Source: an uncultured Rhodospirillales bacterium (lineage in GTDB: Bacteria > Pseudomonadota > Alphaproteobacteria > Acetobacterales > Acetobacteraceae). From it: a DNA stretch of 64,000 bases. Made by a program: the position numbers and the translations under genes. This document shows positions 1 through 64,000 of the stretch, one piece after another (position 1 is the first letter of the stretch; each line of letters starts with the position of its first letter). Below the pieces are notes generated by a model. That model did not search any database and had not been told where the DNA came from. It was given only the letters and a program-made list of their open reading frames with translations. Where the stretch lies: assembly GCA_903835235.1 (NCBI GenBank), contig CAILMF010000001.1, positions 62,001 to 126,000 on the forward strand, in the 5' to 3' direction.

Positions 1-1
1 C

Positions 2-100
2 TTCTTCAGCAATTGCCGGCAGGACCAGGATGGCGGCGCCTGGCACAATGGCCGGATGGAGACGCTCTCCAACCTGGCGCACGCTTCCATCGTGGAGTGA
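2..100 (+). CDS. C-terminal end of an unidentified protein (partial)
   Basis: The second plus frame is open from the window edge for 32 codons and stops with TGA at 98-100. The tail reads ...METLSNLAHASIVE and looks like ordinary protein rather than a GC-rich shadow frame. A strong hairpin begins 9 bp after the stop, as expected for the end of a transcription unit. The start and function lie outside the window and I do not recognise the family. Confidence 0.45.
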   Translation, partial: FFSNCRQDQDGGAWHNGRMETLSNLAHASIVE

Positions 101-108
101 GGGCAAAG

Positions 109-150
109 CACGGCCCACGCATTGGCGTGGGCCGTGGCCGCGAATGCGGC
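109..150 (+). terminator. Two adjacent hairpins after the partial gene
   Basis: A perfect 12-bp stem with a 4-base ATTG loop (109-136) is followed at once by a 5-bp stem with a GAAT loop (137-150). No T-run follows, so this may be a factor-assisted or weak terminator. It lies between the plus-strand partial gene and the stop of the convergent receptor gene at 265. Confidence 0.45.
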
Positions 151-264
151 CCGCCGACAGTTCGGCGAAAGCCAAGCGGCCAGATGGCCGCGCCCGGCGT
201 CTGAGGGCAAGCCATTTGGCGGCGTGGATGCACGCCGCCCGGCTCGCCATGGCGTGGCGGCGCC

Positions 265-1218
265 TCAGCGTGCGGCCCTGATGCCCGTCGCGGCGGCAAC
301 TTCGCCCCAGATGCGGTCTTCCTCGGCCAGCCGGGCGTTGAACTGGGCGGGCAGGCTGCCGACCGGCTCGAAGCCCCAGTCGCGCACGCGTTGCGCGGCG
401 GCCGGCTGGTGCAGGCCGTCATGGATCGCCTTGCCCAGCAGTTCCACAATCTCCGGCGGCGTGCCGATGGGCGCGAAGAAGCCCTGCCAGATCAGCGGGT
501 TGAAGTTGCGGTAGCCAAGCTCGGTGAAGCTCGGCACCTCCGGCAGCGCGGCCAGCCGGCCGGGGCCGGAGGTGGCGAGGATGCGCAGATTGCCGGTACG
601 TAGCTGCGAGGACGCCGATGACGTGTCGATGAACACGCAGCAGACATGGCCACCCAGCAGGTTGGTCAGCAGCCCGTTGCGGATGGGCACATGGGTGAAG
701 CGCAACCCCGCCTGCTGGCCGAACAGCGCGGCGAAGAGATGCGCCGAGGAGCCATGGCCGTAATTGCCCACCGGCGTCTCGTCCGGCTGCTGCTTCGCCC
801 AGGCGACGAATTCCGTGACCGAGCGCGCCGGCACCATCGCCGGATTCACCATCAGGATATTGCCGCCGGCGTTCATCTGGCTGAGGCCGATGAGGTCGCG
901 GCGGGCGCGGTAGGGCGTCTCGGGTTCGATATAGGGCAGCGTCATGATGGCGGAGGTGGCGGACAGGATGGTCATGCCATCCGGCCGCGCCCGCGCCACG
1001 GTGGTGACGGCGACGACGCCACCGCCGGAGGGCATCGGCTCCACCACCACCACGCGGCCGAGCAGCTCCTGCATCAGCCCGGCGACCAGGCGCGAGGGTG
1101 CATCGGTGCCGCCGCCGGCCGCGCCGGTCATGATCATGCGGATGGGACGGTCGGGCAGCACGGGCTGGGCCGCCGCCGGCGCTGCCAGCAGCAGCAGCGC
1201 CAGGATCAGCCGGGTCAC
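265..1218 (-). CDS. Bug-family (TctC-like) tripartite tricarboxylate transporter substrate-binding protein
   Basis: Predicted periplasmic receptor of about 317 residues for a TTT-type uptake system. A signal peptide (TRLILALLLLAAPAAAQP) is followed by the family signature PDRPIRMIMTGAAGGGTDA, then VVVEPMPSGGGVVAV and ARARPDGMTIL, all usual Bug-family landmarks. GTG is the start because the upstream monooxygenase stop overlaps it by four bases (GTGA), which implies translational coupling. No TctA or TctB membrane partner is nearby, so this is an orphan receptor. The ligand cannot be read from the sequence; carboxylates or aromatic acids are usual for the family. The receptor and monooxygenase may act on related compounds, which is inference. 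Confidence 0.88.
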   Translation of the reverse strand: MTRLILALLLLAAPAAAQPVLPDRPIRMIMTGAAGGGTDAPSRLVAGLMQELLGRVVVVEPMPSGGGVVAVTTVARARPDGMTILSATSAIMTLPYIEPETPYRARRDLIGLSQMNAGGNILMVNPAMVPARSVTEFVAWAKQQPDETPVGNYGHGSSAHLFAALFGQQAGLRFTHVPIRNGLLTNLLGGHVCCVFIDTSSASSQLRTGNLRILATSGPGRLAALPEVPSFTELGYRNFNPLIWQGFFAPIGTPPEIVELLGKAIHDGLHQPAAAQRVRDWGFEPVGSLPAQFNARLAEEDRIWGEVAAATGIRAAR

Positions 1219-2246
1219 GCCGCCACCGCCTCGCGCGCGAAGGCGGGCATCACCTCGCGCACGAACAATTCCACCGAACGCTTGCTCTCGCTCGGCACCA
1301 TCTCGCCGAAGGCGAAGCGGCAGAGCAGGTAGTTGATGCCGCTGGCCGGGATGTCCTTGGCCAATATGTCGCGCATGGTGCTGGGGGAGCCGCAGAAGGC
1401 CTGGCCGCGCGCGGCCATGTCGTCCCAGGTGGGCGGGAAGTTGGCGTTGGGCGGAATGCCGCCGCGCAGCTTCCACAGGTACATGAAGCTCTCGATCCAC
1501 TTCAGGTAGGCGCGGCGGGCCAGGGCCAGGGCTTCCGCGTCGGTCTCGGCCACCACCAGGTGGCGGCTGGTGCCGATCATCGGCAGCGTCGCCTCGCTGC
1601 GGCCCAGCGCCGACCATTCCTGGCGATAGCGGTCGGCCACCGCGCGCATCGGGCCGGCCGGCAGGTTGCCGACGACGTTGACCTGGTTCTCGGCGCACCA
1701 GGGCACGCCATCCGGCCGGGCAATGCCGTACCACAGCGGCGGGTGCGGTGCCTGCACCGGGCCGACCGTGATCGGCACGGCGTCGAAGTGGTAGAACTCG
1801 CCGTGATGGGTCAGCTCCTGGCCCTCGCTGGCCAGCATCTTCAGGATCAGGCCCAGGGCTTCGATGTACTGGGCCTGCACCGTCGCGGGGTCCAGGCCGT
1901 AGAAGCGCACCTCATGCGGGGAGATGCCGCGGCCGACGCCGATCTCCAGCCTGCCGCCGGACATGTGGTCCAGCATGCAGATCTCCTCGAACAGGCGGAG
2001 CGGGTGGTACAGCGGCAGGGTATAGACCAGCGGGCCGAAGCGCAGCCGCTTGGTGCGCTGCGCCAGCGCGGCCAGGAACAGGCTGGGGGAGGACGCCGCG
2101 CCGAGCGGGGTGCTGTGATGCTCGGCCTGGTGGTAGGCGTAGAAGCCATGGCGGTCATACAGCTCGCCCAGCATCAACCGGTGCTCGAAATCCTCGCGCA
2201 GGGTGCCCGGGCCGCGGTCCAGGTGGTCGAAGACGCCGAAGCGCAT
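1215..2246 (-). CDS. LLM class flavin-dependent (luciferase-like) oxidoreductase
   Basis: A 343-residue bacterial luciferase-like monooxygenase, expected to use reduced FMN supplied by a separate reductase. It opens MRFGVFDHLDRGPGTL and carries the typical YHQAEHHSTPLG stretch near residue 40, followed by the GPLVYTLPLYHPLRLFEE and GRLEIGVGRGISPHE blocks of the TIM barrel. Length is normal. The ATG at 2246 is chosen over upstream starts because homology begins exactly there. Its stop overlaps the start of the Bug receptor gene by GTGA, making a two-gene unit. The substrate is unknown; family members attack alkanes, sulfonates, chelators or aldehydes. Confidence 0.88.
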   Translation of the reverse strand: MRFGVFDHLDRGPGTLREDFEHRLMLGELYDRHGFYAYHQAEHHSTPLGAASSPSLFLAALAQRTKRLRFGPLVYTLPLYHPLRLFEEICMLDHMSGGRLEIGVGRGISPHEVRFYGLDPATVQAQYIEALGLILKMLASEGQELTHHGEFYHFDAVPITVGPVQAPHPPLWYGIARPDGVPWCAENQVNVVGNLPAGPMRAVADRYRQEWSALGRSEATLPMIGTSRHLVVAETDAEALALARRAYLKWIESFMYLWKLRGGIPPNANFPPTWDDMAARGQAFCGSPSTMRDILAKDIPASGINYLLCRFAFGEMVPSESKRSVELFVREVMPAFAREAVAA

Positions 2247-2426
2247 GGCACGTTTCCCTTGCTGCCCGCCGGCTGGTGGCCGGCGATGTTGCCGCAAGGG
2301 TAACGCGCCCAGCGTGACCGGCAAGGGCGCGCGTCGCCCGCGCGGGCGGCGGGGCCAGGCGTTGCGCGCAAGGCCGGCGCAGCGGGCAGGCACGCCATGG
2401 CCTGCGGCGCCCGGCGCCAACCGGCC

Positions 2427-4775
2427 TCAGGCAGCGCGTTGCTGCTTTGCATCCAGCCCGGCCAGCACCGCGGCCGGCAATGGCTCGCGCCAGGCCAGGT
2501 GCAGCTCGCCCGGCGGCTGCGCCACCACGCGGGCGGGGAAGCGGCCATGGCCGGGCAGCTCCACCATGGCCTCGTGCACCGTCGGCACCTCGCCAATGAA
2601 GTTGGCGCCGCCCAGGGAGATATCGCGCAACCGACCGGCGCTGCGGCCGTCGCCGTGTTCCACATTGGCGGCCAGGTCCACCTCCAGCCGCGGTTCGCCA
2701 CGGCGGTCCACCGCGCTGCTGCGGGTGCGCATCAGCTGCACCAGCCGGCCCTTCAGCGCCGCCACCTCGCGGGAGACATGCTCGCCGGAGGCGCGCAGGC
2801 TGGCGGCGGCGACGCCGTTATGGCCCACCACCTGCGACACCTCGCCAATGCGGGTGGAGACGCCGCGCGCCGCCTGCGCCGCCTCGGCCACCGAATGAGC
2901 GATGCTGGCGGTGGCGCTGCCCTGGCGTTCGGTGGCGCCGGCCACGCTGGCGGCAACCTCGTCCAGCGCCGAGACCGCGGCGCCGATATCGGCCATGGCG
3001 CCGACCGCTTCCTTGGCGGTGGCATCGATCGCGGCGATGCGGCGGCCGATCTCCTCGGTGCTGCGGGCGGTCTGGCCGGCCAGCGCCTTGACCTCGCTGG
3101 CCACGACGGCGAAGCCCTTGCCGGCCTCGCCGGCGCGGGCGGCCTCGATGGTCGCGTTCAGCGCCAGCAGGTTGGTGCGCTGGGCGATGTCGGCGATGAG
3201 GCGCGTGACCTCGCCGATCTCGCCGACCGAGGCAGCCAGCACGTCGAAGGTGCGGCGCGCGGCCTCGGTCTTGGCCACGGCATCGCGCGTGGCGCTGCCG
3301 GCGCGGACCATGTCGCGGGCGATCTGGTTGATCTGCTCCGGCAGGGCGGTGGCTTCCTCGGCCACGGCATTGGCGGCGGCCAGGCTGCGGCCGGCCTCGT
3401 TGGCCACGCCCTGGGTCAGGCCCAGCGTCTCGCCGGCCAGGCTTTCCATCTGCTGGCACTGGTCGAACAGGCCGCGCATGTGCAGGCCGACATTCTCCAC
3501 CAGGCGGGCGCTCTCGGCCTCCAGCAGCGTGACCATCTCGCGCTCGGCCTCGTCCCGCGCCGCCACGGCCTTGGCCGCCAGGCTGTCGCGGTCCTGTTGC
3601 AGCGCTAGGTTGGCCTGGGCGGCGGCCTGGAAGTGCAGCGTGGCCTGCAACAGCTCCGCCACCTCGGAAGCGCCGCGCGGCGGCGGCACGGTGGCGTCCA
3701 GCTCGCCGGCGGCCAGGCGGCGCAGCGCCTGGATGGCGCCGCGCAGCGGCCGGATGACGGCACGGCGGAGCGACCATTGGGTCAGCGCCGCCAGCACCAG
3801 CACCAGCGCGGCGCCGCCGGCCAGCAGCAGCATCAGCCGGCGGCGCGCCGCGGCTTCCCGCGCCAGGGCGGCATCGGCGGCCTCGCCCACGGTGCGGCCG
3901 GCGCCCACCACCGTCTCCATGGCGCCGGTGGCGGCGGTGAACCAGGCATTGCCATCCATCGGCCAGGCGCCGCCGCTGCTGGCGGCGGCCAGCACCGGGC
4001 CGCGCGCCGCGGCCTCAAACCGGCGCAGATAGCCTTCCCGCGCGGTCTCCACCGCGGCCACCACGGCCGGCGGCGCATCGGCCAGCACCGCCTCTATCCG
4101 CGCCCAGGCGCCTTCGACCCGGCCGCGCACGCTGCCCAGCGCCATCAGCTGGGCCCCGGCCGGGGCTCGGCCGGCCTGGATCATGCCGTTCAGCAGGCCG
4201 CGTTCCTGCCCGGCGAATTCCGCCAGCTCCGCCAGCGCGTCGCGCAGCGCCACCAGGGACCGCGCCTCCGACGTCGCCTCGCCCGCCGCCTCCGCGGCGC
4301 GGCGCAGGGACATCAGCGCCTCGATCCGGGCCGAGGTGGCGGCGAACCAGACGCCCGGCGCGGGCGCGGCGGTGCCACCGGCATCGGCGGCCTGGCGCAG
4401 CGCCTGCACGCGGTCTGTTGCCTGCTGCAGCCGGGTGAGAGCCACCGCCACCGCTGGCTGGCCGGGGGCCAGCGCCACCAGCGCCGGCATGGCCGCGGCC
4501 AGCGCCGCCTCGGCCTCCGCCCGGCTGGTGCGGGCGCGCTGCCAGCCGGCCGGGGTGGCGGCGGCCGGGTTGGCCAGCAGCCCGTTGGTGGCGCCACGTT
4601 CCGCCGCCAGGGCCACCGCCCCGCGCAGCAGATGCTCGCTGGTCAGGTTCAGGCCACGGCTGTGCTGCGCCAGGCCGAAGGCGACCCAGGCCTGGTGCGC
4701 CTGCTGGCCGATGGCCAGGGCAAGCGCCAGGCTGAACAGCAGGACAATGGCCGCGATGCGGGCACTGAGGGACAT
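2427..4775 (-). CDS. Methyl-accepting chemotaxis protein with NIT sensor and C-terminal PilZ domain
   Basis: A 782-residue transmembrane chemoreceptor. The order is: membrane segment at about 6-24; periplasmic NIT-like (nitrate/nitrite-sensing type) helical domain containing [15 protein letters not shown]; second membrane segment near 312-332; HAMP ([24 protein letters not shown]); signalling domain with the hairpin-region block [20 protein letters not shown] and [17 protein letters not shown]; and at about 690-775 a PilZ domain with RRGEPR and DISLGGA, matching the RxxxR and [D/N]xSxxG c-di-GMP motifs. It should therefore join ligand sensing to c-di-GMP. No che genes are adjacent. The start [13 protein letters not shown] places the first membrane helix at the N-terminus. 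Confidence 0.9.
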
Positions 4776-4918
4776 GGCGGTCTCCGGCTCAATCGGCGCC
4801 ATTCCTAGTGATGAACGATTAAGCCTTCCCTGCCGCGCTTGAACCCCCGCCGCGCGGGGCCTAATCCCGCCGGGTGGCCCGCCCCTGCGGCGGACCTGCC
4901 GCTTGGGAGTACGCGCAT

Positions 4919-5950
4919 ATGGGCTACAGGGTCGCGGTTGTCGGTGCCACCGGGGCGGTGGGGCGGGAGGTCATCAAGACCCTGTCCGAGCGCGGCTTTC
5001 CGGTGGATGGGATCGTCGCGCTGGCCTCCGGCCGGCTGCTGGGCACCGAAATCTCCTTCGGCGAGAAGACCGTGTTGAAGGTGCAGAGCCTGGAGAAGCA
5101 CGACTTCAAGGCCAGCGACCTGGCGCTGTTCTGCGCCACGCCGGCGGTGGCGGCGGCCCACGCGCCGCGGGCCGCGGCGGCGGGCTGCATGGTGGTGGAG
5201 CTGTCCGGGCAATTCCACCTGGAATTCGACGTGCCGCTGCTGGTGCCGGAGGTGAACCCGCAGGCGCTGGCCCGCGCCGCCAAGCGCCGGATCGTGGCGA
5301 CGCCGAGCGCCGCGGTGGTGCAGCTGGCGGTGGCGCTGAAGCCGCTGCACGACCTGGCCCGGGTGAAGCGGGTGGTGGTGAGCACCTACCAGGCGGTCTC
5401 CGGCGCCGGGAAGGAGGCGATGGACGAGCTGTGGAGCCAGACCCGCGGCTTGTTCGTGAATGAACTCGGCGCTTCCGAGCAGTTCACCAAGCAGATGGCG
5501 TTCAACGTGATCCCGCACATCGACGGCTTCATGGAGGATGGCGCAACGCGCGAGGAATGGAAGCTGGCGGTGGAGACCCGCAAGGTGCTGGACCCCGACG
5601 TGCAGGTGGTGGCGACCTGCGTGCGGGTGCCGGTCTTCATCGGCCATGGCATGGCGGTGACGGTGGAATTCGAGAGCGAGATCACCGAGGAGCAGGCGCA
5701 CCGGGCGCTGCACGACTTCCCCGGGGTGATCGTGCTGGATAAGCGCGACGACGGTGGCTACGTGACCCCGGTGGAGACGGTGGGCGAGGACGCGGTCTAC
5801 GTCTCTCGCCTGCGGCGCGACCCGACGGTGCCGCACGGCCTGGCCTTCTGGTGCGCCACCGACAACCTGCGCAAGGGCACCGCGCTGAACGCGGTGCAGG
5901 TGGCGGAGCTGCTGCATGAGCGGGGGATGCTGGGGAAGCCGGCGCGCTGA
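4919..5950 (+). CDS. Aspartate-semialdehyde dehydrogenase paralogue lacking the catalytic cysteine
   Basis: A 343-residue protein matching Asd over its whole length: Rossmann motif [10 protein letters not shown] at 8-17, [45 protein letters not shown] and [11 protein letters not shown]. However, the invariant catalytic segment NPNC[ST]T reads TPSAAV here, so the nucleophilic Cys is Ala. The phosphate-binding SSAFR is SGQFH, and the HSE after the catalytic His is HGM. It is therefore probably not a working dehydrogenase but a divergent paralogue, comparable to enterobacterial Usg. A GGGAG ribosome site lies at 4904-4908, and a rho-independent terminator follows. A single-gene unit is likely. 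A normal asd would have to lie elsewhere in the genome. Confidence 0.85.
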
Positions 5951-5959
5951 GTCGCCCGC

Positions 5960-6000
5960 GGGCGGCCCGGCAACACCGCTGGGGCCGCCCATTTTCTTTT
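5960..6000 (+). terminator. Rho-independent terminator of the Asd-like gene
   Basis: A 9-bp stem (GGGCGGCCC at 5960-5968 with GGGCCGCCC at 5982-5990, 13-base loop) is followed by ATTTTCTTTT, 10 bp after the stop codon. Confidence 0.8.
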
Positions 6001-6032
6001 GCCGGTCGCATGGATCATTTTCCTATAATTTC

Positions 6033-6061
6033 TTGACTTAGGAACAAATACAGAACATAAC
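6033..6061 (+). promoter_or_regulatory. Sigma-70-type promoter for the three-gene envelope operon
   Basis: TTGACT at 6033-6038, a 17-bp spacer and CATAAC at 6056-6061 lie in a markedly AT-rich patch. A second perfect TATAAT occurs at 6024-6029 with only a poorly spaced TTGCCG upstream. The GGAGG ribosome site is at 6079-6083, 7 bases before the ATG at 6091. Confidence 0.6.
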
Positions 6062-6090
6062 CGCCGCGGTTCCCTTCCGGAGGCGGCGCC

Positions 6091-7530
6091 ATGGACCTTT
6101 CCCCCGCGATACCCTCGACGATCTGGCAGCAGCCCCTGCGCATTCTGGGCTGCGGGCTGGCGGTGCTGCTGGTGCTGGTGCTGGCGCAATGGGCGGGGTT
6201 GCCGGGGCTGGGGCCTCTGGTGCAGGCCCTGGTGGCGCAGCCGGCGCTGGTGGCGGCGGTGCTGGTCTTCGCGGTCGGGCTGGCCTTCGCCGGCTTTCTC
6301 TGGTGGCTGGCGGCGCGCAGTTTTGCCCTGTTGCGAGACCCCGCGACCACGCCTGCCCAGCTGGCCAGCCTGCGCGACCTGCCGCTGGCGCTGCCGGAGG
6401 GCACGGTGCGGGCGGTGCTGGCGCTGATCGTCGGCGTCATCGGGCTGCCGCTGCTGCTGTTCAGCCAGGCGCTGCGGCTGCCGGATGCGGTGGCGGGCTA
6501 TGTGAATGGCATCATCGCCGGGGTGTTCGGCTATTATTTCGGCACCCGCGGCAGCGTCGGCGACGCGCAGACCGCGCGCCAGGCGACCGAGGCGCTGGCC
6601 ACCACCTCCCGGGCGCATGAGGAGTTGCGGGCGCAGAACGCGGCGCTGACCCGGCAGGCCAGCGATGCCACGCTGCCCGGCCGGGTGGCGGGGGCGTTGG
6701 GCAGCCTGTCCCGCCAGATCGGCGTGGCCGAGACCCTGGTGGATACGCTGGGGCCGGCCCTGCCGCCGGGGCTGCTGCCGGAAGGCGCCGCCGCGGCGCT
6801 GGCCAGGGCGCGCGATGCCGCCGCCGCCGCTGGACGCCTGGCCGATGGCCAGGCCGATGCCGGTACCTTGGCGACGCTGACCCAGGCACTGGCCGGGTTG
6901 ACCGGCGCTTCCGGCCCCTTCCCGGCCCTGCTGCGGGCGGCCGGCGCGGTGCTGCCGGCGGCGGGCGGGCCGCTCGGCGCCGCGGCGCTGCTGGTGGGGC
7001 TGGGCTGGCAGGCCGGCAGCGCCGCCTGGCATCGCTGGCGCGCCCAGGTGCTGGATGCACCGCACGACCCCGCGATCTTCGACGCCGGCAGCCTGACCCC
7101 CTCGGGCGCCGCGCTGCGGCTGGCGGAGGCGCCGGTTTTCGCCCGGGTCTTCGCCAGCCGCCTGGCCGAGCCGGGCTTCATGGCGGGCTTGCTGGACCTG
7201 GCGCTGCGCGACGATGCCGCCGCAAGGCTATGGGCCGAGCATGGTGCGGATTTCGCCTCGCCGGCCGAGGCGACGCAGGGATTGGCAGAGTTCCGCCGGG
7301 CGCTGCTGGCCGACCGCGTCGCCGCCGACGTGACCCCGGCCGCGGTGCAGGGGCTGGCCGCCGCGCTGGTGCCGCTGGCCCCCAGCGCCGATGCCGCCGC
7401 CGCCCGCCAGGTGCTGGCCGCCGCCGGCGCCGCCCAGTCCCCCGCGGTGCAGGCCCTGGCCCTGCTGGTGGGGGAACTGCGGGCGCGAAAATTGGACCCT
7501 ATCGCCACCTTGCGGGAGTTGACGCCATGA
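6091..7530 (+). CDS. Uncharacterised multi-pass membrane protein, first gene of a coupled operon
   Basis: 479 residues, no family recognised. Four hydrophobic segments lie in the N-terminal third (about 15-35, 48-72, 108-127 and 132-150), the last ending in GVFGYYFGTRG, a motif seen at the end of membrane anchors in many hypothetical proteins. After it comes an Ala-rich predicted coiled coil (about 155-185) and a long mostly helical region containing another short hydrophobic stretch near 285-310. The start has an ideal GGAGG site and a good promoter. Its stop overlaps the next start by ATGA, so the lipoprotein and transglycosylase genes downstream are probably co-translated with it. A holin-like or anchor role is only a guess. 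Confidence 0.7.
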   Translation: MDLSPAIPSTIWQQPLRILGCGLAVLLVLVLAQWAGLPGLGPLVQALVAQPALVAAVLVFAVGLAFAGFLWWLAARSFALLRDPATTPAQLASLRDLPLALPEGTVRAVLALIVGVIGLPLLLFSQALRLPDAVAGYVNGIIAGVFGYYFGTRGSVGDAQTARQATEALATTSRAHEELRAQNAALTRQASDATLPGRVAGALGSLSRQIGVAETLVDTLGPALPPGLLPEGAAAALARARDAAAAAGRLADGQADAGTLATLTQALAGLTGASGPFPALLRAAGAVLPAAGGPLGAAALLVGLGWQAGSAAWHRWRAQVLDAPHDPAIFDAGSLTPSGAALRLAEAPVFARVFASRLAEPGFMAGLLDLALRDDAAARLWAEHGADFASPAEATQGLAEFRRALLADRVAADVTPAAVQGLAAALVPLAPSADAAAARQVLAAAGAAQSPAVQALALLVGELRARKLDPIATLRELTP

Positions 7531-8135
7531 GGACCCTGCTTGCCTTCCCGCTGCTGGCCGGCTGTGCCTTCACCGCCGCGCAGCTGGACCCGCCGCTGGG
7601 GCAGCTGGCCCGCTGGCGCGGCGCCGACGCCGCCCTGCTGGCGGCCGAGCCGGTGGTGACGCCCTGCCCGGCCGACCACCCGGCCTGCGCCTCGCTGCAC
7701 CTGCTGCGGGCCGAGGCCTGCATGGGCCTGGCCATGGCGGCGCGGGCGCCCGGCGCCACCTGCCCGACCTTGGCCGAAGCGCCGCACCTGGCCTGCGCCG
7801 GGGCAGGCTATGCCGCCGCGGTGGGGCTGGGCGCGCAGCCGGCGGCGCTGCTGGCCGGAAACGGCGCGCAGGCGCTGCTCTGCCGGGCGGAGGTGCAGGC
7901 GCCGGCCGAGGCACTGGCCAGCGCCGGGGCGGCGATGACCCTGGCGGCCCGCGCCGAACCCGGCCGCGCCGCCGCGCTGGGCGCCTGGGGCGCAACGCTG
8001 CGGGCAAGGCTGAGCGCGGGCGCGGCCCGCTGCGACGCGGTCCACCAGGCCCAGGCCCTGGCCGCGACGCTGCCGGCCGAGGTCCAGGGCCGCGTGCTGG
8101 CCGACCTGGCCCTGCTGCCGGGCTGCGCGCCATGA
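7527..8135 (+). CDS. Small Cys-rich lipoprotein, second gene of the coupled operon
   Basis: 202 residues beginning MRTLLAFPLLAGC, a short lipoprotein signal with lipobox LAGC and the lipid-modified Cys at about 13. The mature part has at least eight further cysteines, for example in CPADHPACASLH, EACMG, CPTLAEAPHLACAG and the C-terminal LLPGCAP, which suggests disulfides in the periplasm. It is Ala-rich and helical with no recognised domain. ATGA overlaps at both ends couple it to the membrane protein before it and the transglycosylase after it. Confidence 0.7.
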   Translation: MRTLLAFPLLAGCAFTAAQLDPPLGQLARWRGADAALLAAEPVVTPCPADHPACASLHLLRAEACMGLAMAARAPGATCPTLAEAPHLACAGAGYAAAVGLGAQPAALLAGNGAQALLCRAEVQAPAEALASAGAAMTLAARAEPGRAAALGAWGATLRARLSAGAARCDAVHQAQALAATLPAEVQGRVLADLALLPGCAP

Positions 8136-9085
8136 TGCTGGATCGCGCGCTGGAGTTCCGCTTCCCGCTGGTCAGCGGCGCCGATGTGCGCGCGGCGCAG
8201 CAGGCGCTGGCCCGGGCCGGGGTGCTGGCCGGGGATGCCGATGGCATCTTCGGCCCGCGCACCCGGGACGCCGTGGCCGCCTGGCAGCAGCGCCGCGGAT
8301 TGCCGGCGGATGGCGTGCTGCGCCCGGCGCAATGGGCGGCGCTGCTGCCGGAGGCGCCGGCGGCACGGCCAACCCCCACGGATTGGCGCGCGGCGCTGGC
8401 GCCCTTCCTGCCGCGGCTGGCGGCGCCGCATGGCGCGCCCGTGGGGACGGCCTCTCGCCGCTGGAGCCTGACCCCGGCCGGCGTGCTGGTACTGGGCGAG
8501 GACGCGCCACGGCGGACCAGCGGCGCGCCCCGCACGGTGGCCGGCTGCTGGAACCGCCATGACGCCGCCTTCCAGGCCGCGGCGCAGCGCTTTGGCGTGC
8601 CGCTGGAGCTGCTGCTGGCCACCGCCTGCACCGAAAGCGGCGGCCGGGCCGACGCGGTGCGGCAGGAACCCGGCTATGTCAGCGACAGCGAGACCCCCGG
8701 CCGGGTCTCGCCGGGGTTGATGCAGACGCTGATCTCCACCGCCCGCGCCAGCCTGCATGACCCCACGCTGGACCGCGCCAGGCTGCTGGACCCGGCCTGC
8801 TCCATTGCCGCCGGCGCGGCGCTGATCCGCCAGCAGGCGGTGGCGGGGGCGCGGCCGACCGGCTTCGACCCGGTGCTGGTGGGCGTGGCCTACAATGCCG
8901 GCAGCCTGCGGCCGATGCCAGGGGGCGCCGATACCTGCCCCTGGGGGCTGGTGCAGACCAGGCGCGACGCCAACCATTGGCACGCCGATGCCTTCTGCGC
9001 CTTTTTCGGCGACGCGCTGGCGGTGCTGGCCGGAGACCCGCCGGCGGCGGCCACGCCCAGCTTCGCGGCGCTGCTGCGCGGCTGA
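8132..9085 (+). CDS. Peptidoglycan-binding and lytic transglycosylase-like protein without signal peptide
   Basis: 317 residues. A type-1 peptidoglycan-binding domain at about 12-70 (VRAAQQALARAGVLAG ... DGIFGPRTRDAVAAWQQRRGL) is followed after a linker by an SLT lysozyme-like domain at about 140-290, with the probable catalytic Glu in LLLATACTESGGRADAV, then SPGLMQTL and GVAYNAGS. The N-terminus MMLDRALEFRFPLV is not a secretion signal, so export or release would need another route. This architecture resembles phage endolysins, and the gene is third in an operon behind a membrane protein and a lipoprotein. The start overlaps the previous stop (ATGA). Confidence 0.8.
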   Translation: MMLDRALEFRFPLVSGADVRAAQQALARAGVLAGDADGIFGPRTRDAVAAWQQRRGLPADGVLRPAQWAALLPEAPAARPTPTDWRAALAPFLPRLAAPHGAPVGTASRRWSLTPAGVLVLGEDAPRRTSGAPRTVAGCWNRHDAAFQAAAQRFGVPLELLLATACTESGGRADAVRQEPGYVSDSETPGRVSPGLMQTLISTARASLHDPTLDRARLLDPACSIAAGAALIRQQAVAGARPTGFDPVLVGVAYNAGSLRPMPGGADTCPWGLVQTRRDANHWHADAFCAFFGDALAVLAGDPPAAATPSFAALLRG

Positions 9086-9210
9086 GCGGGCCAGGGGCGC
9101 GACGCCCGGGGACCAGGCGCGTCGGCCTGGGGGCCGCGCCGCATCGGTCGGTTGCCGCCCGCCGGGTCGCGCCAACCGCGGCATCACAGGCCCCGTCAGG
9201 CCGCCAGGCC

Positions 9211-9234
9211 CAGGGTCAGGGTCAGGGTCAGGGC
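9211..9234. repeat. Short CAGGGT tandem repeat
   Basis: Three perfect CAGGGT units plus one CAGGGC lie in the 371-bp gap between the transglycosylase and sdhC. The rest of 9086-9375 shows no gene that I can support. Confidence 0.7.
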
Positions 9235-9375
9235 CAAGTCCCGCGGGGTCGGCAGCTGGGTCGCCAGGTCCACCCGGCGGCCGAGCACCAACCCGCAGGG
9301 ACAGCGGCCGGCACGGCTAAAGGAATGTTTTCCTTGGTCACGGCACCATATCCCACCGCACCCGATCTCGTGCAA

Positions 9376-9403
9376 TTGACGCTCTCCCGTGGCGCACCAT
9401 AGA
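9376..9403 (+). promoter_or_regulatory. Candidate promoter of the sdh operon
   Basis: TTGACG at 9376-9381 is followed after 16 bp by CATAGA at 9398-9403. The -35 is good and the -10 is weak. It lies about 55 bp before the chosen sdhC start, in a locally AT-richer stretch. Confidence 0.4.
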
Positions 9404-9456
9404 AGGCAGTGCAATCAGGCGCGCAATGCGCGTCGCCGCGTTGGAGCATCGTTTTC

Positions 9457-9933
9457 ATGAGCATGCAGGATTCGCGCGAGGCGGCCATGATCGGCCGCCG
9501 CACGGATGGCACCACGGTCCGCCGGCCCCTCTCGCCGCACCTGCAGGTCTACGACATGATGCAGATGTCGAGCTTCAGCTCGATCCTGAACCGCATCACC
9601 GGCGTGGCCTGGTCGCTGGGCGTTGTACTGCTGGTCTGGTGGCTGGTGGCGCTGGCCATGGGCGAACCCGCCTATCAGACGGCGATGACCGCCATGTCCC
9701 ACCCGATCGGGCTGCTGGTGCTGGTCAGCATGACGGTGGCCGCCTGGTACCACACCCTGGCCGGCCTGCGGCACCTGAACTGGGATATCGGCCGCGGCTT
9801 CGAGATTCCGGCGATGTACCGCTCCGGCTGGGCGGTGTTCATCGGCACCGTGGTGCTCAGCGTGCTGACCTGGTTGCCTGCCATCCCCGGCGCGGTCGAG
9901 TGGATCGCCGCCCAGATCAACGCGAACAGCTGA
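9457..9933 (+). CDS. sdhC: Succinate dehydrogenase cytochrome b556 subunit
   Basis: Membrane anchor subunit of complex II, which helps bind heme b and ubiquinone. With the start at 9457 it has 158 residues. Seen: RPLSPHLQVYDMMQM, then the family signature SILNRITGV, three membrane helices, and WYHTLAGLRHLNWDIG, which carries the conserved heme-region histidines. In-frame ATGs also occur at 9463 and 9487. I favour 9457 for its GGAG site at 9443-9446, but 9487 is possible. sdhD follows after 7 bp. Confidence 0.93.
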   Translation: MSMQDSREAAMIGRRTDGTTVRRPLSPHLQVYDMMQMSSFSSILNRITGVAWSLGVVLLVWWLVALAMGEPAYQTAMTAMSHPIGLLVLVSMTVAAWYHTLAGLRHLNWDIGRGFEIPAMYRSGWAVFIGTVVLSVLTWLPAIPGAVEWIAAQINANS

Positions 9934-9940
9934 GGCGACC

Positions 9941-10339
9941 ATGGCCCAGAACCCCTCCGTCGATACCCTCCGCTCCCCGCTCGGCCGCGTGCGCGGCCTG
10001 GGCTCGGCCCGCGGCGGCACGCACCACTGGTTCATGCAGCGCGTCACCTCCGCCGCGCTGCTGCCGCTGACCATCTGGTTCGCGGTGAATGCCGTGTTCA
10101 CCCTGGCCGGCGCCAGCTACGAGGTTGCCGCCCAGTGGGTGGCGCAGCCCTGGAATGCGGTGCTGCTGCTGGCGCTGGTGCTGGCCACCTTCCACCATGT
10201 GGCCGCAGGGCTGCAGGTGGTGATCGAGGATTATGCCGCCAGCGAAGCAGGCAAGCTGGTTGGCATTCTGCTGGTCAAGGCCATCTGCTGGTTGCTCGCG
10301 CTGGCCTCGGTCCTGGCCGTGCTGCGCGTAGCGATCTGA
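9941..10339 (+). CDS. sdhD: Succinate dehydrogenase hydrophobic membrane anchor subunit
   Basis: 132-residue second membrane anchor of complex II. It opens with RSPLGRVRGLGSARGGTHHWFMQRVTSAALLPLT, shown here as the typical alphaproteobacterial RVRGLGSA...HHW block, and has three hydrophobic helices. HHVAAGLQVVIEDYA supplies the conserved His and Asp of the heme/quinone region. It lies between sdhC (7 bp upstream) and sdhA (85 bp downstream, across a hairpin). Confidence 0.93.
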   Translation: MAQNPSVDTLRSPLGRVRGLGSARGGTHHWFMQRVTSAALLPLTIWFAVNAVFTLAGASYEVAAQWVAQPWNAVLLLALVLATFHHVAAGLQVVIEDYAASEAGKLVGILLVKAICWLLALASVLAVLRVAI

Positions 10340-10352
10340 GTTTCGTGAAGAC

Positions 10353-10397
10353 GAGCAAGTTACCCCTCCCGGGCCTTCGCCCGTCCGGGGTTTGCTC
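10353..10397 (+). promoter_or_regulatory. Interrupted hairpin between sdhD and sdhA
   Basis: GAGCAA pairs with TTGCTC, ACCCC with GGGGT and CGGGC with GCCCG around a CTTC loop, separated by small internal loops. No T-run follows, so an mRNA processing or stability element is more likely than a terminator within the sdh operon. Confidence 0.45.
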
Positions 10398-10424
10398 TAG
10401 CCGGGTACAGGAAAGAGCCGCACG

Positions 10425-12236
10425 ATGAACGCCATCACCAGCCCGTCCCGGGGCGCCTACCGGATTGTCGACCATACCTACGACGTGGTCGTCGTCGGCG
10501 CCGGTGGCGCCGGGCTGCGCGCCACCTTCGGCATGGGCGCCGCCGGGCTGAAGACCGCCTGCATCACCAAGGTCTTCCCGACCCGCAGCCACACCGTCGC
10601 CGCCCAGGGTGGCGTCGGCGCCGCGCTGGGCAACATGGGCGAGGATGACTGGCGCTGGCACATGTACGACACCGTCAAGGGGTCGGACTGGCTCGGCGAC
10701 CAGGATGCCATCGAGTACATGTGCCGCGAGGCCGTGCCCTCGATCATCGAGCTGGAGCACTTCGGCGTTCCGTTCAGCCGGACCGAGGAAGGCAAGATCT
10801 ACCAGCGCCCCTTCGGCGGCCACATGACGCATTACGGCAAGGAGCCGGCGATGCGCGCCTGCGCCGCCGCCGACCGCACCGGCCACGCCATTCTGCACAC
10901 GCTCTACCAGCAGAGCCTGAAGCATAACTGCGAGTTCTTCGTCGAGTACATCGCGCTCGACCTGATCATGGACGACGAGGGCGTCTGCCGCGGCGTGACC
11001 GCCTGGTGCCTGGAAGACGGCAGCATGCACCGCTTCCGTGCCCAGCAGGTGGTGCTGGCCACCGGCGGCTATGGCCGCGCCTATTTCAGCTGCACCAGCG
11101 CCCATACCTGCACCGGCGACGGTGGTGGCATGGTGCTGCGCGCCGGCCTGCCGCTGCAGGACAACGAGTTCGTGCAGTTCCACCCCACGGGCATCTACGG
11201 CAGCGGCTGCCTGGTGACGGAAGGGGCCCGCGGCGAAGGCGGCTACCTGACCAACAGCCAGGGCGAGCGCTTCATGGAGCGCTATGCGCCGACGGCGAAG
11301 GACCTCGCCTCGCGCGACGTCGTTTCCCGCGCCATGTCGGTGGAAATCCGCGAAGGCCGCGGCGTCGGCCCGGACAAGGACCACATCTTCCTGCACCTGG
11401 AGCACCTGGGCGCGGCCATTCTGCATGAGCGCCTGCCTGGCATTTCCGAGACCGCGAAGATCTTCGCGGGCGTGGACGTGACCAAGGAGCCGATCCCGAT
11501 GCTGCCGACCGTCCACTACAACATGGGCGGCATCCCCACGAACCTGAACACCGAGGTTCTGGCCGCGACGGCCAAGGACCAGGACAAGGTGGTCCGCGGC
11601 CTGATGGCGGTGGGCGAGGCGGCCTGCGTCAGCGTGCACGGCGCCAACCGGCTGGGCACCAACTCGCTGCTCGATCTCGTGGTGTTCGGCCGCGCCGCCG
11701 CGCTGCGCGCCGCCGAGATCGTCAAGCCCGGCGCCAGCCAGCCGCCGCTGCAGGCCAATGCCGGGGAGAAGTCGCTGGACCGGTTCGACCGCGTGCGCAA
11801 CGCCCGCGGCAGCACCAGCGTGGCCGAGCTGCGCCTGACCATGCAGCGCACCATGCAGACCCATGCCGCGGTGTTCCGCACCACGGACCTGCTGAACGAA
11901 GGCGTGGCCAAGATGGACAAGGTCGCCGCCGGCTTCAGCGACATCAAGATTGCCGACCGCAGCCTGATCTGGAACAGCGACCTGGTGGAGGCGCTGGAGC
12001 TGGACAACCTGATCGGCAATGCGCTGACCACGATCCATGGCGCCCAGGCCCGCAAGGAAAGCCGCGGCGCCCATGCCCAGGAAGACTATCCGGACCGCGA
12101 CGACGTGAACTGGATGAAGCACACCCTGGCGCGGATGGACGACAATTACGGCATTTCGCTGGACTACCGCGACGTGAAGATGCGGACCCTCACCAATGAG
12201 GTCCAGGTCTTCCCGCCCAAGGCGCGCGTGTACTAG
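10425..12236 (+). CDS. sdhA: Succinate dehydrogenase flavoprotein subunit
   Basis: 603-residue FAD subunit that oxidises succinate to fumarate at the membrane. Dinucleotide motif [14 protein letters not shown] near 21-34. FAD is attached covalently at the His of [11 protein letters not shown] (His56). The substrate-site block [21 protein letters not shown] with its catalytic Arg, and the capping-region [21 protein letters not shown], are both intact. Length is normal. It is followed not directly by sdhB but by a 98-bp gap, vapD and then sdhB, which is unusual. Confidence 0.97.
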
Positions 12237-12334
12237 CCATGCGGACGCGCCCGGTTCGCACTGGCGAAAGCTTTTCGACGCCGGGCGCCAGCTTTGGTCT
12301 TGGGCACAACAGGCGTCCGCAAAGGGCACCCAGC

Positions 12335-12634
12335 ATGTTCGCAATCTCATTTGACATGGACACGACGGCCCTCCAGTCGGGCTATACTGGCCTGAGTTGG
12401 CAGAACGCCTACAGTGATATCCGGAAGGTGCTGGCGCGCCATGGCTTCGACCGCCAGCAGGGCAGTGTCTACTTTGGTGACGATTCCGTCGATTCAGTCA
12501 AATGCGTCATCGCAGTTCAGGACCTGACGAAATCATACCCTTGGTTCGGCCCGTGCGTTCGAGACATTCGCATGCTCCGAATCGAGGATAACAACGATCT
12601 GCGGCCCGCAATCGATGCGGTCAGCGGCTCCTAG
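12335..12634 (+). CDS. vapD: VapD-family endoribonuclease, lodged between sdhA and sdhB
   Basis: 99-residue protein of the VapD family, which has a Cas2-like ferredoxin fold and cleaves RNA in the characterised cases. [10 protein letters not shown] carries Asp7 and is followed by Leu13; [51 protein letters not shown] and NNDLRPAI are all family blocks. Asp7, Leu13, a Ser near 44 and an Asp near 77 match positions I recall as conserved in the Helicobacter protein. Upstream starts in the same frame (from 12239) add only non-homologous sequence. No VapX-like antitoxin is visible. The coding sequence is clearly less GC-rich than sdhA and sdhB, suggesting transfer. sdhB starts 16 bp after the stop. 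Confidence 0.9.
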
Positions 12635-12650
12635 CGGACGGACGCAAGCA

Positions 12651-13433
12651 ATGGCTGAATTCAAGCTTCCCGCGAACTCCACGATCCAGCGCGGCAAGAC
12701 CTTCAAGGCGGAAAAGGGCGCCAAGAAGGTCAAGTCGTTCAAGATCTACCGCTGGGACCCCGACACGGGCGAGAACCCGCGCAACGACACCTACGAACTC
12801 GATCTGGACAAGTGCGGTCCCATGGTTCTGGACGCGCTGATCAAGATCAAGAACGAGGTGGACACCACGCTGACCTTCCGGCGCTCCTGCCGCGAGGGCA
12901 TCTGTGGTTCCTGCGCCATGAACATCGACGGGCTGAACACGCTGGCCTGCCTGAAGCCGATCGACGACGTCTCCGGCGACGTCAAGATCAGCCCGCTGCC
13001 GCACATGCCCGTGGTGAAGGACCTGGTCCCCGACCTGAGCCAGATCTACGCGCAGCTGCGCAGCGTGGAGCCCTGGCTGCAGAGCGAGACGGCGGCGCCG
13101 CCGGATGAGGAGCGCCGCCAGTCCAAGGAAGAGCGCGCCAAGCTGGACGGGCTGTGGGAATGCATCCTGTGCTTCTGCTGCTCCACCAGCTGCCCGAGCT
13201 ATTGGTGGAACGGCGACCGCTACCTGGGCCCGGCCGTGCTGCTGCAGGCCTATCGCTGGATTGCGGATAGCCGCGACGAGGCGACCGGCAAGCGGCTGGA
13301 CGACCTGGAAGATCCGTTCCGGCTGTACCGCTGCCACACCATCATGAACTGCACCCGGACCTGCCCGAAGGGGCTGAACCCGGCGGCGGCGATCGGCAAG
13401 ATCAAGCAGATGATGGTCGAGCGGCAGGGCTGA
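12651..13433 (+). CDS. sdhB: Succinate dehydrogenase iron-sulfur subunit
   Basis: 260-residue subunit carrying the three Fe-S clusters that pass electrons from FAD to quinone. The plant-type [2Fe-2S] site is [15 protein letters not shown]...C. The C-terminal ferredoxin domain has [16 protein letters not shown] and [17 protein letters not shown] for the [4Fe-4S] and [3Fe-4S] clusters. The ATG at 12651 is preferred to the in-frame start at 12615 because homology begins MAEFKLP. It depends on read-through across vapD unless vapD carries its own promoter. Confidence 0.97.
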
Positions 13434-13530
13434 TTTTTTGCCCTCAAACGCCGGGCGCGCGCTCCGCGCGCTTGGCTTGCACCGCATAAGCGGCGACGCG
13501 CATTCGCGCTTGCGGCCCTAAAGGGCCGGT
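13434..13530. repeat. Intergenic dispersed element, copy 1
   Basis: Directly after sdhB comes a T-run, then a CGCCGGGCGCGCGC core with a 7-bp GC stem (13455-13471), then CGGCCC-TAAA-GGGCCG (13513-13528). The T-run plus core recurs after the oxygenase gene at about 28717-28766, so it looks like a family of post-gene elements in this genome. Confidence 0.5.
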
Positions 13531-13592
13531 GGCGCTGCCCGCCTAACCGCGCACCCCGCCGCGCAGCGGCTGGGGTGCCAAAAGTAAAAGGG

Positions 13593-13622
13593 CCCGCCAG
13601 GCGCAAGCTTGGCGGGTTTTTT
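13593..13622 (+). terminator. Rho-independent terminator of the sdh operon
   Basis: CCCGCCA (13593-13599) pairs with TGGCGGG (13610-13616) and is followed by six T. It is 160 bp beyond sdhB and 50 bp before the next gene. Confidence 0.85.
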
Positions 13623-13671
13623 CGTGCGCGCTTGTGGCTATGCTGCCGGGAAAGCACCGGGAACACTGTCC

Positions 13672-15246
13672 ATGCGCCTTGCCGCCCTTGCCCTGTTGAT
13701 GCTCGCGCCGCTTTCGGCCTCGGCGCAGGTGCTGACCATCGGCAATGCGTCCGTGGTGACCAGCCTGGACCCGCACTGGCACAACATGGTGCCGAACAAC
13801 GCCACGGCGATGCACCTCTTCGACCGGCTGGTGGAGCGCGATGCTCTCGCAAAACCCTACCCTTCCCTGGCGGAGAGCTATCGCGCGGTGAGTGACACCG
13901 AGTGGGAGTTCAAGCTGCGCCGCGGGGTGAAGTGGCATGACGGCCGCGACTTCACGGCCGACGACGTGGTCTTCACCTTCGGCCGAGTGCCCACGGTGGC
14001 GAACAGCCCGGGCGGGTTCTTCGGCTATCTCCGCGCCATCAGCCGGGTGGAGGTGCTGGACCCGCACACGCTGCGCATCCACACCCACCAGCCGCACCCG
14101 CTGCTGCCGCTGGACCTGGCCTCGGTCGGCATCATCAGCCGGCACGCGGCGACAGGCGCCAACCCGGAAGACTTCAACAGCGGCCGCGCGGCCATCGGCA
14201 CCGGGCCGTTCAGGCTGGTGGCCTACCGCAGCGGCGAGGGCGTGGAACTGGCGCGGCACCAGGCGGATTGGCGGCCGACGCCGTGGAGCCAGGTGAAGAT
14301 CCGCTTCATGACCAACGATGCCGGGCGGACGGCGGCGCTGCTTTCGGGCGATGTCGACATCATCGAGCAGATCGCCACCTCCGACATCGCGCGGCTGCGG
14401 CGGGAGCCACGGGTGGTGGTGACGCAGGTGCCGAGCGTGCGGACGGTGTTCCTCTCGCCCGATTATTCGCGCCAAGGCCCGGTGCCGGGGGTGACGGACA
14501 ATGCCGGCCAGCCGCTGCCACGCAATCCGTTCCTGGATGAGCGGGTGCGGCGGGCGCTGTCGCTGGCGATCAACCGCGACCTGCTGGTGGACCGGGTGAT
14601 GGAGGGCGCCGCCGTGGCCACGGCGCAATGGCTGCCTGAGGGCGCCTTCGGCTTCAACCCCGCGGTGCGGCCGCAGCGCTTCGACCCCGACCAGGCCAAG
14701 CGGCTGCTGGCGGAGGCCGGCTTCCCCGAGGGGTTCCGCCTCACGCTCTCCTCCCCCAATGACCGCTGGCCGAATGATGCGCGGCTCAGCCAGGCGGTGG
14801 CGCAGATGTGGGCGCGCGTGGGGGTGAAGACGCAGGTGGAGGCGCTGCCCTTCGCCGCGTTCGTGCCGCGCCGAACCCGGCAGGAATTCGGCATGCAGCT
14901 GGGCGCCTGGGGCAGTTCCACCGGCGAGGGGAGCAACTACCTGCTCAGCATTGTCTCGACCTATGATCGGGAGAAGCTGACCGGCGCCGGCAACATGACG
15001 CGGCATTCCGACCCGGTGCTGGACCGGTTGCTGGTGCGCGGCGCGGCGACCATGGACGACCAGGCGCGCGAGCGGACCTGGCACGAGGCGGTGACCTACT
15101 ACGCCCAGCACGAGCCGATGATCCAGCTGGTGCAGTACGTGAACATGTGGGCGGTGCGGCGCGGCCTGACGCATCAGCCGCGGATGGATGAGCGCACCGT
15201 GGCGATGGGCGTGGCGCAGGACATGCCGACGATGCCGGCGCGGTAG
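13672..15246 (+). CDS. ABC transporter substrate-binding protein, family 5 (peptide/nickel/opine type)
   Basis: 524-residue secreted receptor. A signal peptide of about 19 residues (MRLAALALLMLAPLSASAQ) is followed by the family-5 layout: LTIGNASVVTSLDPHWHNMV, the signature YPSLAESYRAVSDTEWEFKL then RRGVKWHDGRDFTADDVVFTF, IGTGPFRLVAYRSGEGVEL, and VRRALSLAINRDLLVDRVM. Length and order are normal. The ligand could be a peptide or another solute and cannot be told. No permease or ATPase genes follow, so it is an orphan. The ATG at 13672 begins the signal peptide; upstream in-frame codons run through the sdh terminator. Confidence 0.9.
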   Translation: MRLAALALLMLAPLSASAQVLTIGNASVVTSLDPHWHNMVPNNATAMHLFDRLVERDALAKPYPSLAESYRAVSDTEWEFKLRRGVKWHDGRDFTADDVVFTFGRVPTVANSPGGFFGYLRAISRVEVLDPHTLRIHTHQPHPLLPLDLASVGIISRHAATGANPEDFNSGRAAIGTGPFRLVAYRSGEGVELARHQADWRPTPWSQVKIRFMTNDAGRTAALLSGDVDIIEQIATSDIARLRREPRVVVTQVPSVRTVFLSPDYSRQGPVPGVTDNAGQPLPRNPFLDERVRRALSLAINRDLLVDRVMEGAAVATAQWLPEGAFGFNPAVRPQRFDPDQAKRLLAEAGFPEGFRLTLSSPNDRWPNDARLSQAVAQMWARVGVKTQVEALPFAAFVPRRTRQEFGMQLGAWGSSTGEGSNYLLSIVSTYDREKLTGAGNMTRHSDPVLDRLLVRGAATMDDQARERTWHEAVTYYAQHEPMIQLVQYVNMWAVRRGLTHQPRMDERTVAMGVAQDMPTMPAR

Positions 15247-15290
15247 ACGGCACGACATCCGTGCGCCCTGGTTCAGATGATGCTGTCGCA

Positions 15291-15347
15291 CCGAGAGGGA
15301 CGCTGTCCCTCTCGGGCTCTCCCTGCCAAAGGCCGAGAGGCCTTTGG
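15291..15347. terminator. Two strong hairpins after the ABC receptor gene
   Basis: An 11-bp perfect stem with loop GCT (15291-15315) is followed by a 9-bp perfect stem with loop GAGA (15326-15347). There is no T-run. They lie between convergent genes and may serve both strands or belong to a dispersed repeat family. Confidence 0.5.
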
Positions 15348-15488
15348 AAACCGGGTGTTTGGCCGGCGTTCATGCCGGCTTGAGCGCGGCCCAGCCATTC
15401 CTTGGTGGAGGGGCGGGATCAGCCCGCGCATGATGGTGGGGGCTTCAACCTGGGGTCCAGGGGCCTCTCGGCCCTTGGCCGGGGGAGT

Positions 15489-15513
15489 TTGAGGGGGGCA
15501 GCGCCCCCCTCAA
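15489..15513. terminator. Perfect 11-bp hairpin near the amidase 3' end
   Basis: TTGAGGGGGGC, loop AGC, GCCCCCCTCAA. It lies 30 bp beyond the amidase stop on the minus strand. A similar G-run/C-run hairpin occurs at 32675-32689 before lpdA. Confidence 0.5.
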
Positions 15514-15543
15514 GGCACGTGCTGGAGGTTGAGGGGGCGGCCC

Positions 15544-16935
15544 CTACACGCTTACCGGCTTCAGGTTGCCCGCCATCCAGCGCGCCAGCGCCACCACGCG
15601 GGCGTCCTGCTGCGGCAGGCCCATCACCTGCATGCCCACGGGCAGGCCGCCCACCGCCATCAGCGGCACCGTCACCACCGGGGCGAAGAGCATGGAGGAA
15701 GGCGTGTTCATCACGCTGTCGCCGGTCGGGCGCGGGGCAAGGGGCTGGCCGGGCTTGTCGCCGGCCCAGACCGGGGCGGGGCCGGGGCAGGCGAAGGAGA
15801 TCACCGCGTCCACCATGGGCGCCAGGGCGCGGTGGCTGGCCTGGGCGGCGTCGCGCTGGGCCAGGCGGGTGTAGTAGTCGTCGGGCGTCATGCGCTCGGC
15901 GGCGGCCAGGGTGGCCTTGGCGCGCTCGCTGACGCCTTCGGGGTTGTTGTCCACCAGGTTGCGGGTGTTCCAGCGGTTTTCCCAGCCGGTGATGGTGTTG
16001 GCCACGGTGCGGGCCTGGGCGATGCCCTGCTCGAAGCGCTCGAAGGCCGGGTTGTCGGCGCGGCGCAGCACCTGCACGCCGGCGGCGCGGAGCTGCTCCA
16101 GCAGAGCCTCGAAGACGCCCATGCTGGCGCTGTCGATGCCGGGCCAGCCCTCGCCTTCCATCACCAGCAGGCGGGCGGGCTTGGCGGCTTCCGGCGTGGT
16201 CTTGGGGCCTTGCAGGCCGATGCAGCCGCGGTCGCCGCCGGCGCGGGTGGCGATCTCGATGGCGACGGCCCAGAGGTCCTCGAAGCTGTTGGCGTGCGGG
16301 CCGTGGGTGCTCATGGAGGTGGCCATGCGCTCGCCGCGGTTCAGCCCGCCCTGGCTCGGCTTCAGCGCCAGGTTGCCGCAATAGGCCGCGGGCCGGATGA
16401 TGCTGCCGCCGACCTGGGTGCCGATGGCCGCCGGCATGAAGCCGGCCGCGACCGCCGCCGCGCTGCCGGAACTGCTGCCGCCCGGCGTGTGCGCGGCATT
16501 CCACGGGTTGGTGGTGGGGCCGGGGTGGCTGCCGCCGATCTCGGCGGTGACGGTCTTGGCCAGGATCACGGCGCCGGCCTGGCGCAGCGCGGTCACGGCG
16601 GCGTTGTCGCGCTTGGGGAAGTTGCCGCGGTAGGCTTCGCAGCCCATCTGGGTCGGCATCTCCCGGGTCTCCAGCAGGTCCTTGATGCCCATCGGCATGC
16701 CGTCGATCGGCGACAGGGCCGCGCCGGCCTTGTAGCGGGCGGTGCTGGCATCGGCGGCGGCGCGCGCGGTCTCCGCGTTCATGGCGGCGAAGGCCTGCAC
16801 GGTCGGCTCGCGCGCGGCGATGGTCTCCAGGCAGCGCTCCAGATAGGCGCGCGGCGTGTCGCTGCCGTCGCGGAAGCGCGGCACCGCGTCGTGGAAGGTC
16901 AGGCCCTTGAAATCAGTGGTGTAGCTGCCGGTCAT
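15544..16935 (-). CDS. Amidase signature family hydrolase
   Basis: 463-residue Ser-cisSer-Lys amidase. The triad is visible: Lys85 in GMPMGIKDLLE, the cis-Ser in TPGGSSSGSAAAVAAG (about 153-158), and the nucleophile Ser178 in GTQVGGSIIRPA. The C-terminal PLMAVGGLPVGMQVMG is typical. Substrate cannot be told; GatA is unlikely because no gatB or gatC is present and the sequence matches general amidases better. The ATG at 16935 begins where homology begins. It is followed across three hairpins by a convergent ABC receptor gene. Confidence 0.9.
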   Translation of the reverse strand: MTGSYTTDFKGLTFHDAVPRFRDGSDTPRAYLERCLETIAAREPTVQAFAAMNAETARAAADASTARYKAGAALSPIDGMPMGIKDLLETREMPTQMGCEAYRGNFPKRDNAAVTALRQAGAVILAKTVTAEIGGSHPGPTTNPWNAAHTPGGSSSGSAAAVAAGFMPAAIGTQVGGSIIRPAAYCGNLALKPSQGGLNRGERMATSMSTHGPHANSFEDLWAVAIEIATRAGGDRGCIGLQGPKTTPEAAKPARLLVMEGEGWPGIDSASMGVFEALLEQLRAAGVQVLRRADNPAFERFEQGIAQARTVANTITGWENRWNTRNLVDNNPEGVSERAKATLAAAERMTPDDYYTRLAQRDAAQASHRALAPMVDAVISFACPGPAPVWAGDKPGQPLAPRPTGDSVMNTPSSMLFAPVVTVPLMAVGGLPVGMQVMGLPQQDARVVALARWMAGNLKPVSV

Positions 16936-16996
16936 CGTCTCGCTCCCCGTATTGCCCGGCGTCGTGGAGCCTGATGGCCCGGCTTCGCCAGCATCG

Positions 16997-17755
16997 CTAC
17001 CGCATGCCATCCCAGATCGGCAGGCTGAGCAAGGCCGCAGCGGCAATCAACCCGTAGCAGGTGCGGCGGAAGGTCACTTCGCTGGCCAGGCCGAACATCC
17101 GGCTGCCGGCCCAGATGCCGAAGCCGTAGAGCGGCCCGGTCACCAGCAGCGGGCCGATCACCTGCGGGCCGACCAGGCCAGCCGCCAGGCAGCCCAGCAG
17201 CGCCAGGATGTCACCGGCCGAGAGGTACAGGTTGAAGATCGCCCGCACCTGCTGCTTCGGCAGGTCCCGCCCCAGCAGATAGGCCATGGCCGGCGGGCCG
17301 CTGATGGTGGCGATGCCGGCCAGCAGGCCGCCCACCGCGCCGAAGGCCACCGGCACCGCCGGCCCATGCTGGCCGCGCAGCCGCCAGCCGCTGATCAGCA
17401 GGCCCAGCAGCGCGAGGATGACCAGCGCCACGCCCCAGCGCAGCGCCAACGCATCCGCATTGGCCAGCACCAATATGCCCAGCGGCGTGCCCAGCACCAG
17501 GCCGAGCGAGAGCGGCACCACCTCCGCCCGCGGCGCCACATGCCAGGCGCCGCGCACCAGGCTGAGGATGGCGACGAATTCCAGCAGCAGCATCAGCGGC
17601 GCCGCCTGGCGCATGCCCAGCGCCATGGCCGCCAGCGGCATGAAGATCAGCCCGGCGCCGAAGCCGGAAAAGCCCCGCGCCAGGCCGGCAACCAGCGCGG
17701 CGATGACCAGCCAGGTGAGCGTGGCGCCCTGGGGCAGAACAATGTCAGCAATCAT
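16997..17755 (-). CDS. TSUP (TauE/SafE) family membrane transporter
   Basis: 252 residues with about eight membrane helices and the duplicated TSUP motif: LARGFSGFGAGLIFMPL in the first half and FGAVGGLLAGIATISGPPAM in the second. Proteins of this family move sulfite, sulfoacetate, other organosulfur compounds or anions. Start choice is between 17755 (MIADIVLPQ) and 17770; the former fits the first helix better. A 61-bp gap separates it from the amidase downstream, so co-transcription is plausible but the functional link is unclear. Confidence 0.88.
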   Translation of the reverse strand: MIADIVLPQGATLTWLVIAALVAGLARGFSGFGAGLIFMPLAAMALGMRQAAPLMLLLEFVAILSLVRGAWHVAPRAEVVPLSLGLVLGTPLGILVLANADALALRWGVALVILALLGLLISGWRLRGQHGPAVPVAFGAVGGLLAGIATISGPPAMAYLLGRDLPKQQVRAIFNLYLSAGDILALLGCLAAGLVGPQVIGPLLVTGPLYGFGIWAGSRMFGLASEVTFRRTCYGLIAAAALLSLPIWDGMR

Positions 17756-17891
17756 CCCGCAGCATCCCATGGCCGGCTGCGCCGCCGAAGCCGCGGCGCA
17801 GGCAGCGCCCTACACGGGAAAGGAGGAGGAAGCCATGATCGACCAGGGCCTGGTCCAGCCGCTCACGGACGTGGTCGGCGCCGCGGGCATG

Positions 17892-17924
17892 AAAAAGGGC
17901 GGCCGGTTTGCGCCGGCCGCCCTT
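17892..17924 (-). terminator. Rho-independent terminator of the small gene at 17941
   Basis: On the minus strand a 12-bp perfect stem with a 6-base loop (17924 down to 17895) runs into TTTTTC. It starts 17 bp after the stop codon. Confidence 0.85.
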
Positions 17925-17940
17925 GGTATGTTCGGGGCGC

Positions 17941-18267
17941 TCAGCCCTCGGTCGGGCGGGGCCGGCGCGGGCCGCGCGGGGCGCCGAATTCGCTGCCGGG
18001 ATAGGCCGGGCGGCGTTCCCGCGGCGGCGGCGGCGGGGCGGCCAGCTCCTCCTGCAACTCCTTGATCTTGCCGATGATGGAGGTGCGCAGCGTCGGCGAC
18101 TGGTGCGGCTTGAAGCCGGCCAGCGTCTCCTTCAGCTCCTTCAGCTGGCGCTCCTTCTCTTCCCGCGTGCGCTTCAGCGGGCGGTTGTCGGAAAATTGGC
18201 CGTCATAGGACCGCATGGCTGGATTCCCGTTGGGGATGGCGTCGGCCATCAGATTAGCAGATCGCAC
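17941..18267 (-). CDS. Small charged protein of unknown function
   Basis: 108 residues from the ATG at 18267, which has an AAGGCGG site. Internal starts at 18249 and 18216 are possible. The middle is a predicted coiled coil rich in Glu and Lys (REEKERQLKELKETLAGFK, then IIGKIKELQEELAAP), followed by a Pro/Arg-rich tail (PPPPPRERRPAYPG). No domain recognised. A textbook terminator just after the stop supports its being a real gene. It lies upstream of the TSUP gene and downstream of sucB. Confidence 0.65.
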   Translation of the reverse strand: MRSANLMADAIPNGNPAMRSYDGQFSDNRPLKRTREEKERQLKELKETLAGFKPHQSPTLRTSIIGKIKELQEELAAPPPPPRERRPAYPGSEFGAPRGPRRPRPTEG

Positions 18268-18341
18268 CGCCTTGGGCGGCGCAAAACGAACAGGGCCGGC
18301 ATCCCCCGGGGGACACCGGCCCTGCGAAGGTACTTCGGACC

Positions 18342-19577
18342 TTAGAGGTCGAGCATCAGGCGGCGCGGGTCCTCGATGCCTTCCTTGACACGGACCAGGA
18401 AGCTGACGGCTTCCTTGCCGTCGACGATCCGGTGGTCGTAGCTCAGCGCCAGGTACATCATCGGGCGGATTTCCACCTTGCCGCCCACGGCCATCGGGCG
18501 GTCCTGGATCTTGTGCATGCCCAGAATGCCCGACTGCGGCGGGTTCAGGATCGGCGTGCTCATCAGGCTGCCATAGATGCCGCCATTGGTGACGGTGAAG
18601 CTGCCGCCGGAGAGTTCCTCCAGCTTCAGCTGGCCGTCGCGGGCGCGCTTGCCGAAGCCACCGATGGCCTTTTCGATGTCGGCGAAACCGAGGGTTTCGG
18701 CATTGCGCAGCACCGGCACCACCAGCCCGTTCGGGCCGCCGACCGCGATGCCCATGTGGACATGGTGCTTGTAGACCACGTCCTCGCCATCGATCTCCGC
18801 GTTCACGGCGGGGTATTCGCGCAGCGCGGCGACGCAGGCCTTCACGAAGAAGGACATGAAGCCGAGCTTCACGCCGTGCTTCTTCTCGAACGCGTCGCGG
18901 TATTCGGCGCGCAGCGCCATCGCCGCGCCCATGTCCACCTCGTTGAAGGTGGTCAGCATGGCCGCGGTGTTCTGCGCTTCCTTCAGCCGATTGGCGATGG
19001 TGCGGCGCAGGCGCGTCATCTTCACGCGTTCCTCGCCATCGCCCAGCGCGCGCGGCGCCTTCGCGGCGGCGGGGGCGCTGGCGGCGGCGGCCGGGCGGGC
19101 CAGGAAGTCCAGCACGTCGCCCTTGCTGATGCGGCCATCCTTCGCCGTGCCGGCGCCGACCTGGTCGGCGGAGACGCCGGCATCGGCCAGCATCTTGGCG
19201 GCGGCGGGCAGCGGGGCGTGGCCAGAGGACGAACCCGGCACGCCGACCGGGCCGGAGACGGCGCGCGGCGTTTCCACCTGCGGCTCCGCCGGGGCGGCAG
19301 CGGCCGGGGCCGGCGCGGCATTGCGCGCCGCAGCGACGCCACCCACGGTGATGCTGCCGAGCAGCGTGCCCGGGGTCACCTCGGCGCCCTCATTGGCGCT
19401 GATCGCCTCGACCACGCCGGCGGAAGGCGCATTGACCTCCACCGTCACCTTGTCGGTTTCCAGCTCCACCAGCGGCTCGTCGGCCTTCACGGCCTCGCCC
19501 ACCTTCTTCAGCCAGCGCGCCACGGTGGCGGTGCTGACGCTTTCGCCCAGGGTGGGAACGAGGATTTCGGTCGCCAT
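18342..19577 (-). CDS. sucB: 2-oxoglutarate dehydrogenase E2, dihydrolipoyl succinyltransferase
   Basis: 411-residue core of the 2-oxoglutarate dehydrogenase complex, moving the succinyl group to CoA. The lipoyl domain begins [13 protein letters not shown] and carries the lipoylated Lys in [11 protein letters not shown]. An Ala/Pro-rich linker, a peripheral subunit-binding domain ([18 protein letters not shown]...[12 protein letters not shown]) and the catalytic domain follow, ending with [16 protein letters not shown], which holds the catalytic His and Asp. The start is 29 bp downstream of the sucA stop. Confidence 0.97.
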
Positions 19578-19605
19578 GATGTTCGCCTTTTTCCGATGCG
19601 CCCGC

Positions 19606-22473
<2,868 letters not shown>

Positions 22474-22739
22474 TCTTCGTCTCCGTCCCGCTCCGGGGGT
22501 GCCGGGGCGGCCGTCAGTTCGGGTTGCGTCCGGCACGGCGGGGCGCCGTACCGAACCTCATGCTCGCCGCATCAGCGGCAAAGCGCCGCACCCAACATGG
22601 GGAGCGGCGCGGGTTAACACAGTCTTCGTGGCAAGGATGCGGCGAAAGGATCGCCTGACATGCCTTGACCGCAACTTAACGGCGCTGCCACGCCACGGCT
22701 TTGGTCAGGCTGCCCAAAAGCTGGGCTGCCCGGCCGGCG

Positions 22740-23624
22740 TCAGCCGCCGAGCGCTTTCACCATCGTGGAGCCCAGCGCCGCCGGGCTGTCCGCCACATGG
22801 ATGCCGGCGGCCTTCATCGCCTCCATCTTGGCTTCCGCCGTGTCCTTGCCGCCGCTGATGACGGCGCCGGCATGGCCCATGCGGCGGCCCGGAGGCGCCG
22901 TGGCGCCGGCGATGAAGCCGACCACCGGCTTGGCGTTCGGCCCCTTGTTCTCATGCGCCAGGAAATCCGCCGCATTGGCCTCGGACTGGCCGCCGATCTC
23001 GCCGATCATGACGATGCTCTTGGTCTCGGGGTCAGCCAGGAACATCTCCAGCACCTCGATGAAGTCGGTGCCCTTGACCGGGTCGCCGCCGATGCCGACG
23101 CAGGTGGACTGGCCGAGGCCGGCCGCCGTGGTCTGCGCCACCGCCTCATAGGTCAGCGTGCCCGAACGGGACACGATGCCGACCGAGCCGCGCCTGTGGA
23201 TATGGCCCGGCATGATGCCGATCTTGCAGGCGTCCGGCGTGATCACGCCCGGGCAGTTCGGCCCGATCAGGCGGGACTTGCTGCCGGAGAGCGCGCGCTT
23301 CACCCGGATCATGTCCAGCACCGGAATGCCCTCGGTGATGCAGATGATCAGCGGCAGCTCGGCGTCGATCGCTTCCAGGATGGCGTCGGCCGCGAAGGGC
23401 GGCGGCACGTAGATGACGCTGGCATTGGCCTGGGTCCGCTCCACGCAATCCGCCACGGTGTCGAACACCGGCAGGCCGATATGCGTGCTGCCACCCTTGC
23501 CCGGCGTGACGCCGCCGACATAGGTGCTGCCGTAGGCAATGCCCTGTTCCGCGTGGAAGGTGCCCTGGGCGCCGGTGAAGCCCTGGGTCATCACCCGGGT
23601 ATTCTTGTCGATGAGGATCGCCAT
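22740..23624 (-). CDS. sucD: Succinyl-CoA synthetase alpha subunit
   Basis: 294 residues. Binds CoA and carries the phosphohistidine during succinyl-CoA to succinate conversion with nucleotide phosphorylation. [27 protein letters not shown] gives the CoA-binding Rossmann start; [20 protein letters not shown] and the active-site region [17 protein letters not shown], whose first residues include the phosphorylated His, are intact. sucC ends 3 bp upstream, so the pair is tightly coupled. Confidence 0.97.
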
Positions 23625-23627
23625 GGC

Positions 23628-24851
23628 TCAGACCGCCTTCTTCGTCGTGCCGGAGGCGCGCGCTTCATTCACCGCCGCGACAACCTTCTGCGCCGCATCG
23701 GCCAGGTTGTCCGCGGGGATGATGGCCAGGCCGCTTTCGGCCAGGATCTTCTTGCCCAGCTCGACATTCGTGCCTTCGAGCCGAACCACCAGCGGCACGC
23801 TGAGCGTCAGCGTCTTGGCCGCGACGACGATGCCTTCCGCGATCATGTCGCACTTGGCGATGCCGCCGAAGATGTTGACGAGTATCGCCTTCACGTTGGC
23901 ATCGGAGGTGATGATGCGGAAGGCTTCCGTAACCCGGGCCGCATTCGCCGTCCCGCCCACATCCAGGAAGTTCGCCGGGGAAGACCCGTACAGCTTGATG
24001 ATGTCCATGGTCGCCATGGCCAGGCCCGCGCCATTGACCATGCAGCCGATCTCGCCATCCAGCGCGACATAGTTCAGGTCGTTGCGGACCGCGTCCAGCT
24101 CCTTCGGGTCCATCTCGCTGTCGTCGCGCAGCGCCTCAAGGTCCTTGTGGCGGAACAGCGCGTTGTCGTCGAAGCTCACCTTGGCATCCAGCGCCACGAT
24201 GTCGCCGGCGCCGGTGACCACCAGCGGGTTGATCTCGACGATGGCGCAGTCGAGATCGGTGAAGGCCTTGTACATGGCCATCACGAACTTCTCGAAGCTG
24301 CGCAGCTGGCCGCCGGCCAGGCCCAGGCCGAAGCCGAGCTTGCGGGCATGGAAGCCGCTGACGCCGGAAGCCGGGTCGATGGCAACTTTAAGAATCTTCT
24401 CGGGGTGGCTATGCGCCACCTCCTCGATCTCCATGCCGCCTTCGGTGGAGGCCATGATCATGATGCGCGAGGTCTCGCGGTCCACCAGCAGGGAGAGGTA
24501 GAGCTCCCGCTTGATGTCGCAGCCGGCCTCGACATAGACGCGGGAGACGACCTTGCCCTGCTCGCCGGTCTGCTTGGTGACCAGCGTATGGCCGATCATC
24601 GCGGCGGCCGCGGCCTTGGCGTCATCCACGGTCTTGACGACGCGGACGCCGCCCTTGCCGTTGGGGTCCTCGGCGAAGCGGCCGGCGCCACGGCCACCGG
24701 CGTGGATCTGGCTCTTCACCACATAGACCGGCCCGGGCAGCTTGCGGGCGGCCTCGGCGGCTTCCTCGGCGTTCCAGGCCACATAGCCGTCGAGCACCGC
24801 AACGCCGTAGCGCCGCAGCAGCTCCTTCGCCTGGTATTCGTGAATGTTCAT
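23628..24851 (-). CDS. sucC: Succinyl-CoA synthetase beta subunit
   Basis: 407 residues. ATP-grasp subunit providing the nucleotide and succinate sites. [19 protein letters not shown] is the standard N-terminus; [44 protein letters not shown] and [13 protein letters not shown] are family blocks. ATG at 24851 is chosen over the GTG two codons earlier. It precedes sucD by 3 bp and follows mdh across a hairpin. Confidence 0.97.
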
Positions 24852-24903
24852 GCGCACATCCCTTCTGGGCCGGCTGCAAACGAAGTCCCGGGCATTTCCT
24901 GAA

Positions 24904-24934
24904 GCGGGTGGGCCGGTTGGCCCGGCCCACCCGC
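24904..24934 (-). promoter_or_regulatory. Hairpin between mdh and sucC
   Basis: A perfect 13-bp GC stem with a 5-base loop lies 11 bp after the mdh stop. No T-run follows on the minus strand, so it may lower or stabilise transcript passing from mdh into sucCD rather than stop it. Confidence 0.5.
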
Positions 24935-24945
24935 TCGGCGCGGTA

Positions 24946-25941
<996 letters not shown>

Positions 25942-25974
25942 CTACTCCCGCTGGTGCGGTGCGGCAAGCACATG

Positions 25975-26010
25975 AAAAAGGCGGCCCGGGATAAACCCTT
26001 GGGCCGCCTT
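25975..26010 (-). terminator. Rho-independent terminator of the secreted protein gene at 26037
   Basis: On the minus strand AAGGCGGCCC pairs with GGGCCGCCTT over a 13-base loop and runs into TTTTTC. Confidence 0.82.
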
Positions 26011-26036
26011 GATATCGTATCCCCGCGATAGGGAAA

Positions 26037-26600
26037 TCAGATGGGCATGCAGCGCACGATGTTGTCGTGCCCGCGGGCCATGGTGGCCATGGTGCCATCC
26101 GGGCATTCCTGCGCCTGGATGCCGGCGGCCGGCTCCAGGCCGCGGGTCCAGCTCATGGCCGGGCCGCGGGTGCAGCTGCTGCGGCGGCCGGTGGAGGTGC
26201 GGCAGGACTGGGCATTGCTGACGGCGGCATGCCGGTCGCGCGAGACCGCCAGCTGGCCGCGCATCGGCGCCGCCATGGAGGCCTGGGCGCTGCCGACCAG
26301 GCGCGGCAGGCGGCTGGCGGTGCCGCCCTGGGCGGCAGGGTGGCCGGCGGTACGGTGCGCGGCAGCCTGGCTGGCCGACGTGGGGCGCTGCGCGGCAGTG
26401 CCGGCCTGGCGAGCCGACTGCGGCGCGGCAGTGCTGGTCTGGCGCGCCGGCTGCGGCGCGGCGAGACGGGCGGGCGCCGCCGCGGGGGTGCGATGGGTCT
26501 CACGCCGGTCCCGGGTGCTGGCGGCCTCAGCCGGCAGGGCGCCGAACAGGGCGGGCGCCAACCCAAGCACAGCCCAGGCCGCGAGCATCTTCACGCGCAT
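26037..26600 (-). CDS. Secreted Ala/Thr-rich protein of unknown function
   Basis: 187 residues with a clear signal peptide (MRVKMLAAWAVLGLAPALFG, cleavage near ALPAEAA) and a good GGGGGA site before the ATG at 26600. Residues 30-90 are low complexity with imperfect repeats such as ARQTSTAAPQSARQAGTAAQ. The C-terminal third is ordered-looking, with four cysteines (SCRTSTGRRSSC, QECPDG, VRCMPI). No family recognised. It ends in a rho-independent terminator. Confidence 0.7.
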   Translation of the reverse strand: MRVKMLAAWAVLGLAPALFGALPAEAASTRDRRETHRTPAAAPARLAAPQPARQTSTAAPQSARQAGTAAQRPTSASQAAAHRTAGHPAAQGGTASRLPRLVGSAQASMAAPMRGQLAVSRDRHAAVSNAQSCRTSTGRRSSCTRGPAMSWTRGLEPAAGIQAQECPDGTMATMARGHDNIVRCMPI

Positions 26601-26679
26601 CAGGTCCCCCATCAACAACGCCCCCAGTTTCGGCCCACGGGCGCCTTGCTCGCGCTTTCGTGAGCCGTATTACACGATA

Positions 26680-27843
26680 TTACGTCAGATGCGGTAGGGC
26701 TAGATAGTCCTGACTTTGCATTTCCATCAATCGACTGGCGGTGCGCTCGAACATCGCGGCGTTCTCGCCACGTTCGTATAAAGTATCCGGCGCGGCCGCC
26801 GCAGACGCCACCAACTTGCAGCGGTGTTCGTACAGCGTGTCGACCAGGGTGATGAATCGGCGTGCCTTGTCGAAATTCTCCGGTCCCAACCGCGGCACCG
26901 CATCAAGCACCAGTGAGTGATAATGCGTTGCCAGGGCCAGGAAGTCCGCCGGGCCCAGATGGTTCCCGCACAGCGCCTCGAAATCGGCGCGGGCCACGCC
27001 GCGGGCGGATTGCGGGATTTCCACCTGGCGGCCGAGCACGCTGAGATGGGCCGGCGGCGCGGTGGCCTCCCCGGTCAGCTCCAAAAAGGCCGCGTCCAAG
27101 GCCCGTTCCGCCCGGCCATCGGCCGGCACGTGCCAGGTGGGCATGCCGCGGATGCGTTCCCGCCGATAGTCCCGCGCAGCGTCCAGGTGCAGCACCTCTA
27201 TCCGCTTCTTGATCAGCGCGATGAAGGGCAGGAAGGCGTCGCGCCCCGGCTTGCCCTTGAACAGGTTGTCCGGCGCCGTGTTGCTGGTGGCCACCACCAC
27301 CACGCCCCGGGCGAACAGCGCCTCGAACAATCGCCCCAGGATCATGGCATCGGTGATGTCGTGCACCTGGAACTCGTCGAAGCACAACAGCGCGGCTTCG
27401 GCGACGATACTGTCGGCCAGCGGCTGGATCGGGTCCTCGCCTTTCGGGTTCGCGGTCTTCCAGGCGTGGATCCGGCGATGGCAGGTCTGCATGAACTGGT
27501 GGAAATGCTCGCGCCGTTTCCGCGGCACCTCGGCGCAGGCAAAGAACAGGTCCATCAGCATGGATTTGCCGCGGCCGACCTCCCCGACCAGGTAGAGCCC
27601 CTGGGGCGTGCCCTCGGGCGCTTCCTCCACCGGCTTGGCGCGGCCGAACAGGCGGCCGAGCAGGCCCGGCGTCTCGGGCGAGCCGGCCTTGGGGTCGTAG
27701 CCGCGCAGCCGGCGCCACAGGTCTTGCATCTTCTCGGCGGCCATGGCCTGGGCGACATCCGGCGCCAGGGCGCCGCTCGCCACCAGGGCGCGGTAATTCG
27801 GCAGCGGCCCGTCGGCCGGCTGGGCGGGAACAAGGGCGGTCAT
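26680..27843 (-). CDS. zapE: Cell division protein ZapE (AFG1-like ATPase)
   Basis: 387-residue AAA-type P-loop ATPase. Walker A GLYLVGEVGRGKSMLMDLF at about 84-102, Walker B ALLCFDEFQVHDITDAMIL, sensor-like VVVATSNTAPDNLF, and the C-terminal block HYHSLVLDAVPRLGPENFDKARRFITLVDTLYE. In E. coli ZapE helps Z-ring constriction, and mitochondrial relatives act in respiratory-complex quality control. Length is normal. ATG at 27843 gives the standard N-terminus with YRALVASGALAPD. In many alphaproteobacteria it sits near mdh and suc genes, as here. Confidence 0.94.
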   Translation of the reverse strand: MTALVPAQPADGPLPNYRALVASGALAPDVAQAMAAEKMQDLWRRLRGYDPKAGSPETPGLLGRLFGRAKPVEEAPEGTPQGLYLVGEVGRGKSMLMDLFFACAEVPRKRREHFHQFMQTCHRRIHAWKTANPKGEDPIQPLADSIVAEAALLCFDEFQVHDITDAMILGRLFEALFARGVVVVATSNTAPDNLFKGKPGRDAFLPFIALIKKRIEVLHLDAARDYRRERIRGMPTWHVPADGRAERALDAAFLELTGEATAPPAHLSVLGRQVEIPQSARGVARADFEALCGNHLGPADFLALATHYHSLVLDAVPRLGPENFDKARRFITLVDTLYEHRCKLVASAAAAPDTLYERGENAAMFERTASRLMEMQSQDYLALPHLT

Positions 27844-28055
27844 GGCCTGGGCGCATAGAGCAAAGCCGGCCCGGCGGGAATCACCCCGGGCGCGGAATTC
27901 ACGCCACCGGCGGGGTGGCGGGCGGTTTTGCGGGCAGCCGGCGGGGCATCCGGGCGGCAGGGCGGCGCCAAAGCGGGCAGGGATTGATCCCGCGCAGATG
28001 GCGGCGGCCGCGGCCGGTGCTATAGGTGGCGCCTGCCCCGCATGGGAGACGACCG

Positions 28056-28718
28056 ATGACGCTGACCGCCGACGCCCCCGCCGCCGAGACCTGGACCGGC
28101 GGCCGCATCCTGGACCTGACGGGCTTCCGCGCCGCCACGGTCAACCGCGTGCCCTACCCGCATCTTTCGGCCGCCGGCGCGCTGAACCCGGCGGCGCTGC
28201 CGGCGCTGCGGCGCGACTTTCCGGACCTGCGGGAGGCCGGCTTCCACCCGCTGGACGCCTTCGAGGCCCGCGGCGCCTTCAAGCAGTTGCTGGAGGAGGT
28301 GCAGGATGGCGAGCTGAGCCAGGCGATGGGCGAGCATTTCGGCCTGGACTTCACCAACCGGCCGATGCTGATCACCGTGCGCAAGATGTGCAAGCCGCAT
28401 GAGGGCCGCGCCCATGTGGACGGCAAGAGCAAGATCGCCACGCTGCTGATCTACATGCACAGCGGCTGGGCCAGCCCGGATGGCCGCATCCGCGTGCTGA
28501 ACAGCAAGAACATGGACGACTACAGCTTCGAGCTGCCGCCGGACGAGGGCAACGTCTTCACATTTCTCCGCAGCGAGGACAGCTGGCACGGCCACACCCC
28601 GTTCGAGGGTGAGCGCCGGGTGCTGCAGATCGCCTGGCTGGACAGCCAGGACAGCATCGACCGCAAGATGAAGCGGCACCATGTCAGCCACTTCTTCAAG
28701 AAGCTGTTCGGCGGGTAG
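28056..28718 (+). CDS. 2OG-Fe(II) oxygenase family protein
   Basis: 220 residues with the double-stranded beta-helix iron site: HxD as His120-Val-Asp122 in EGRAHVDGKSK, and a distal His at 178 or 180 in EDSWHGHTPFEGERRVLQIAW, where the following Arg would bind 2-oxoglutarate. This resembles prolyl-4-hydroxylase-like enzymes that modify proteins or small substrates; the target is unknown. ATG at 28056 has GGGAG upstream, and an earlier in-frame start lacks support. The stop is followed by a T-run and a dispersed intergenic element. Confidence 0.82.
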   Translation: MTLTADAPAAETWTGGRILDLTGFRAATVNRVPYPHLSAAGALNPAALPALRRDFPDLREAGFHPLDAFEARGAFKQLLEEVQDGELSQAMGEHFGLDFTNRPMLITVRKMCKPHEGRAHVDGKSKIATLLIYMHSGWASPDGRIRVLNSKNMDDYSFELPPDEGNVFTFLRSEDSWHGHTPFEGERRVLQIAWLDSQDSIDRKMKRHHVSHFFKKLFGG

Positions 28719-28802
28719 TTTTTCAGCCCGCAATCGCCGGGCGCGCGCATCCGCGTGCCTGGCTACACCCCACTGGCTACCCCCCCAACTGGCTACCCCC
28801 CC
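28717..28802. repeat. Dispersed element copy 2 and a short ACTGGCTACCC duplication
   Basis: Starting at the oxygenase stop, a T-run and CGCCGGGCGCGCGC core match the element after sdhB (13434 on). It is followed by two copies of ACTGGCTACCCCCC (about 28772-28801). Confidence 0.5.
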
Positions 28803-28829
28803 GCTGCCGGCGGGCGCCATTCGGCGCCT

Positions 28830-28876
28830 ACAGCACTATCCGCTCACGCTGAATCAGCGTGAGCGGATAGTGCTGT
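28830..28876. repeat. Perfect 23-bp palindrome
   Basis: Arms 28830-28852 and 28854-28876 are perfect reverse complements around one base. The 5' arm opens ACAGCACTATCCGC. It is the first of three consecutive long palindromes in an AT-richer patch and belongs to no gene. Confidence 0.85.
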
Positions 28877-28892
28877 GGCTTCAATAGGTTGC

Positions 28893-28941
28893 AGAGCAAG
28901 AAATCCGTTCTGATGATTCCAACAGAACGGATATTGCTCTA
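28893..28941. repeat. Imperfect palindrome, second of three
   Basis: AGAGCAA...ATCCGTTCTG pairs with CAGAACGGAT...TTGCTCT with small bulges and a loop of about 11 bases. Confidence 0.7.
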
Positions 28942-28988
28942 GTGTCCTGATTCCGAAGTCCATTGGACTCCGGAGTCAGGACACTAGC
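28940..28988. repeat. Near-perfect 23-bp palindrome, third of three
   Basis: Arms 28940-28962 and 28966-28988 match except at two positions around an ATT loop. They begin and end with CTAGTGTCCTGA / TCAGGACACTAG and overlap the second palindrome by two bases. Short CTAG ends recall the target duplications of small mobile repeats. Confidence 0.8.
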
Positions 28989-29059
28989 CTTAGTTTACAG
29001 TGGCCTGCTTATCCGCTGCGTTCGCCCGAGATCGGACGAACTTCGCGGGCAGGACACCA

Positions 29060-29078
29060 GGCGCGAGGCTCTCGCGCC
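29060..29078 (-). terminator. Hairpin after the secreted protein gene at 29090
   Basis: A perfect 8-bp GC stem with a 3-base loop lies 11 bp past the stop codon on the minus strand. No T-run. Confidence 0.4.
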
Positions 29079-29089
29079 GTTACTGCACC

Positions 29090-29497
29090 CTACCGCTGCG
29101 GCAGGTAGGCGTCGGTCCAGCCGGTTTCGCTGGTGCGGCCCAGCGTCTTGACCTGGGTGCGGCCATAGCCGCGGCGTTCCAGCACCTCCACCGGGGTGCG
29201 GGCGCCCACCAGGAAGCAGCCGGCGGGCAGGCTGGGTTCGTCACCGGCGCCCTGGGCGACCATGGCGGCCTGGCGGCGCTGCAATTCCTCGGGCGTGCGG
29301 CACAGCACCGCGCCTGGTTCCAGCCGCACACCCACATTGCCGGCGCTGGTGGTCGGGTCCGGCAGGGCGGCCGGCATCCCCAGGCCCCGATTCGGCGGCG
29401 CCCGGCGCCCGGGGGTCGGCGCCTGCGCCTGGGCCACCCCGGCCCCCAGGCACCCCAACGCAACCAGGCAGGCCAGCAGGCGGAAGGAAGGGGTCAT
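29090..29497 (-). CDS. Small secreted protein of unknown function
   Basis: 135 residues with a signal peptide (MTPSFRLLACLVALGCLGAG, cleavage near VAQAQ). The mature part begins with a Pro/Arg-rich linker, then VGVRLEPGAVLCRTPEELQR and PAGCFLVGARTPVEVLERRG, containing two cysteines that could pair. This has the look of a small SH3-like or periplasmic domain, but I do not recognise the family. ATG at 29497 is chosen because the signal peptide starts there. It stands alone between palindromes and a Bug receptor gene. Confidence 0.7.
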   Translation of the reverse strand: MTPSFRLLACLVALGCLGAGVAQAQAPTPGRRAPPNRGLGMPAALPDPTTSAGNVGVRLEPGAVLCRTPEELQRRQAAMVAQGAGDEPSLPAGCFLVGARTPVEVLERRGYGRTQVKTLGRTSETGWTDAYLPQR

Positions 29498-29613
29498 GGT
29501 ACTGGCTCTCGAAGGCGGGAGGAGGTCGCCCCGTCTATCAGACCAGCGCGGCTCCGGTGTCAATCAAAGCCGGGCCGCGCCAGACCTGGTACTCTTGGCC
29601 TCGGCCCGGCCGG

Positions 29614-30597
29614 TCAGTCGATGCTCAGGCCGCGCCGGGCCACGGTGGTGCGCTCATATTCCGTGCGCTCCCGCGCGAAGGCCAGGTACTCGGCCGGCGG
29701 CAGGTATTCCCGCGGCATTTCCCAGCGGTTGATGATCGCCTGGCTGGCCTCGTCCTCCATGGCCTTCTTGAAGGCGCGGTGCAGCACATCGACGATCTCC
29801 GGCTCCACGCCCTTGGGCCCGACGATGCCATAGGGGCTGGTGACCACCATGTTGTAGCCCAGGTCCATCAGGGTGGGCGCCTGCGGCACGGCGCGCAGCC
29901 TTTCCCGCTTCCAGACCGACAGCAGGCGGAGTTCGCCGGCTTCCACATTGGGTAGCCAGCTGGCGGAATCCGCCACGCAATGGATCTGCCGGCCGAGCAG
30001 CGCGGTGACGCCTTCCTGGCTGCCGCGATAGGGGATGTGCAGCATCTCCGCGCGCTCCCGCTCCAGGATATCCTCCATGGCCAGGTGGTTGGTGGTGGCG
30101 ATGCCGGACGTGGAATAGCTGTACTTGCCGGGTTCCGCCTTGGCCGCGGCCATCAGCTCCGCAAAGGTCTTCCACGGGCTGTCGGCGCGCACCGCGGTGC
30201 CGAACAGGAAGCCCGAGAGCTGCATGATGTAGGTGAAATCCGCCACCGGGTCCCAGGTGCGCGCCTTGGTCAGGAAGGGGTGCCGCAGGATGGAAAGGTG
30301 GTGGTGCGCCAGGGTGTAGCCGTCCGGCCGAGCCTGGTTGATCAGGAACAGCGCCGCCTGGGTGCCGCGGGCGCCCGGCCGGTTTTCGATGAGGACCGGC
30401 TGGCCGAGGTCCTTGTGGACAATCTCGAACATCTGCCGGTGCAGCGCATCCAGCGCGCCGCCGGGCGGCCAGGGGATCAGGAAGCGGATCGGCCGGTCCG
30501 GGTATTTTGCCTGCGCGAAGGCCGGGGTAGCCAAGGTGGTGGCCAAGGGGGAGGCGAGCAGCCCGCCGCCGGCGGCGAGAAGCGTGCGGCGCTGCAT
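29614..30597 (-). CDS. Bug-family substrate-binding protein (third of three in tandem)
   Basis: 327-residue periplasmic TTT receptor. It opens MQRRTLLAAGGGLLASPLAT, a twin-Arg-free signal ending near AFAQA, then YPDRPIRFLIPWPPGGALDA, VLIENRPGARGTQAA, ARPDGYTLAHHHLSIL and ATSGIATTNHLAMEDIL. It lacks adjacent transporter genes. Its ATG shares a base with the stop of the preceding receptor gene (TGATG), so translation is coupled. It is the most divergent of the tandem trio, with the QMHLSVVRR block changed to HHHLSILRH. Confidence 0.9.
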   Translation of the reverse strand: MQRRTLLAAGGGLLASPLATTLATPAFAQAKYPDRPIRFLIPWPPGGALDALHRQMFEIVHKDLGQPVLIENRPGARGTQAALFLINQARPDGYTLAHHHLSILRHPFLTKARTWDPVADFTYIMQLSGFLFGTAVRADSPWKTFAELMAAAKAEPGKYSYSTSGIATTNHLAMEDILERERAEMLHIPYRGSQEGVTALLGRQIHCVADSASWLPNVEAGELRLLSVWKRERLRAVPQAPTLMDLGYNMVVTSPYGIVGPKGVEPEIVDVLHRAFKKAMEDEASQAIINRWEMPREYLPPAEYLAFARERTEYERTTVARRGLSID

Positions 30598-31568
30598 CAG
30601 TCGATCCTCAGGTTCAGCTTCTGCGCCATTGCCTGCTCATAGGCGGCGCGGCGGGCGATAAAATCCTGGTAGGCGGCGGTGTCGTAGTATTCCAGCGGCA
30701 TGTCGAACTGGCCGCGCACCGTCTTGTTGGCGTCCGAGAACAGCGCCGCCTTCATGGCGTCGTGCAGCACGCGGACCACGCCGGGGTCCATGCCCTTCGG
30801 GCCGGAGACGCCATAGGGGCTGGTGACCACCATGTCGTGGCCCAGCTCCTTCAAGGTCGGCGCGGTGGGGAAGCGGGGCGAGCGCTCGGCGGTCCAGACG
30901 CAGAGCAGGCGGAGCTGGCCGCCTTCCACCAAGGGGCCCCAGCTGCTGGCATCGGCCACGCACATGACCTCACCGCTGGCCACGGCAACGGCGGCTTCGT
31001 TCGCGGCGCGGTAGGGCACGTGCACCGCCTCGACCCCCTCCTTGGCCATCAGCTCCTCCATGGCCAGGTGGTTGCTGGTGGCAATGCCGGAGGTGGCGTA
31101 GGTCAGCCGGCCCTTGTTGGCGCGGCCATAGGCGACGAAGTCGGCCCAGCTGCGCAGCGGGCCATCCGCCTTCACCGCCACGCCGAACAGCCAGCCGGTC
31201 AGGCCGATGATGTGGGTGAAGTCCCGCACCACGTCCCAGGGCGGGGTGCGCACCAGGAACTGCCGGCGCACCACGGAAAGGTGCATCTGCCCCAGCGTAT
31301 AGCCGTCCGGCCGGGCCTGGGTGGCCATGTACTGCGCGCCCAGCGTGCCGGAGGCGCCGGGGCGATTTTCCACCAGCACGTTCTGGCCCAGCGCCCGGCC
31401 GGCAATCTCGGCCAGCGAGCGCAGTTGCGCATCGGCCGAGCCACCGGGCGGCCAGGGCACGATCAGCCGCAGCGGCCGGTCGGGGAACTTCTCCTGCGCC
31501 AGGGCGGGGGCAGCCAAGGGGGCAAGGACGAGGCCGGCGGCCAGCGCCGGCAGGGAGCGACGGTGCAT
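30597..31568 (-). CDS. Bug-family substrate-binding protein (second of three in tandem)
   Basis: 323-residue periplasmic receptor, closely related to its upstream neighbour: FPDRPLRLIVPWPPGGSADA, NVLVENRPGASGTLGAQ, ARPDGYTLGQMHLSVVRRQF, ATSGIATSNHLAMEELM and MVVTSPYGVSGPKGMDP. Signal peptide MHRRSLPALAAGLVLAPLAA. ATG at 31568 is preferred to a TTG three codons earlier; GAGGAA lies just upstream. The upstream receptor gene ends 5 bp before it. No membrane components are near. Confidence 0.9.
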   Translation of the reverse strand: MHRRSLPALAAGLVLAPLAAPALAQEKFPDRPLRLIVPWPPGGSADAQLRSLAEIAGRALGQNVLVENRPGASGTLGAQYMATQARPDGYTLGQMHLSVVRRQFLVRTPPWDVVRDFTHIIGLTGWLFGVAVKADGPLRSWADFVAYGRANKGRLTYATSGIATSNHLAMEELMAKEGVEAVHVPYRAANEAAVAVASGEVMCVADASSWGPLVEGGQLRLLCVWTAERSPRFPTAPTLKELGHDMVVTSPYGVSGPKGMDPGVVRVLHDAMKAALFSDANKTVRGQFDMPLEYYDTAAYQDFIARRAAYEQAMAQKLNLRID

Positions 31569-31573
31569 GTTCC

Positions 31574-32569
31574 TCAATCCAGCTTGATGCCGAGGCGGGT
31601 GACCATGTCGCGCTCATAGACCGCGCGCTGGGCGATGTAGGCGGTGTAGTCGGCGGTGTTCAGGTATTGCTTCGGCATGTCGAACTGGCCGCGCACCATG
31701 GCGTTCGGCCCGCCGTCCAGCGCGGCGCGGAAGGCTTCGTGCAGGGTGCGGACAACAGCGGGGTCCATGCCCTTGGGGCCGGACAGGCCATAGGGGCTGG
31801 TCACCACCATGTCGTGCCCCAACTCCTTCAGGGTTGGCACATTGGCGATCTTGGCGATCCGCTGTTCGGTCCAGACGCAGAGGCAGCGCATCGCCCCGGC
31901 CTCCACCTGCGGCATCCAGGCGGAGCTGTCGGCGATGCAGTCCGTGGTGCCCGACAGCACGGCGGTGACGCCTTCCGACGAACCGCGGAACGGCACATGG
32001 GTGAACTGCACGCCTTCGCGCGTGCCCAGCTCCTCCATGGCCAGGTGGTTGGTGGTGGCGATGCCGGAGGTGGCGAAGGTGACGCGGCCGGGGTTGGCGC
32101 GGGCATGGGCGATGAACTCGGCCCAGCTTTTCCACGGCGCATCGGCCTTCACCGCCACGCCGAACAGCCAGCCGCAGGCCCGCATGATGTGGGTGAAGTC
32201 CGTGGTGGTGTCCCATTGCGGGGTCTTCACCAGGAAGGGCCGGCGCACCACGGAAAGATGCATCTGGCCCAGCGTGTAGCCATCCGGCCGGGCCTGGGCC
32301 AGCGCCTGGGCGTGCAGCGTGCCGGAGGCGCCGGGGCGATTCTCGGTGATGATGGGCTGGCCGAGCAGCTTGCCGGCTTCCTCGCACATCGAGCGCATCT
32401 GCACGTCGGACGACGACCCGGCGGTCCAGGGCACGAAGACCTTGATCGGGCGGTCGGGGAAGCGTTCGCCCTGGGCCAGGGCGGGGGCAAGGGCAGGCGT
32501 GGCCAGCGCGGCGGCGCCAAGCGCCAGCATGTGGCGTCGGCCCATTGGCCGAAGCAGCTTGTTCTGCAT
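31574..32569 (-). CDS. Bug-family substrate-binding protein (first of three in tandem)
   Basis: 331-residue receptor leading a three-gene unit of paralogues. Signal peptide within MQNKLLRPMGRRHMLALGAA, mature start near GERFPDRPIKVFVPWTAGSS, then IITENRPGASGTLHAQ, ARPDGYTLGQMHLSVVRRPF, ATSGIATTNHLAMEELG and DMVVTSPYGLSGPKGMDP. The middle of the protein is nearly the same as in the second receptor, pointing to recent duplication with later divergence of ligand loops. Confidence 0.9.
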   Translation of the reverse strand: MQNKLLRPMGRRHMLALGAAALATPALAPALAQGERFPDRPIKVFVPWTAGSSSDVQMRSMCEEAGKLLGQPIITENRPGASGTLHAQALAQARPDGYTLGQMHLSVVRRPFLVKTPQWDTTTDFTHIMRACGWLFGVAVKADAPWKSWAEFIAHARANPGRVTFATSGIATTNHLAMEELGTREGVQFTHVPFRGSSEGVTAVLSGTTDCIADSSAWMPQVEAGAMRCLCVWTEQRIAKIANVPTLKELGHDMVVTSPYGLSGPKGMDPAVVRTLHEAFRAALDGGPNAMVRGQFDMPKQYLNTADYTAYIAQRAVYERDMVTRLGIKLD

Positions 32570-32702
32570 GGTGTTTCCGTTCCCGTTGGCGGCAGGCTAT
32601 CGCAAAGCCCTGGCCGGAGGGAACAGGCGTTACAGGGCGGGCACCACCGGCGCCCGGAGGCTTCGGGGAAACCCGGGGGCGCGGCCCCCCTTAAAGCGGT
32701 GT

Positions 32703-32770
32703 CCCGCCGGCACGGCGCTTGCCCCCCGCCGGCACGGCGCTTGCCCCCCGCCGCCACGGCGCTTGCCTCC
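32703..32770. repeat. 22-bp tandem repeat upstream of lpdA
   Basis: Three units of a 22-bp sequence built on CGCCGGCACGGCGCTTGCC; the third has one change. A GGGGGC-GCG-GCCCCC hairpin lies just before it (32675-32689). This fills most of the 254-bp gap between the first Bug gene and lpdA. Confidence 0.75.
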
Positions 32771-32823
32771 AGGCGGAACTGGCGCCAAAACCCCGCCGAA
32801 ATCCTGCCCGTTAGGACCCTTCC

Positions 32824-34215
<1,392 letters not shown>

Positions 34216-34236
34216 ACGAGCGCTTTCCTCGCGGGA

Positions 34237-34260
34237 GGCTGTACAGCTATACGTACAGCC
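34237..34260 (+). promoter_or_regulatory. Probable YefM-type operator and leaderless start
   Basis: A palindrome (GGCTGTAC at 34237-34244, GTACAGCC at 34253-34260) contains TGTACA at 34240-34245 and CGTACA at 34252-34257, with centres 12 bp apart, the arrangement known for YefM-YoeB operators. It abuts the yefM ATG at 34261. A TATACG lies between the boxes. No ribosome site is visible, so yefM may be read from a very short leader. Confidence 0.7.
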
Positions 34261-34512
34261 ATGCCCCAGGCCAGCTTCTCCGAGTTCCGCCAGAACCTCG
34301 CCAGCTACCTCGATGAGGTGGAGGCCAGCCGCGCGCCGCTGCTGGTGACCCGCCAGGGCCACGCCAATGTGGTGGTGATGAGCGAGGCCGAGTTCGAGGG
34401 CTGGCGCGAGACCGTGCATCTGCTGCGCAGCCCGGCCAATGCGGCCCGCCTGCTGGCCTCCATCGCCGAGGCCGAGGCCGGCGCCACCACGCCGCGTGAC
34501 CTGGCCGGGTGA
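34261..34512 (+). CDS. yefM: YefM/Phd-family antitoxin
   Basis: 83-residue antitoxin that should bind and neutralise the adjacent YoeB-like toxin and repress its own operon. The N-terminal Phd/YefM fold is seen in ASFSEFRQNLASYLDEVEASRAPLLVTRQG, quoted here as SFSEFRQNLASYLDEV and LLVTRQGHANVVVMSEAEFE, with a shorter C-terminal toxin-binding tail (ETVHLLRSPANAARLLASIA). The stop overlaps the toxin GTG start (GTGA). A TGTACA-type operator precedes it directly. Confidence 0.93.
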   Translation: MPQASFSEFRQNLASYLDEVEASRAPLLVTRQGHANVVVMSEAEFEGWRETVHLLRSPANAARLLASIAEAEAGATTPRDLAG

Positions 34513-34775
34513 GGCTGCACTTCACCAGCCACGCCTGGGAGGACTACCTGCACTGGCAGGCCAGCGACCCCGCCCGGCTGCGCCGGCTGAACGAGTTGAT
34601 CCGCGACTGCATGCGCCAACCCTTCCGCGGCCTGGGCAAGCCGGAGCCACTGAAGGGCGACCTGGCGGGCTGGTGGTCCCGCCGGATCGATGATGAGCAT
34701 CGGCTGGTCTACCGCGCGGCCGGCAGTGGCGAGGAGCAGCGCCTGGAAATCGTGGCCTGCCGGCTGCATTACTGA
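34509..34775 (+). CDS. yoeB: YoeB-family ribosome-dependent mRNA interferase toxin
   Basis: 88 residues, RelE/YoeB fold. FTSHAWEDYLHWQASDPARL is the typical N-terminus. KPEPLKGDLAGWWSRRIDDEHRLVYR carries the catalytic Glu and Arg region, and the protein ends LEIVACRLHY, where the terminal His-Tyr pair is the YoeB active-site hallmark. The gene starts with GTG inside the yefM stop, so antitoxin is made first. All key residues appear present, so the toxin is probably functional. Confidence 0.93.
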   Translation: MRLHFTSHAWEDYLHWQASDPARLRRLNELIRDCMRQPFRGLGKPEPLKGDLAGWWSRRIDDEHRLVYRAAGSGEEQRLEIVACRLHY

Positions 34776-34853
34776 GGCGGCGCGGGCGTTGCACGCCTGG
34801 CCTTACCCTCGCATACCTCACCCCCGAGGCATCCCGCCCCAGGAACCCCCAGC

Positions 34854-36035
34854 GTGATCGATGCCAGCCGCATCACCGCCCTGATCAACTGGCTGATGGC
34901 CGGCGCGCCGCCGCGCCAGGGCATTGCCGACCTGACCGCCCAGCTGGCCAAGCGCCTGCGCGCCGCCGGGCTGCCGGTGGACCTGCTGGGCCTGTACCAG
35001 CTGCTGATCCACCCGGAGATGCCCGGCCGCTACACCTACTGGACCGAGGCACTGGGCGCGCAGAGCATGCATGGCTCGCGCGACGAGCTCAGCCGGGGCA
35101 CCAGCTGGCCGGGCAGCCCGGCCGAGGCCTGCCTGCAGACCGGCCGCCTGGTGGTGCATACCCATGGCAGCACCCCCGCCTATGACGACCGGCCGGACAG
35201 CCGGAACACCCAGCAGCTCGGCTATATCCAGACCATCTACACCCCGCTGCATTCCACCTGGGCCATGAGCAACAGCGTGGCGCGCTACGCCACCAAGCAG
35301 CCCGGCGGCTTCACCGAACAGGAAGTCCATGCGCTGCGGCTGATCCAGGCGCCGCTGGCCCGGGTGGTGGAAGCCTTCATCCTGAACGAGGGCACCGTCG
35401 CCGTGCTCTCCACCTATGTCGGCCGCAACGCCGGCAGCCGGGTGATGGCCGGCAATATCCGCCGCGGCGACGCCGAGGTGATCCCCTCCATCGTGCTGTT
35501 CGCCGACCTCAAGGGGTTTACCCGCCTCTCCAACGCCCTTCCGGCGCCGCAGGTCATCGCCACGCTGAACGTGTTCTACGAGGCGATGGAAACCGCCATC
35601 GGCGCCAATGGCGGCGAAATCCTGAAGTTCATGGGCGATGGCCTGCTGGCGATCTTCCCCACGCCCGACGACGTCTCCGCCCAGATGGCCGCGGCCAATG
35701 GCGCCCTCGCCTCGCTGGAGGAAGCCCGCGCCACGCTGGATCTGGCCGGGCGGCACGACATCCAGTTCCGCGCCGCGCTGCACCTGGGCGACATCCACTA
35801 CGGCAATATCGGCAGCCGGGCGCGGCTGGACTTCACCGCCATCGGCCCCGCGGTGAACCTGACGGCGCGGCTGCTGGGCGTGGCCGACGAGCTGCGGGCG
35901 GAGACGGTGTGTTCCCTGCCGTTCCACGACCTGGCGCCGGAGCGCACGACGCTGCTGGGGGAACGCGCGTTCAAGGGGTTCGCGGGGCTGCACCAGGTCT
36001 TCGGCGTGCCGGCGCGGCGGTTGAACGCGGCGTGA
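34854..36035 (+). CDS. Class III adenylate/guanylate cyclase-domain protein
   Basis: 393 residues. The N-terminal half (about 1-190) has no recognised name but looks like a GAF-type sensor. The catalytic domain begins at about 205: IVLFADLKGFTRLSNALPA with the metal-binding Asp, EILKFMGDGLLAIFP with the second Asp, and LHLGDIHYGNIGSRARLDFTAIGPAVNLTARL. Whether it makes cAMP or cGMP cannot be told. It is soluble, with no membrane helix. The start is GTG at 34854 (AGGA upstream). A DUF892 gene follows after 106 bp. Confidence 0.85.
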   Translation: MIDASRITALINWLMAGAPPRQGIADLTAQLAKRLRAAGLPVDLLGLYQLLIHPEMPGRYTYWTEALGAQSMHGSRDELSRGTSWPGSPAEACLQTGRLVVHTHGSTPAYDDRPDSRNTQQLGYIQTIYTPLHSTWAMSNSVARYATKQPGGFTEQEVHALRLIQAPLARVVEAFILNEGTVAVLSTYVGRNAGSRVMAGNIRRGDAEVIPSIVLFADLKGFTRLSNALPAPQVIATLNVFYEAMETAIGANGGEILKFMGDGLLAIFPTPDDVSAQMAAANGALASLEEARATLDLAGRHDIQFRAALHLGDIHYGNIGSRARLDFTAIGPAVNLTARLLGVADELRAETVCSLPFHDLAPERTTLLGERAFKGFAGLHQVFGVPARRLNAA

Positions 36036-36141
36036 GGGCGGACCCAGCACCAGGGCAGCCCCGGGTTTTTCCGGCCCGGGCGCAACCCGGCGGCGGGGCA
36101 CTTCGTTCAGCAGCGGTCCCAACCCCTCCGGAGGAACCGTC

Positions 36142-36678
36142 ATGCAGGATCAGGTACGCGCGTTGTTGGTTGACCAGCTGAAGGACGCCTACAGCGCCGA
36201 GCGCCAGGCGTTGAAGTGCATGCAGAAGACGCTGCGCAAGGTGACCGCGCCGATGCTGAAGGAAGGCATCCAGCTGCATATCGAGCAGACCGAGACGCAG
36301 ATCGAGCGCGTGGAGCAGGCGCTGGAAGCCATGGGCGCCCGGCCCGGCCGCAAGGTGTGCGAGGCCATGCGCGGCCTGGTCGAGGAAGCGACGCATGAGA
36401 TCGAGGAGCACGAGAAGGGTCCGGTGATGGACCTGGTGATCGTGGCCGGCATGCAGCGGATAGAGCACTACGAGATCGCCGCCTACGGCACCGACGTGGC
36501 GCTGGCCGATGCGCTGGGCGAGCAGGACGTGGCGGCCCTGCTGCGGCAGACGCTGGAGGAGGAGAAGCAGACCGACCAGAAGCTGACCGAGGTGACGCGG
36601 CAAGAGTTGATGGCCGCCGCGATGGGCGGCGAAGGCCAGAACGACAACAAGCCGACTTCCCGCCGCAAGGCGGGCTGA
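36142..36678 (+). CDS. DUF892 (YciF-like ferritin-fold) protein
   Basis: 178 residues forming a four-helix ferritin-like bundle of the YciE/YciF type, associated with stress responses; function uncertain. MQDQVRALLVDQLKDAYSAE, HIEQTETQIERVEQALEAMG, CEAMRGLVEEATHEI and the helix-4 pattern QRIEHYEIAAYGTDVALADALG show the Glu/His residues that could bind a di-metal centre. A GGAGG site lies upstream (about 36130). The C-terminal tail is charged and probably disordered. A 29-bp minisatellite starts just after the stop. Confidence 0.88.
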   Translation: MQDQVRALLVDQLKDAYSAERQALKCMQKTLRKVTAPMLKEGIQLHIEQTETQIERVEQALEAMGARPGRKVCEAMRGLVEEATHEIEEHEKGPVMDLVIVAGMQRIEHYEIAAYGTDVALADALGEQDVAALLRQTLEEEKQTDQKLTEVTRQELMAAAMGGEGQNDNKPTSRRKAG

Positions 36679-36681
36679 AGC

Positions 36682-36841
36682 GGCGTGCCGCCGCGGGCGT
36701 TGCCTTGTGCAGCGTCCCGCCGAGGGGGTTGCCTTCAGCGTCGTCCCGCCGCGGGGGTTGCCTTGTGCGGCGTCCCGCCGCGGGGGTTGCCCTGTGCGGC
36801 GTCCCGCCGCGGTGGTGGCTGAACCGGCGTCCCGCCGCGGG
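36682..36841. repeat. 29-bp tandem repeat, about five and a half copies
   Basis: The core GTCCCGCCGCGGGGGTTGCC recurs at 36714, 36743, 36772, 36801 and 36829, with a weaker copy at 36685; steps are 29, 29, 29, 29 and 28 bp. There are no spacers, so it is a minisatellite, not CRISPR. It fills the gap between the DUF892 gene and the convergent small membrane gene. Confidence 0.85.
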
Positions 36842-36869
36842 GCCAGCCAGGCAGCCGCTGGTGCCGGGG

Positions 36870-37100
36870 CTAGTCCCGGCCCCAGCGCCAGCGCCACGGC
36901 GCGCTGGTTCTGGCGCGGCTGAGGGCGACGAAGGCGGAGGCGACCGGCACCACCACCAGCCAGCGCCAGGGGTCCGGCATGGCCGTGACCGCCAGCGCCA
37001 CCACCAGGCCGCAGCCGAAGGTCAGCGCCCAGCCTTGCCAGGTTATCGGCGTGGCGCCGTAGCCGAAGCGCTTGGGCGCGAACCAGGGCTGCGGCGGCAT
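36870..37100 (-). CDS. Small two-helix membrane protein
   Basis: 76 residues: MPPQPWFAPKRFGYGATPITWQGW, shown here as PKRFGYGATPITWQG, then two hydrophobic segments (ALTFGCGLVVALAVTA and WLVVVPVASAFVALS) separated by a short PDPWR turn, and a basic tail. Proteins with this PKRxGYGAxPxTWQG start are small conserved hypotheticals in alphaproteobacteria, as I recall. AAGGAG lies 8 bases upstream of the ATG at 37100; an in-frame start 27 codons earlier has no support. Confidence 0.7.
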   Translation of the reverse strand: MPPQPWFAPKRFGYGATPITWQGWALTFGCGLVVALAVTAMPDPWRWLVVVPVASAFVALSRARTSAPWRWRWGRD

Positions 37101-37260
37101 GGGGTGGCTCCTTCTCGGGGCGGAACCCTCGGGCACCCGGGCGGCGGGGTCAATCGCCGCTTGCGAGGATGGATTGTTCACTATATGTTCTCATAGGGGC
37201 CATGCCCTCCGCTCTTTGCCAATCGCATCCGCCCCCTCCCCTGCCACCGGTCGCGGCGAC

Positions 37261-37725
37261 CGGGCCATTTGTCCGAAGCCCGCGTGGCCGCGCTGCGCCG
37301 GCCGCACCTGGTCGAGGCCACGGCCGCGTGACCCCCAACAGCGCCTGCCTGTCACCACCAGCCCGGGCCATTTGTCCGAAACCGCCACTGCCGCACCGCG
37401 CCGGCCGCACCTGGCCCCGGCCAAGGCCGCGTCACCACCCTGGACCGCGCCCGTCCACCACCGCCAGCCCGGGCCAATCGTCCGAAACCGCCATTGCCGC
37501 GCTGCCCTGGCCGCACCTGGCCCCGGCCAACGCCGCATCACCAACAGCGCCCGCCTGCCACCACCAGCCCGGGCCATTTGTCCGAAACCGGCACTGCCGC
37601 ACCGCGCTGGCCGCACCTGGCCCCGGCCAACGCCTCGTCATCACCCCCAAGAGCGCCCGCCCACCACCACCAGCCCGGGCCATTTGTCCGAAACCGCCAC
37701 TGCCGCACAGCGCCGGCCACCCGCC
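37261..37725. repeat. Array of five ~103-bp repeats upstream of the adenine methyltransferase gene
   Basis: The motif GGGCCATTTGTCCGAA recurs at 37262, 37364, 37470 (as GGGCCAATCGTCCGAA), 37570 and 37677, at steps of 102, 106, 100 and 107 bp. After it each unit continues with a shared GC-rich stretch ending GGCCGCACCTGG, then a less conserved part closing with CACCACCAGCCC. Unequal steps break every reading frame, so it is non-coding. Together with 37101-37260, where I see nothing definite, it fills the 701-bp gap. Confidence 0.85.
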
Positions 37726-37801
37726 CCGACCCGCCGATTTTGCCCGGGCGGCGCGCCGCCGCTTGCTCCGGCGCGGGCCGCCGCGCTACGCCGGAAGCCC
37801 A

Positions 37802-38875
37802 ATGATCAAATACATCGGCTCCAAGCGTGCCTTGCTGCCGCAGATCCTGGCGGCCATCGCCGGCGTGCTGCCGCCAGACAGTCCCCGGGGCCAAACCGTG
37901 CTGGACCTGTTCTCCGGCACCGCGCGGGTCGGCCATGCGCTGAAGGCCGCGGGCTACCGGGTGGTGGCCAACGACCACAACGCCTACGCCCATGCCCTGG
38001 CCACCTGCTACGTCCAGGCCGATGCCGAACGCTGGGCCGACCCCGCCCGCCGCATCCTGGCCGAGCTGAACCGCCTGCCCGGCGCCGCCGACTGGTTCAC
38101 CCAGACCTATTGCGTCGAAAGCCGCTACCTGCACCCGGACAATGGCGCGCGGGTGGAAGCCATCCGCAACGCCATCGCCGCCCTGGCCTGCGAACCCGAA
38201 CTGGAAGCGGTGCTGCTGACCGCCCTGCTGGAGGCCGCCGACCGGGTAGACAGCACCGCCGGCCTGCAGATGGCCTACATGAAGCAATGGGCGCCGCGCG
38301 CCCTGCGGCCGCTGGAATTGCGCCTGCCCGCGCTGCACCCGCGCCCCGCCGCCGGTGCCTGCCGCGCGGTCTGCGCCGATGCCGAGGAAGCCGCGGTGCT
38401 GGAGGCCGACCTGGCCTATCTGGACCCGCCGTACAACCAGCACAGCTACCTCAGGAACTACCACGTGTGGGAAACCCTGGTGCGCTGGGATGCGCCGGAC
38501 ACCTATGGCATCGCCCGCAAGCGCGCGGATTGCCGCACCCGGATTTCCGCGTTCAACAGCAAGCCTGGGCTGGCCCCGGCGCTGGCCCGCACCATCGCCA
38601 GCCTGCGGGCACCCATCCTGCTGGTGTCCTTCAACGACGAAGGCTTCATCAGCCGCACCGCCATGGAGGCGATGCTGGCGCACAAGCCGCATGTCCGCGT
38701 GCTGGAGATTCCCTACAACCGCTATGTCGGCGCCAAGATCGGCATCCATAACCCCAAGGGCGAGAAGGTCGGCACCGTCGGCCGGCTGACCAATGTGGAA
38801 TACCTGTTCCTGGCCAGCGACCAGCCGCTGCCCGCCCTGGCCGGGGCGCCGGCCGCCGAGCCCGCGCCGGCCTGA
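37802..38875 (+). CDS. D12-class DNA adenine N6-methyltransferase, solitary
   Basis: 357 residues. The D12-class order is visible: IKYIGSKRALLPQIL at the N-terminus, SAM-binding TVLDLFSGTARVGHALKAAG, and the catalytic DPPY in LAYLDPPYNQHSYLRNYH. The middle (about 75-190) would hold the target-recognition domain. No restriction endonuclease or partner lies nearby, so it is probably an orphan regulatory or remnant methyltransferase; the target site cannot be predicted. ATG at 37802 has GGAAG five bases upstream. A longer in-frame opening from 37169 runs through the repeat array and is rejected. Minisatellites flank it on both sides. Confidence 0.88.
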   Translation: MIKYIGSKRALLPQILAAIAGVLPPDSPRGQTVLDLFSGTARVGHALKAAGYRVVANDHNAYAHALATCYVQADAERWADPARRILAELNRLPGAADWFTQTYCVESRYLHPDNGARVEAIRNAIAALACEPELEAVLLTALLEAADRVDSTAGLQMAYMKQWAPRALRPLELRLPALHPRPAAGACRAVCADAEEAAVLEADLAYLDPPYNQHSYLRNYHVWETLVRWDAPDTYGIARKRADCRTRISAFNSKPGLAPALARTIASLRAPILLVSFNDEGFISRTAMEAMLAHKPHVRVLEIPYNRYVGAKIGIHNPKGEKVGTVGRLTNVEYLFLASDQPLPALAGAPAAEPAPA

Positions 38876-38889
38876 GGCTGAGCCTGGGC

Positions 38890-38945
<56 letters not shown>

Positions 38946-39001
38946 GGACCAGAGGCCCCGCCAACCCGGCGGCGGCGGCATGGCGCCATCCGGCCGAACG
39001 G

Positions 39002-39235
39002 GCCGGCAGCCGCCAGCCCCGATTGGCCCCGACCAGCCGGGTCGGCCGCCACCACCCCCGCTTGGCCCCAGCCAGGCGGGTCGGCCGCCACCTGCCTCGG
39101 TTGACCCCGGCCGGGCGGGTCGGCCGCCGCCAGCCCTGATTGGCCCCGACCAGCCGGATCGGCTGCCACCTGCCTCGGTCGGCCCCTGCCGGGCGGGCCG
39201 GCCGCCGCCAGCCCCAATTGGCCCCGACCGGACCC
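39002..39235. repeat. 39-bp tandem repeat, six copies
   Basis: The motif GTCGGCCGCC recurs (with changes) at 39002, 39041, 39080, 39119, 39158 and 39197, exactly 39 bp apart. With the hexanucleotide run it fills most of the 427-bp gap before the MFS gene. The period is 13 codons, so long open frames appear on both strands, but they match nothing and I treat the region as non-coding. Confidence 0.85.
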
Positions 39236-39302
39236 GGCAGCGGCCTCGTCAAGTCGCCGGCTTGCGCTTGGCGGTCGCGGCTGGGCCGGCCATGCTGTGG
39301 GC

Positions 39303-40517
39303 ATGACCGTCTCCTCCCCTCGCGCCGTGGCGCTGCTGCTTGGCGTGGCCCAGACCCTGGCCTGGGGCAGCACCTACTACCTGCCGGCCGTGCTGGCGCC
39401 GGTGGTGGTGCAGGACCTCGGCGCCGACCCCACACTGGTCTACGGCGCCTTCTCCCTGGCGATGCTGATCTCGGGCTTAGCCGCCCCTGGCGTGGGCAAG
39501 CTGATCGAGCGGCTGGGCGGCAGGCCCGTGCTGGTCGTCTCCTCCGGCGTGCTGTCGGCCGGCCTGGTGCTGCTGACGGTGGTGCCGGGCATCTGGGGCT
39601 GGTGCCTCGGCTGGGTGGTGCTGGGCTTCGGCATGGCGCTGGGCCTGTACGAGGCCGCCTTCGCCACGCTGGGCATGCTGTACGGCCGGGACGCGCGACG
39701 GCCGATCACCATCGTCACGCTCTGCGCCGGCTTCGCCAGCACCTGGGGCTGGCCGACCAGCGCGGCGCTGGTGCCCATGCTGGGCTGGCGCGGCACCTGC
39801 CTGGCCTATGTGGCGGTGAACCTGCTGCTGGTGCTGCCGCTGTACCTGCTGCTGCCACGCGGCCATGGCACGGCGCCGGCGGGCAAGGCCGCGGCGGCGC
39901 CGGTGGCCCCGGTGGGCGGGGCGCAGCGCGCCTTCCTGCTGCTGGCGGTGTTCTTCACCCTGCGCTCGCTGATCTCGGGCGTCATCGCCGTGCATTTCGT
40001 CGCGCTGTTCGGTGGGCTCGGCCTGGGCGTGGCGGCCGCGGTGGCGGTGGGTGCCCTGCAGGGTCCGGCGCAGGTCGGCGGCCGGCTGCTGGAGTTCACC
40101 CTGGGCAGCAAGGCGCATCCGTTGGACGTGGCCAAGGCCGGGGCGCTGCTGCTGCCGCTCGGCGCCGGCTGCGTGCTGCTGCTCAGCCCCGGGGAGGTTG
40201 GGCTGGCCGCCGCGGCCTTCATGCTGCTGTACGGCGCCAGCAACGGGATTCTCACCATCAGCAAGGGCCAGGTGCCGCTGGTGCTGTTCGGGCCGCAGGG
40301 CTACCCGGTGCTGATGGGCCGGCTGGCGCTGCCGATGCTGGTGGCCCAGGCGGTGGCGCCGACCCTGGCCGCGCCGGTGGTGGCGGTGCTGCCGGCCGGG
40401 GTCAGCTTCGGGCTTATCCTGGCGCTCTCGGCGCTGGCGCTGGGCTGCCTGCTGCTGCTCAGAACTCAACCACCAGTTCCGCCAACGCCAGGCCCAGCGG
40501 CCGGGCATCCGGGCTGA
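39303..40517 (+). CDS. MFS transporter
   Basis: 404 residues with twelve predicted membrane helices. TLAWGSTYYLPAVLAPVVVQ begins helix 1; the loop 2-3 signature reads GKLIERLGGRPVLV. The central loop is Ala/Pro-rich (about 195-210). The substrate cannot be told. ATG at 39303 is preferred to a GTG two codons earlier. The 3' end overlaps the convergent methyltransferase gene by 59 bp, which is real because both reading frames carry family-like sequence up to that point, although the last 15 residues are low-complexity. Confidence 0.88.
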   Translation: MTVSSPRAVALLLGVAQTLAWGSTYYLPAVLAPVVVQDLGADPTLVYGAFSLAMLISGLAAPGVGKLIERLGGRPVLVVSSGVLSAGLVLLTVVPGIWGWCLGWVVLGFGMALGLYEAAFATLGMLYGRDARRPITIVTLCAGFASTWGWPTSAALVPMLGWRGTCLAYVAVNLLLVLPLYLLLPRGHGTAPAGKAAAAPVAPVGGAQRAFLLLAVFFTLRSLISGVIAVHFVALFGGLGLGVAAAVAVGALQGPAQVGGRLLEFTLGSKAHPLDVAKAGALLLPLGAGCVLLLSPGEVGLAAAAFMLLYGASNGILTISKGQVPLVLFGPQGYPVLMGRLALPMLVAQAVAPTLAAPVVAVLPAGVSFGLILALSALALGCLLLLRTQPPVPPTPGPAAGHPG

Positions 40518-41640
40518 GGCCGAGGCTGGCCGGGCTGGGCCAGGCGGCCGGGCGCAGCACCAGCTCCAGCGGGCCGGGCGGCAGCGGCGGCAGGTCCAGC
40601 GCGTACCAGGCCAGGTCCGGCTGATCCAGCAGCAGCGGCGGCAGCGGGGTGCCGCCGGCCAGCAGCGCAACCGGCAGCGGCGGCGCCAGGCCGCGGGCGC
40701 AGAGCAGCAGGCGGCGCGGCGGCGCCTCGGCCGGCAGCGGCAGGTGCAGCCGGGCTTCGGGGCCCAGGCTCCAGCGGCCCCAATCCTCGGCGCCGGACCA
40801 GCCGGGGCCGAACAGCCCGGGCGGCGGCGCTTGGCCGGCCAAGGTCAGGCTGAGCGGTGGCAGCGTCCGGGATTGCGGGGCGCCGATCTGCGCCGCCAAC
40901 TCCGGCTGGCCGGTGAAGGCGAGGCGCCAGCAGCGCATGCCCGCCAGGTCCAGCGGCTGCGCGCTGGCGGCCCAGGGCAGCACGCGCTCGGCCAGGGCCA
41001 GGCACCAGGCGGCGTGGTCGGCGCGGCGCACCAGGAACAGCTTGCCGCCGCAGATCGCCAGCGGCGCCAGGGCATTGGCGGGGTGGTGCAGGTGGAGGAT
41101 CGCCGCCTCCGTCACGCCGGGCCAGGCGGGGTTCAGGAAATCATCCAGCAGCACCACGCCGCCGGGGGCCAGGGATGCCTCGGCCAGCGCCAGGTCGTGG
41201 CCGGCATGGCCGCGGGTATGGCCGCCATCCACGCTGAACAGCCGGATCGGGCCGCCCAGGGCCAGCAGCTCGGCCGGGGTCAGGGTCTGGCTGTCCCGCG
41301 CCAGGATGGTGCTGCGGCGCTGCAGCCGCCAGCGGGCCAGGTGGGTTTCCAGCATGGCGCGGTCGCCATGGCCGCTGCCATCGGGGTTGAGGTCCTGGCG
41401 CTCGAAGACGTCCACCGCCAGGGCGGCTTCCCCGGGGGCAGCCAGCAGGGCCAAGGCGATGAAGAGCTTGCCATGGTGGACGCCGATCTCGGCGACGGCA
41501 CCGCCCTGGCCGGCGGCAAGCTGGGCGCGGTGCAGGCCGAGCGTCAGCAGCAGCGCATCCCGTTGCAGCCAACCGGCGACGGCGTTGTGGCCGTGCTGGA
41601 AGTAGCCGAGGTCGAGCAGCGGGGGTTCGATGGGGGTCAT
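40459..41640 (-). CDS. Class I SAM-dependent methyltransferase with extra C-terminal domain
   Basis: 393 residues. Residues about 45-215 form a Methyltransf_24-like domain: AVAEIGVHHGKLFIALALLA is motif I, IRLFSVDGGHTRGHAGHDLA and GGVVLLDDFLNPAWPGV are the later strands with the acidic residues. The C-terminal 170 residues are Pro/Leu-rich, perhaps a beta-sandwich, with no recognised domain. The acceptor is unknown. ATG at 41640 lies at the edge of a 27-bp minisatellite, and the frame stays open through that repeat into xerC, but sequence before 41640 is repeat-derived. Confidence 0.8.
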   Translation of the reverse strand: MTPIEPPLLDLGYFQHGHNAVAGWLQRDALLLTLGLHRAQLAAGQGGAVAEIGVHHGKLFIALALLAAPGEAALAVDVFERQDLNPDGSGHGDRAMLETHLARWRLQRRSTILARDSQTLTPAELLALGGPIRLFSVDGGHTRGHAGHDLALAEASLAPGGVVLLDDFLNPAWPGVTEAAILHLHHPANALAPLAICGGKLFLVRRADHAAWCLALAERVLPWAASAQPLDLAGMRCWRLAFTGQPELAAQIGAPQSRTLPPLSLTLAGQAPPPGLFGPGWSGAEDWGRWSLGPEARLHLPLPAEAPPRRLLLCARGLAPPLPVALLAGGTPLPPLLLDQPDLAWYALDLPPLPPGPLELVLRPAAWPSPASLGLSPDARPLGLALAELVVEF

Positions 41641-41830
41641 CGGCGCGCGGATGCGCCGGCCATCACTCGGCACGCGGGTGCGCTGGCCGTCACCAGGCGC
41701 GCGGGTGCGCCGGCCATCACCCGGCGCGCGGATGCGCCGGCCATCACCCGGCGCGCGGGTGCGCCGGCCATCATTCGGCGCGCGGGTGCGCGGACCATCA
41801 CTCAGCGCGCGGGTGCGCGCGACGCCAGGT
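41641..41830. repeat. 27-bp tandem repeat spanning the end of xerC
   Basis: Seven copies with the start of the [AG]TGCGC motif at 41651, 41678, 41705, 41732, 41759, 41786 and 41813, each step 27 bp. Copies alternate GCGGATGCGCCGGCC and GCGGGTGCGCCGGCC. The last unit and a half lies inside the xerC 3' end, so repeat expansion has shaped the XerC C-terminus (RRAHPRAE). Confidence 0.85.
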
Positions 41831-42730
41831 CGCCAGCAGGCTGGCGGCGTCCACGGCGGTATAGCGCTGCGTGGTGGAAAGGCTGGCGTGGCCGAGCAAT
41901 TCCTGGATGGAGCGCAGATCGGCCCCGCCGCCCAGCAGATGGGTGGCAAAGCTGTGGCGCAGCGCGTGCGGCGTGGCGTGTTCCGGCAGGCCGGCCAGGC
42001 GGCGCCAGTCGCGGATGGCCTTCTGCGCCACCGCCGGGTCCAGCCGGGCACCGCGGGCGCCGATGAACAGGGGGGCATCCGGCCCGGCCTGGGCGCGCCA
42101 GGGCAGGTATTCGGCAATGGCCTGGCGCACCGCCGGCAGCACCGGCACCAGGCGCTGCTTGCCGCCCTTGCCCAGCACCCGCAGCGCCTGCTCGCCGCCG
42201 GCCTTGGGGGCGTCGCGCAGGTTCAGCCCCAGCGCCTCGGAAAGACGCAGGCCGCAGCCGTACAGCAGCGTGAACAGCGCCACGTCGCGCGCCGCCTGCA
42301 TGGCCGGAGATTGCGCATGGCCGGGCACGTGGACCGCACCGATGCCGTCCACTGCCGTATGCGCCTGCTCGGCGGTCAGGGCGCGGGGGACGGGCGGCTT
42401 CAGCCGCGGGCCGCGCAGACCCGTCAGCGCCGCGGTCGGAGCACCATGGAAGCGCGCCAGCCAGCGCAGGAAGCCCCGGACGCTGGCCAGCTGCCGGGCG
42501 CGGGTGGCATTGCCGGCGCCGGCCGCGCCGCGGGCGCCGAGGAAGGCGCGGATATCCGCCGGGCGGAGGTCGGCCAGGGCCTGGAGGTCGGGCTCGCCGC
42601 CCAGGTGCTTGCCGAGGAAGCCCAGGAAATCGCCGAGGTCGCGGCCATAGGCTTCCACCGTATTGTCGGCGGCGCGGCGTTCCTTGGCCAGCCAGGCGAG
42701 GTAGGCGGCGCGGGCCTCGGTGCCGTGCAT
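41798..42730 (-). CDS. xerC: Tyrosine recombinase XerC
   Basis: 310-residue recombinase that resolves chromosome dimers at dif with XerD. The N-terminal SAM-like domain (AAYLAWLAKERRAADNTVEAY) is followed by a catalytic domain with all residues: Arg in LLYGCGLRLSEALGL, Lys in LGKGGKQRLVPV, His-x-x-Arg in TPHALRHSFATHLL, His in LGHASLSTTQ and the nucleophile Tyr in RYTAVD. Length is normal. The DUF484 gene lies 166 bp upstream, a usual neighbour of xerC. The stop lies inside a 27-bp minisatellite. Confidence 0.95.
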   Translation of the reverse strand: MHGTEARAAYLAWLAKERRAADNTVEAYGRDLGDFLGFLGKHLGGEPDLQALADLRPADIRAFLGARGAAGAGNATRARQLASVRGFLRWLARFHGAPTAALTGLRGPRLKPPVPRALTAEQAHTAVDGIGAVHVPGHAQSPAMQAARDVALFTLLYGCGLRLSEALGLNLRDAPKAGGEQALRVLGKGGKQRLVPVLPAVRQAIAEYLPWRAQAGPDAPLFIGARGARLDPAVAQKAIRDWRRLAGLPEHATPHALRHSFATHLLGGGADLRSIQELLGHASLSTTQRYTAVDAASLLATWRRAHPRAE

Positions 42731-42896
42731 CGGCTAGCCGCCCACCGGCGCGGTCTGCCGGCGCGCACTCCCATGGAGCGCAACGAGAAACAGGGCCGCC
42801 CCAGATGGCGCAACCTCAGGCAGGCAGGTCGCGGGCGGCACCCTGCCGGCCGGCAGGGACGGTGCGGGCAGCACGGCGCGGCGCCCGGCTGCCACG

Positions 42897-43574
42897 CTAC
42901 CGCGCCAGCGCGGCGGCCACAGCGCGCCCGAGGAAGGCCAGGGTCGCCGTCACGTGTCGGGCCGGCAGCGCCGCGGGGTCGCGGGTGCCCAGCACCAGCA
43001 GCACCGCCTCCCCGGTCCAGACCGGCACGCGGGCCAGGGCGTCGCGCACCACCAGGCCGGCGGCTTCCTGGTGCAGCAGCTCGCGGTCGGTCGGGTGGGC
43101 ACGGACCAGGGCTTCCCGCCCGCCGGGCAGCAACCGGGCGATGGTGCCCAGCGGCAGCTTGCCGATGCCGCGGCGGTCCGGGCGCTCGGCCAGCAGGCCA
43201 CAGCTTTCCACCCCCAGCAGCGCCGGCAGCTCCTGCTGCACCGCCTCCACCGGGTCCGGGCAGCGCATCAGCGCCAGCACCGCCAGGCGCACGCGGATGG
43301 TCAGGCCCTGGTTGGCGCGGCCGGCGGTCAGCGCCGCGTCCATCTCCGATTCCAGGCCACGCAGGCGGCGGCGCTCGGCCGTCAGCATCGCCGCCATGTG
43401 GTCGGCAATGCGCTCCCCATGCACCCGGCGCGGCGGCGCCAGGTGGCGGTACAGGTCCGGCCGATCCGCCAGGAAGGCGGGATTGGCGCGGAGAAACTCT
43501 TCCACCGCCGCCGGCGCCGGCAGACTGTCCGGCTCGCAGCCGTTGTCGCAGAGCAGGCGGCGGGGCTGGGTCAC
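42897..43574 (-). CDS. DUF484 family protein
   Basis: 225 residues. DUF484 proteins are GAF-like and commonly sit next to xerC; the function is unknown. Seen: [25 protein letters not shown], the usual start, then the helix [22 protein letters not shown] and the GAF-like core [15 protein letters not shown] ending in [19 protein letters not shown]. The GTG start at 43574 overlaps the fsa stop by GTGA, so the two are translationally coupled. An earlier in-frame start would run far into fsa. Confidence 0.85.
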
Positions 43575-44227
43575 AGGATGCTTTGGCCGGTCTTCTGCCA
43601 ATCCGCCAGGAAGGCCGCGAGGCCTTTGTCGGTCAGCGGATGGTTCAGCAGTTGCCGAATGACATTGGGCGGCAGCGTCGCCACATGCGCGCCCAGCTTG
43701 GCCGACTGGATCAGATGGATCGGGTGGCGGATCGAGGCGACCAGCACTTCCGTGCGGAATTCCGGGTAGTTGCCGTAGATCTGCACGATGTCGGAGATCA
43801 GCTCCATGCCATCCTGGCCGATATCGTCCAGGCGGCCGACGAAGGGGGAGATGAAGGCGGCACCGGCCTTGGCGGCCAGAATGGCTTGGCCGGCCGAGAA
43901 GCACAGGGTCACGTTCACCAGCGTGCCTTCCTCCGACAGCGCCTTGCAGGTGCGCAGCCCGGCTTCGGTCAGCGGCACCTTGACGCAGACATTGGGGGCG
44001 ATCTGGCGCAGGTACTTGCCTTCGGCCAGCATGCCCGCGAAATCGGTGGCGGTGACCTCGGCCGAGACCGGGCCGGGGGTGATCGCGCAGATCTCGGCGA
44101 TCACCTCGCTCATCTTGCGGCCGGACTTGGCGATGAGGCTGGGGTTGGTGGTGACGCCATCGACCATGCCCAGCTCAACCAGGGAACGGATGTCCGCAAC
44201 CTCGGCGGTATCAACGAAGAACTTCAT
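43571..44227 (-). CDS. fsa: Fructose-6-phosphate aldolase / transaldolase family protein
   Basis: 218-residue short transaldolase (TalC/FSA type) acting in sugar phosphate interconversion. [20 protein letters not shown] and [14 protein letters not shown] are family openers; the Schiff-base Lys83 is in [35 protein letters not shown] and [12 protein letters not shown] follow. Whether it is a true transaldolase or F6P aldolase cannot be decided from sequence alone. It leads the fsa-DUF484-xerC unit and is divergent from priA (66 bp). Confidence 0.92.
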
Positions 44228-44293
44228 GCGGCATGGACCTTTGGCGCGGTTGTCGAGGGTTTGTTTCAGCTTTGTTCAGGCATACATTAGCCC

Positions 44294-46522
44294 ATGGCCC
44301 CGCCTCACCGAAAGCACCACAACACAGATGTCACGCCGCCTGTGGTTTCCCGGCCACGGGTACGGGTGATGTTGCCGCTGCCGCTGGCCGGTGCCTACGA
44401 CTACCGGGTGCCGCCGGAACTGGCGCTTGGCGTCGGCGACCTGGTGGTGGTGCCGCTGGGCCAGCGCGAGATCCACGGCGTGGTCTGGGACGCCGACCCG
44501 GCGGCGGAGGGCGTGGCGGAGGGCCGGTTGAAGCCGGTGCTGGCCAGGTTGCCGGTGCCGGCGATGACCGCCTCGTTGCGGCGATTTATTGACTGGGTGG
44601 CGGCCTATACGCTCAGCCCGCCCGGCGCGGTGCTGCGGATGGCGCTGTCCTCGCCCGGGGCCTTCGAGCCGCCCTCCCCCCAGGCCGGCTGGGTGCTGGC
44701 GCCGCCGGGCAACAGCCAGCCGCGGCTGACGCCGGAGCGGAAGCGGGTGCTGGCGGCGATGGTGGCGGGCCAGGCCTATGCCGGTGGCGCGCTGGCCGAG
44801 GCGGCGCAGGTTTCGACGGGTGTGCTGCGCGGCATGGCGGAGAACGGGCTGCTGCGGCCGGCGCTGCTGCCGCGCCACCAGCGGTTCCGCGCGCCGGACC
44901 CGGAACACCCGGGGCCTTCACTGGCGGGGCCGCAGGCCGCGGCGGCGGCGGCGCTGTGCGAGCGCGTGGCGGCGCGGCGCTTCGGGGTGACGCTGCTGAC
45001 CGGGGTGACCGGGTCCGGAAAAACCGAGGTGTATTTCGACGCGGTGGCGGAGGCGCTTCGCCAGGGCCGCCAGGCGCTGGTGCTGCTGCCGGAAATCGCG
45101 CTTTCGGCGCAGTGGCTGGACCGGTTCAAGGCGCGCTTCGGCGTGGCGCCGGCGCTGTGGCACAGCGAGTTGACCAGCAAGACCCGGCGCGACACCTGGC
45201 GCGCAGTGGCGGAGGGTGAGGTGCAGGTGCTGGTCGGGGCGCGCTCGGCGCTGTTCCTGCCCTACCCCGACCTTGGCCTGGTGGTGGTGGACGAGGAGCA
45301 CGAGACCGCCTTCAAGCAGGAGGAGGGGGTGATCTACCACGCCCGCGACATGGCGGTGGTGCGGGCGCGCTTTGCCGAGGCCGCCTGCGTGCTGGTCAGC
45401 GCCACGCCCAGCCTGGAGAGCCTGACCAATGCCGAGACCGGGCGCTACGCCCGGCTGGACCTGCCGACCCGGCATGGCGGGGCCACGCTGCCGCAGGTGG
45501 TGCCGGTGGACCTGCGAAAAACGCCGCCGGAGCGCGGGCGCTTCCTGGCGCCGCCGCTGGTGGAGGCGGTGACGGCGACGCTGGCGCGGGGCGAGCAGGC
45601 CATGCTGTTCCTGAACCGCCGCGGCTACGCGCCGCTGACGCTCTGCCGCGCCTGTGGCCACCGCATGCGCTGCCCGAATTGCACCGCCTGGCTGGTGGAG
45701 CATCGGGCGCAGCGGCGGCTGACCTGCCACCATTGCGGCCATGTGGAACCGCCGCCCGCCGCCTGCCCGGAATGCGGCGCGGAGCACAGCCTGACCGCCG
45801 TCGGCCCCGGGGTAGAGCGGGTGCAGGAAGAGGCGGCGCAGCTATGGCCCGACGCGCGCCGCCTGGTGATGGCCAGCGACAACATCCCCGGCCCGGCCGC
45901 CGCCGCCGCCGCCGCCCAGGCGATCTCGGCGCGCGAGGTGGATTTGATCATCGGCACGCAGATCGTCGCCAAGGGCTGGCATTTTCCGCACCTGACCCTG
46001 GTGGGGGTGGTGGATGCCGATCTCGGCCTGGCCGGCGGCGACCTGCGCGCGGCGGAACGCACCGTGCAGCTGCTGCACCAGGTGGCCGGGCGCGCGGGGC
46101 GGGCGGAATCCCCGGGCCAGGTGCTGCTGCAAAGCTTTTCGCCGGAACACCCGGTGATGCAGGCGCTGATCGGCAACGACCTGGATGCCTTCATGGCCGC
46201 GGAAGCCGCGATGCGGCAGCCCGGCCACTGGCCGCCCTTCGGCCGGCTGGCGGCGCTGATCGTCAGTGCCGAGGATGAGCGCGCGGCGGAGCGGGTGGCG
46301 CGGGATTTGGGACTGGCGGCGCCGGGCGGCGAGGGGGTGCAGGTGCTGGGGCCGGCCCCGGCCCCGCTGGCGCTGCTGCGCGGCCGGCACAGGCGGCGGT
46401 TGCTGCTGAAATGCCGGCGCGACATTGCGGTGCAGCCGTTGCTGCGGGAATGGCTGGCCAAGGTGGAGGTGCCGGGCAATGTCCGGTTGCAGGTGGACGT
46501 GGACCCCGTGAGCTTTTTGTAG
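44294..46522 (+). CDS. priA: Primosomal protein N' (PriA helicase)
   Basis: 742-residue replication-restart helicase that reloads the replisome at stalled forks. N-terminal 3'-DNA-binding domain ([17 protein letters not shown]), Walker [21 protein letters not shown] at about 234-253, DEEH box [16 protein letters not shown], and an eight-Cys zinc module: [13 protein letters not shown] then CHHCG and CPECG. Motif VI region [13 protein letters not shown] is intact. Upstream in-frame residues before [10 protein letters not shown] are weakly supported, so the true start could be slightly internal. Divergent from fsa and convergent with glnD. Confidence 0.95.
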
Positions 46523-46589
46523 CCGGGTCAGCGGCAGGGCGCGGCTGGCCGCAACAAGCGCGGCCCTGGCGGCGGAGGGTGCCTGGCCG

Positions 46590-49535
46590 CTACGCCGGCT
46601 CGGCCGCCGCGCGGCTGGGCGGGGTGGTGGTGCCGCCGGTGGCTTCCGGCGTGGCCAGGGCGCGGTCGATGGCCTTGCGCAGCGTGTTCAGCTTGCGCTC
46701 GTTCTCCACCTTCAGGCCAAAAATGTCCTTCACGTAGAACACGTCCACCGCGCGCACGCCGTAGGTGGTGATGTGCGCACTGGCGATCTGCAACCCCTGG
46801 TCGGAGATGGCGGCGGTGACGTCGTGCAGCAGGCCAGGGCGGTCGCGGCCATTCACCTCGATCACGGTGTGGCTGTTGCTGGCGTGGTTGTCGAAGACCA
46901 CGCGCGGCGGCACCGTCACGGCGCGCAGCCGGGCGGGTTCGCGCCGCACCTTCTGGATTTCGGTCTTCAGCCGCAGCCGGCCGCTCAGCGCCTGTTCGAT
47001 CAGCACCGCCAGCTTGGCCAGGCGGTGCGGCTGGTCGAAGGCGCCGCCGGCGGCGTCCTGCACCCAGAAGGTGTCCAGCGCCATGCCGTTCTGCAAGGTA
47101 TGGATGCGCGCATCAACGATGCTGGCGCCGGCCACCGCCAGCGACCCGGCGATGCGGCTGAACAGGCCTGGATGGTCGGCGGCGTAGATCGTCACTTCGG
47201 TGACGGCGCGCTGTTCCAGCACCCGGGTCTTGACCGTCAGCGGCGCCTTGTTGCGCTCGGCATCGCGGATCAGGCTGGCGTGGCGGGCATGGGTATCGGC
47301 GTCGAAGGAGAGCCAGTAGCCGGGGTAGCCCAGCGCCAGGAACTGGTCGATATCGGCCTGCGGCCAGGCGCCAAGCATGGCGGCGGCGGCGTCCCGCGCG
47401 CGGGCCACCCGCACATCGCGTTCCGGCACGCTGAGGCCGCCGGCCAGGACCTCGGCCACGCGCCAATAGACTTCGCGCAGCAACGTGGCCTTCCAGCCAT
47501 TCCAGACCTTGGCGGAAACCGCGCGCATGTCGGCCACCGTGAGGACCAGCAGCAGGCGCAGGCGTTCCGGGCTCTGCACCAGGTCGGCGATGTCGAGGAT
47601 GGTCTTCGGGTCCTCGATGTCGCGCTTGAAGGCGGTCTGGCTGATCAGCAGGTGGTGCAGCACCAGCCAGGAAACCGTCTCGGTCTCCTCCGGCGTCAGG
47701 CCCAGCTTGGGGCAGACTTCCTGGGCGATGCGGGCGCCGAGTTCCGAATGGTCGCCGCCACGGCCCTTGGCGATGTCGTGCAGCATGGCCGCGACATAGA
47801 GCGCGCGGCGCGACGAGACCTGGCCGATGAGTTCGGAGGCGACCGGCGCCACTTCAGCCAGGTCGCCATTCTCCAGCCGCTGGAGGTTGCCGATGACCTC
47901 GATGGTGTGCTCGTCCACGGTGAACACATGGTAGGTGTCGAACTGCATCAGCCCGACGATGCGGGCCCATTCCGGCACGAACCGGCTGAGGAAGCCGGTC
48001 TCGTTCATGATCCGCATCCAGGTGGCGGAATCCTTGCCACAGAGCAGGTCGAGGAACAGCGCATCGGCCTCGGTGTCGCCGCGCAGGCGGACCGCGTGGT
48101 GGGCGCTGCGGATCATCGCGCGCATGGCCAGCGGGTGGATGTCCAGGTGCCGGTCGCGCGCCGCCTTCAGGATGCGCAGCATCAGAATGGGTTCGCGGGC
48201 GAAGTCGCGGTCGGGCGGGGCTGCCACCAGCTTGCCATCGGCGAAGGCCAGGCCGGAATCGGCCAGCGCCTTGTCGCCGGTCTTGCGCCCGGCCGGCGGG
48301 CCAAGGGCGGCACGCTCGATGGCCGGCTCCAGCACGCGGGACAGCCGGGCCACGTCGCGCACCGTCAGGAACAGGTGCTTCATGAAGCGCTCGACGCCGT
48401 CCTGCCGTCCCCGCGGCGTATAGCCCATGCGGGCGCCGACCACGGGTTGCAGGTCGAAGGTCAGGCGTTCCTCGGCGCGCTGGGTGACCAGGTGCAGATG
48501 GAAGCGGACGGTCCAGAGGAAGTCCCAGGCGCGGCGGATGGTGCGCGCCTCGTGCTCGGACAGCAGGCCGCCGCCGGGGCTTTCGGGGCCGACCAGTTCC
48601 GGCATGCGCTGGGTGCCGAAGGCGTAGCGGGCGAGCCAGTACAGGGTTTGCAGGTCCCGCAGGCCGCCGCGGCCTTCCTTGATGTGCGGCTCCACCATGT
48701 AGGGGCTGTCGCCGTACTTGCCGTGGCGGGTCAGGCGTTCCTGGCGTTTCGCCGCCAGGAAGGGGGCCAGGCCGCGGTCCTTCCGCATCTTGGCGAAGGC
48801 TTCCTGGAAGCGGTCGAAGGCGGCGCGTTCCCCGTGCAGGAAGCGGGCGTCGACCAGCGCGGTCAGGATGGTCACGTCCTTGGCCGCTTCGTCCAGGCAG
48901 TCCTTCACGCTGCGGGTGGCGTGGCCCACCTTCAGGCCCAGGTCCCACAGCATGTAGAGCGTGAACTCCACCGTGCGCTGCACGCGCGGGCCGGACTGGC
49001 CGTCCGAGAGGAACAGCAGGTCGATATCCGAATAGGGCGCCAGCACGCCACGGCCATAGCCGCCGGTGGCGACCAGGGCGAAGGGCGGCTCACGTGCCTC
49101 GGCCGGGTTGCGCGGCGGGGTCATGGCCAGCGCGTAGCGGTGGATGGCGTGCATCAGCCCGTCCACCAGCGCCGCCAGCCAGCGGGCGGCGGCCAGGCCG
49201 CTGAGCTGCTGGTTCTCGAAGGCGTCCTGCACCTGGCCCTGGATGCGGCCGAGATGGCGGCGCAGCAGGGCGAGGGCGACGTCGCGGGCCACCGGGCCGC
49301 CGGCCTCGGCCGCCAGGGCGCCGGTGGCGTCGGCGCCCGACATCCCCGCGCCAATGGCGCTCGCGCCCCCGGCGCCGTCAGCATTCGACACCCCGGCGCC
49401 GCTGGCGTGCGACATCCCCGCGCCTTCGGTGCCAAGGATCGCGTTGATCAGGTCCGGGACGGCGGAAGGCACCGCGGCCAAAGCAGCGGGCGCGCCAGCC
49501 GGCGTCCGTGCCGGGAATGCTGCCTCAGGGGTCAT
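46590..49535 (-). CDS. glnD: [Protein-PII] uridylyltransferase/uridylyl-removing enzyme
   Basis: 981-residue nitrogen sensor that uridylylates PII when glutamine is low and removes UMP when it is high. Nucleotidyltransferase motif GGYGRGVLAPYSDIDLLFLS, HD hydrolase motif LYVAAMLHDIAKGRGGDHSE, and two C-terminal ACT domains (DHPGLFSRIAGSLAVAGASI and DRPGLLHDVTAAISDQGLQI). Longer than usual at the N-terminus because of an in-frame octapeptide repeat at 38-69 (GAGMSHAS, GAGVSNAD, GAGGASAI, GAGMSGAD). mutS ends 19 bp upstream, so the two may be co-transcribed. Confidence 0.95.
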   Translation of the reverse strand: MTPEAAFPARTPAGAPAALAAVPSAVPDLINAILGTEGAGMSHASGAGVSNADGAGGASAIGAGMSGADATGALAAEAGGPVARDVALALLRRHLGRIQGQVQDAFENQQLSGLAAARWLAALVDGLMHAIHRYALAMTPPRNPAEAREPPFALVATGGYGRGVLAPYSDIDLLFLSDGQSGPRVQRTVEFTLYMLWDLGLKVGHATRSVKDCLDEAAKDVTILTALVDARFLHGERAAFDRFQEAFAKMRKDRGLAPFLAAKRQERLTRHGKYGDSPYMVEPHIKEGRGGLRDLQTLYWLARYAFGTQRMPELVGPESPGGGLLSEHEARTIRRAWDFLWTVRFHLHLVTQRAEERLTFDLQPVVGARMGYTPRGRQDGVERFMKHLFLTVRDVARLSRVLEPAIERAALGPPAGRKTGDKALADSGLAFADGKLVAAPPDRDFAREPILMLRILKAARDRHLDIHPLAMRAMIRSAHHAVRLRGDTEADALFLDLLCGKDSATWMRIMNETGFLSRFVPEWARIVGLMQFDTYHVFTVDEHTIEVIGNLQRLENGDLAEVAPVASELIGQVSSRRALYVAAMLHDIAKGRGGDHSELGARIAQEVCPKLGLTPEETETVSWLVLHHLLISQTAFKRDIEDPKTILDIADLVQSPERLRLLLVLTVADMRAVSAKVWNGWKATLLREVYWRVAEVLAGGLSVPERDVRVARARDAAAAMLGAWPQADIDQFLALGYPGYWLSFDADTHARHASLIRDAERNKAPLTVKTRVLEQRAVTEVTIYAADHPGLFSRIAGSLAVAGASIVDARIHTLQNGMALDTFWVQDAAGGAFDQPHRLAKLAVLIEQALSGRLRLKTEIQKVRREPARLRAVTVPPRVVFDNHASNSHTVIEVNGRDRPGLLHDVTAAISDQGLQIASAHITTYGVRAVDVFYVKDIFGLKVENERKLNTLRKAIDRALATPEATGGTTTPPSRAAAEPA
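49329..49424. repeat. 24-bp in-frame tandem repeat within glnD
   Basis: Four units of 24 bp encode the degenerate octapeptide GAGxSxAx near the GlnD N-terminus, before the nucleotidyltransferase domain. Confidence 0.7.
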
Positions 49536-49554
49536 CCTCTCCAGCCTAACGCAC

Positions 49555-52203
49555 TCATGCCTCTCTGACAGTACCTGAAAGCATGGATTTTAGACGATAC
49601 AGCGCTTCCTGCGCCTCCCGTGGCGACAGGGCATCAATATCCAGGGCCATCAGCGCCTGTTCGACAGATGGGAGGGCGGCGGCGGCTGTGGAGTCCGCCG
49701 TGGCCGGGCGCGCCTGGGCGAAGAGCGGCAGCTCATCCGAAAGCGGGTCCAGGCCACGGGCGCGGGCTTCCAGCGCCACCAGCACCTGGTTGGCGCGGGC
49801 CAGCACGCCGCGTGGCACGCCGGCCAGCTTGGCCACGTGCAGGCCCCAGGATTTCTCGGCCACGCCGGGGCCGACGCTGTGCAGGAAGACCACCTCGTTC
49901 TTCCATTCCCGCACGCGCATGGTGGCCGGCGCCAGTTCCGGCAGCTTGCCGGCCAACGCGGTCAGTTCATGGAAATGGGTGGCGAAGATGGTGCGGCAGC
50001 GCACCCGGTCGTGCAGTGCCTCCAGCACCGCCCAGGCAATGGCCAGGCCGTCCCAGGTCGCTGTCCCACGCCCGACCTCGTCCAGCACCACCAGGCTGCG
50101 CGGGCCGGCCTGGTTGAGGATGGCGGCGGTCTCGGCCATCTCGACCATGAAGGTGGAGCGGCCGCCGGCGATGTCGTCGGCGGCGCCGACGCGGCTGAAC
50201 AGCCGGTCCACCAGGCCGAGGCGCGCCGATTCCGCCGGCACGAACAGGCCGGCCTGGGCCAGCACCGCGAACAGCGCGTTCTGGCGGAGATAGGTGGATT
50301 TGCCGGCCATGTTGGGGCCGGTGAGCAGGCAGAGCCGGCGGCCGGGCGAGAGGTCGCAGTCATTGGGCACGAAGCTGCCGGCCTTGTTGCGCGCCAGCGC
50401 CGCGGCCACCACCGGGTGGCGGCCACCGACCACGGCGAAGTCGGGGCGGTCGACCAGTTCCGGCCGGCACCAGCGGCCCTCGGCGGCGATCTCGGCAGCG
50501 GCGGCGTGCACGTCCAGCGCGGCCAGCGCCGTGGCGGCGGCGGCGATGCCGGGGCCGGCGGCCAGGCAAAGTTCGCGCAGGCGGCGGGCGATCAGCTTCT
50601 CGCGGCGCGCCGCCTGCTCGGCGGCCTCCGAGAGGCGGCGGTCCAGGCTGGCCAGGGCGGTACACGTAAAACGATGGGCGTTGGCCATGGTCTGGCGGTG
50701 GATCGGGGCAAACTCCCCCACCGCCTTGGCCGGCGGGCCACGCAGCAGCTTCTCGCCCTGGGCGGCCTGCATCTCCGCGAGGTAGCCGAATTGCTGGTGG
50801 TGGCGGATCTTCACCGAGGCCACGCCCCAGGCCTGGGCCAGGTCCATCTGCAAGGCCGCGATGGCACCGCGGGCGTCGTCGCGCAGCCGGCGCAGCGCGT
50901 CCAGCTCGCCATCATAGCCGGGGGCGACCAGACCGGGGTCGTCCAGCCGCGCCGGCAGGGTTTCTGCGAGGGCACGGGCCAGTTCCGGGCTGGGGTCGTC
51001 CGGCGGCAGCAGGGCTTCGGCGGCGTCGGTCAGCTGGTGCGGCAGCATCAGCGCGGCCTCGCCCAGCGCGGCGGCGATGTGGGCGCCACGGGCCAGGCCG
51101 TCCCGCACCGCCGCCAGGTCGCGCGGGGCGAAGCGGTCCAGCGAGAGGCGGGCGAGCGCCCGGGCCATGTCCGGCGCGCCCTTCAGCGTGGCGCGCAGCG
51201 TGGCGCGCAGCGGCGTGGACAGCAGCAGGGCGTGGACCGCGTCGTGCCGGGCGCCGATTTCTGCTGGTTCAGCCAGCGGGCTGGCCAGGCGGGCCGCGAG
51301 TTCCCGCGCGCCGGCGGCGGTGATGGTGCGGTCCACCGCGCCCAGCAGGCAGTCCTTCGGGCCACCGCGCTCCGGGCGCAGGATTTCCAGGCTGCGGCGG
51401 GTGGCGGCGTCCATCTGCAGCAGGCCACGGCCGCCGCGCGGCACCGGGCGAGACAGCCGCGGCAGGGCGCCGCGCTGGGTGGCCTTGACGTAGTCCAGCG
51501 CCATGGCGGCGGCGGTGATCTCGGCGGGGCTGAAGCTGCCGAAGCCGTCCAGCGTATGCACCGCGAAGGTTTCTGTGAGTCGCCGCGTGGCGTCGCGGGG
51601 GATGGCGACCTCGACCGTATCCGGCGCCAGGCCCTTGGGGGCGAGGATTTCAGCCGGCTCCAACCGGGCCAGCAAGGCCGGCAACTCCGCGCGGGGCAGC
51701 GCCTCGGTCTCGAAGGCGCCGGTGGAAATATCCAGCCAGGCGGCGCCGAGCGTGTCGGTGTCACCGGGGGCCAGGGCCAGCAGCCAGGCCGGGCGGGCGG
51801 CCTCCAGCAGGCTGTCCTCGGTCAGCGTGCCCGGGGTGACCAGGCGCACGACCTCTCGCCGCACGGCGCTGGCCTTGCGCTGCTTGGCCTGCTCGGGCGT
51901 CTCCATCTGCTCGCAGACCGCCACGCGGAAGCCGCGGCGGATCAGCCGGGCCAGATAGGCCTCGGCGGCATGGGCGGGCACGCCGCACATCGGCACCGGC
52001 TGGCCCTGGTGGCTGCCGCGATGGGCGAGTGCGATGTCCAGCGCCTCGCTGGCGGCTTCCGCATCGGCGAAGAACATCTCGAAGAAATCGCCCATGCGGA
52101 AGAACAGCAGCGCGTCCGGGTTCTCCGCCTTGGCGGTGAACCACTGCGCCAGGGCGGGGGAAGCGCCTTCGGCGGGCGGGTACTGGCTGATCGCGCGCTG
52201 CAT
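49555..52203 (-). CDS. mutS: DNA mismatch repair protein MutS
   Basis: 882 residues. Mismatch-recognition domain with the Phe-x-Glu motif in LLFFRMGDFFEMFFADAE, followed by connector, lever and clamp domains, then the ABC-type ATPase: Walker A LLTGPNMAGKSTYLRQ, signature and Walker B in LVVLDEVGRGTATWDGLAIA, and ATHFHELTAL. ATG at 52203 has AGGAAG nearby and begins ISQYPPAEGASPALAQWFTA; an upstream ATG at 52257 has no ribosome site. Neighbour glnD downstream and divergent maeB match the usual Rhodospirillales order. Confidence 0.96.
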   Translation of the reverse strand: MQRAISQYPPAEGASPALAQWFTAKAENPDALLFFRMGDFFEMFFADAEAASEALDIALAHRGSHQGQPVPMCGVPAHAAEAYLARLIRRGFRVAVCEQMETPEQAKQRKASAVRREVVRLVTPGTLTEDSLLEAARPAWLLALAPGDTDTLGAAWLDISTGAFETEALPRAELPALLARLEPAEILAPKGLAPDTVEVAIPRDATRRLTETFAVHTLDGFGSFSPAEITAAAMALDYVKATQRGALPRLSRPVPRGGRGLLQMDAATRRSLEILRPERGGPKDCLLGAVDRTITAAGARELAARLASPLAEPAEIGARHDAVHALLLSTPLRATLRATLKGAPDMARALARLSLDRFAPRDLAAVRDGLARGAHIAAALGEAALMLPHQLTDAAEALLPPDDPSPELARALAETLPARLDDPGLVAPGYDGELDALRRLRDDARGAIAALQMDLAQAWGVASVKIRHHQQFGYLAEMQAAQGEKLLRGPPAKAVGEFAPIHRQTMANAHRFTCTALASLDRRLSEAAEQAARREKLIARRLRELCLAAGPGIAAAATALAALDVHAAAAEIAAEGRWCRPELVDRPDFAVVGGRHPVVAAALARNKAGSFVPNDCDLSPGRRLCLLTGPNMAGKSTYLRQNALFAVLAQAGLFVPAESARLGLVDRLFSRVGAADDIAGGRSTFMVEMAETAAILNQAGPRSLVVLDEVGRGTATWDGLAIAWAVLEALHDRVRCRTIFATHFHELTALAGKLPELAPATMRVREWKNEVVFLHSVGPGVAEKSWGLHVAKLAGVPRGVLARANQVLVALEARARGLDPLSDELPLFAQARPATADSTAAAALPSVEQALMALDIDALSPREAQEALYRLKSMLSGTVREA

Positions 52204-52496
52204 CGGCAAGCTTCCTAACAGGGCGATGACGGCGGCGGTACTGGCTGCCTTGGTCATGCGTGGGCCTGACCCGCGCATCCCTGGCCTGGCCATGAAGCCG
52301 GGTGGCCGACGGGCGCCTGGCCGGTGCGGGCGCTGCTTAATCATGCCGGCGTCGCCGGACTTAAATTAAATCCAGCGCTGTCGCTGCTTCGCACCCGCGA
52401 AGTACCCGGCTTCCAAACCCTTGTCCTACCTGCGAAACTCGGGGTTCACACGCTGGTCAACCAGCGGATTCGGATTTTCGAGGGACAAGTAGAATC

Positions 52497-54809
52497 ATGG
52501 ACGACGCGCGCAAGAGCCACATGCCGCCGGTCTCGCTTTCGGATGTGCGCACGGCGCGGGTGACGCCGGAGGAAGCCCTGGCGATGCACGCCGAGGGCCG
52601 GCCGGGCAAGCTGGAAACCCGGCTGATCAAGCCGCTGGTCACCGCGCGCGATCTCTCCCTGGCCTACAGCCCCGGCGTGGCGGAACCCTGCCTGCACATC
52701 GCCCGCGACCCCTCGCTGGCCTATGACTACACCTCCAAGGGGAACTTCGTCGCCGTCGTCTCCAACGGCACCGCGGTGTTGGGCCTGGGCAACCTCGGCG
52801 CGCTGGCGTCCAAGCCGGTGATGGAGGGCAAGGTCGCGCTGTTCAAGCGCTTCGCCGATGTCGATGGCATGGATTTGTGCCTGGATACCGAGGATGTCGA
52901 CGCCATCGTCAACTGCGTCCGCTACCTCGGCCCGTCCTTCGGCGGCATCAACCTGGAAGACATCAAGGCGCCGGAGTGCTTCGTCATCGAGCAGCGGCTG
53001 CGCGAGCTGATGGACATTCCGGTGTTCCATGACGACCAGCATGGCACCGCGATTGTGGCGGCGGCGGGGCTGATCAACGCGGCGCACCTGACCGGGCGCG
53101 ACCTGGCGAAGACGAAGCTGGTGATCAACGGCGCCGGCGCGGCCAGCATCGCCTGCGCCGAGCTGCTGCGCGCCATGGGCATGCGGCCCGAGAACATCAT
53201 CATGTGCGACACCAAGGGCGTGCTGTATCGCGGCCGCACCGAGGGCATGAACCAGTGGAAATCCGCCCATGCGGTGGAGACCACGACGCGCACGCTGACC
53301 CAGGCGCTGGAAGGCGCCGACGTGTTCTTCGGCCTTTCGGTCAAGGGCGCGCTGACCAAGGAGATGGTGGCGGCGATGGCGCCGGCGCCGATCATCTTCG
53401 CCATGGCCAATCCGGACCCGGAGATCACGCCCGAGGAAGCCCGCGCCGCGCGCAGCGATGCGATCATCGCCACCGGGCGTTCGGACTATCCGAACCAGGT
53501 GAATAACGTGCTGGGCTTCCCGTTCATCTTCCGCGGCGCGCTGGACGTGCGGGCCAGCACCATCAACGACGCGATGAAGATCGCCGCCGCCCAGGCGCTG
53601 GCCCTGCTGGCGCGGGAGGACGTGCCGGAGGAGGTTGGTTCCGCCGGCGCCGGCAAGTCGCTCCGCTTCGGGCCGGAATACATCATCCCCAACGCCTTCG
53701 ACCCGCGGCTGATCAGCCGCGTCTCGCCTGCGGTCGCGAAAGCGGCGATGGACAGTGGCGTGGCGCGCAAGCCGATCAAGGACCTGGACGCCTATGCGCG
53801 GGAGCTGACCAAGCGGCTGGACACGACTGCTTCGGCGCTGGAGTTCATCACCGAGCGGGTGCAGGCCAACCCGAAGAAGGTGGTCTTCGCCGAGGGCGAG
53901 GAGGAGAAGGTGATCCGCGCCGCGATCGCCTACATCAACAGCGGCTACGGCACCCCGGTGCTGGTGGGGCGAGAGGAGCGGATCAACGCCACCGCCGCGG
54001 CGCTGGGCCTGGTGCTGCCGGCGGGGATGGAGATCCACAACGCCCGCGTTTCCTCCCACAACCGGCGCTATGCCGAGTTCCTGTATGCCCGGCACCAGCG
54101 CGGCGGCATGCTGTTCCGCGACTGCCAGCGCCTGGTCAACCAGGACCGCAACGTCTTCGCCGCCTGCATGGTGGCGCTGGGCGAGGCCGACGCCATGCTG
54201 ACCGGGCTGACCCGCAGCTACAGCGTGGCGCTGGACGGGGTGCGGATGGCGCTGGACACCGCCCCAGGGCAGGCGCTGTTCGGGCTGACGCTGATGCTGG
54301 CGCGCGTCTCCGGCACGGTGTTCGTGGCCGATACCGCCATTCATGAACGGCCGGACGCGCAGACGCTGGCGGATATTGCCGTGCAGTCCGCCGCCGCCGC
54401 TCGCCGGTTGGGCGCGGAGCCGCGCGTGGCCTTCCTCAGCTTCTCCAATTTCGGCGACCCCAAGGGGGTGATCCCCGGCAGCGTGCGCGAGGCGGTGAAG
54501 CTGCTGGACGAGCGCAAGGTGGACTTCGAATACGATGGCGAGATGAGCGCCGACGTGGCGCTGGACCCGCAGCTGCGCGCGCTCTACCCGTTCTGCCGGC
54601 TGACCGGGCCGGCCAATGTGCTGGTCATGCCCGGGCTGCACGCGGCCCACATTTTGACCAAGGCGGTGCCGCGGCTGACCAGCGGCACCTCCATTGGCCC
54701 GCTGCTGATGGGCATGGCCAAGCCGGTGCAGATCGTCTCCATGGATGCCACGGTGAACCAGCTGCTGGACATGGCCTGCCTGGCGGCGCACGGCGCGATC
54801 AGCCGGTAG
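52497..54809 (+). CDS. maeB: NADP-dependent malic enzyme with phosphotransacetylase-like domain
   Basis: 770 residues. The N-terminal malic enzyme part (about 1-430) converts malate to pyruvate and CO2: YSPGVAEPCLHIARDPSLAY, the metal/substrate block FVIEQRLRELMDIPVFHDDQ, NAD(P) motif KLVINGAGAASIACAELL and IFAMANPDPEITPEEA. The C-terminal third (about 440-770) is a PTA-like regulatory domain (PKKVVFAEGEEEKVIRAA, FGLTLMLARVSGTVFVADTA) that in characterised cases binds acetyl-CoA as effector. GAGGG precedes the ATG. The DUF488 start follows the stop with no gap. Confidence 0.96.
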   Translation: MDDARKSHMPPVSLSDVRTARVTPEEALAMHAEGRPGKLETRLIKPLVTARDLSLAYSPGVAEPCLHIARDPSLAYDYTSKGNFVAVVSNGTAVLGLGNLGALASKPVMEGKVALFKRFADVDGMDLCLDTEDVDAIVNCVRYLGPSFGGINLEDIKAPECFVIEQRLRELMDIPVFHDDQHGTAIVAAAGLINAAHLTGRDLAKTKLVINGAGAASIACAELLRAMGMRPENIIMCDTKGVLYRGRTEGMNQWKSAHAVETTTRTLTQALEGADVFFGLSVKGALTKEMVAAMAPAPIIFAMANPDPEITPEEARAARSDAIIATGRSDYPNQVNNVLGFPFIFRGALDVRASTINDAMKIAAAQALALLAREDVPEEVGSAGAGKSLRFGPEYIIPNAFDPRLISRVSPAVAKAAMDSGVARKPIKDLDAYARELTKRLDTTASALEFITERVQANPKKVVFAEGEEEKVIRAAIAYINSGYGTPVLVGREERINATAAALGLVLPAGMEIHNARVSSHNRRYAEFLYARHQRGGMLFRDCQRLVNQDRNVFAACMVALGEADAMLTGLTRSYSVALDGVRMALDTAPGQALFGLTLMLARVSGTVFVADTAIHERPDAQTLADIAVQSAAAARRLGAEPRVAFLSFSNFGDPKGVIPGSVREAVKLLDERKVDFEYDGEMSADVALDPQLRALYPFCRLTGPANVLVMPGLHAAHILTKAVPRLTSGTSIGPLLMGMAKPVQIVSMDATVNQLLDMACLAAHGAISR

Positions 54810-55310
54810 ATGCCGCCCGATGACCGCAGGGCCGCAGGGCCCGAAGGTCTGAATCGGCGGCCCCAAGCCGTCTTCACCATCGGCTACGAGAACGCGACGC
54901 CACCCACGCTGGTGGCGGCGCTGCAACGGGCAGGGGTGGTGACGGTGGCGGATGTGCGGGCGCTGGCGAACAGCCGGCGGCCCGGCTTCGCCAAGCGGGC
55001 GCTGACCGCGGCGCTGGCGGAGGCGGGGATCGGCTATTGGCATATCCCGGCGCTGGGCACCCCGGCGGCGGGGCGCCAGGCGGTGCGGGAAGGCCGGCCA
55101 GAGGCGATGAAGCCGATCTTCGCCCGGCACCTGGCGGGCATCGAGGCCCAGGCAGCGCTGGGCGCGCTGCGCGAGCGGGCGCTGCGGGAGACGTTGTGCC
55201 TGCTGTGCCTGGAAGCCGATCCGCGGCACTGCCACAGGAGCCTGGTTGCAGAGGCGCTGGATGCTTCAACCGTGAAGCATTTGCATCCTGGGGCTACTGG
55301 GGCAGACTGA
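54810..55310 (+). CDS. DUF488 domain protein
   Basis: 166 residues. DUF488 proteins are small cytosolic proteins of unknown function with conserved Cys residues. Seen: VFTIGYENATPPTLVAALQR, VADVRALANSRRPGFAKRAL, YWHIPALG and the closing CLLCLEADPRHCHRSLVAEA. The ATG at 54810 immediately follows the maeB TAG; a later start may be used because residues 1-17 are not family-like. Translation is probably coupled to maeB. Confidence 0.87.
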   Translation: MPPDDRRAAGPEGLNRRPQAVFTIGYENATPPTLVAALQRAGVVTVADVRALANSRRPGFAKRALTAALAEAGIGYWHIPALGTPAAGRQAVREGRPEAMKPIFARHLAGIEAQAALGALRERALRETLCLLCLEADPRHCHRSLVAEALDASTVKHLHPGATGAD

Positions 55311-55337
55311 CCGCGCTTTGCGTAAGGAGGCCCCGCC

Positions 55338-55625
55338 ATGCCGCTTGCCCTGGTGGTTCATGATCTGCCCGCGGGTTCGGCCGCGCTGAAGGCCATGGTG
55401 GACGCGATCTACGAGATTGCGCCGGAGCATTGGCCGATGTCGGACAGCGCGCTGCTGGCGGCCACCGGCGTTTCCCCAAGCTATCTGCGCGACCACCTGC
55501 TGCGGGCATTGCGGGCGCAGGGGCATCGTGCCGGGCTGATGCTGGTCAGCCGTCTCGGCACCAACGCGGCCTGGACCGGCCTGCCGGCGGATGGCGAGGA
55601 CTGGCTGCGGCAGGCGCTGGATTAG
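55338..55625 (+). CDS. Small protein of unknown function
   Basis: 95 residues with an AAGGAGG site directly upstream (55324-55330) giving a clear start at 55338. It is mostly helical: AALKAMVDAIYEIAPEHWPM, SDSALLAATGVSPSYLRDHL, then a basic LLRALRAQGHRAGLMLVSRL. The middle resembles a helix-turn-helix (LAATGVSPSYLRDHLLRAL), so DNA binding is possible but not shown. It follows DUF488 by 27 bp and may be in the same unit as maeB. Confidence 0.65.
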   Translation: MPLALVVHDLPAGSAALKAMVDAIYEIAPEHWPMSDSALLAATGVSPSYLRDHLLRALRAQGHRAGLMLVSRLGTNAAWTGLPADGEDWLRQALD

Positions 55626-55691
55626 TGTCCCCTCGTCGCCGGTGGAACGGACGGCGACATGGACCATCAGCTCGAACGGCAGCCAGGGTGG

Positions 55692-55717
55692 GTCAGGCGC
55701 TGCCGTGAGCGTCTGAC
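55692..55717 (+). terminator. Hairpin after the small gene at 55338
   Basis: GTCAGGCGCT pairs with AGCGTCTGAC (one G-T pair) over a 6-base loop, 67 bp past the stop. No T-run. The remainder of the 55626-56031 gap shows only the doubtful small reading frame listed separately. Confidence 0.4.
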
Positions 55718-55749
55718 ATGAGCCGGGTCGCGGGGCCGACCATCGCCGC

Positions 55750-55839
55750 TCAGCCGCGGCCCCGCATATAGGTGCGTTCCGGGCGATAGCGAAGCCAGTG
55801 ACGCAGGCGCGCAGCCAGCGTCCTCACGAGTACGGGCAT
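55750..55839 (-). CDS. Possible 29-residue basic protein
   Basis: MPVLVRTLAARLRHWLRYRP, then a short Arg-rich tail. GGAAAA lies upstream of the ATG at 55839. An in-frame ATG at 55878 would give 42 residues but has no ribosome site. The amphipathic basic helix recalls DUF1127-type small proteins, though the defining tail is missing. Low confidence: it may be chance. Confidence 0.25.
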   Translation of the reverse strand: MPVLVRTLAARLRHWLRYRPERTYMRGRG

Positions 55840-56031
55840 CGGCGGTTTTTCCAGTTGTCGAACCGTCCGGCCGCGCATTTCGCCGCCGGGATGCTCGGCA
55901 TTATTGACGCTGAACCTTGCCAAAGGCTTGGCGCGTTGGCGGCAAATTGATGGCAGCGCGGACACGCCGGCGTGCGGCCAGCGCAAGCCTGTTGCCGGAT
56001 GCATGAAGGCCGACGCCGCGCGCGCTTCGCC

Positions 56032-56943
56032 CTACCCGGCCTTGCGGATGATGATGCCGGCCGAGGTGACGATGCGCCCGCGGAAGTTCAGCCGCAGGTG
56101 CGGCGGATGCAGCGGGCCGAGCGCGAAGGGATGGTATTCATAAGGTGGCAGGTCGACGAATTGGTCCAGCAGCCCCTCGCCGCCGGCATCATCCAGCGGC
56201 AGCATCGTGTGGCCCTCGGCGGCCAGGCGCCTGGCCAGGGCGTCCAGGTGGCGGCGCTGGTACAGCACGGTGCGGCCGCGGCCCAGCGTGCGTTCCGCCT
56301 GGTTCAGGTTGTATTCGGTGGTGTGCACGGCAACGCCGCCGGGGCGCAGGCAGTCCATGGCGCGGCAGACGAAGTCCAGGCCGCGCTCCAGCGTGCCCAG
56401 ATGCTCGAAGGCGCAGACCGACCAGAGGAAGTCGTAGCCACGCAGGTCGGCGGGGATGCGGCGCATGTCCACCGCCCGCTGGTCGACGCGGGCGTCGAAG
56501 CCGGCGCGGTCCACCTGGTGCGGGTGGTGCAGCCGTTCGGCGCCGTGCTGGCCGGTGGCGGCCCAGCCATGGGCGCGGCGGTCCTTGGCATCCAGGTCGG
56601 TGGCGGTAATCTCCAGCCCGCGCGCGGCGAAGAGGGAGGGGAGTTGTTCCTGCCCCACGGCGAAGCCGAGGCCGCGGCGGCCGGCCTCCAGCATGCCGGC
56701 CTCCCACAGCGCCTGCAGGATGAAGCAGTCCTCCCACAGCTTGCGATGGTACAGCGGATAGCAGAACAGCGCCTGGCACCAATGGCGCAGCCAGTCATGC
56801 TCGATATCGGCCTGGCGGCAGATGCGGCTGGTCAGGCCGGCATGGACCGGCGCGGCGGGTACCCGCAAGCCCGGCCCGGCGAGGCCTTCGGCGTAGCGTT
56901 GCCGGGCCAGGCCGGTGGCCAGCACCTTGGTGTTCCAGCGCAC
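56032..56943 (-). CDS. SAM-dependent methyltransferase, possibly starting further upstream
   Basis: 303 residues from GTG at 56943. Class I methyltransferase features: GLGFAVGQEQLPSLFAARGL as motif I, EITATDLDAKDRRA with the acidic ribose-binding residue, YDFLWSVCAFEHLGTLERGL as motif IV and LRPGGVAVHTTEYNL. The open frame continues coherently upstream (LIPPRFWHWLERLLLGGRQA) to about 57009 without an ATG, GTG or TTG, so the true start may be a CTG at 57009 or another rare codon, close to the preceding Bug gene stop at 57011. Substrate unknown; it lacks glycan or lipid gene neighbours. Confidence 0.78.
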   Translation of the reverse strand: MRWNTKVLATGLARQRYAEGLAGPGLRVPAAPVHAGLTSRICRQADIEHDWLRHWCQALFCYPLYHRKLWEDCFILQALWEAGMLEAGRRGLGFAVGQEQLPSLFAARGLEITATDLDAKDRRAHGWAATGQHGAERLHHPHQVDRAGFDARVDQRAVDMRRIPADLRGYDFLWSVCAFEHLGTLERGLDFVCRAMDCLRPGGVAVHTTEYNLNQAERTLGRGRTVLYQRRHLDALARRLAAEGHTMLPLDDAGGEGLLDQFVDLPPYEYHPFALGPLHPPHLRLNFRGRIVTSAGIIIRKAG

Positions 56944-57010
56944 CAGCTCGGCCTGGCGGCCGCCCAGCAGCAGGCGTTCCAGCCAGTGCCAGAAGCGCGG
57001 GGGGATCAGC

Positions 57011-57979
57011 TCAGCCGTCCAGCTTGATGCCCAGCTCGCGGATCAGTGGCCGCCACTGGGCATTCTCCTGGGCCACGAAGGCGGCGAATTCAGCCGGGGA
57101 GGAGGCGCGGTTCTCGATGCCGAGGTCGCGGAAGCGGGCCTGCACGTCATCGGCGGCCACGGCGGCCAGCAGCGCCTGGTTCAGCCTGGTGACGATCGGC
57201 GCCGGGGTGGCGGCGGCCACGCTCATGCCCTGCCAGCCATAGGCGACGGCATTGGCGAAGCCAAGTTCACGCAGCGTGGGCACCTGCTGCGCGATGGGGC
57301 TGCGGGCTTCGGAGAAGCAGCACAGCGTCTTGACCCGGCCGGAGGTGATGTAGGGCGTGCCGGTGGCGCAATCGACCACGGCGCATTCCACATTGCCGGC
57401 CAGCAGGTCCTGCACCGCCGCCGGGGTGCCGCGATAGGGCACATGGGTGGCCTGCAGGCCGGCGCGGCGCTTGGCCATCTCCAGCGCCAGGTGGTGCGGC
57501 GAGGCGACGCCGGGGGAAGCCACCGCCAGCGTGCCGTTGCGCGAGCGGGCAACCAGGTCCGCGAAGCTGTTGGCCGCATGGTCCGGCCGCACCATCAGGA
57601 ACAGCGGGAAGCGGCCGATGAAGCCGATGCCGGCCAGGTCGCGGTCGGGGTCGTAGGGCAGCCGGCTGTAGAGCGCGGGGTTGTAGGTCAGGATGCCGTT
57701 GTCGACATGCAGGATGCTGTAGCCATCGGCCGGGGCGCGGGTGACGGTTTCGCTGGCCAGCACGGCGCCGCCGCCGGGCTTGTTCTCCACCACCACGGGG
57801 TGGCCGAGCCGCGTGGTCATGTGCCCCGCCAGCAGCCGGGCGAAGAGGTCCGAGGCGCCGCCCGGGGGATAGCCCACCACCAGGCGCAGCGCGCGGTCCG
57901 GGTAGCTGGCTTGCGCCAGCGCCGGGCCGCCCAAGGCGATTGCGGCGGCACCCTGCGCCAACATCCTGCGTCCCAGCAT
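57011..57979 (-). CDS. Bug-family (TctC-like) substrate-binding protein
   Basis: 322-residue periplasmic receptor, the fifth of its family in the window. Signal peptide MLGRRMLAQGAAAIALGGPA ending near ALAQA, then YPDRALRLVVGYPPGGASDL, VVVENKPGGGAVLASE, APADGYSILHVDN and ASPGVASPHHLALEMAKRRA. It is only distantly similar to the tandem trio at 29.6-32.6 kb. No TctAB partners are near. A methyltransferase reading frame begins 2 bp after its stop. Confidence 0.9.
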   Translation of the reverse strand: MLGRRMLAQGAAAIALGGPALAQASYPDRALRLVVGYPPGGASDLFARLLAGHMTTRLGHPVVVENKPGGGAVLASETVTRAPADGYSILHVDNGILTYNPALYSRLPYDPDRDLAGIGFIGRFPLFLMVRPDHAANSFADLVARSRNGTLAVASPGVASPHHLALEMAKRRAGLQATHVPYRGTPAAVQDLLAGNVECAVVDCATGTPYITSGRVKTLCCFSEARSPIAQQVPTLRELGFANAVAYGWQGMSVAAATPAPIVTRLNQALLAAVAADDVQARFRDLGIENRASSPAEFAAFVAQENAQWRPLIRELGIKLDG

Positions 57980-58208
57980 GGCCTTGTCCCCTTCGGCTGC
58001 CGCGGCGATGACGCCGGCGGTCGATGCGGTTCAATTACCGGCTGCGGCGCCATCCACCAAGCCGGAACGCGCAAGCAAAGGGCCGCTGGCATTCCAGGTT
58101 GCCCGGTGCCGGCTTCGCGCGCCGGCGCCGCCAGGGGAAGCGCGGCACGGCCGCGCGCCGGTTTGGGTGCCGCCTCGGCCGGGCGAGCGGCGTTGGCTGG
58201 CGTGAGGA

Positions 58209-59129
58209 TCAGCCCAGCGCCAGGGCGATCCACAGCGGCAGCGTCACCACGCAGGCCATGTGCTCGGCGCTGGTCAGCGCGGCCATCAGCGGCGCGTCGC
58301 CGCCCATGGCGCGGGCCATCACGTAGCTGGTGGGGGCGGTGGGCAGCGCCATGAAGCCGACGGCGATGACCAGCGGCATCGGCTCCAGCCCCAGGGCGCG
58401 GCCGAGCAGCAGGGTCAGGCCGGGCATTACCAGCAGCTTGATGCAGCCGGTCCAGAATTGCAGCGGCAGGCGGTCGCGCATGGCCTCCAGCGTCAGCGCC
58501 GCGCCGACGCTGAGCAGGCCCAGCGCCACCGAGGCCTGGCCCAGCGTGCGCAGCAGCGGGCCGATGCCGGGCGGCAGGCCACCCAGCCCGGCGATGGCGA
58601 AGCCGACCAGGCAGCCCATCACCATCGGGTTCATGCCCAGCTGGCGCAGCAGCCGCCAGGGGCTGAAGCGGCCACCGGCGGGGTTGGGGCCAAGGGCGAA
58701 GGCAATGGTGACGATGACCTGCACGAAGGGCACGATCAGCCCGGTGGCCACCGCGCCCAGCGCCAGGCCGGTGGGGCCGAACAGCGCGCCGACCACGGCG
58801 AAGCCCATCAACTGGTTGAAGCGGATGCCGCCCATCAGCACCGAGGTCATGGCGGGGTGGCCGGTGCGGCAGGCGCGCGCCAGGCCGATGCTGATCACCA
58901 CGCCGATGCCGAGCGCGGCCCAGATGACCATGGCCATGGCGCCCAGCGGCAGTTCCGCCAGTTGCAGCGGCGCGATGGCGGAGACCAGCAGGCAGGGGGT
59001 GAGCACCCAGAACACCAGGCGCTCGATGCCGGCCCAGACCGTGGCATCCGGCAGCAGGTGGCGGCGCAGCAGCCAGCCGAGCACGAGCAGCCCGAAGGCC
59101 GGCACCAAGGCGTCGATGTAGCCGGTCAT
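58209..59129 (-). CDS. AEC (auxin efflux carrier) family transporter
   Basis: 306 residues with about ten membrane helices in two inverted halves. YIDALVPAFGLLVLGWLLRR is helix 1; conserved internal blocks include GGIRFNQLMGFAVVGALFGP and LGQASVALGLLSVGAALTLE. Bacterial AEC members export or import organic acids such as malate or malonate; the substrate here is unknown. ATG at 59129 is chosen because homology starts at MTGYIDALVPA. The lipoprotein gene upstream ends 7 bp before the start, so the pair is likely co-transcribed. Confidence 0.9.
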   Translation of the reverse strand: MTGYIDALVPAFGLLVLGWLLRRHLLPDATVWAGIERLVFWVLTPCLLVSAIAPLQLAELPLGAMAMVIWAALGIGVVISIGLARACRTGHPAMTSVLMGGIRFNQLMGFAVVGALFGPTGLALGAVATGLIVPFVQVIVTIAFALGPNPAGGRFSPWRLLRQLGMNPMVMGCLVGFAIAGLGGLPPGIGPLLRTLGQASVALGLLSVGAALTLEAMRDRLPLQFWTGCIKLLVMPGLTLLLGRALGLEPMPLVIAVGFMALPTAPTSYVMARAMGGDAPLMAALTSAEHMACVVTLPLWIALALG

Positions 59130-59136
59130 GCCGGCG

Positions 59137-59670
59137 TCAGACGCCGGGTTCGCGCAGGCTGGCGGGGGTTGCCTCGCCGGCGGCGGGCACCGGCCGGGCA
59201 GCCGCGGCGGCACTGAGCTGGCGCAGGCAGCCACCTTCGGTCTGCGGCGCGGCGCCGTTGGCACGGGCGGCGGCATGGGCCACGCGCAGGCTGCCGGCCT
59301 CGCGGTACAGGATCAGGTCCAGGGCGCAGTCCTGGCCGGCATAGAGCCAGACCTCGGCGCCGCCTTCGGTGCGGCGGCGCGTGGGTTCCCCCAGCCAGCG
59401 GCGCAGTGCTTCCGGCACGGCGCCCAGCAGCTGCGCGGTGCTGACCGGACGGGTGCCGGGGGCATCCTCGGGCGGGCGGAGCCGGGCGGGCTGGGCGCGT
59501 GGGCGGGCCGGGGCGGAGGGCGGCGGCAGCAGCTCGCGCGGGGTATTGGCGGCCAGGGTGGCGCGGCTGTTCTCCAGCGCCTCGGCCAGGGCGGCGGCGT
59601 CCTGCCCCGGCCCCTGTGCGCAGGCGGCCGGCAACGCCAGGATCAGGACAAGTCCGAGGCGCGGCCCCAT
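59137..59670 (-). CDS. Probable lipoprotein of unknown function
   Basis: 177 residues. MGPRLGLVLILALPAAC is a lipoprotein signal with the lipobox LPAAC and Cys17 as the predicted lipid site. A Pro/Arg-rich linker leads to a small domain with LLGAVPEALRRWLGEP and AEVWLYAGQDCALDLILYRE, which resembles an outer-membrane assembly SmpA/OmlA-like fold in pattern only. Family unknown. It precedes the AEC carrier by 7 bp. Confidence 0.65.
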   Translation of the reverse strand: MGPRLGLVLILALPAACAQGPGQDAAALAEALENSRATLAANTPRELLPPPSAPARPRAQPARLRPPEDAPGTRPVSTAQLLGAVPEALRRWLGEPTRRRTEGGAEVWLYAGQDCALDLILYREAGSLRVAHAAARANGAAPQTEGGCLRQLSAAAAARPVPAAGEATPASLREPGV

Positions 59671-59779
59671 CGCCCAGGCACTCCATGCCGGCCGGTGGCA
59701 GCCGCTGCCACCAGGCCTTCAGGTGTGGCGACCGGCGATCCCCTCGCCGGTTGCCTTTCCCCCAAGGGTCGGTTGGGGA

Positions 59780-60418
59780 TCAGCCCGTGGTCAGCGGAGG
59801 ACGCGGCGGCGGCGGGTTGGCCGCCATGGCCGCCGCGGCGCTGTCGGTCAGCATCTCCATGCGGCCGGAGAGCTGGCCGCCCTCCTCCACCGAGAACTTG
59901 CGGCAGCGCACGGTGCCGGAGACCCGGCCGCTGGCGCGGATGGTCAGGCTGCCGCGGGCGGTGATGGTGCCGTCGAAGATGCCGGCGATGTCGGCGTCCT
60001 CGACCTGCACTTCGCCCTTGAACACGCCGGACTGCGCGATGTGCAGCTCGGCGGCCTGGATCATCTGGCTTTCGACATTGCCTTCCACCACCAGGCGCTC
60101 GGCATCGGCAACCGTGCCCTGCAGGCTGATGCCACGGCCGACCACCAGGGTGCGGCGCTCATTGGTCTCGGCGCGGCCGGTCGGGCGGGCCGGCAGGCCA
60201 ACCGCCGGGGCGCCGGCCGGACGCGGCGGCGCGGCCATGCCCGGGGTTGTGGTCGGCATGGTCGGCTTCGGGGCCGTGGTGCTCATGGCAGGATGTCCCT
60301 GGGGCGATGTCTGGCGGTTGGTCGGCGCGGTCGGCTCCGGCGGGGCGGCCGGAGCGGGAGCCGCTTCCGGTGCGGTCGAAGTTGGCGCGTCATCTTTCTT
60401 GCGGCCGAAAATGGCCAT
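59780..60418 (-). CDS. Bactofilin (polymer-forming cytoskeletal protein)
   Basis: 212 residues. A disordered N-terminal tail rich in Ala, Pro and Thr (from MAIFGRKKDDAPTSTAPEAA to about 85) precedes the bactofilin beta-helix: RTLVVGRGISLQGTVADAER, LVVEGNVESQMIQAAELHIA, GVFKGEVQVEDADIAGIFDG and LTIRASGRVSGTVRCRKFSV. Bactofilins form membrane-associated filaments that organise cell shape or envelope enzymes. ATG at 60418 gives the standard MxIFxRKK start. No peptidase or M23 partner lies next to it. Confidence 0.9.
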   Translation of the reverse strand: MAIFGRKKDDAPTSTAPEAAPAPAAPPEPTAPTNRQTSPQGHPAMSTTAPKPTMPTTTPGMAAPPRPAGAPAVGLPARPTGRAETNERRTLVVGRGISLQGTVADAERLVVEGNVESQMIQAAELHIAQSGVFKGEVQVEDADIAGIFDGTITARGSLTIRASGRVSGTVRCRKFSVEEGGQLSGRMEMLTDSAAAAMAANPPPPRPPLTTG

Positions 60419-60569
60419 GCTGGTCCCCCTCCACAGCGGTGCGGCGGCGGCGACGTGGCGGTGCCTCACGGAGGCGACTCCCGCTTTCGCGCGTCTCACC
60501 TTCGGCTAACACGCGGCCTTGGGCCGGCACAACACCCGCCGGGCCGGAAGCTGTGGAAAGCGCGAGAAT

Positions 60570-61247
60570 TCACGCATGGCGCGATGCGGCGCCGCTGCCA
60601 TTCGCGCGATGCAGCAGGTGCGTCATCGCCGCCGTGCCCAGCACCGGAACCAGCAGGTTGAGCAGCGGCACCATCGCCATGGCCGCGAGCACGGCGCCGA
60701 GCGCGAGCACCGCCGATTCGTGGGCGCGCCGCAGCCGCCGCGCCGCCACCACGTCCAGCCGGCGCTGGGCGACGCCTTCGAAGGTGCCGTGGCCCAGCGC
60801 GACGGTGGCCAGGACGAAGAACACCACGGCGCCGATCGGCGGGGCGAAGACCAGCAGCGGCAGCGCCAGCAGGTTCAGCAGCAGCAGGCGCACCCCCAGC
60901 CCAATGCCAAAGCGTACCTGCGCCAGCAGCGAGGCGCCCTGCGCCGGCGGCAGGCCGGGGTAGTACCGGCGTTCCACCGCCGCCGCGACCGGGTCCAGGA
61001 AGGCGCCGACCAGGCCCATCACCACCGGCAGGTACAGCCACACCGCCATGGCCAGCACCAGCACGCCGGCCAGCGCCGCCACCAGCGTGCCGAGCCAGCC
61101 GCCGCTGACCAGCCAATGCTCCACCGCCCAGGCCGCGCCCCAGGCCAGGCCGGCAAAGGCCAGCGCGGCCAGGATGCCCGCCTTCAACAGCGGCGCCAGG
61201 AAGGCGGGGTCGGTCAGTTGGCGAAAGGCGAGAATCAGCGAGGTCAT
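60570..61247 (-). CDS. EI24 (CysZ-like) domain membrane protein
   Basis: 225 residues with four to six membrane helices: LILAFRQLTDPAFLAPLLKA, the EI24-type start; TLVAALAGVLVLAMAVWLYL; LLLLNLLALPLLVFAPPIGA; and near the C-terminus ALGAVLAAMAMVPLLNLLVP with VLGTAAMTHLLHR, the usual closing block. CysZ of E. coli supports sulfate uptake; many alphaproteobacterial relatives have no proven function. The frame is open far upstream through the 24-bp repeat, but ATG at 61247 begins the homology. Divergent from the adenosine kinase-like gene (72 bp). Confidence 0.85.
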   Translation of the reverse strand: MTSLILAFRQLTDPAFLAPLLKAGILAALAFAGLAWGAAWAVEHWLVSGGWLGTLVAALAGVLVLAMAVWLYLPVVMGLVGAFLDPVAAAVERRYYPGLPPAQGASLLAQVRFGIGLGVRLLLLNLLALPLLVFAPPIGAVVFFVLATVALGHGTFEGVAQRRLDVVAARRLRRAHESAVLALGAVLAAMAMVPLLNLLVPVLGTAAMTHLLHRANGSGAASRHA

Positions 61248-61319
61248 CAGGGGGTTCCGGTTGCCGCCAGGCCGGGCCGGGGCTATCCCGCCGCCAGCGC
61301 AGACGCAAGGACCGCCGCC

Positions 61320-62303
61320 ATGACCACCGCTTCCCTCGACATCCTCGGTATCGGCAATGCCATCGTGGACGTGCTGGCCCGCGCCGAGGACAGCTTCCTG
61401 GCCACCCATGGCATGGCCAAGGGCGGCATGGCGCTGATCGGCGCCGACCAGGCCGAGGCGATCTACCAGGTGATGGGGCCGGGGCTGGAAAGCTCCGGCG
61501 GTTCGGCCGGCAATACCTGCGCGGTGGCCGCGGCGCTGGGCGCGCGCGTCGGCTACCTGGGCAAGGTGGCGGATGACGGGCTGGGCCAGGTCTTCGCGCA
61601 CGACATCCGCGCCGCCGGGGTCGCCTTCGCCACCGCGCCGCTGCCGGCCGCCACGGCGCCGACCGCGCGCTGCCTGATCCTGGTTTCCCCGGATGGGCAG
61701 CGGACGATGAACACCTTCCTGGGCGCCTGCGTGCATTTCAGCGAGGCCGACCTGGACCATGCCGCCATCGCCGGGGCGAAGGTGACCTACATGGAGGGCT
61801 ACCTGTTCGACCCGCCGGCGGCGGTCAGCGCCTTCCACGCCGCCGCGCGCATTGCCCATGGCGCCGGGCGCCAGGTTTCCATCAGCCTGTCGGACGCCTT
61901 CTGCGTGCATCGCCACCGCGACGCCTTCCGCAGCTTCGTGCGGGAGGAGGTGGACATCCTGTTCGCCAACGAGAGCGAGCTGCTGGCGCTGTATGAAACC
62001 GACGACTGGTCCAAGGCCGAGGCGGCGGTGCGGGCCGAGGTGAAGCTGGCCTGCCTGACCCGCAGCGAACAGGGCAGCGTCATCGTCAGCGGCGCCGAGA
62101 CGCACAAGGTGGCGGCGGTGCCGACCCAGGTGGTGGACACCACCGGCGCCGGCGACGCCTATGCCGCCGGCTTCCTGGCCGCCTACACCAAGGGGCTGGG
62201 CCTGGCCGAGGCCGGGCGCTGGGGCAGCGTGGCGGCGGCCGAAGTGATCAGCCATTTCGGCGCCCGGCCGCAGGCCGACCTGAAGGCGCTGGTGGCCCGC
62301 TGA
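61320..62303 (+). CDS. Adenosine kinase (PfkB carbohydrate kinase family)
   Basis: 327 residues, PfkB/ribokinase fold, phosphorylating adenosine or a related nucleoside. DILGIGNAIVDVLARAEDSF is the adenosine-kinase-like N-terminus; SSGGSAGNTCAVAAALGARV is the first PfkB signature; VVDTTGAGDAYAAGFLAAYT is the second, with the catalytic Asp in GAGD. Length is normal. ATG at 61320. Substrate preference (adenosine or a sugar) is by family resemblance only. A 24-bp minisatellite lies 39 bp downstream. Confidence 0.87.
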   Translation: MTTASLDILGIGNAIVDVLARAEDSFLATHGMAKGGMALIGADQAEAIYQVMGPGLESSGGSAGNTCAVAAALGARVGYLGKVADDGLGQVFAHDIRAAGVAFATAPLPAATAPTARCLILVSPDGQRTMNTFLGACVHFSEADLDHAAIAGAKVTYMEGYLFDPPAAVSAFHAAARIAHGAGRQVSISLSDAFCVHRHRDAFRSFVREEVDILFANESELLALYETDDWSKAEAAVRAEVKLACLTRSEQGSVIVSGAETHKVAAVPTQVVDTTGAGDAYAAGFLAAYTKGLGLAEAGRWGSVAAAEVISHFGARPQADLKALVAR

Positions 62304-62341
62304 GCGCCCTTCCCGGCGCCTGCTGAAGCGCCTGGTCCGGC

Positions 62342-62620
62342 GGCGATCTGGGCGCCGGGTCCGGCGACAACCTGGGCGCCGGGTCCGGCGACAACCTGGG
62401 CGCCGGGTCCGGCGACAACCTGGGCGCCGGCTCCGGCGACAACCTCCGCGCCGGCTCCGGCGACAACCTCCGCGCCGGCTCCGGCGACAACCTCCGCGCC
62501 GGCTCCGGCGACAACCTCCGCGCCGGCTCCGGCGACAACCTCCGCGCCGGCTCCGGCGACAACCTGGGCGCCGGCTCCGGCGACGGTCTGGGCGCCGGGT
62601 CCGGCGACGGCCTGGGCGGG
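62342..62620. repeat. 24-bp tandem repeat, eleven copies plus one of 21 bp
   Basis: Units begin GGCGAC at 62363, 62387, 62411, 62435, 62459, 62483, 62507, 62531, 62555, 62579 and 62603, exactly 24 bp apart, with a 21-bp unit at 62342. Two alternatives, CAACCTGGG and CAACCTCCG, mark variants in blocks. The period of eight codons keeps frames open on the minus strand (AGAGAEVV repeats) but no gene is supported. It occupies most of the 432-bp gap. Confidence 0.9.
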
Positions 62621-62735
62621 CCGCACCAGGCGGTACTGGCCCGGCACGGAACCGCGCGAACGCCACCGAGTTTGGGGATTGCCAGGCGCGCAGGGGCCAC
62701 GCCCCCGCCGCCGCCCAAAACGGAGGCGTCCCTCG

Positions 62736-63698
62736 ATGCATCGCTCGCTATTGTATGGCCCCGCGCTCGGCGCGGCGCTGTTTGCCTTACCCGCCTTGGC
62801 CCAGCCGGCGGCCTGGCTCGCCGCACATCCGCGGCCCACGCAGGAAACCATGGCCGGGCAGCGCGCGACCATCGCACCCGCCGCCGTGGGCTTGCCGGGC
62901 GACGCCGAGCGCGAGGCCCTGGCAGCCGACCGCATGGCTGCCACCCAGGGGCCGACCGGCTGGCTGAAGGAAGCGCAGGGCGCCCTGCGCCGCGGCCGCA
63001 TCGGCGAGGCCAATGAATTGCTGGAGCGCGCCGAGACCCGGGTGCTCTCGCGGTCCACCCCGGCACCCATGGCGGACCGGCCGATGCAGGCGCCGATGCT
63101 GGAATACAGCGCCGCGGCGCGGGCCGCCCTGGCGGCGCGTGACCGCAACGGCGCGATGCAGCACATCGCCCAGGCCATGGACGCGGCACGGGCCATGGAT
63201 GCCACCGGCAGCAGCGGCGAGACCCGGCCGGCCCAGGGCGGCAGCGGCCTGCGCCAGGGCATGGCAGAGCCCGGCCAGGTTGGGCCGGGCCAGGTTGGGC
63301 CGGGCATGAGCCGGGACGGCATCTCCGGCCGGACCGGCACCGCCGTGCGGCGCGACCAGGGCGCGGCCGGCAGCAGCATGGCCCGGGCCGAGCATCTGAG
63401 CCCACCTGCCCTGCCTGCCGGGCGTTTGCTGCGGGTGCAGTCGAGCCAGGCGCCGGCCAGTTCAATGACCGAATCGCAGAACGCGATGCCGGGCCAGCGC
63501 CAAGCGACTCCGGCCAGCCCGAATGTCGTGCCGCCCGGGCCTTCGACCATGCCGGAAATGCGGGGCGGGGCCAGCGCGCCGATGCAGGGCCGTACCGGTG
63601 GCAGCGGCACCGCCATGCCGAATGCGACGGGCAATGGCAGCGGCGTCACCGGGGCACCGCCGGCGGGGGGCGGCGCGGCCGGGGGCGGCGCCAGGTAG
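62736..63698 (+). CDS. Secreted low-complexity protein of unknown function
   Basis: 320 residues with signal peptide MHRSLLYGPALGAALFALPA, cleaved near LAQPA, and GGAGG at 62722-62726 upstream of the ATG. Residues about 60-170 are helical (EAQGALRRGRIGEANELLER, AARAALAARDRNGAMQHIAQ), resembling a short TPR-like array. The rest is Gly/Pro/Ser/Met-rich and probably disordered, including a VGPGQ repeat (AEPGQVGPGQVGPGM). No family recognised. Monocistronic. Confidence 0.72.
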   Translation: MHRSLLYGPALGAALFALPALAQPAAWLAAHPRPTQETMAGQRATIAPAAVGLPGDAEREALAADRMAATQGPTGWLKEAQGALRRGRIGEANELLERAETRVLSRSTPAPMADRPMQAPMLEYSAAARAALAARDRNGAMQHIAQAMDAARAMDATGSSGETRPAQGGSGLRQGMAEPGQVGPGQVGPGMSRDGISGRTGTAVRRDQGAAGSSMARAEHLSPPALPAGRLLRVQSSQAPASSMTESQNAMPGQRQATPASPNVVPPGPSTMPEMRGGASAPMQGRTGGSGTAMPNATGNGSGVTGAPPAGGGAAGGGAR

Positions 63699-63706
63699 AA
63701 CCATGC

Positions 63707-63732
63707 GCGGTCGGATGCCATCCTCCGACCGC
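63707..63732 (+). terminator. Hairpin after the secreted protein gene
   Basis: GCGGTCGGA pairs with TCCGACCGC over an 8-base loop, 9 bp past the stop, without a T-run. Confidence 0.5.
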
Positions 63733-64000
63733 ATTCCTGGCACTGTCGTCATGGAACTCGCTGCGGCCGGATGGACGCGGCCTGCTCCAGGGCCGGTCGA
63801 ACGCTGACAGAACCGCCCGACGGACCGCTGGCGGCGGCCATTCGGCGCCGCGGCACATCCTGCCGCCCCGTGCCCTTCGCGGCAGCATTCCGGCATTGGC
63901 CGGGGCCTGCCCCCAGGGCCTGCCCCCAGGGCTTCGCGGAAGCTTCACATCTGGCGCTGGCTTTTCCGGGCGGCAGCCACTAAGTGTGCGCCGCACAACA
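63733..64000. other. Window end without a supported gene
   Basis: No reading frame here looks like a protein on either strand. A GCCCCCAGGGCCT duplication occurs near 63905-63930. The region may be the leader of a gene beyond the window. Confidence 0.4.

Follow-up and report, generated by a model that had tools for sequence, protein, structure and literature searches.

A vapD gene between sdhA and sdhB

The window analysed here, a 64,000-nt stretch of DNA from an uncultured Rhodospirillales bacterium, contains a succinate dehydrogenase operon for which open reading frames and profile matches give the forward-strand order sdhC, sdhD, sdhA, vapD, sdhB (Table 1). The two membrane-subunit genes (9409..10339) match Pfam Sdh_cyt and the NCBIfam models TIGR02970 and TIGR02968, all above cut-off, and an intact VapD-family gene occupies the sdhA-sdhB junction on the same strand, as an initial annotation of the sequence had proposed. 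The upstream ATG of vapD lies 2 nt past the sdhA stop codon, and two other loci (L010 and L011) share both this spacing and the 131-codon length of the frame, of which residues 33-131 (12335-12631) constitute the VapD match. We detected no promoter-like site in the leader before the VapD core with a sigma-70 pattern, which fits alphaproteobacterial promoters poorly, and this, together with the 2-nt and 16-nt gaps to the flanking genes, suggests that vapD is likely co-transcribed with sdh. A terminator-like hairpin with a short T run lies at 10367-10390, between sdhD and sdhA, and positions 9000-13700 hold 3 terminator-like hairpins vs 2.0 expected by shuffling.

Table 1. Coordinates of the sdh genes and of the elements of vapD in the window
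Feature	Position	Strand	Remarks
sdhC	9409-9933 (open frame)	+	membrane subunit of succinate dehydrogenase; start codon unsettled
sdhD	9941-10339	+	membrane subunit of succinate dehydrogenase
sdhA	10425-12236	+	flavoprotein subunit; stop codon 12234-12236; TIGR01816, 980 bits
vapD, long form	12239-12634	+	131 codons, ATG
N-terminal tail of long form	12239-12334	+	32 codons
G-H-N codons of G[HD]N motif	12302-12310	+	residues 22-24
Shine-Dalgarno-like AAAGGG	12321-12326	+	before internal start; weak, -3.7 kcal/mol, unexceptional for the genome
VapD core / predicted short form	12335-12634	+	99 codons from internal ATG
Asp7 codon	12353-12355	+	in VapD core
Ser44 codon	12464-12466	+	in VapD core
vapD-sdhB spacer	12635-12650	+	16 nt; carries sdhB ribosome site, -5.7 kcal/mol
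sdhB	12651-13433	+	iron-sulfur subunit; NF004616, 371.6 bits

A divergent VapD with no antitoxin next door

Profile, sequence and fold searches all return VapD, which upholds the family call of the initial annotation. The protein matches NCBIfam VapD with E=5e-17 and 62.1 bits, below the 100-bit cut-off of the VapD equivalog NF041506, and the relatives at L025, L021 and L004 also stay below it (68.6, 58.9 and 63.4 bits); by these scores the window VapD belongs to a divergent branch outside the equivalog. In phmmer it matches the VapD structure 5dyr with E=2.2e-16, as well as the VapDs 6zn8 and 3ui3. Searches with the predicted model likewise recover the VapD fold, with 9/9 Foldseek matches at E<=0.001 being VapD or VapD-complex entries and VIA giving Z scores of 11.8 to both 3ui3 and 6zn8 and 10.7 to chain B of the VapD-VapW complex 9kan. 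Pfam Cas2 (PF09827) is matched at 24.9 bits, just above its cut-off of 23.8; the Cas2 model TIGR01573 scores 15.3 bits, under its cut-off of 24.5, and the immediate neighbours are sdh genes.

Asp7 is conserved in the window VapD, as had been noted, and S44 aligns in phmmer with the Ser in the QGS of H. influenzae VapD, numbered S43 in that protein. Across the aligned rows the active-site Asp is present in 26/27 and the Ser in 27/27; the slot vapD of an Ahrensia MAG (L029:4959-5315) has Asn at the D7 position (FNLD) and may be catalytically dead, a D7N mutant of H. influenzae VapD having been crystallised (6zi1). Asp and Ser are both described as catalytic in VapD in the available text of PMC11980593.

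The absence of an adjoining antitoxin gene, also claimed initially, was borne out, the same-strand neighbours being sdhA and sdhB in the position where VapXD, VapYD and VapWD systems carry a cognate antitoxin. Nor did we find a second, VapW-like protein, as the genome holds a single VapD-like match at E<=0.01.

An in-frame tail and two start sites

The 98 bp before the VapD ATG had been suspected to hold a promoter or an insertion border, a suggestion for which we found no support: the segment looks like translated sequence, an N-terminal tail that includes a G[HD]N motif in the VapD frame. When that frame was searched, 32 distinct alphaproteobacterial loci proved to have the motif 9-12 codons ahead of the core (counts of 32 omit L012, on the same contig as L002). 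G22 and N24 are invariant in 27/27 aligned rows, while third positions vary freely, with all four codons used for Gly and both codons of His/Asp and of Asn used about evenly. Except around G-H-N, the window tail is fast evolving, and confidence in its model is low (mean pLDDT 48-56 for residues 1-30). The motif is missing from the alphaproteobacterial loci L003, L004, L005, L006, L034, L044, L188 and L192, among them four slot members that have no tail (L003, L004, L188 and L192), and is decayed in L187. Among the best 80 of 95 relatives in our genome scan (described below), no non-alphaproteobacterial locus had G[HD]N in the VapD frame.

The start of the core is conserved as well, being ATG in 22 of the 32 loci, GTG in 6 and GTG one codon earlier in 4. 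Ahead of this internal start, 23/32 loci have a ribosome site of <=-5 kcal/mol, compared with 14% of control positions, and 20/32 have one ahead of the best upstream start. Arginine is encoded by AGG or AGA in 32/67 cases in the linker, 25/241 in the core and 9/54 upstream of G[HD]N. We repeated the start-site test on 18 further loci, which replicate that test and not the motif, since all except L100 were picked for having a tail; L187, L188 and L192 were left out for want of an intact tail. In this set an internal start codon was present in 17/18 and an internal ribosome site in 16/18 (19% of controls), the upstream start had a ribosome site in 15/18, and AGR codons made up 21/38 linker and 24/154 core arginines. 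In these tests related sequences are counted as independent observations, and the figures are only indicative. In-frame conservation of the tail implies that the long form is translated, and the kept internal start site that the short form is translated too, so that the gene probably makes both a long and a short VapD. Across loci the two in-frame starts thus appear to be under selection; in the window itself the ribosome sites are weak, the internal one lying at the 29th percentile of its own controls and the one at the upstream ATG reaching -2.6 kcal/mol, and the upstream start there may, we infer, depend on its coupling with the sdhA stop.

Two other readings of this segment were tried and set aside. 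For an RNA element in the leader there was no Rfam match, and the stable fold of the window leader (z -2.4) has no counterpart in L010 or L011 (z 0.4 and 0.3). The motif as a general alphaproteobacterial N-terminal tag, an idea prompted by GapR, was rejected: GapR of the window's genome lacks it. In the loci examined, 33/35 matches to GHN[SRT] near the start of an open reading frame were VapDs, duplicates included, and a DNA-pattern search of the window's own genome, with a pattern that left out TCN serine codons, returned 21 places of which only the VapD frame looked by eye like a real tailed protein.

The sdhA|sdhB junction as a recurrent address

We scanned one genome per species for VapD relatives, with patterns taken from the window protein that favour close relatives, and considered the best 80 of 95. 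Record titles assign 35 of these 80 loci to the Alphaproteobacteria (for L032 the name Bosea does so), and in 29/35 vapD touches sdhA, sdhB or both in the proper order (both in 22, sdhA only in 4, sdhB only in 3); those away from sdh are L018, L027, L034, L044, L050 and L056. With the window's Sdh proteins as queries at E<=1e-10, the other 45 of the best 80 loci, which come from other groups, showed no contact with sdh, although strongly diverged sdh genes and contig ends could escape such a search.

Family samples, which are less biased than the pattern-based scan, gave a similar picture in two families. In the family of a Shinella genome (Rhizobiaceae by record titles), 21 of 394 genomes had a match and 21/21 places lay behind sdhA, 18/21 within 105 nt of it and 3/21 with another gene between, and 14/21 ended <=14 nt before sdhB or overlapped its ATG; 6/21 were already in the genome scan and 15/21 were additional. 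In the family of a Rhodobacter MAG, 7 of 394 genomes had a match, 6/7 in the slot (L191 judged from the sdhB side only; 3/6 already in the scan, 3/6 additional), the seventh being an ordinary VapD of 39% identity outside it. In the window's own family (200 genomes), 8 genomes gave 9 places, of which 4 occupy the slot (G000, G078, G199 and G175) and 5 lie elsewhere. The slot is not universal, since in a class-wide sample of 385 genomes only 2/7 strong matches (>100 bits) occupied it (G000 and G446), one of these two being the window's own genome. Elsewhere in that sample, vapD lay between genes read by eye as tpiA and secG (G470) or at other places (G460, and a tail-less type in G040). Truncated copies sit beside an ABC-F-like ATPase gene, so named by eye, in G458 and G233. 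We conclude that vapD in the sdhA|sdhB junction is a recurrent arrangement at one address, extending beyond one odd genome, and not a product of chance, because the same junction holds VapD in many other Alphaproteobacteria.

Other junctions occasionally carry the tailed type. At L099:1137-2702 a G[HD]N-type vapD lies on the same strand between apparent tpiA and secG genes (by eye), a second operon junction, and in a Sphingomonadaceae MAG (L027:2316-3671) one lies 9 nt after an apparent Sua5/TsaC-type gene (by eye). The sdh slot in turn holds other cargo, namely a PIN toxin paired with an RHH protein (FitA-like, below cut-off) at L181, a methyltransferase at L043 and, between sdhA and vapD, a DUF433 gene at L024:4722-4934 (82.4 bits); 6/10 extra slot genes tested match no Pfam family.

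Where vapD ends within 60 nt of sdhB (n=31 loci), the stop-to-start distance is -1 to 30 nt, with the overlapping value of -1 in 8/31. The median sdhB ribosome site is -4.2 in slot loci (n=31) vs -5.5 in vapD-free loci (n=30; p=0.04), a difference from which we draw nothing because the vapD-free set consists mostly of the window's own relatives.

Relatives of the window VapD are also found on mobile DNA, in 110 plasmid records, 2 phage records and 9 viral contigs. A phage or plasmid origin, considered on these grounds, was set aside; the tail was looked for in the viral-contig proteins, and 0/9 have it. One of the viral contigs (L162:2062-2349) carries a tail-less VapD opposite in strand to neighbouring genes that look phage-like by eye.

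Empty sites, inheritance and exchange

Within the genus, vapD is present in 1/6 genomes, that of the window. In the other 5/5 congeners sdhA and sdhB adjoin with 18-31 nt from stop to start and no vapD, and one of these (G200) has two sdhA-sdhB junctions on different contigs (L095 and L096), neither with the gene. The comparison with sister genomes that had been called for thus finds that vapD is not genus-wide. It was likewise not found at the sdhA-sdhB junction in 24 further relatives (L113-L136). Two vapD-free junctions have features of their own: L119:483-1501, from the window's family, holds 1 kb with two open reading frames that match no Pfam family, and the ~120-nt spacer of L125 contains a long palindrome and looks as though it had received a small repeat element. 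Compared with its sisters, the window shows no replaced tract in the sdhA and sdhB flanks, which are ~81-99% identical per 120-nt bin up to the slot, and we found no insertion border or target-site repeat around vapD. The data fit both of two histories: the gene may have been gained in the window's lineage or lost in its sisters.

The observation that vapD is less GC-rich than its neighbours holds, the 99-codon core having a GC of 0.569 and GC3 of 0.707 vs GC of 0.68 for sdhA and 0.65 for sdhB and GC3 of 0.93 for each. Judged by composition across loci, this low GC is no mark of recent import here, because the GC3 of vapD lies below that of its own sdhA in 30/30 slot loci and rises with it (rho 0.62). 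Between the window and L010 the core has a dN of 0.087 and a dS that is saturated and not computable, with 57/76 differences at third positions, and comparison with two Roseomonas MAGs indicates strong purifying selection on the core, the gene being intact in the window's genome. Decayed copies occur in the slot (L187) and outside it (L101 and L103), from which we take vapD to be dispensable.

To compare histories we used 38 slot loci with both Sdh proteins, dropping ten duplicate loci and leaving out loci with truncated VapD. The VapD tree and the SdhA+SdhB tree have 4/35 splits in common. The Sdh topology is rejected on the VapD data (delta lnL 348, AU p=6e-5; LG+G4, 102 columns), as is the VapD topology on the SdhB data (delta lnL 485); on the VapD data the Sdh topology nonetheless outperforms 8 relabelled controls by a wide margin (delta lnL 1153-1286). 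Being rejected and yet far better than relabelled trees, the Sdh topology points to both processes, and these sequence comparisons indicate that vapD has been exchanged as well as inherited, at one address.

How much of this history is vertical can be gauged from several observations that are expected if vapD belonged to the ancestral alphaproteobacterial sdh operon and was lost many times, neither exchanged nor tied to a special address. The grouping of VapD clades agrees in part with orders; VapD identity correlates with SdhB identity (rho 0.46 over 28 loci, 0.55 over 25 with L003, L004 and L100 dropped), so that simple descent and loss may account for much of the history; GC3 follows the host; and the advantage of the Sdh topology over relabelled trees and the undisturbed flanks of the window agree with such a course. 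As a full account we nevertheless consider it unlikely, as the Sdh topology is still rejected for VapD and few splits are common, L035 and L175 differ in VapD type although they are sisters in the Sdh tree, and slot presence in 4/200, 21/394 and 6/394 genomes would need very many losses.

One locus preserves what looks like a recombination junction. Behind vapD in L181, the first 64 nt of sdhB (one mismatch) run into a 21-nt 3′ end of sdhA (one mismatch), the two stretches overlapping by 10 nt, and are followed by an RHH-PIN toxin-antitoxin-like pair and then by whole sdhB. The pair (VapBC/FitAB-like; L181:1833-2685) is bounded by this chimeric sdhB-5′/sdhA-3′ stretch and by a 68-nt direct repeat of the sdhB start. 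The simplest reading would be recombination at a short shared stretch between an sdhA-cargo-sdhB donor and a resident vapD-sdhB allele. The relic concerns the second cargo, the RHH-PIN pair, and not vapD, and no other listed locus has an sdhB-5′/sdhA-3′ relic of this kind.

Discussion

We think it rather more probable than otherwise that the window carries a stand-alone VapD-type nuclease gene for which the alphaproteobacterial sdhA|sdhB junction is the main address, coupled to sdh, provided with two starts, inherited as well as exchanged, and encoding a self-restrained effector. On this model vapD would be transcribed with sdhCDAB and translated in a chain sdhA-vapD-sdhB, as the 2-nt and 16-nt gaps and the stop/start overlaps elsewhere suggest. 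Sequence signatures across relatives predict that the upstream start gives a tailed form with G[HD]N and the conserved internal start a bare nuclease core. The gene would be neither a permanent core gene nor free-roaming cargo, being missing in most genomes and partly inherited, and would change hands between lineages at this one junction, with recombination in the flanking sdhA and sdhB as a plausible means. The product of the gene could cut RNA or DNA as an effector in stress or against invaders, made in amounts that track sdh expression, with toxicity curbed by the tailed form or by the balance of long to short product and not by a neighbouring VapX, VapY or VapW. We put forward the tail and the two-start layout as candidates for this restraint because a toxin placed there must be restrained and nothing else was found.

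Comparison with known systems places this gene among solitary VapDs. With the toxins of VapXD, VapYD and VapWD (H. influenzae, Muribaculum and C. jejuni) the window VapD shares the fold and the catalytic Asp and Ser; unlike them, it has no adjacent antitoxin, carries a G[HD]N tail and an internal start, and sits in sdh. The VapDs of H. pylori (HP0315) and X. fastidiosa are solitary like that of the window, and RNase activity is reported for them; the X. fastidiosa protein cuts RNA in reported assays (available text of PMC4687846), and the H. pylori gene is described as stand-alone in the portion of PMC11980593 available. The same portion of that 2025 census reports that about half of VapDs have no association to specific proteins and that the VapDs of newly described toxin-antitoxin pairs induce SOS, and the words ‘succinate’, ‘alphaproteobacteria’ and ‘operon’ are absent from its main text. 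Cas2 shares the ferredoxin-like nuclease fold, with PF09827 just over cut-off, but the neighbours differ, being sdh genes here. The closest parallel for the two starts is offered by the Rpn nucleases, gene-within-gene toxin-antitoxin systems with an internal start in one frame (available text of PMC10327210), which like vapD, where this is predicted, give two products of a nuclease frame. The short Rpn product is a C-terminal domain that blocks the full-length toxin (same source, in part), whereas the short VapD would comprise the entire catalytic core, the tail being what the long form adds. A literature search over titles and abstract openings, with subscription papers mostly outside its range, returned no report of vapD between sdhA and sdhB; the only paper found to name vapD, sdhA and sdhB together, PMC3032703, gives vapD on a plasmid and the sdh genes on the chromosome, as separate entries.

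Apart from the purely vertical history weighed above, two further explanations deserve mention. VapD might instead be an operon regulator that cuts or binds sdh mRNA in cis and tunes SdhA:SdhB output, with no role as a toxin, an idea to which the stop/start overlaps with sdhB and the RNase activity reported for the X. fastidiosa and H. pylori VapDs (PMC4687846, in part) lend some appeal; we judge it improbable, since vapD is rare, patchy and missing from the sdh operon of the nearest relatives, a tailed relative lies between apparent tpiA and secG (L099), and tail-less relatives occur on plasmids and viral contigs. Least probable is that, as the initial annotation suggested, a stray toxin gene landed in sdh recently and by chance in this genome alone, a view which the 5/5 vapD-free congeners and the lower GC had seemed to favour and which, as to the arrangement, is already contradicted by L010 and L011, with their same slot, 2-nt spacing, 131 codons and saturated synonymous divergence, and by the many other slot loci.

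Returning to the stand-alone, self-restrained VapD, a bolder version of that model can be proposed tentatively, and we regard it as possible though doubtful: the sdhA|sdhB junction would be a docking site for small cargos of toxin or defence genes, which move between operons by recombination in their sdhA and sdhB flanks, its main tenant being a self-contained VapD module whose single frame would yield both a nuclease, from the internal start, and its own tailed restrainer, from the upstream start with G[HD]N. If this were true, no separate antitoxin would be needed, and the VapD module could not be silenced without silencing respiration. For partnerless VapDs in general, a tail and a second start inside one gene offer a concrete candidate for how the nuclease may be kept harmless. 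The gene itself is rare and appears to be exchanged, and yet within a core respiratory operon it mostly holds to a single junction; with vapD-free junctions in sister genomes and an apparent recombination junction preserved in one locus, the keeping of an address by flanking operon genes is open to direct study.
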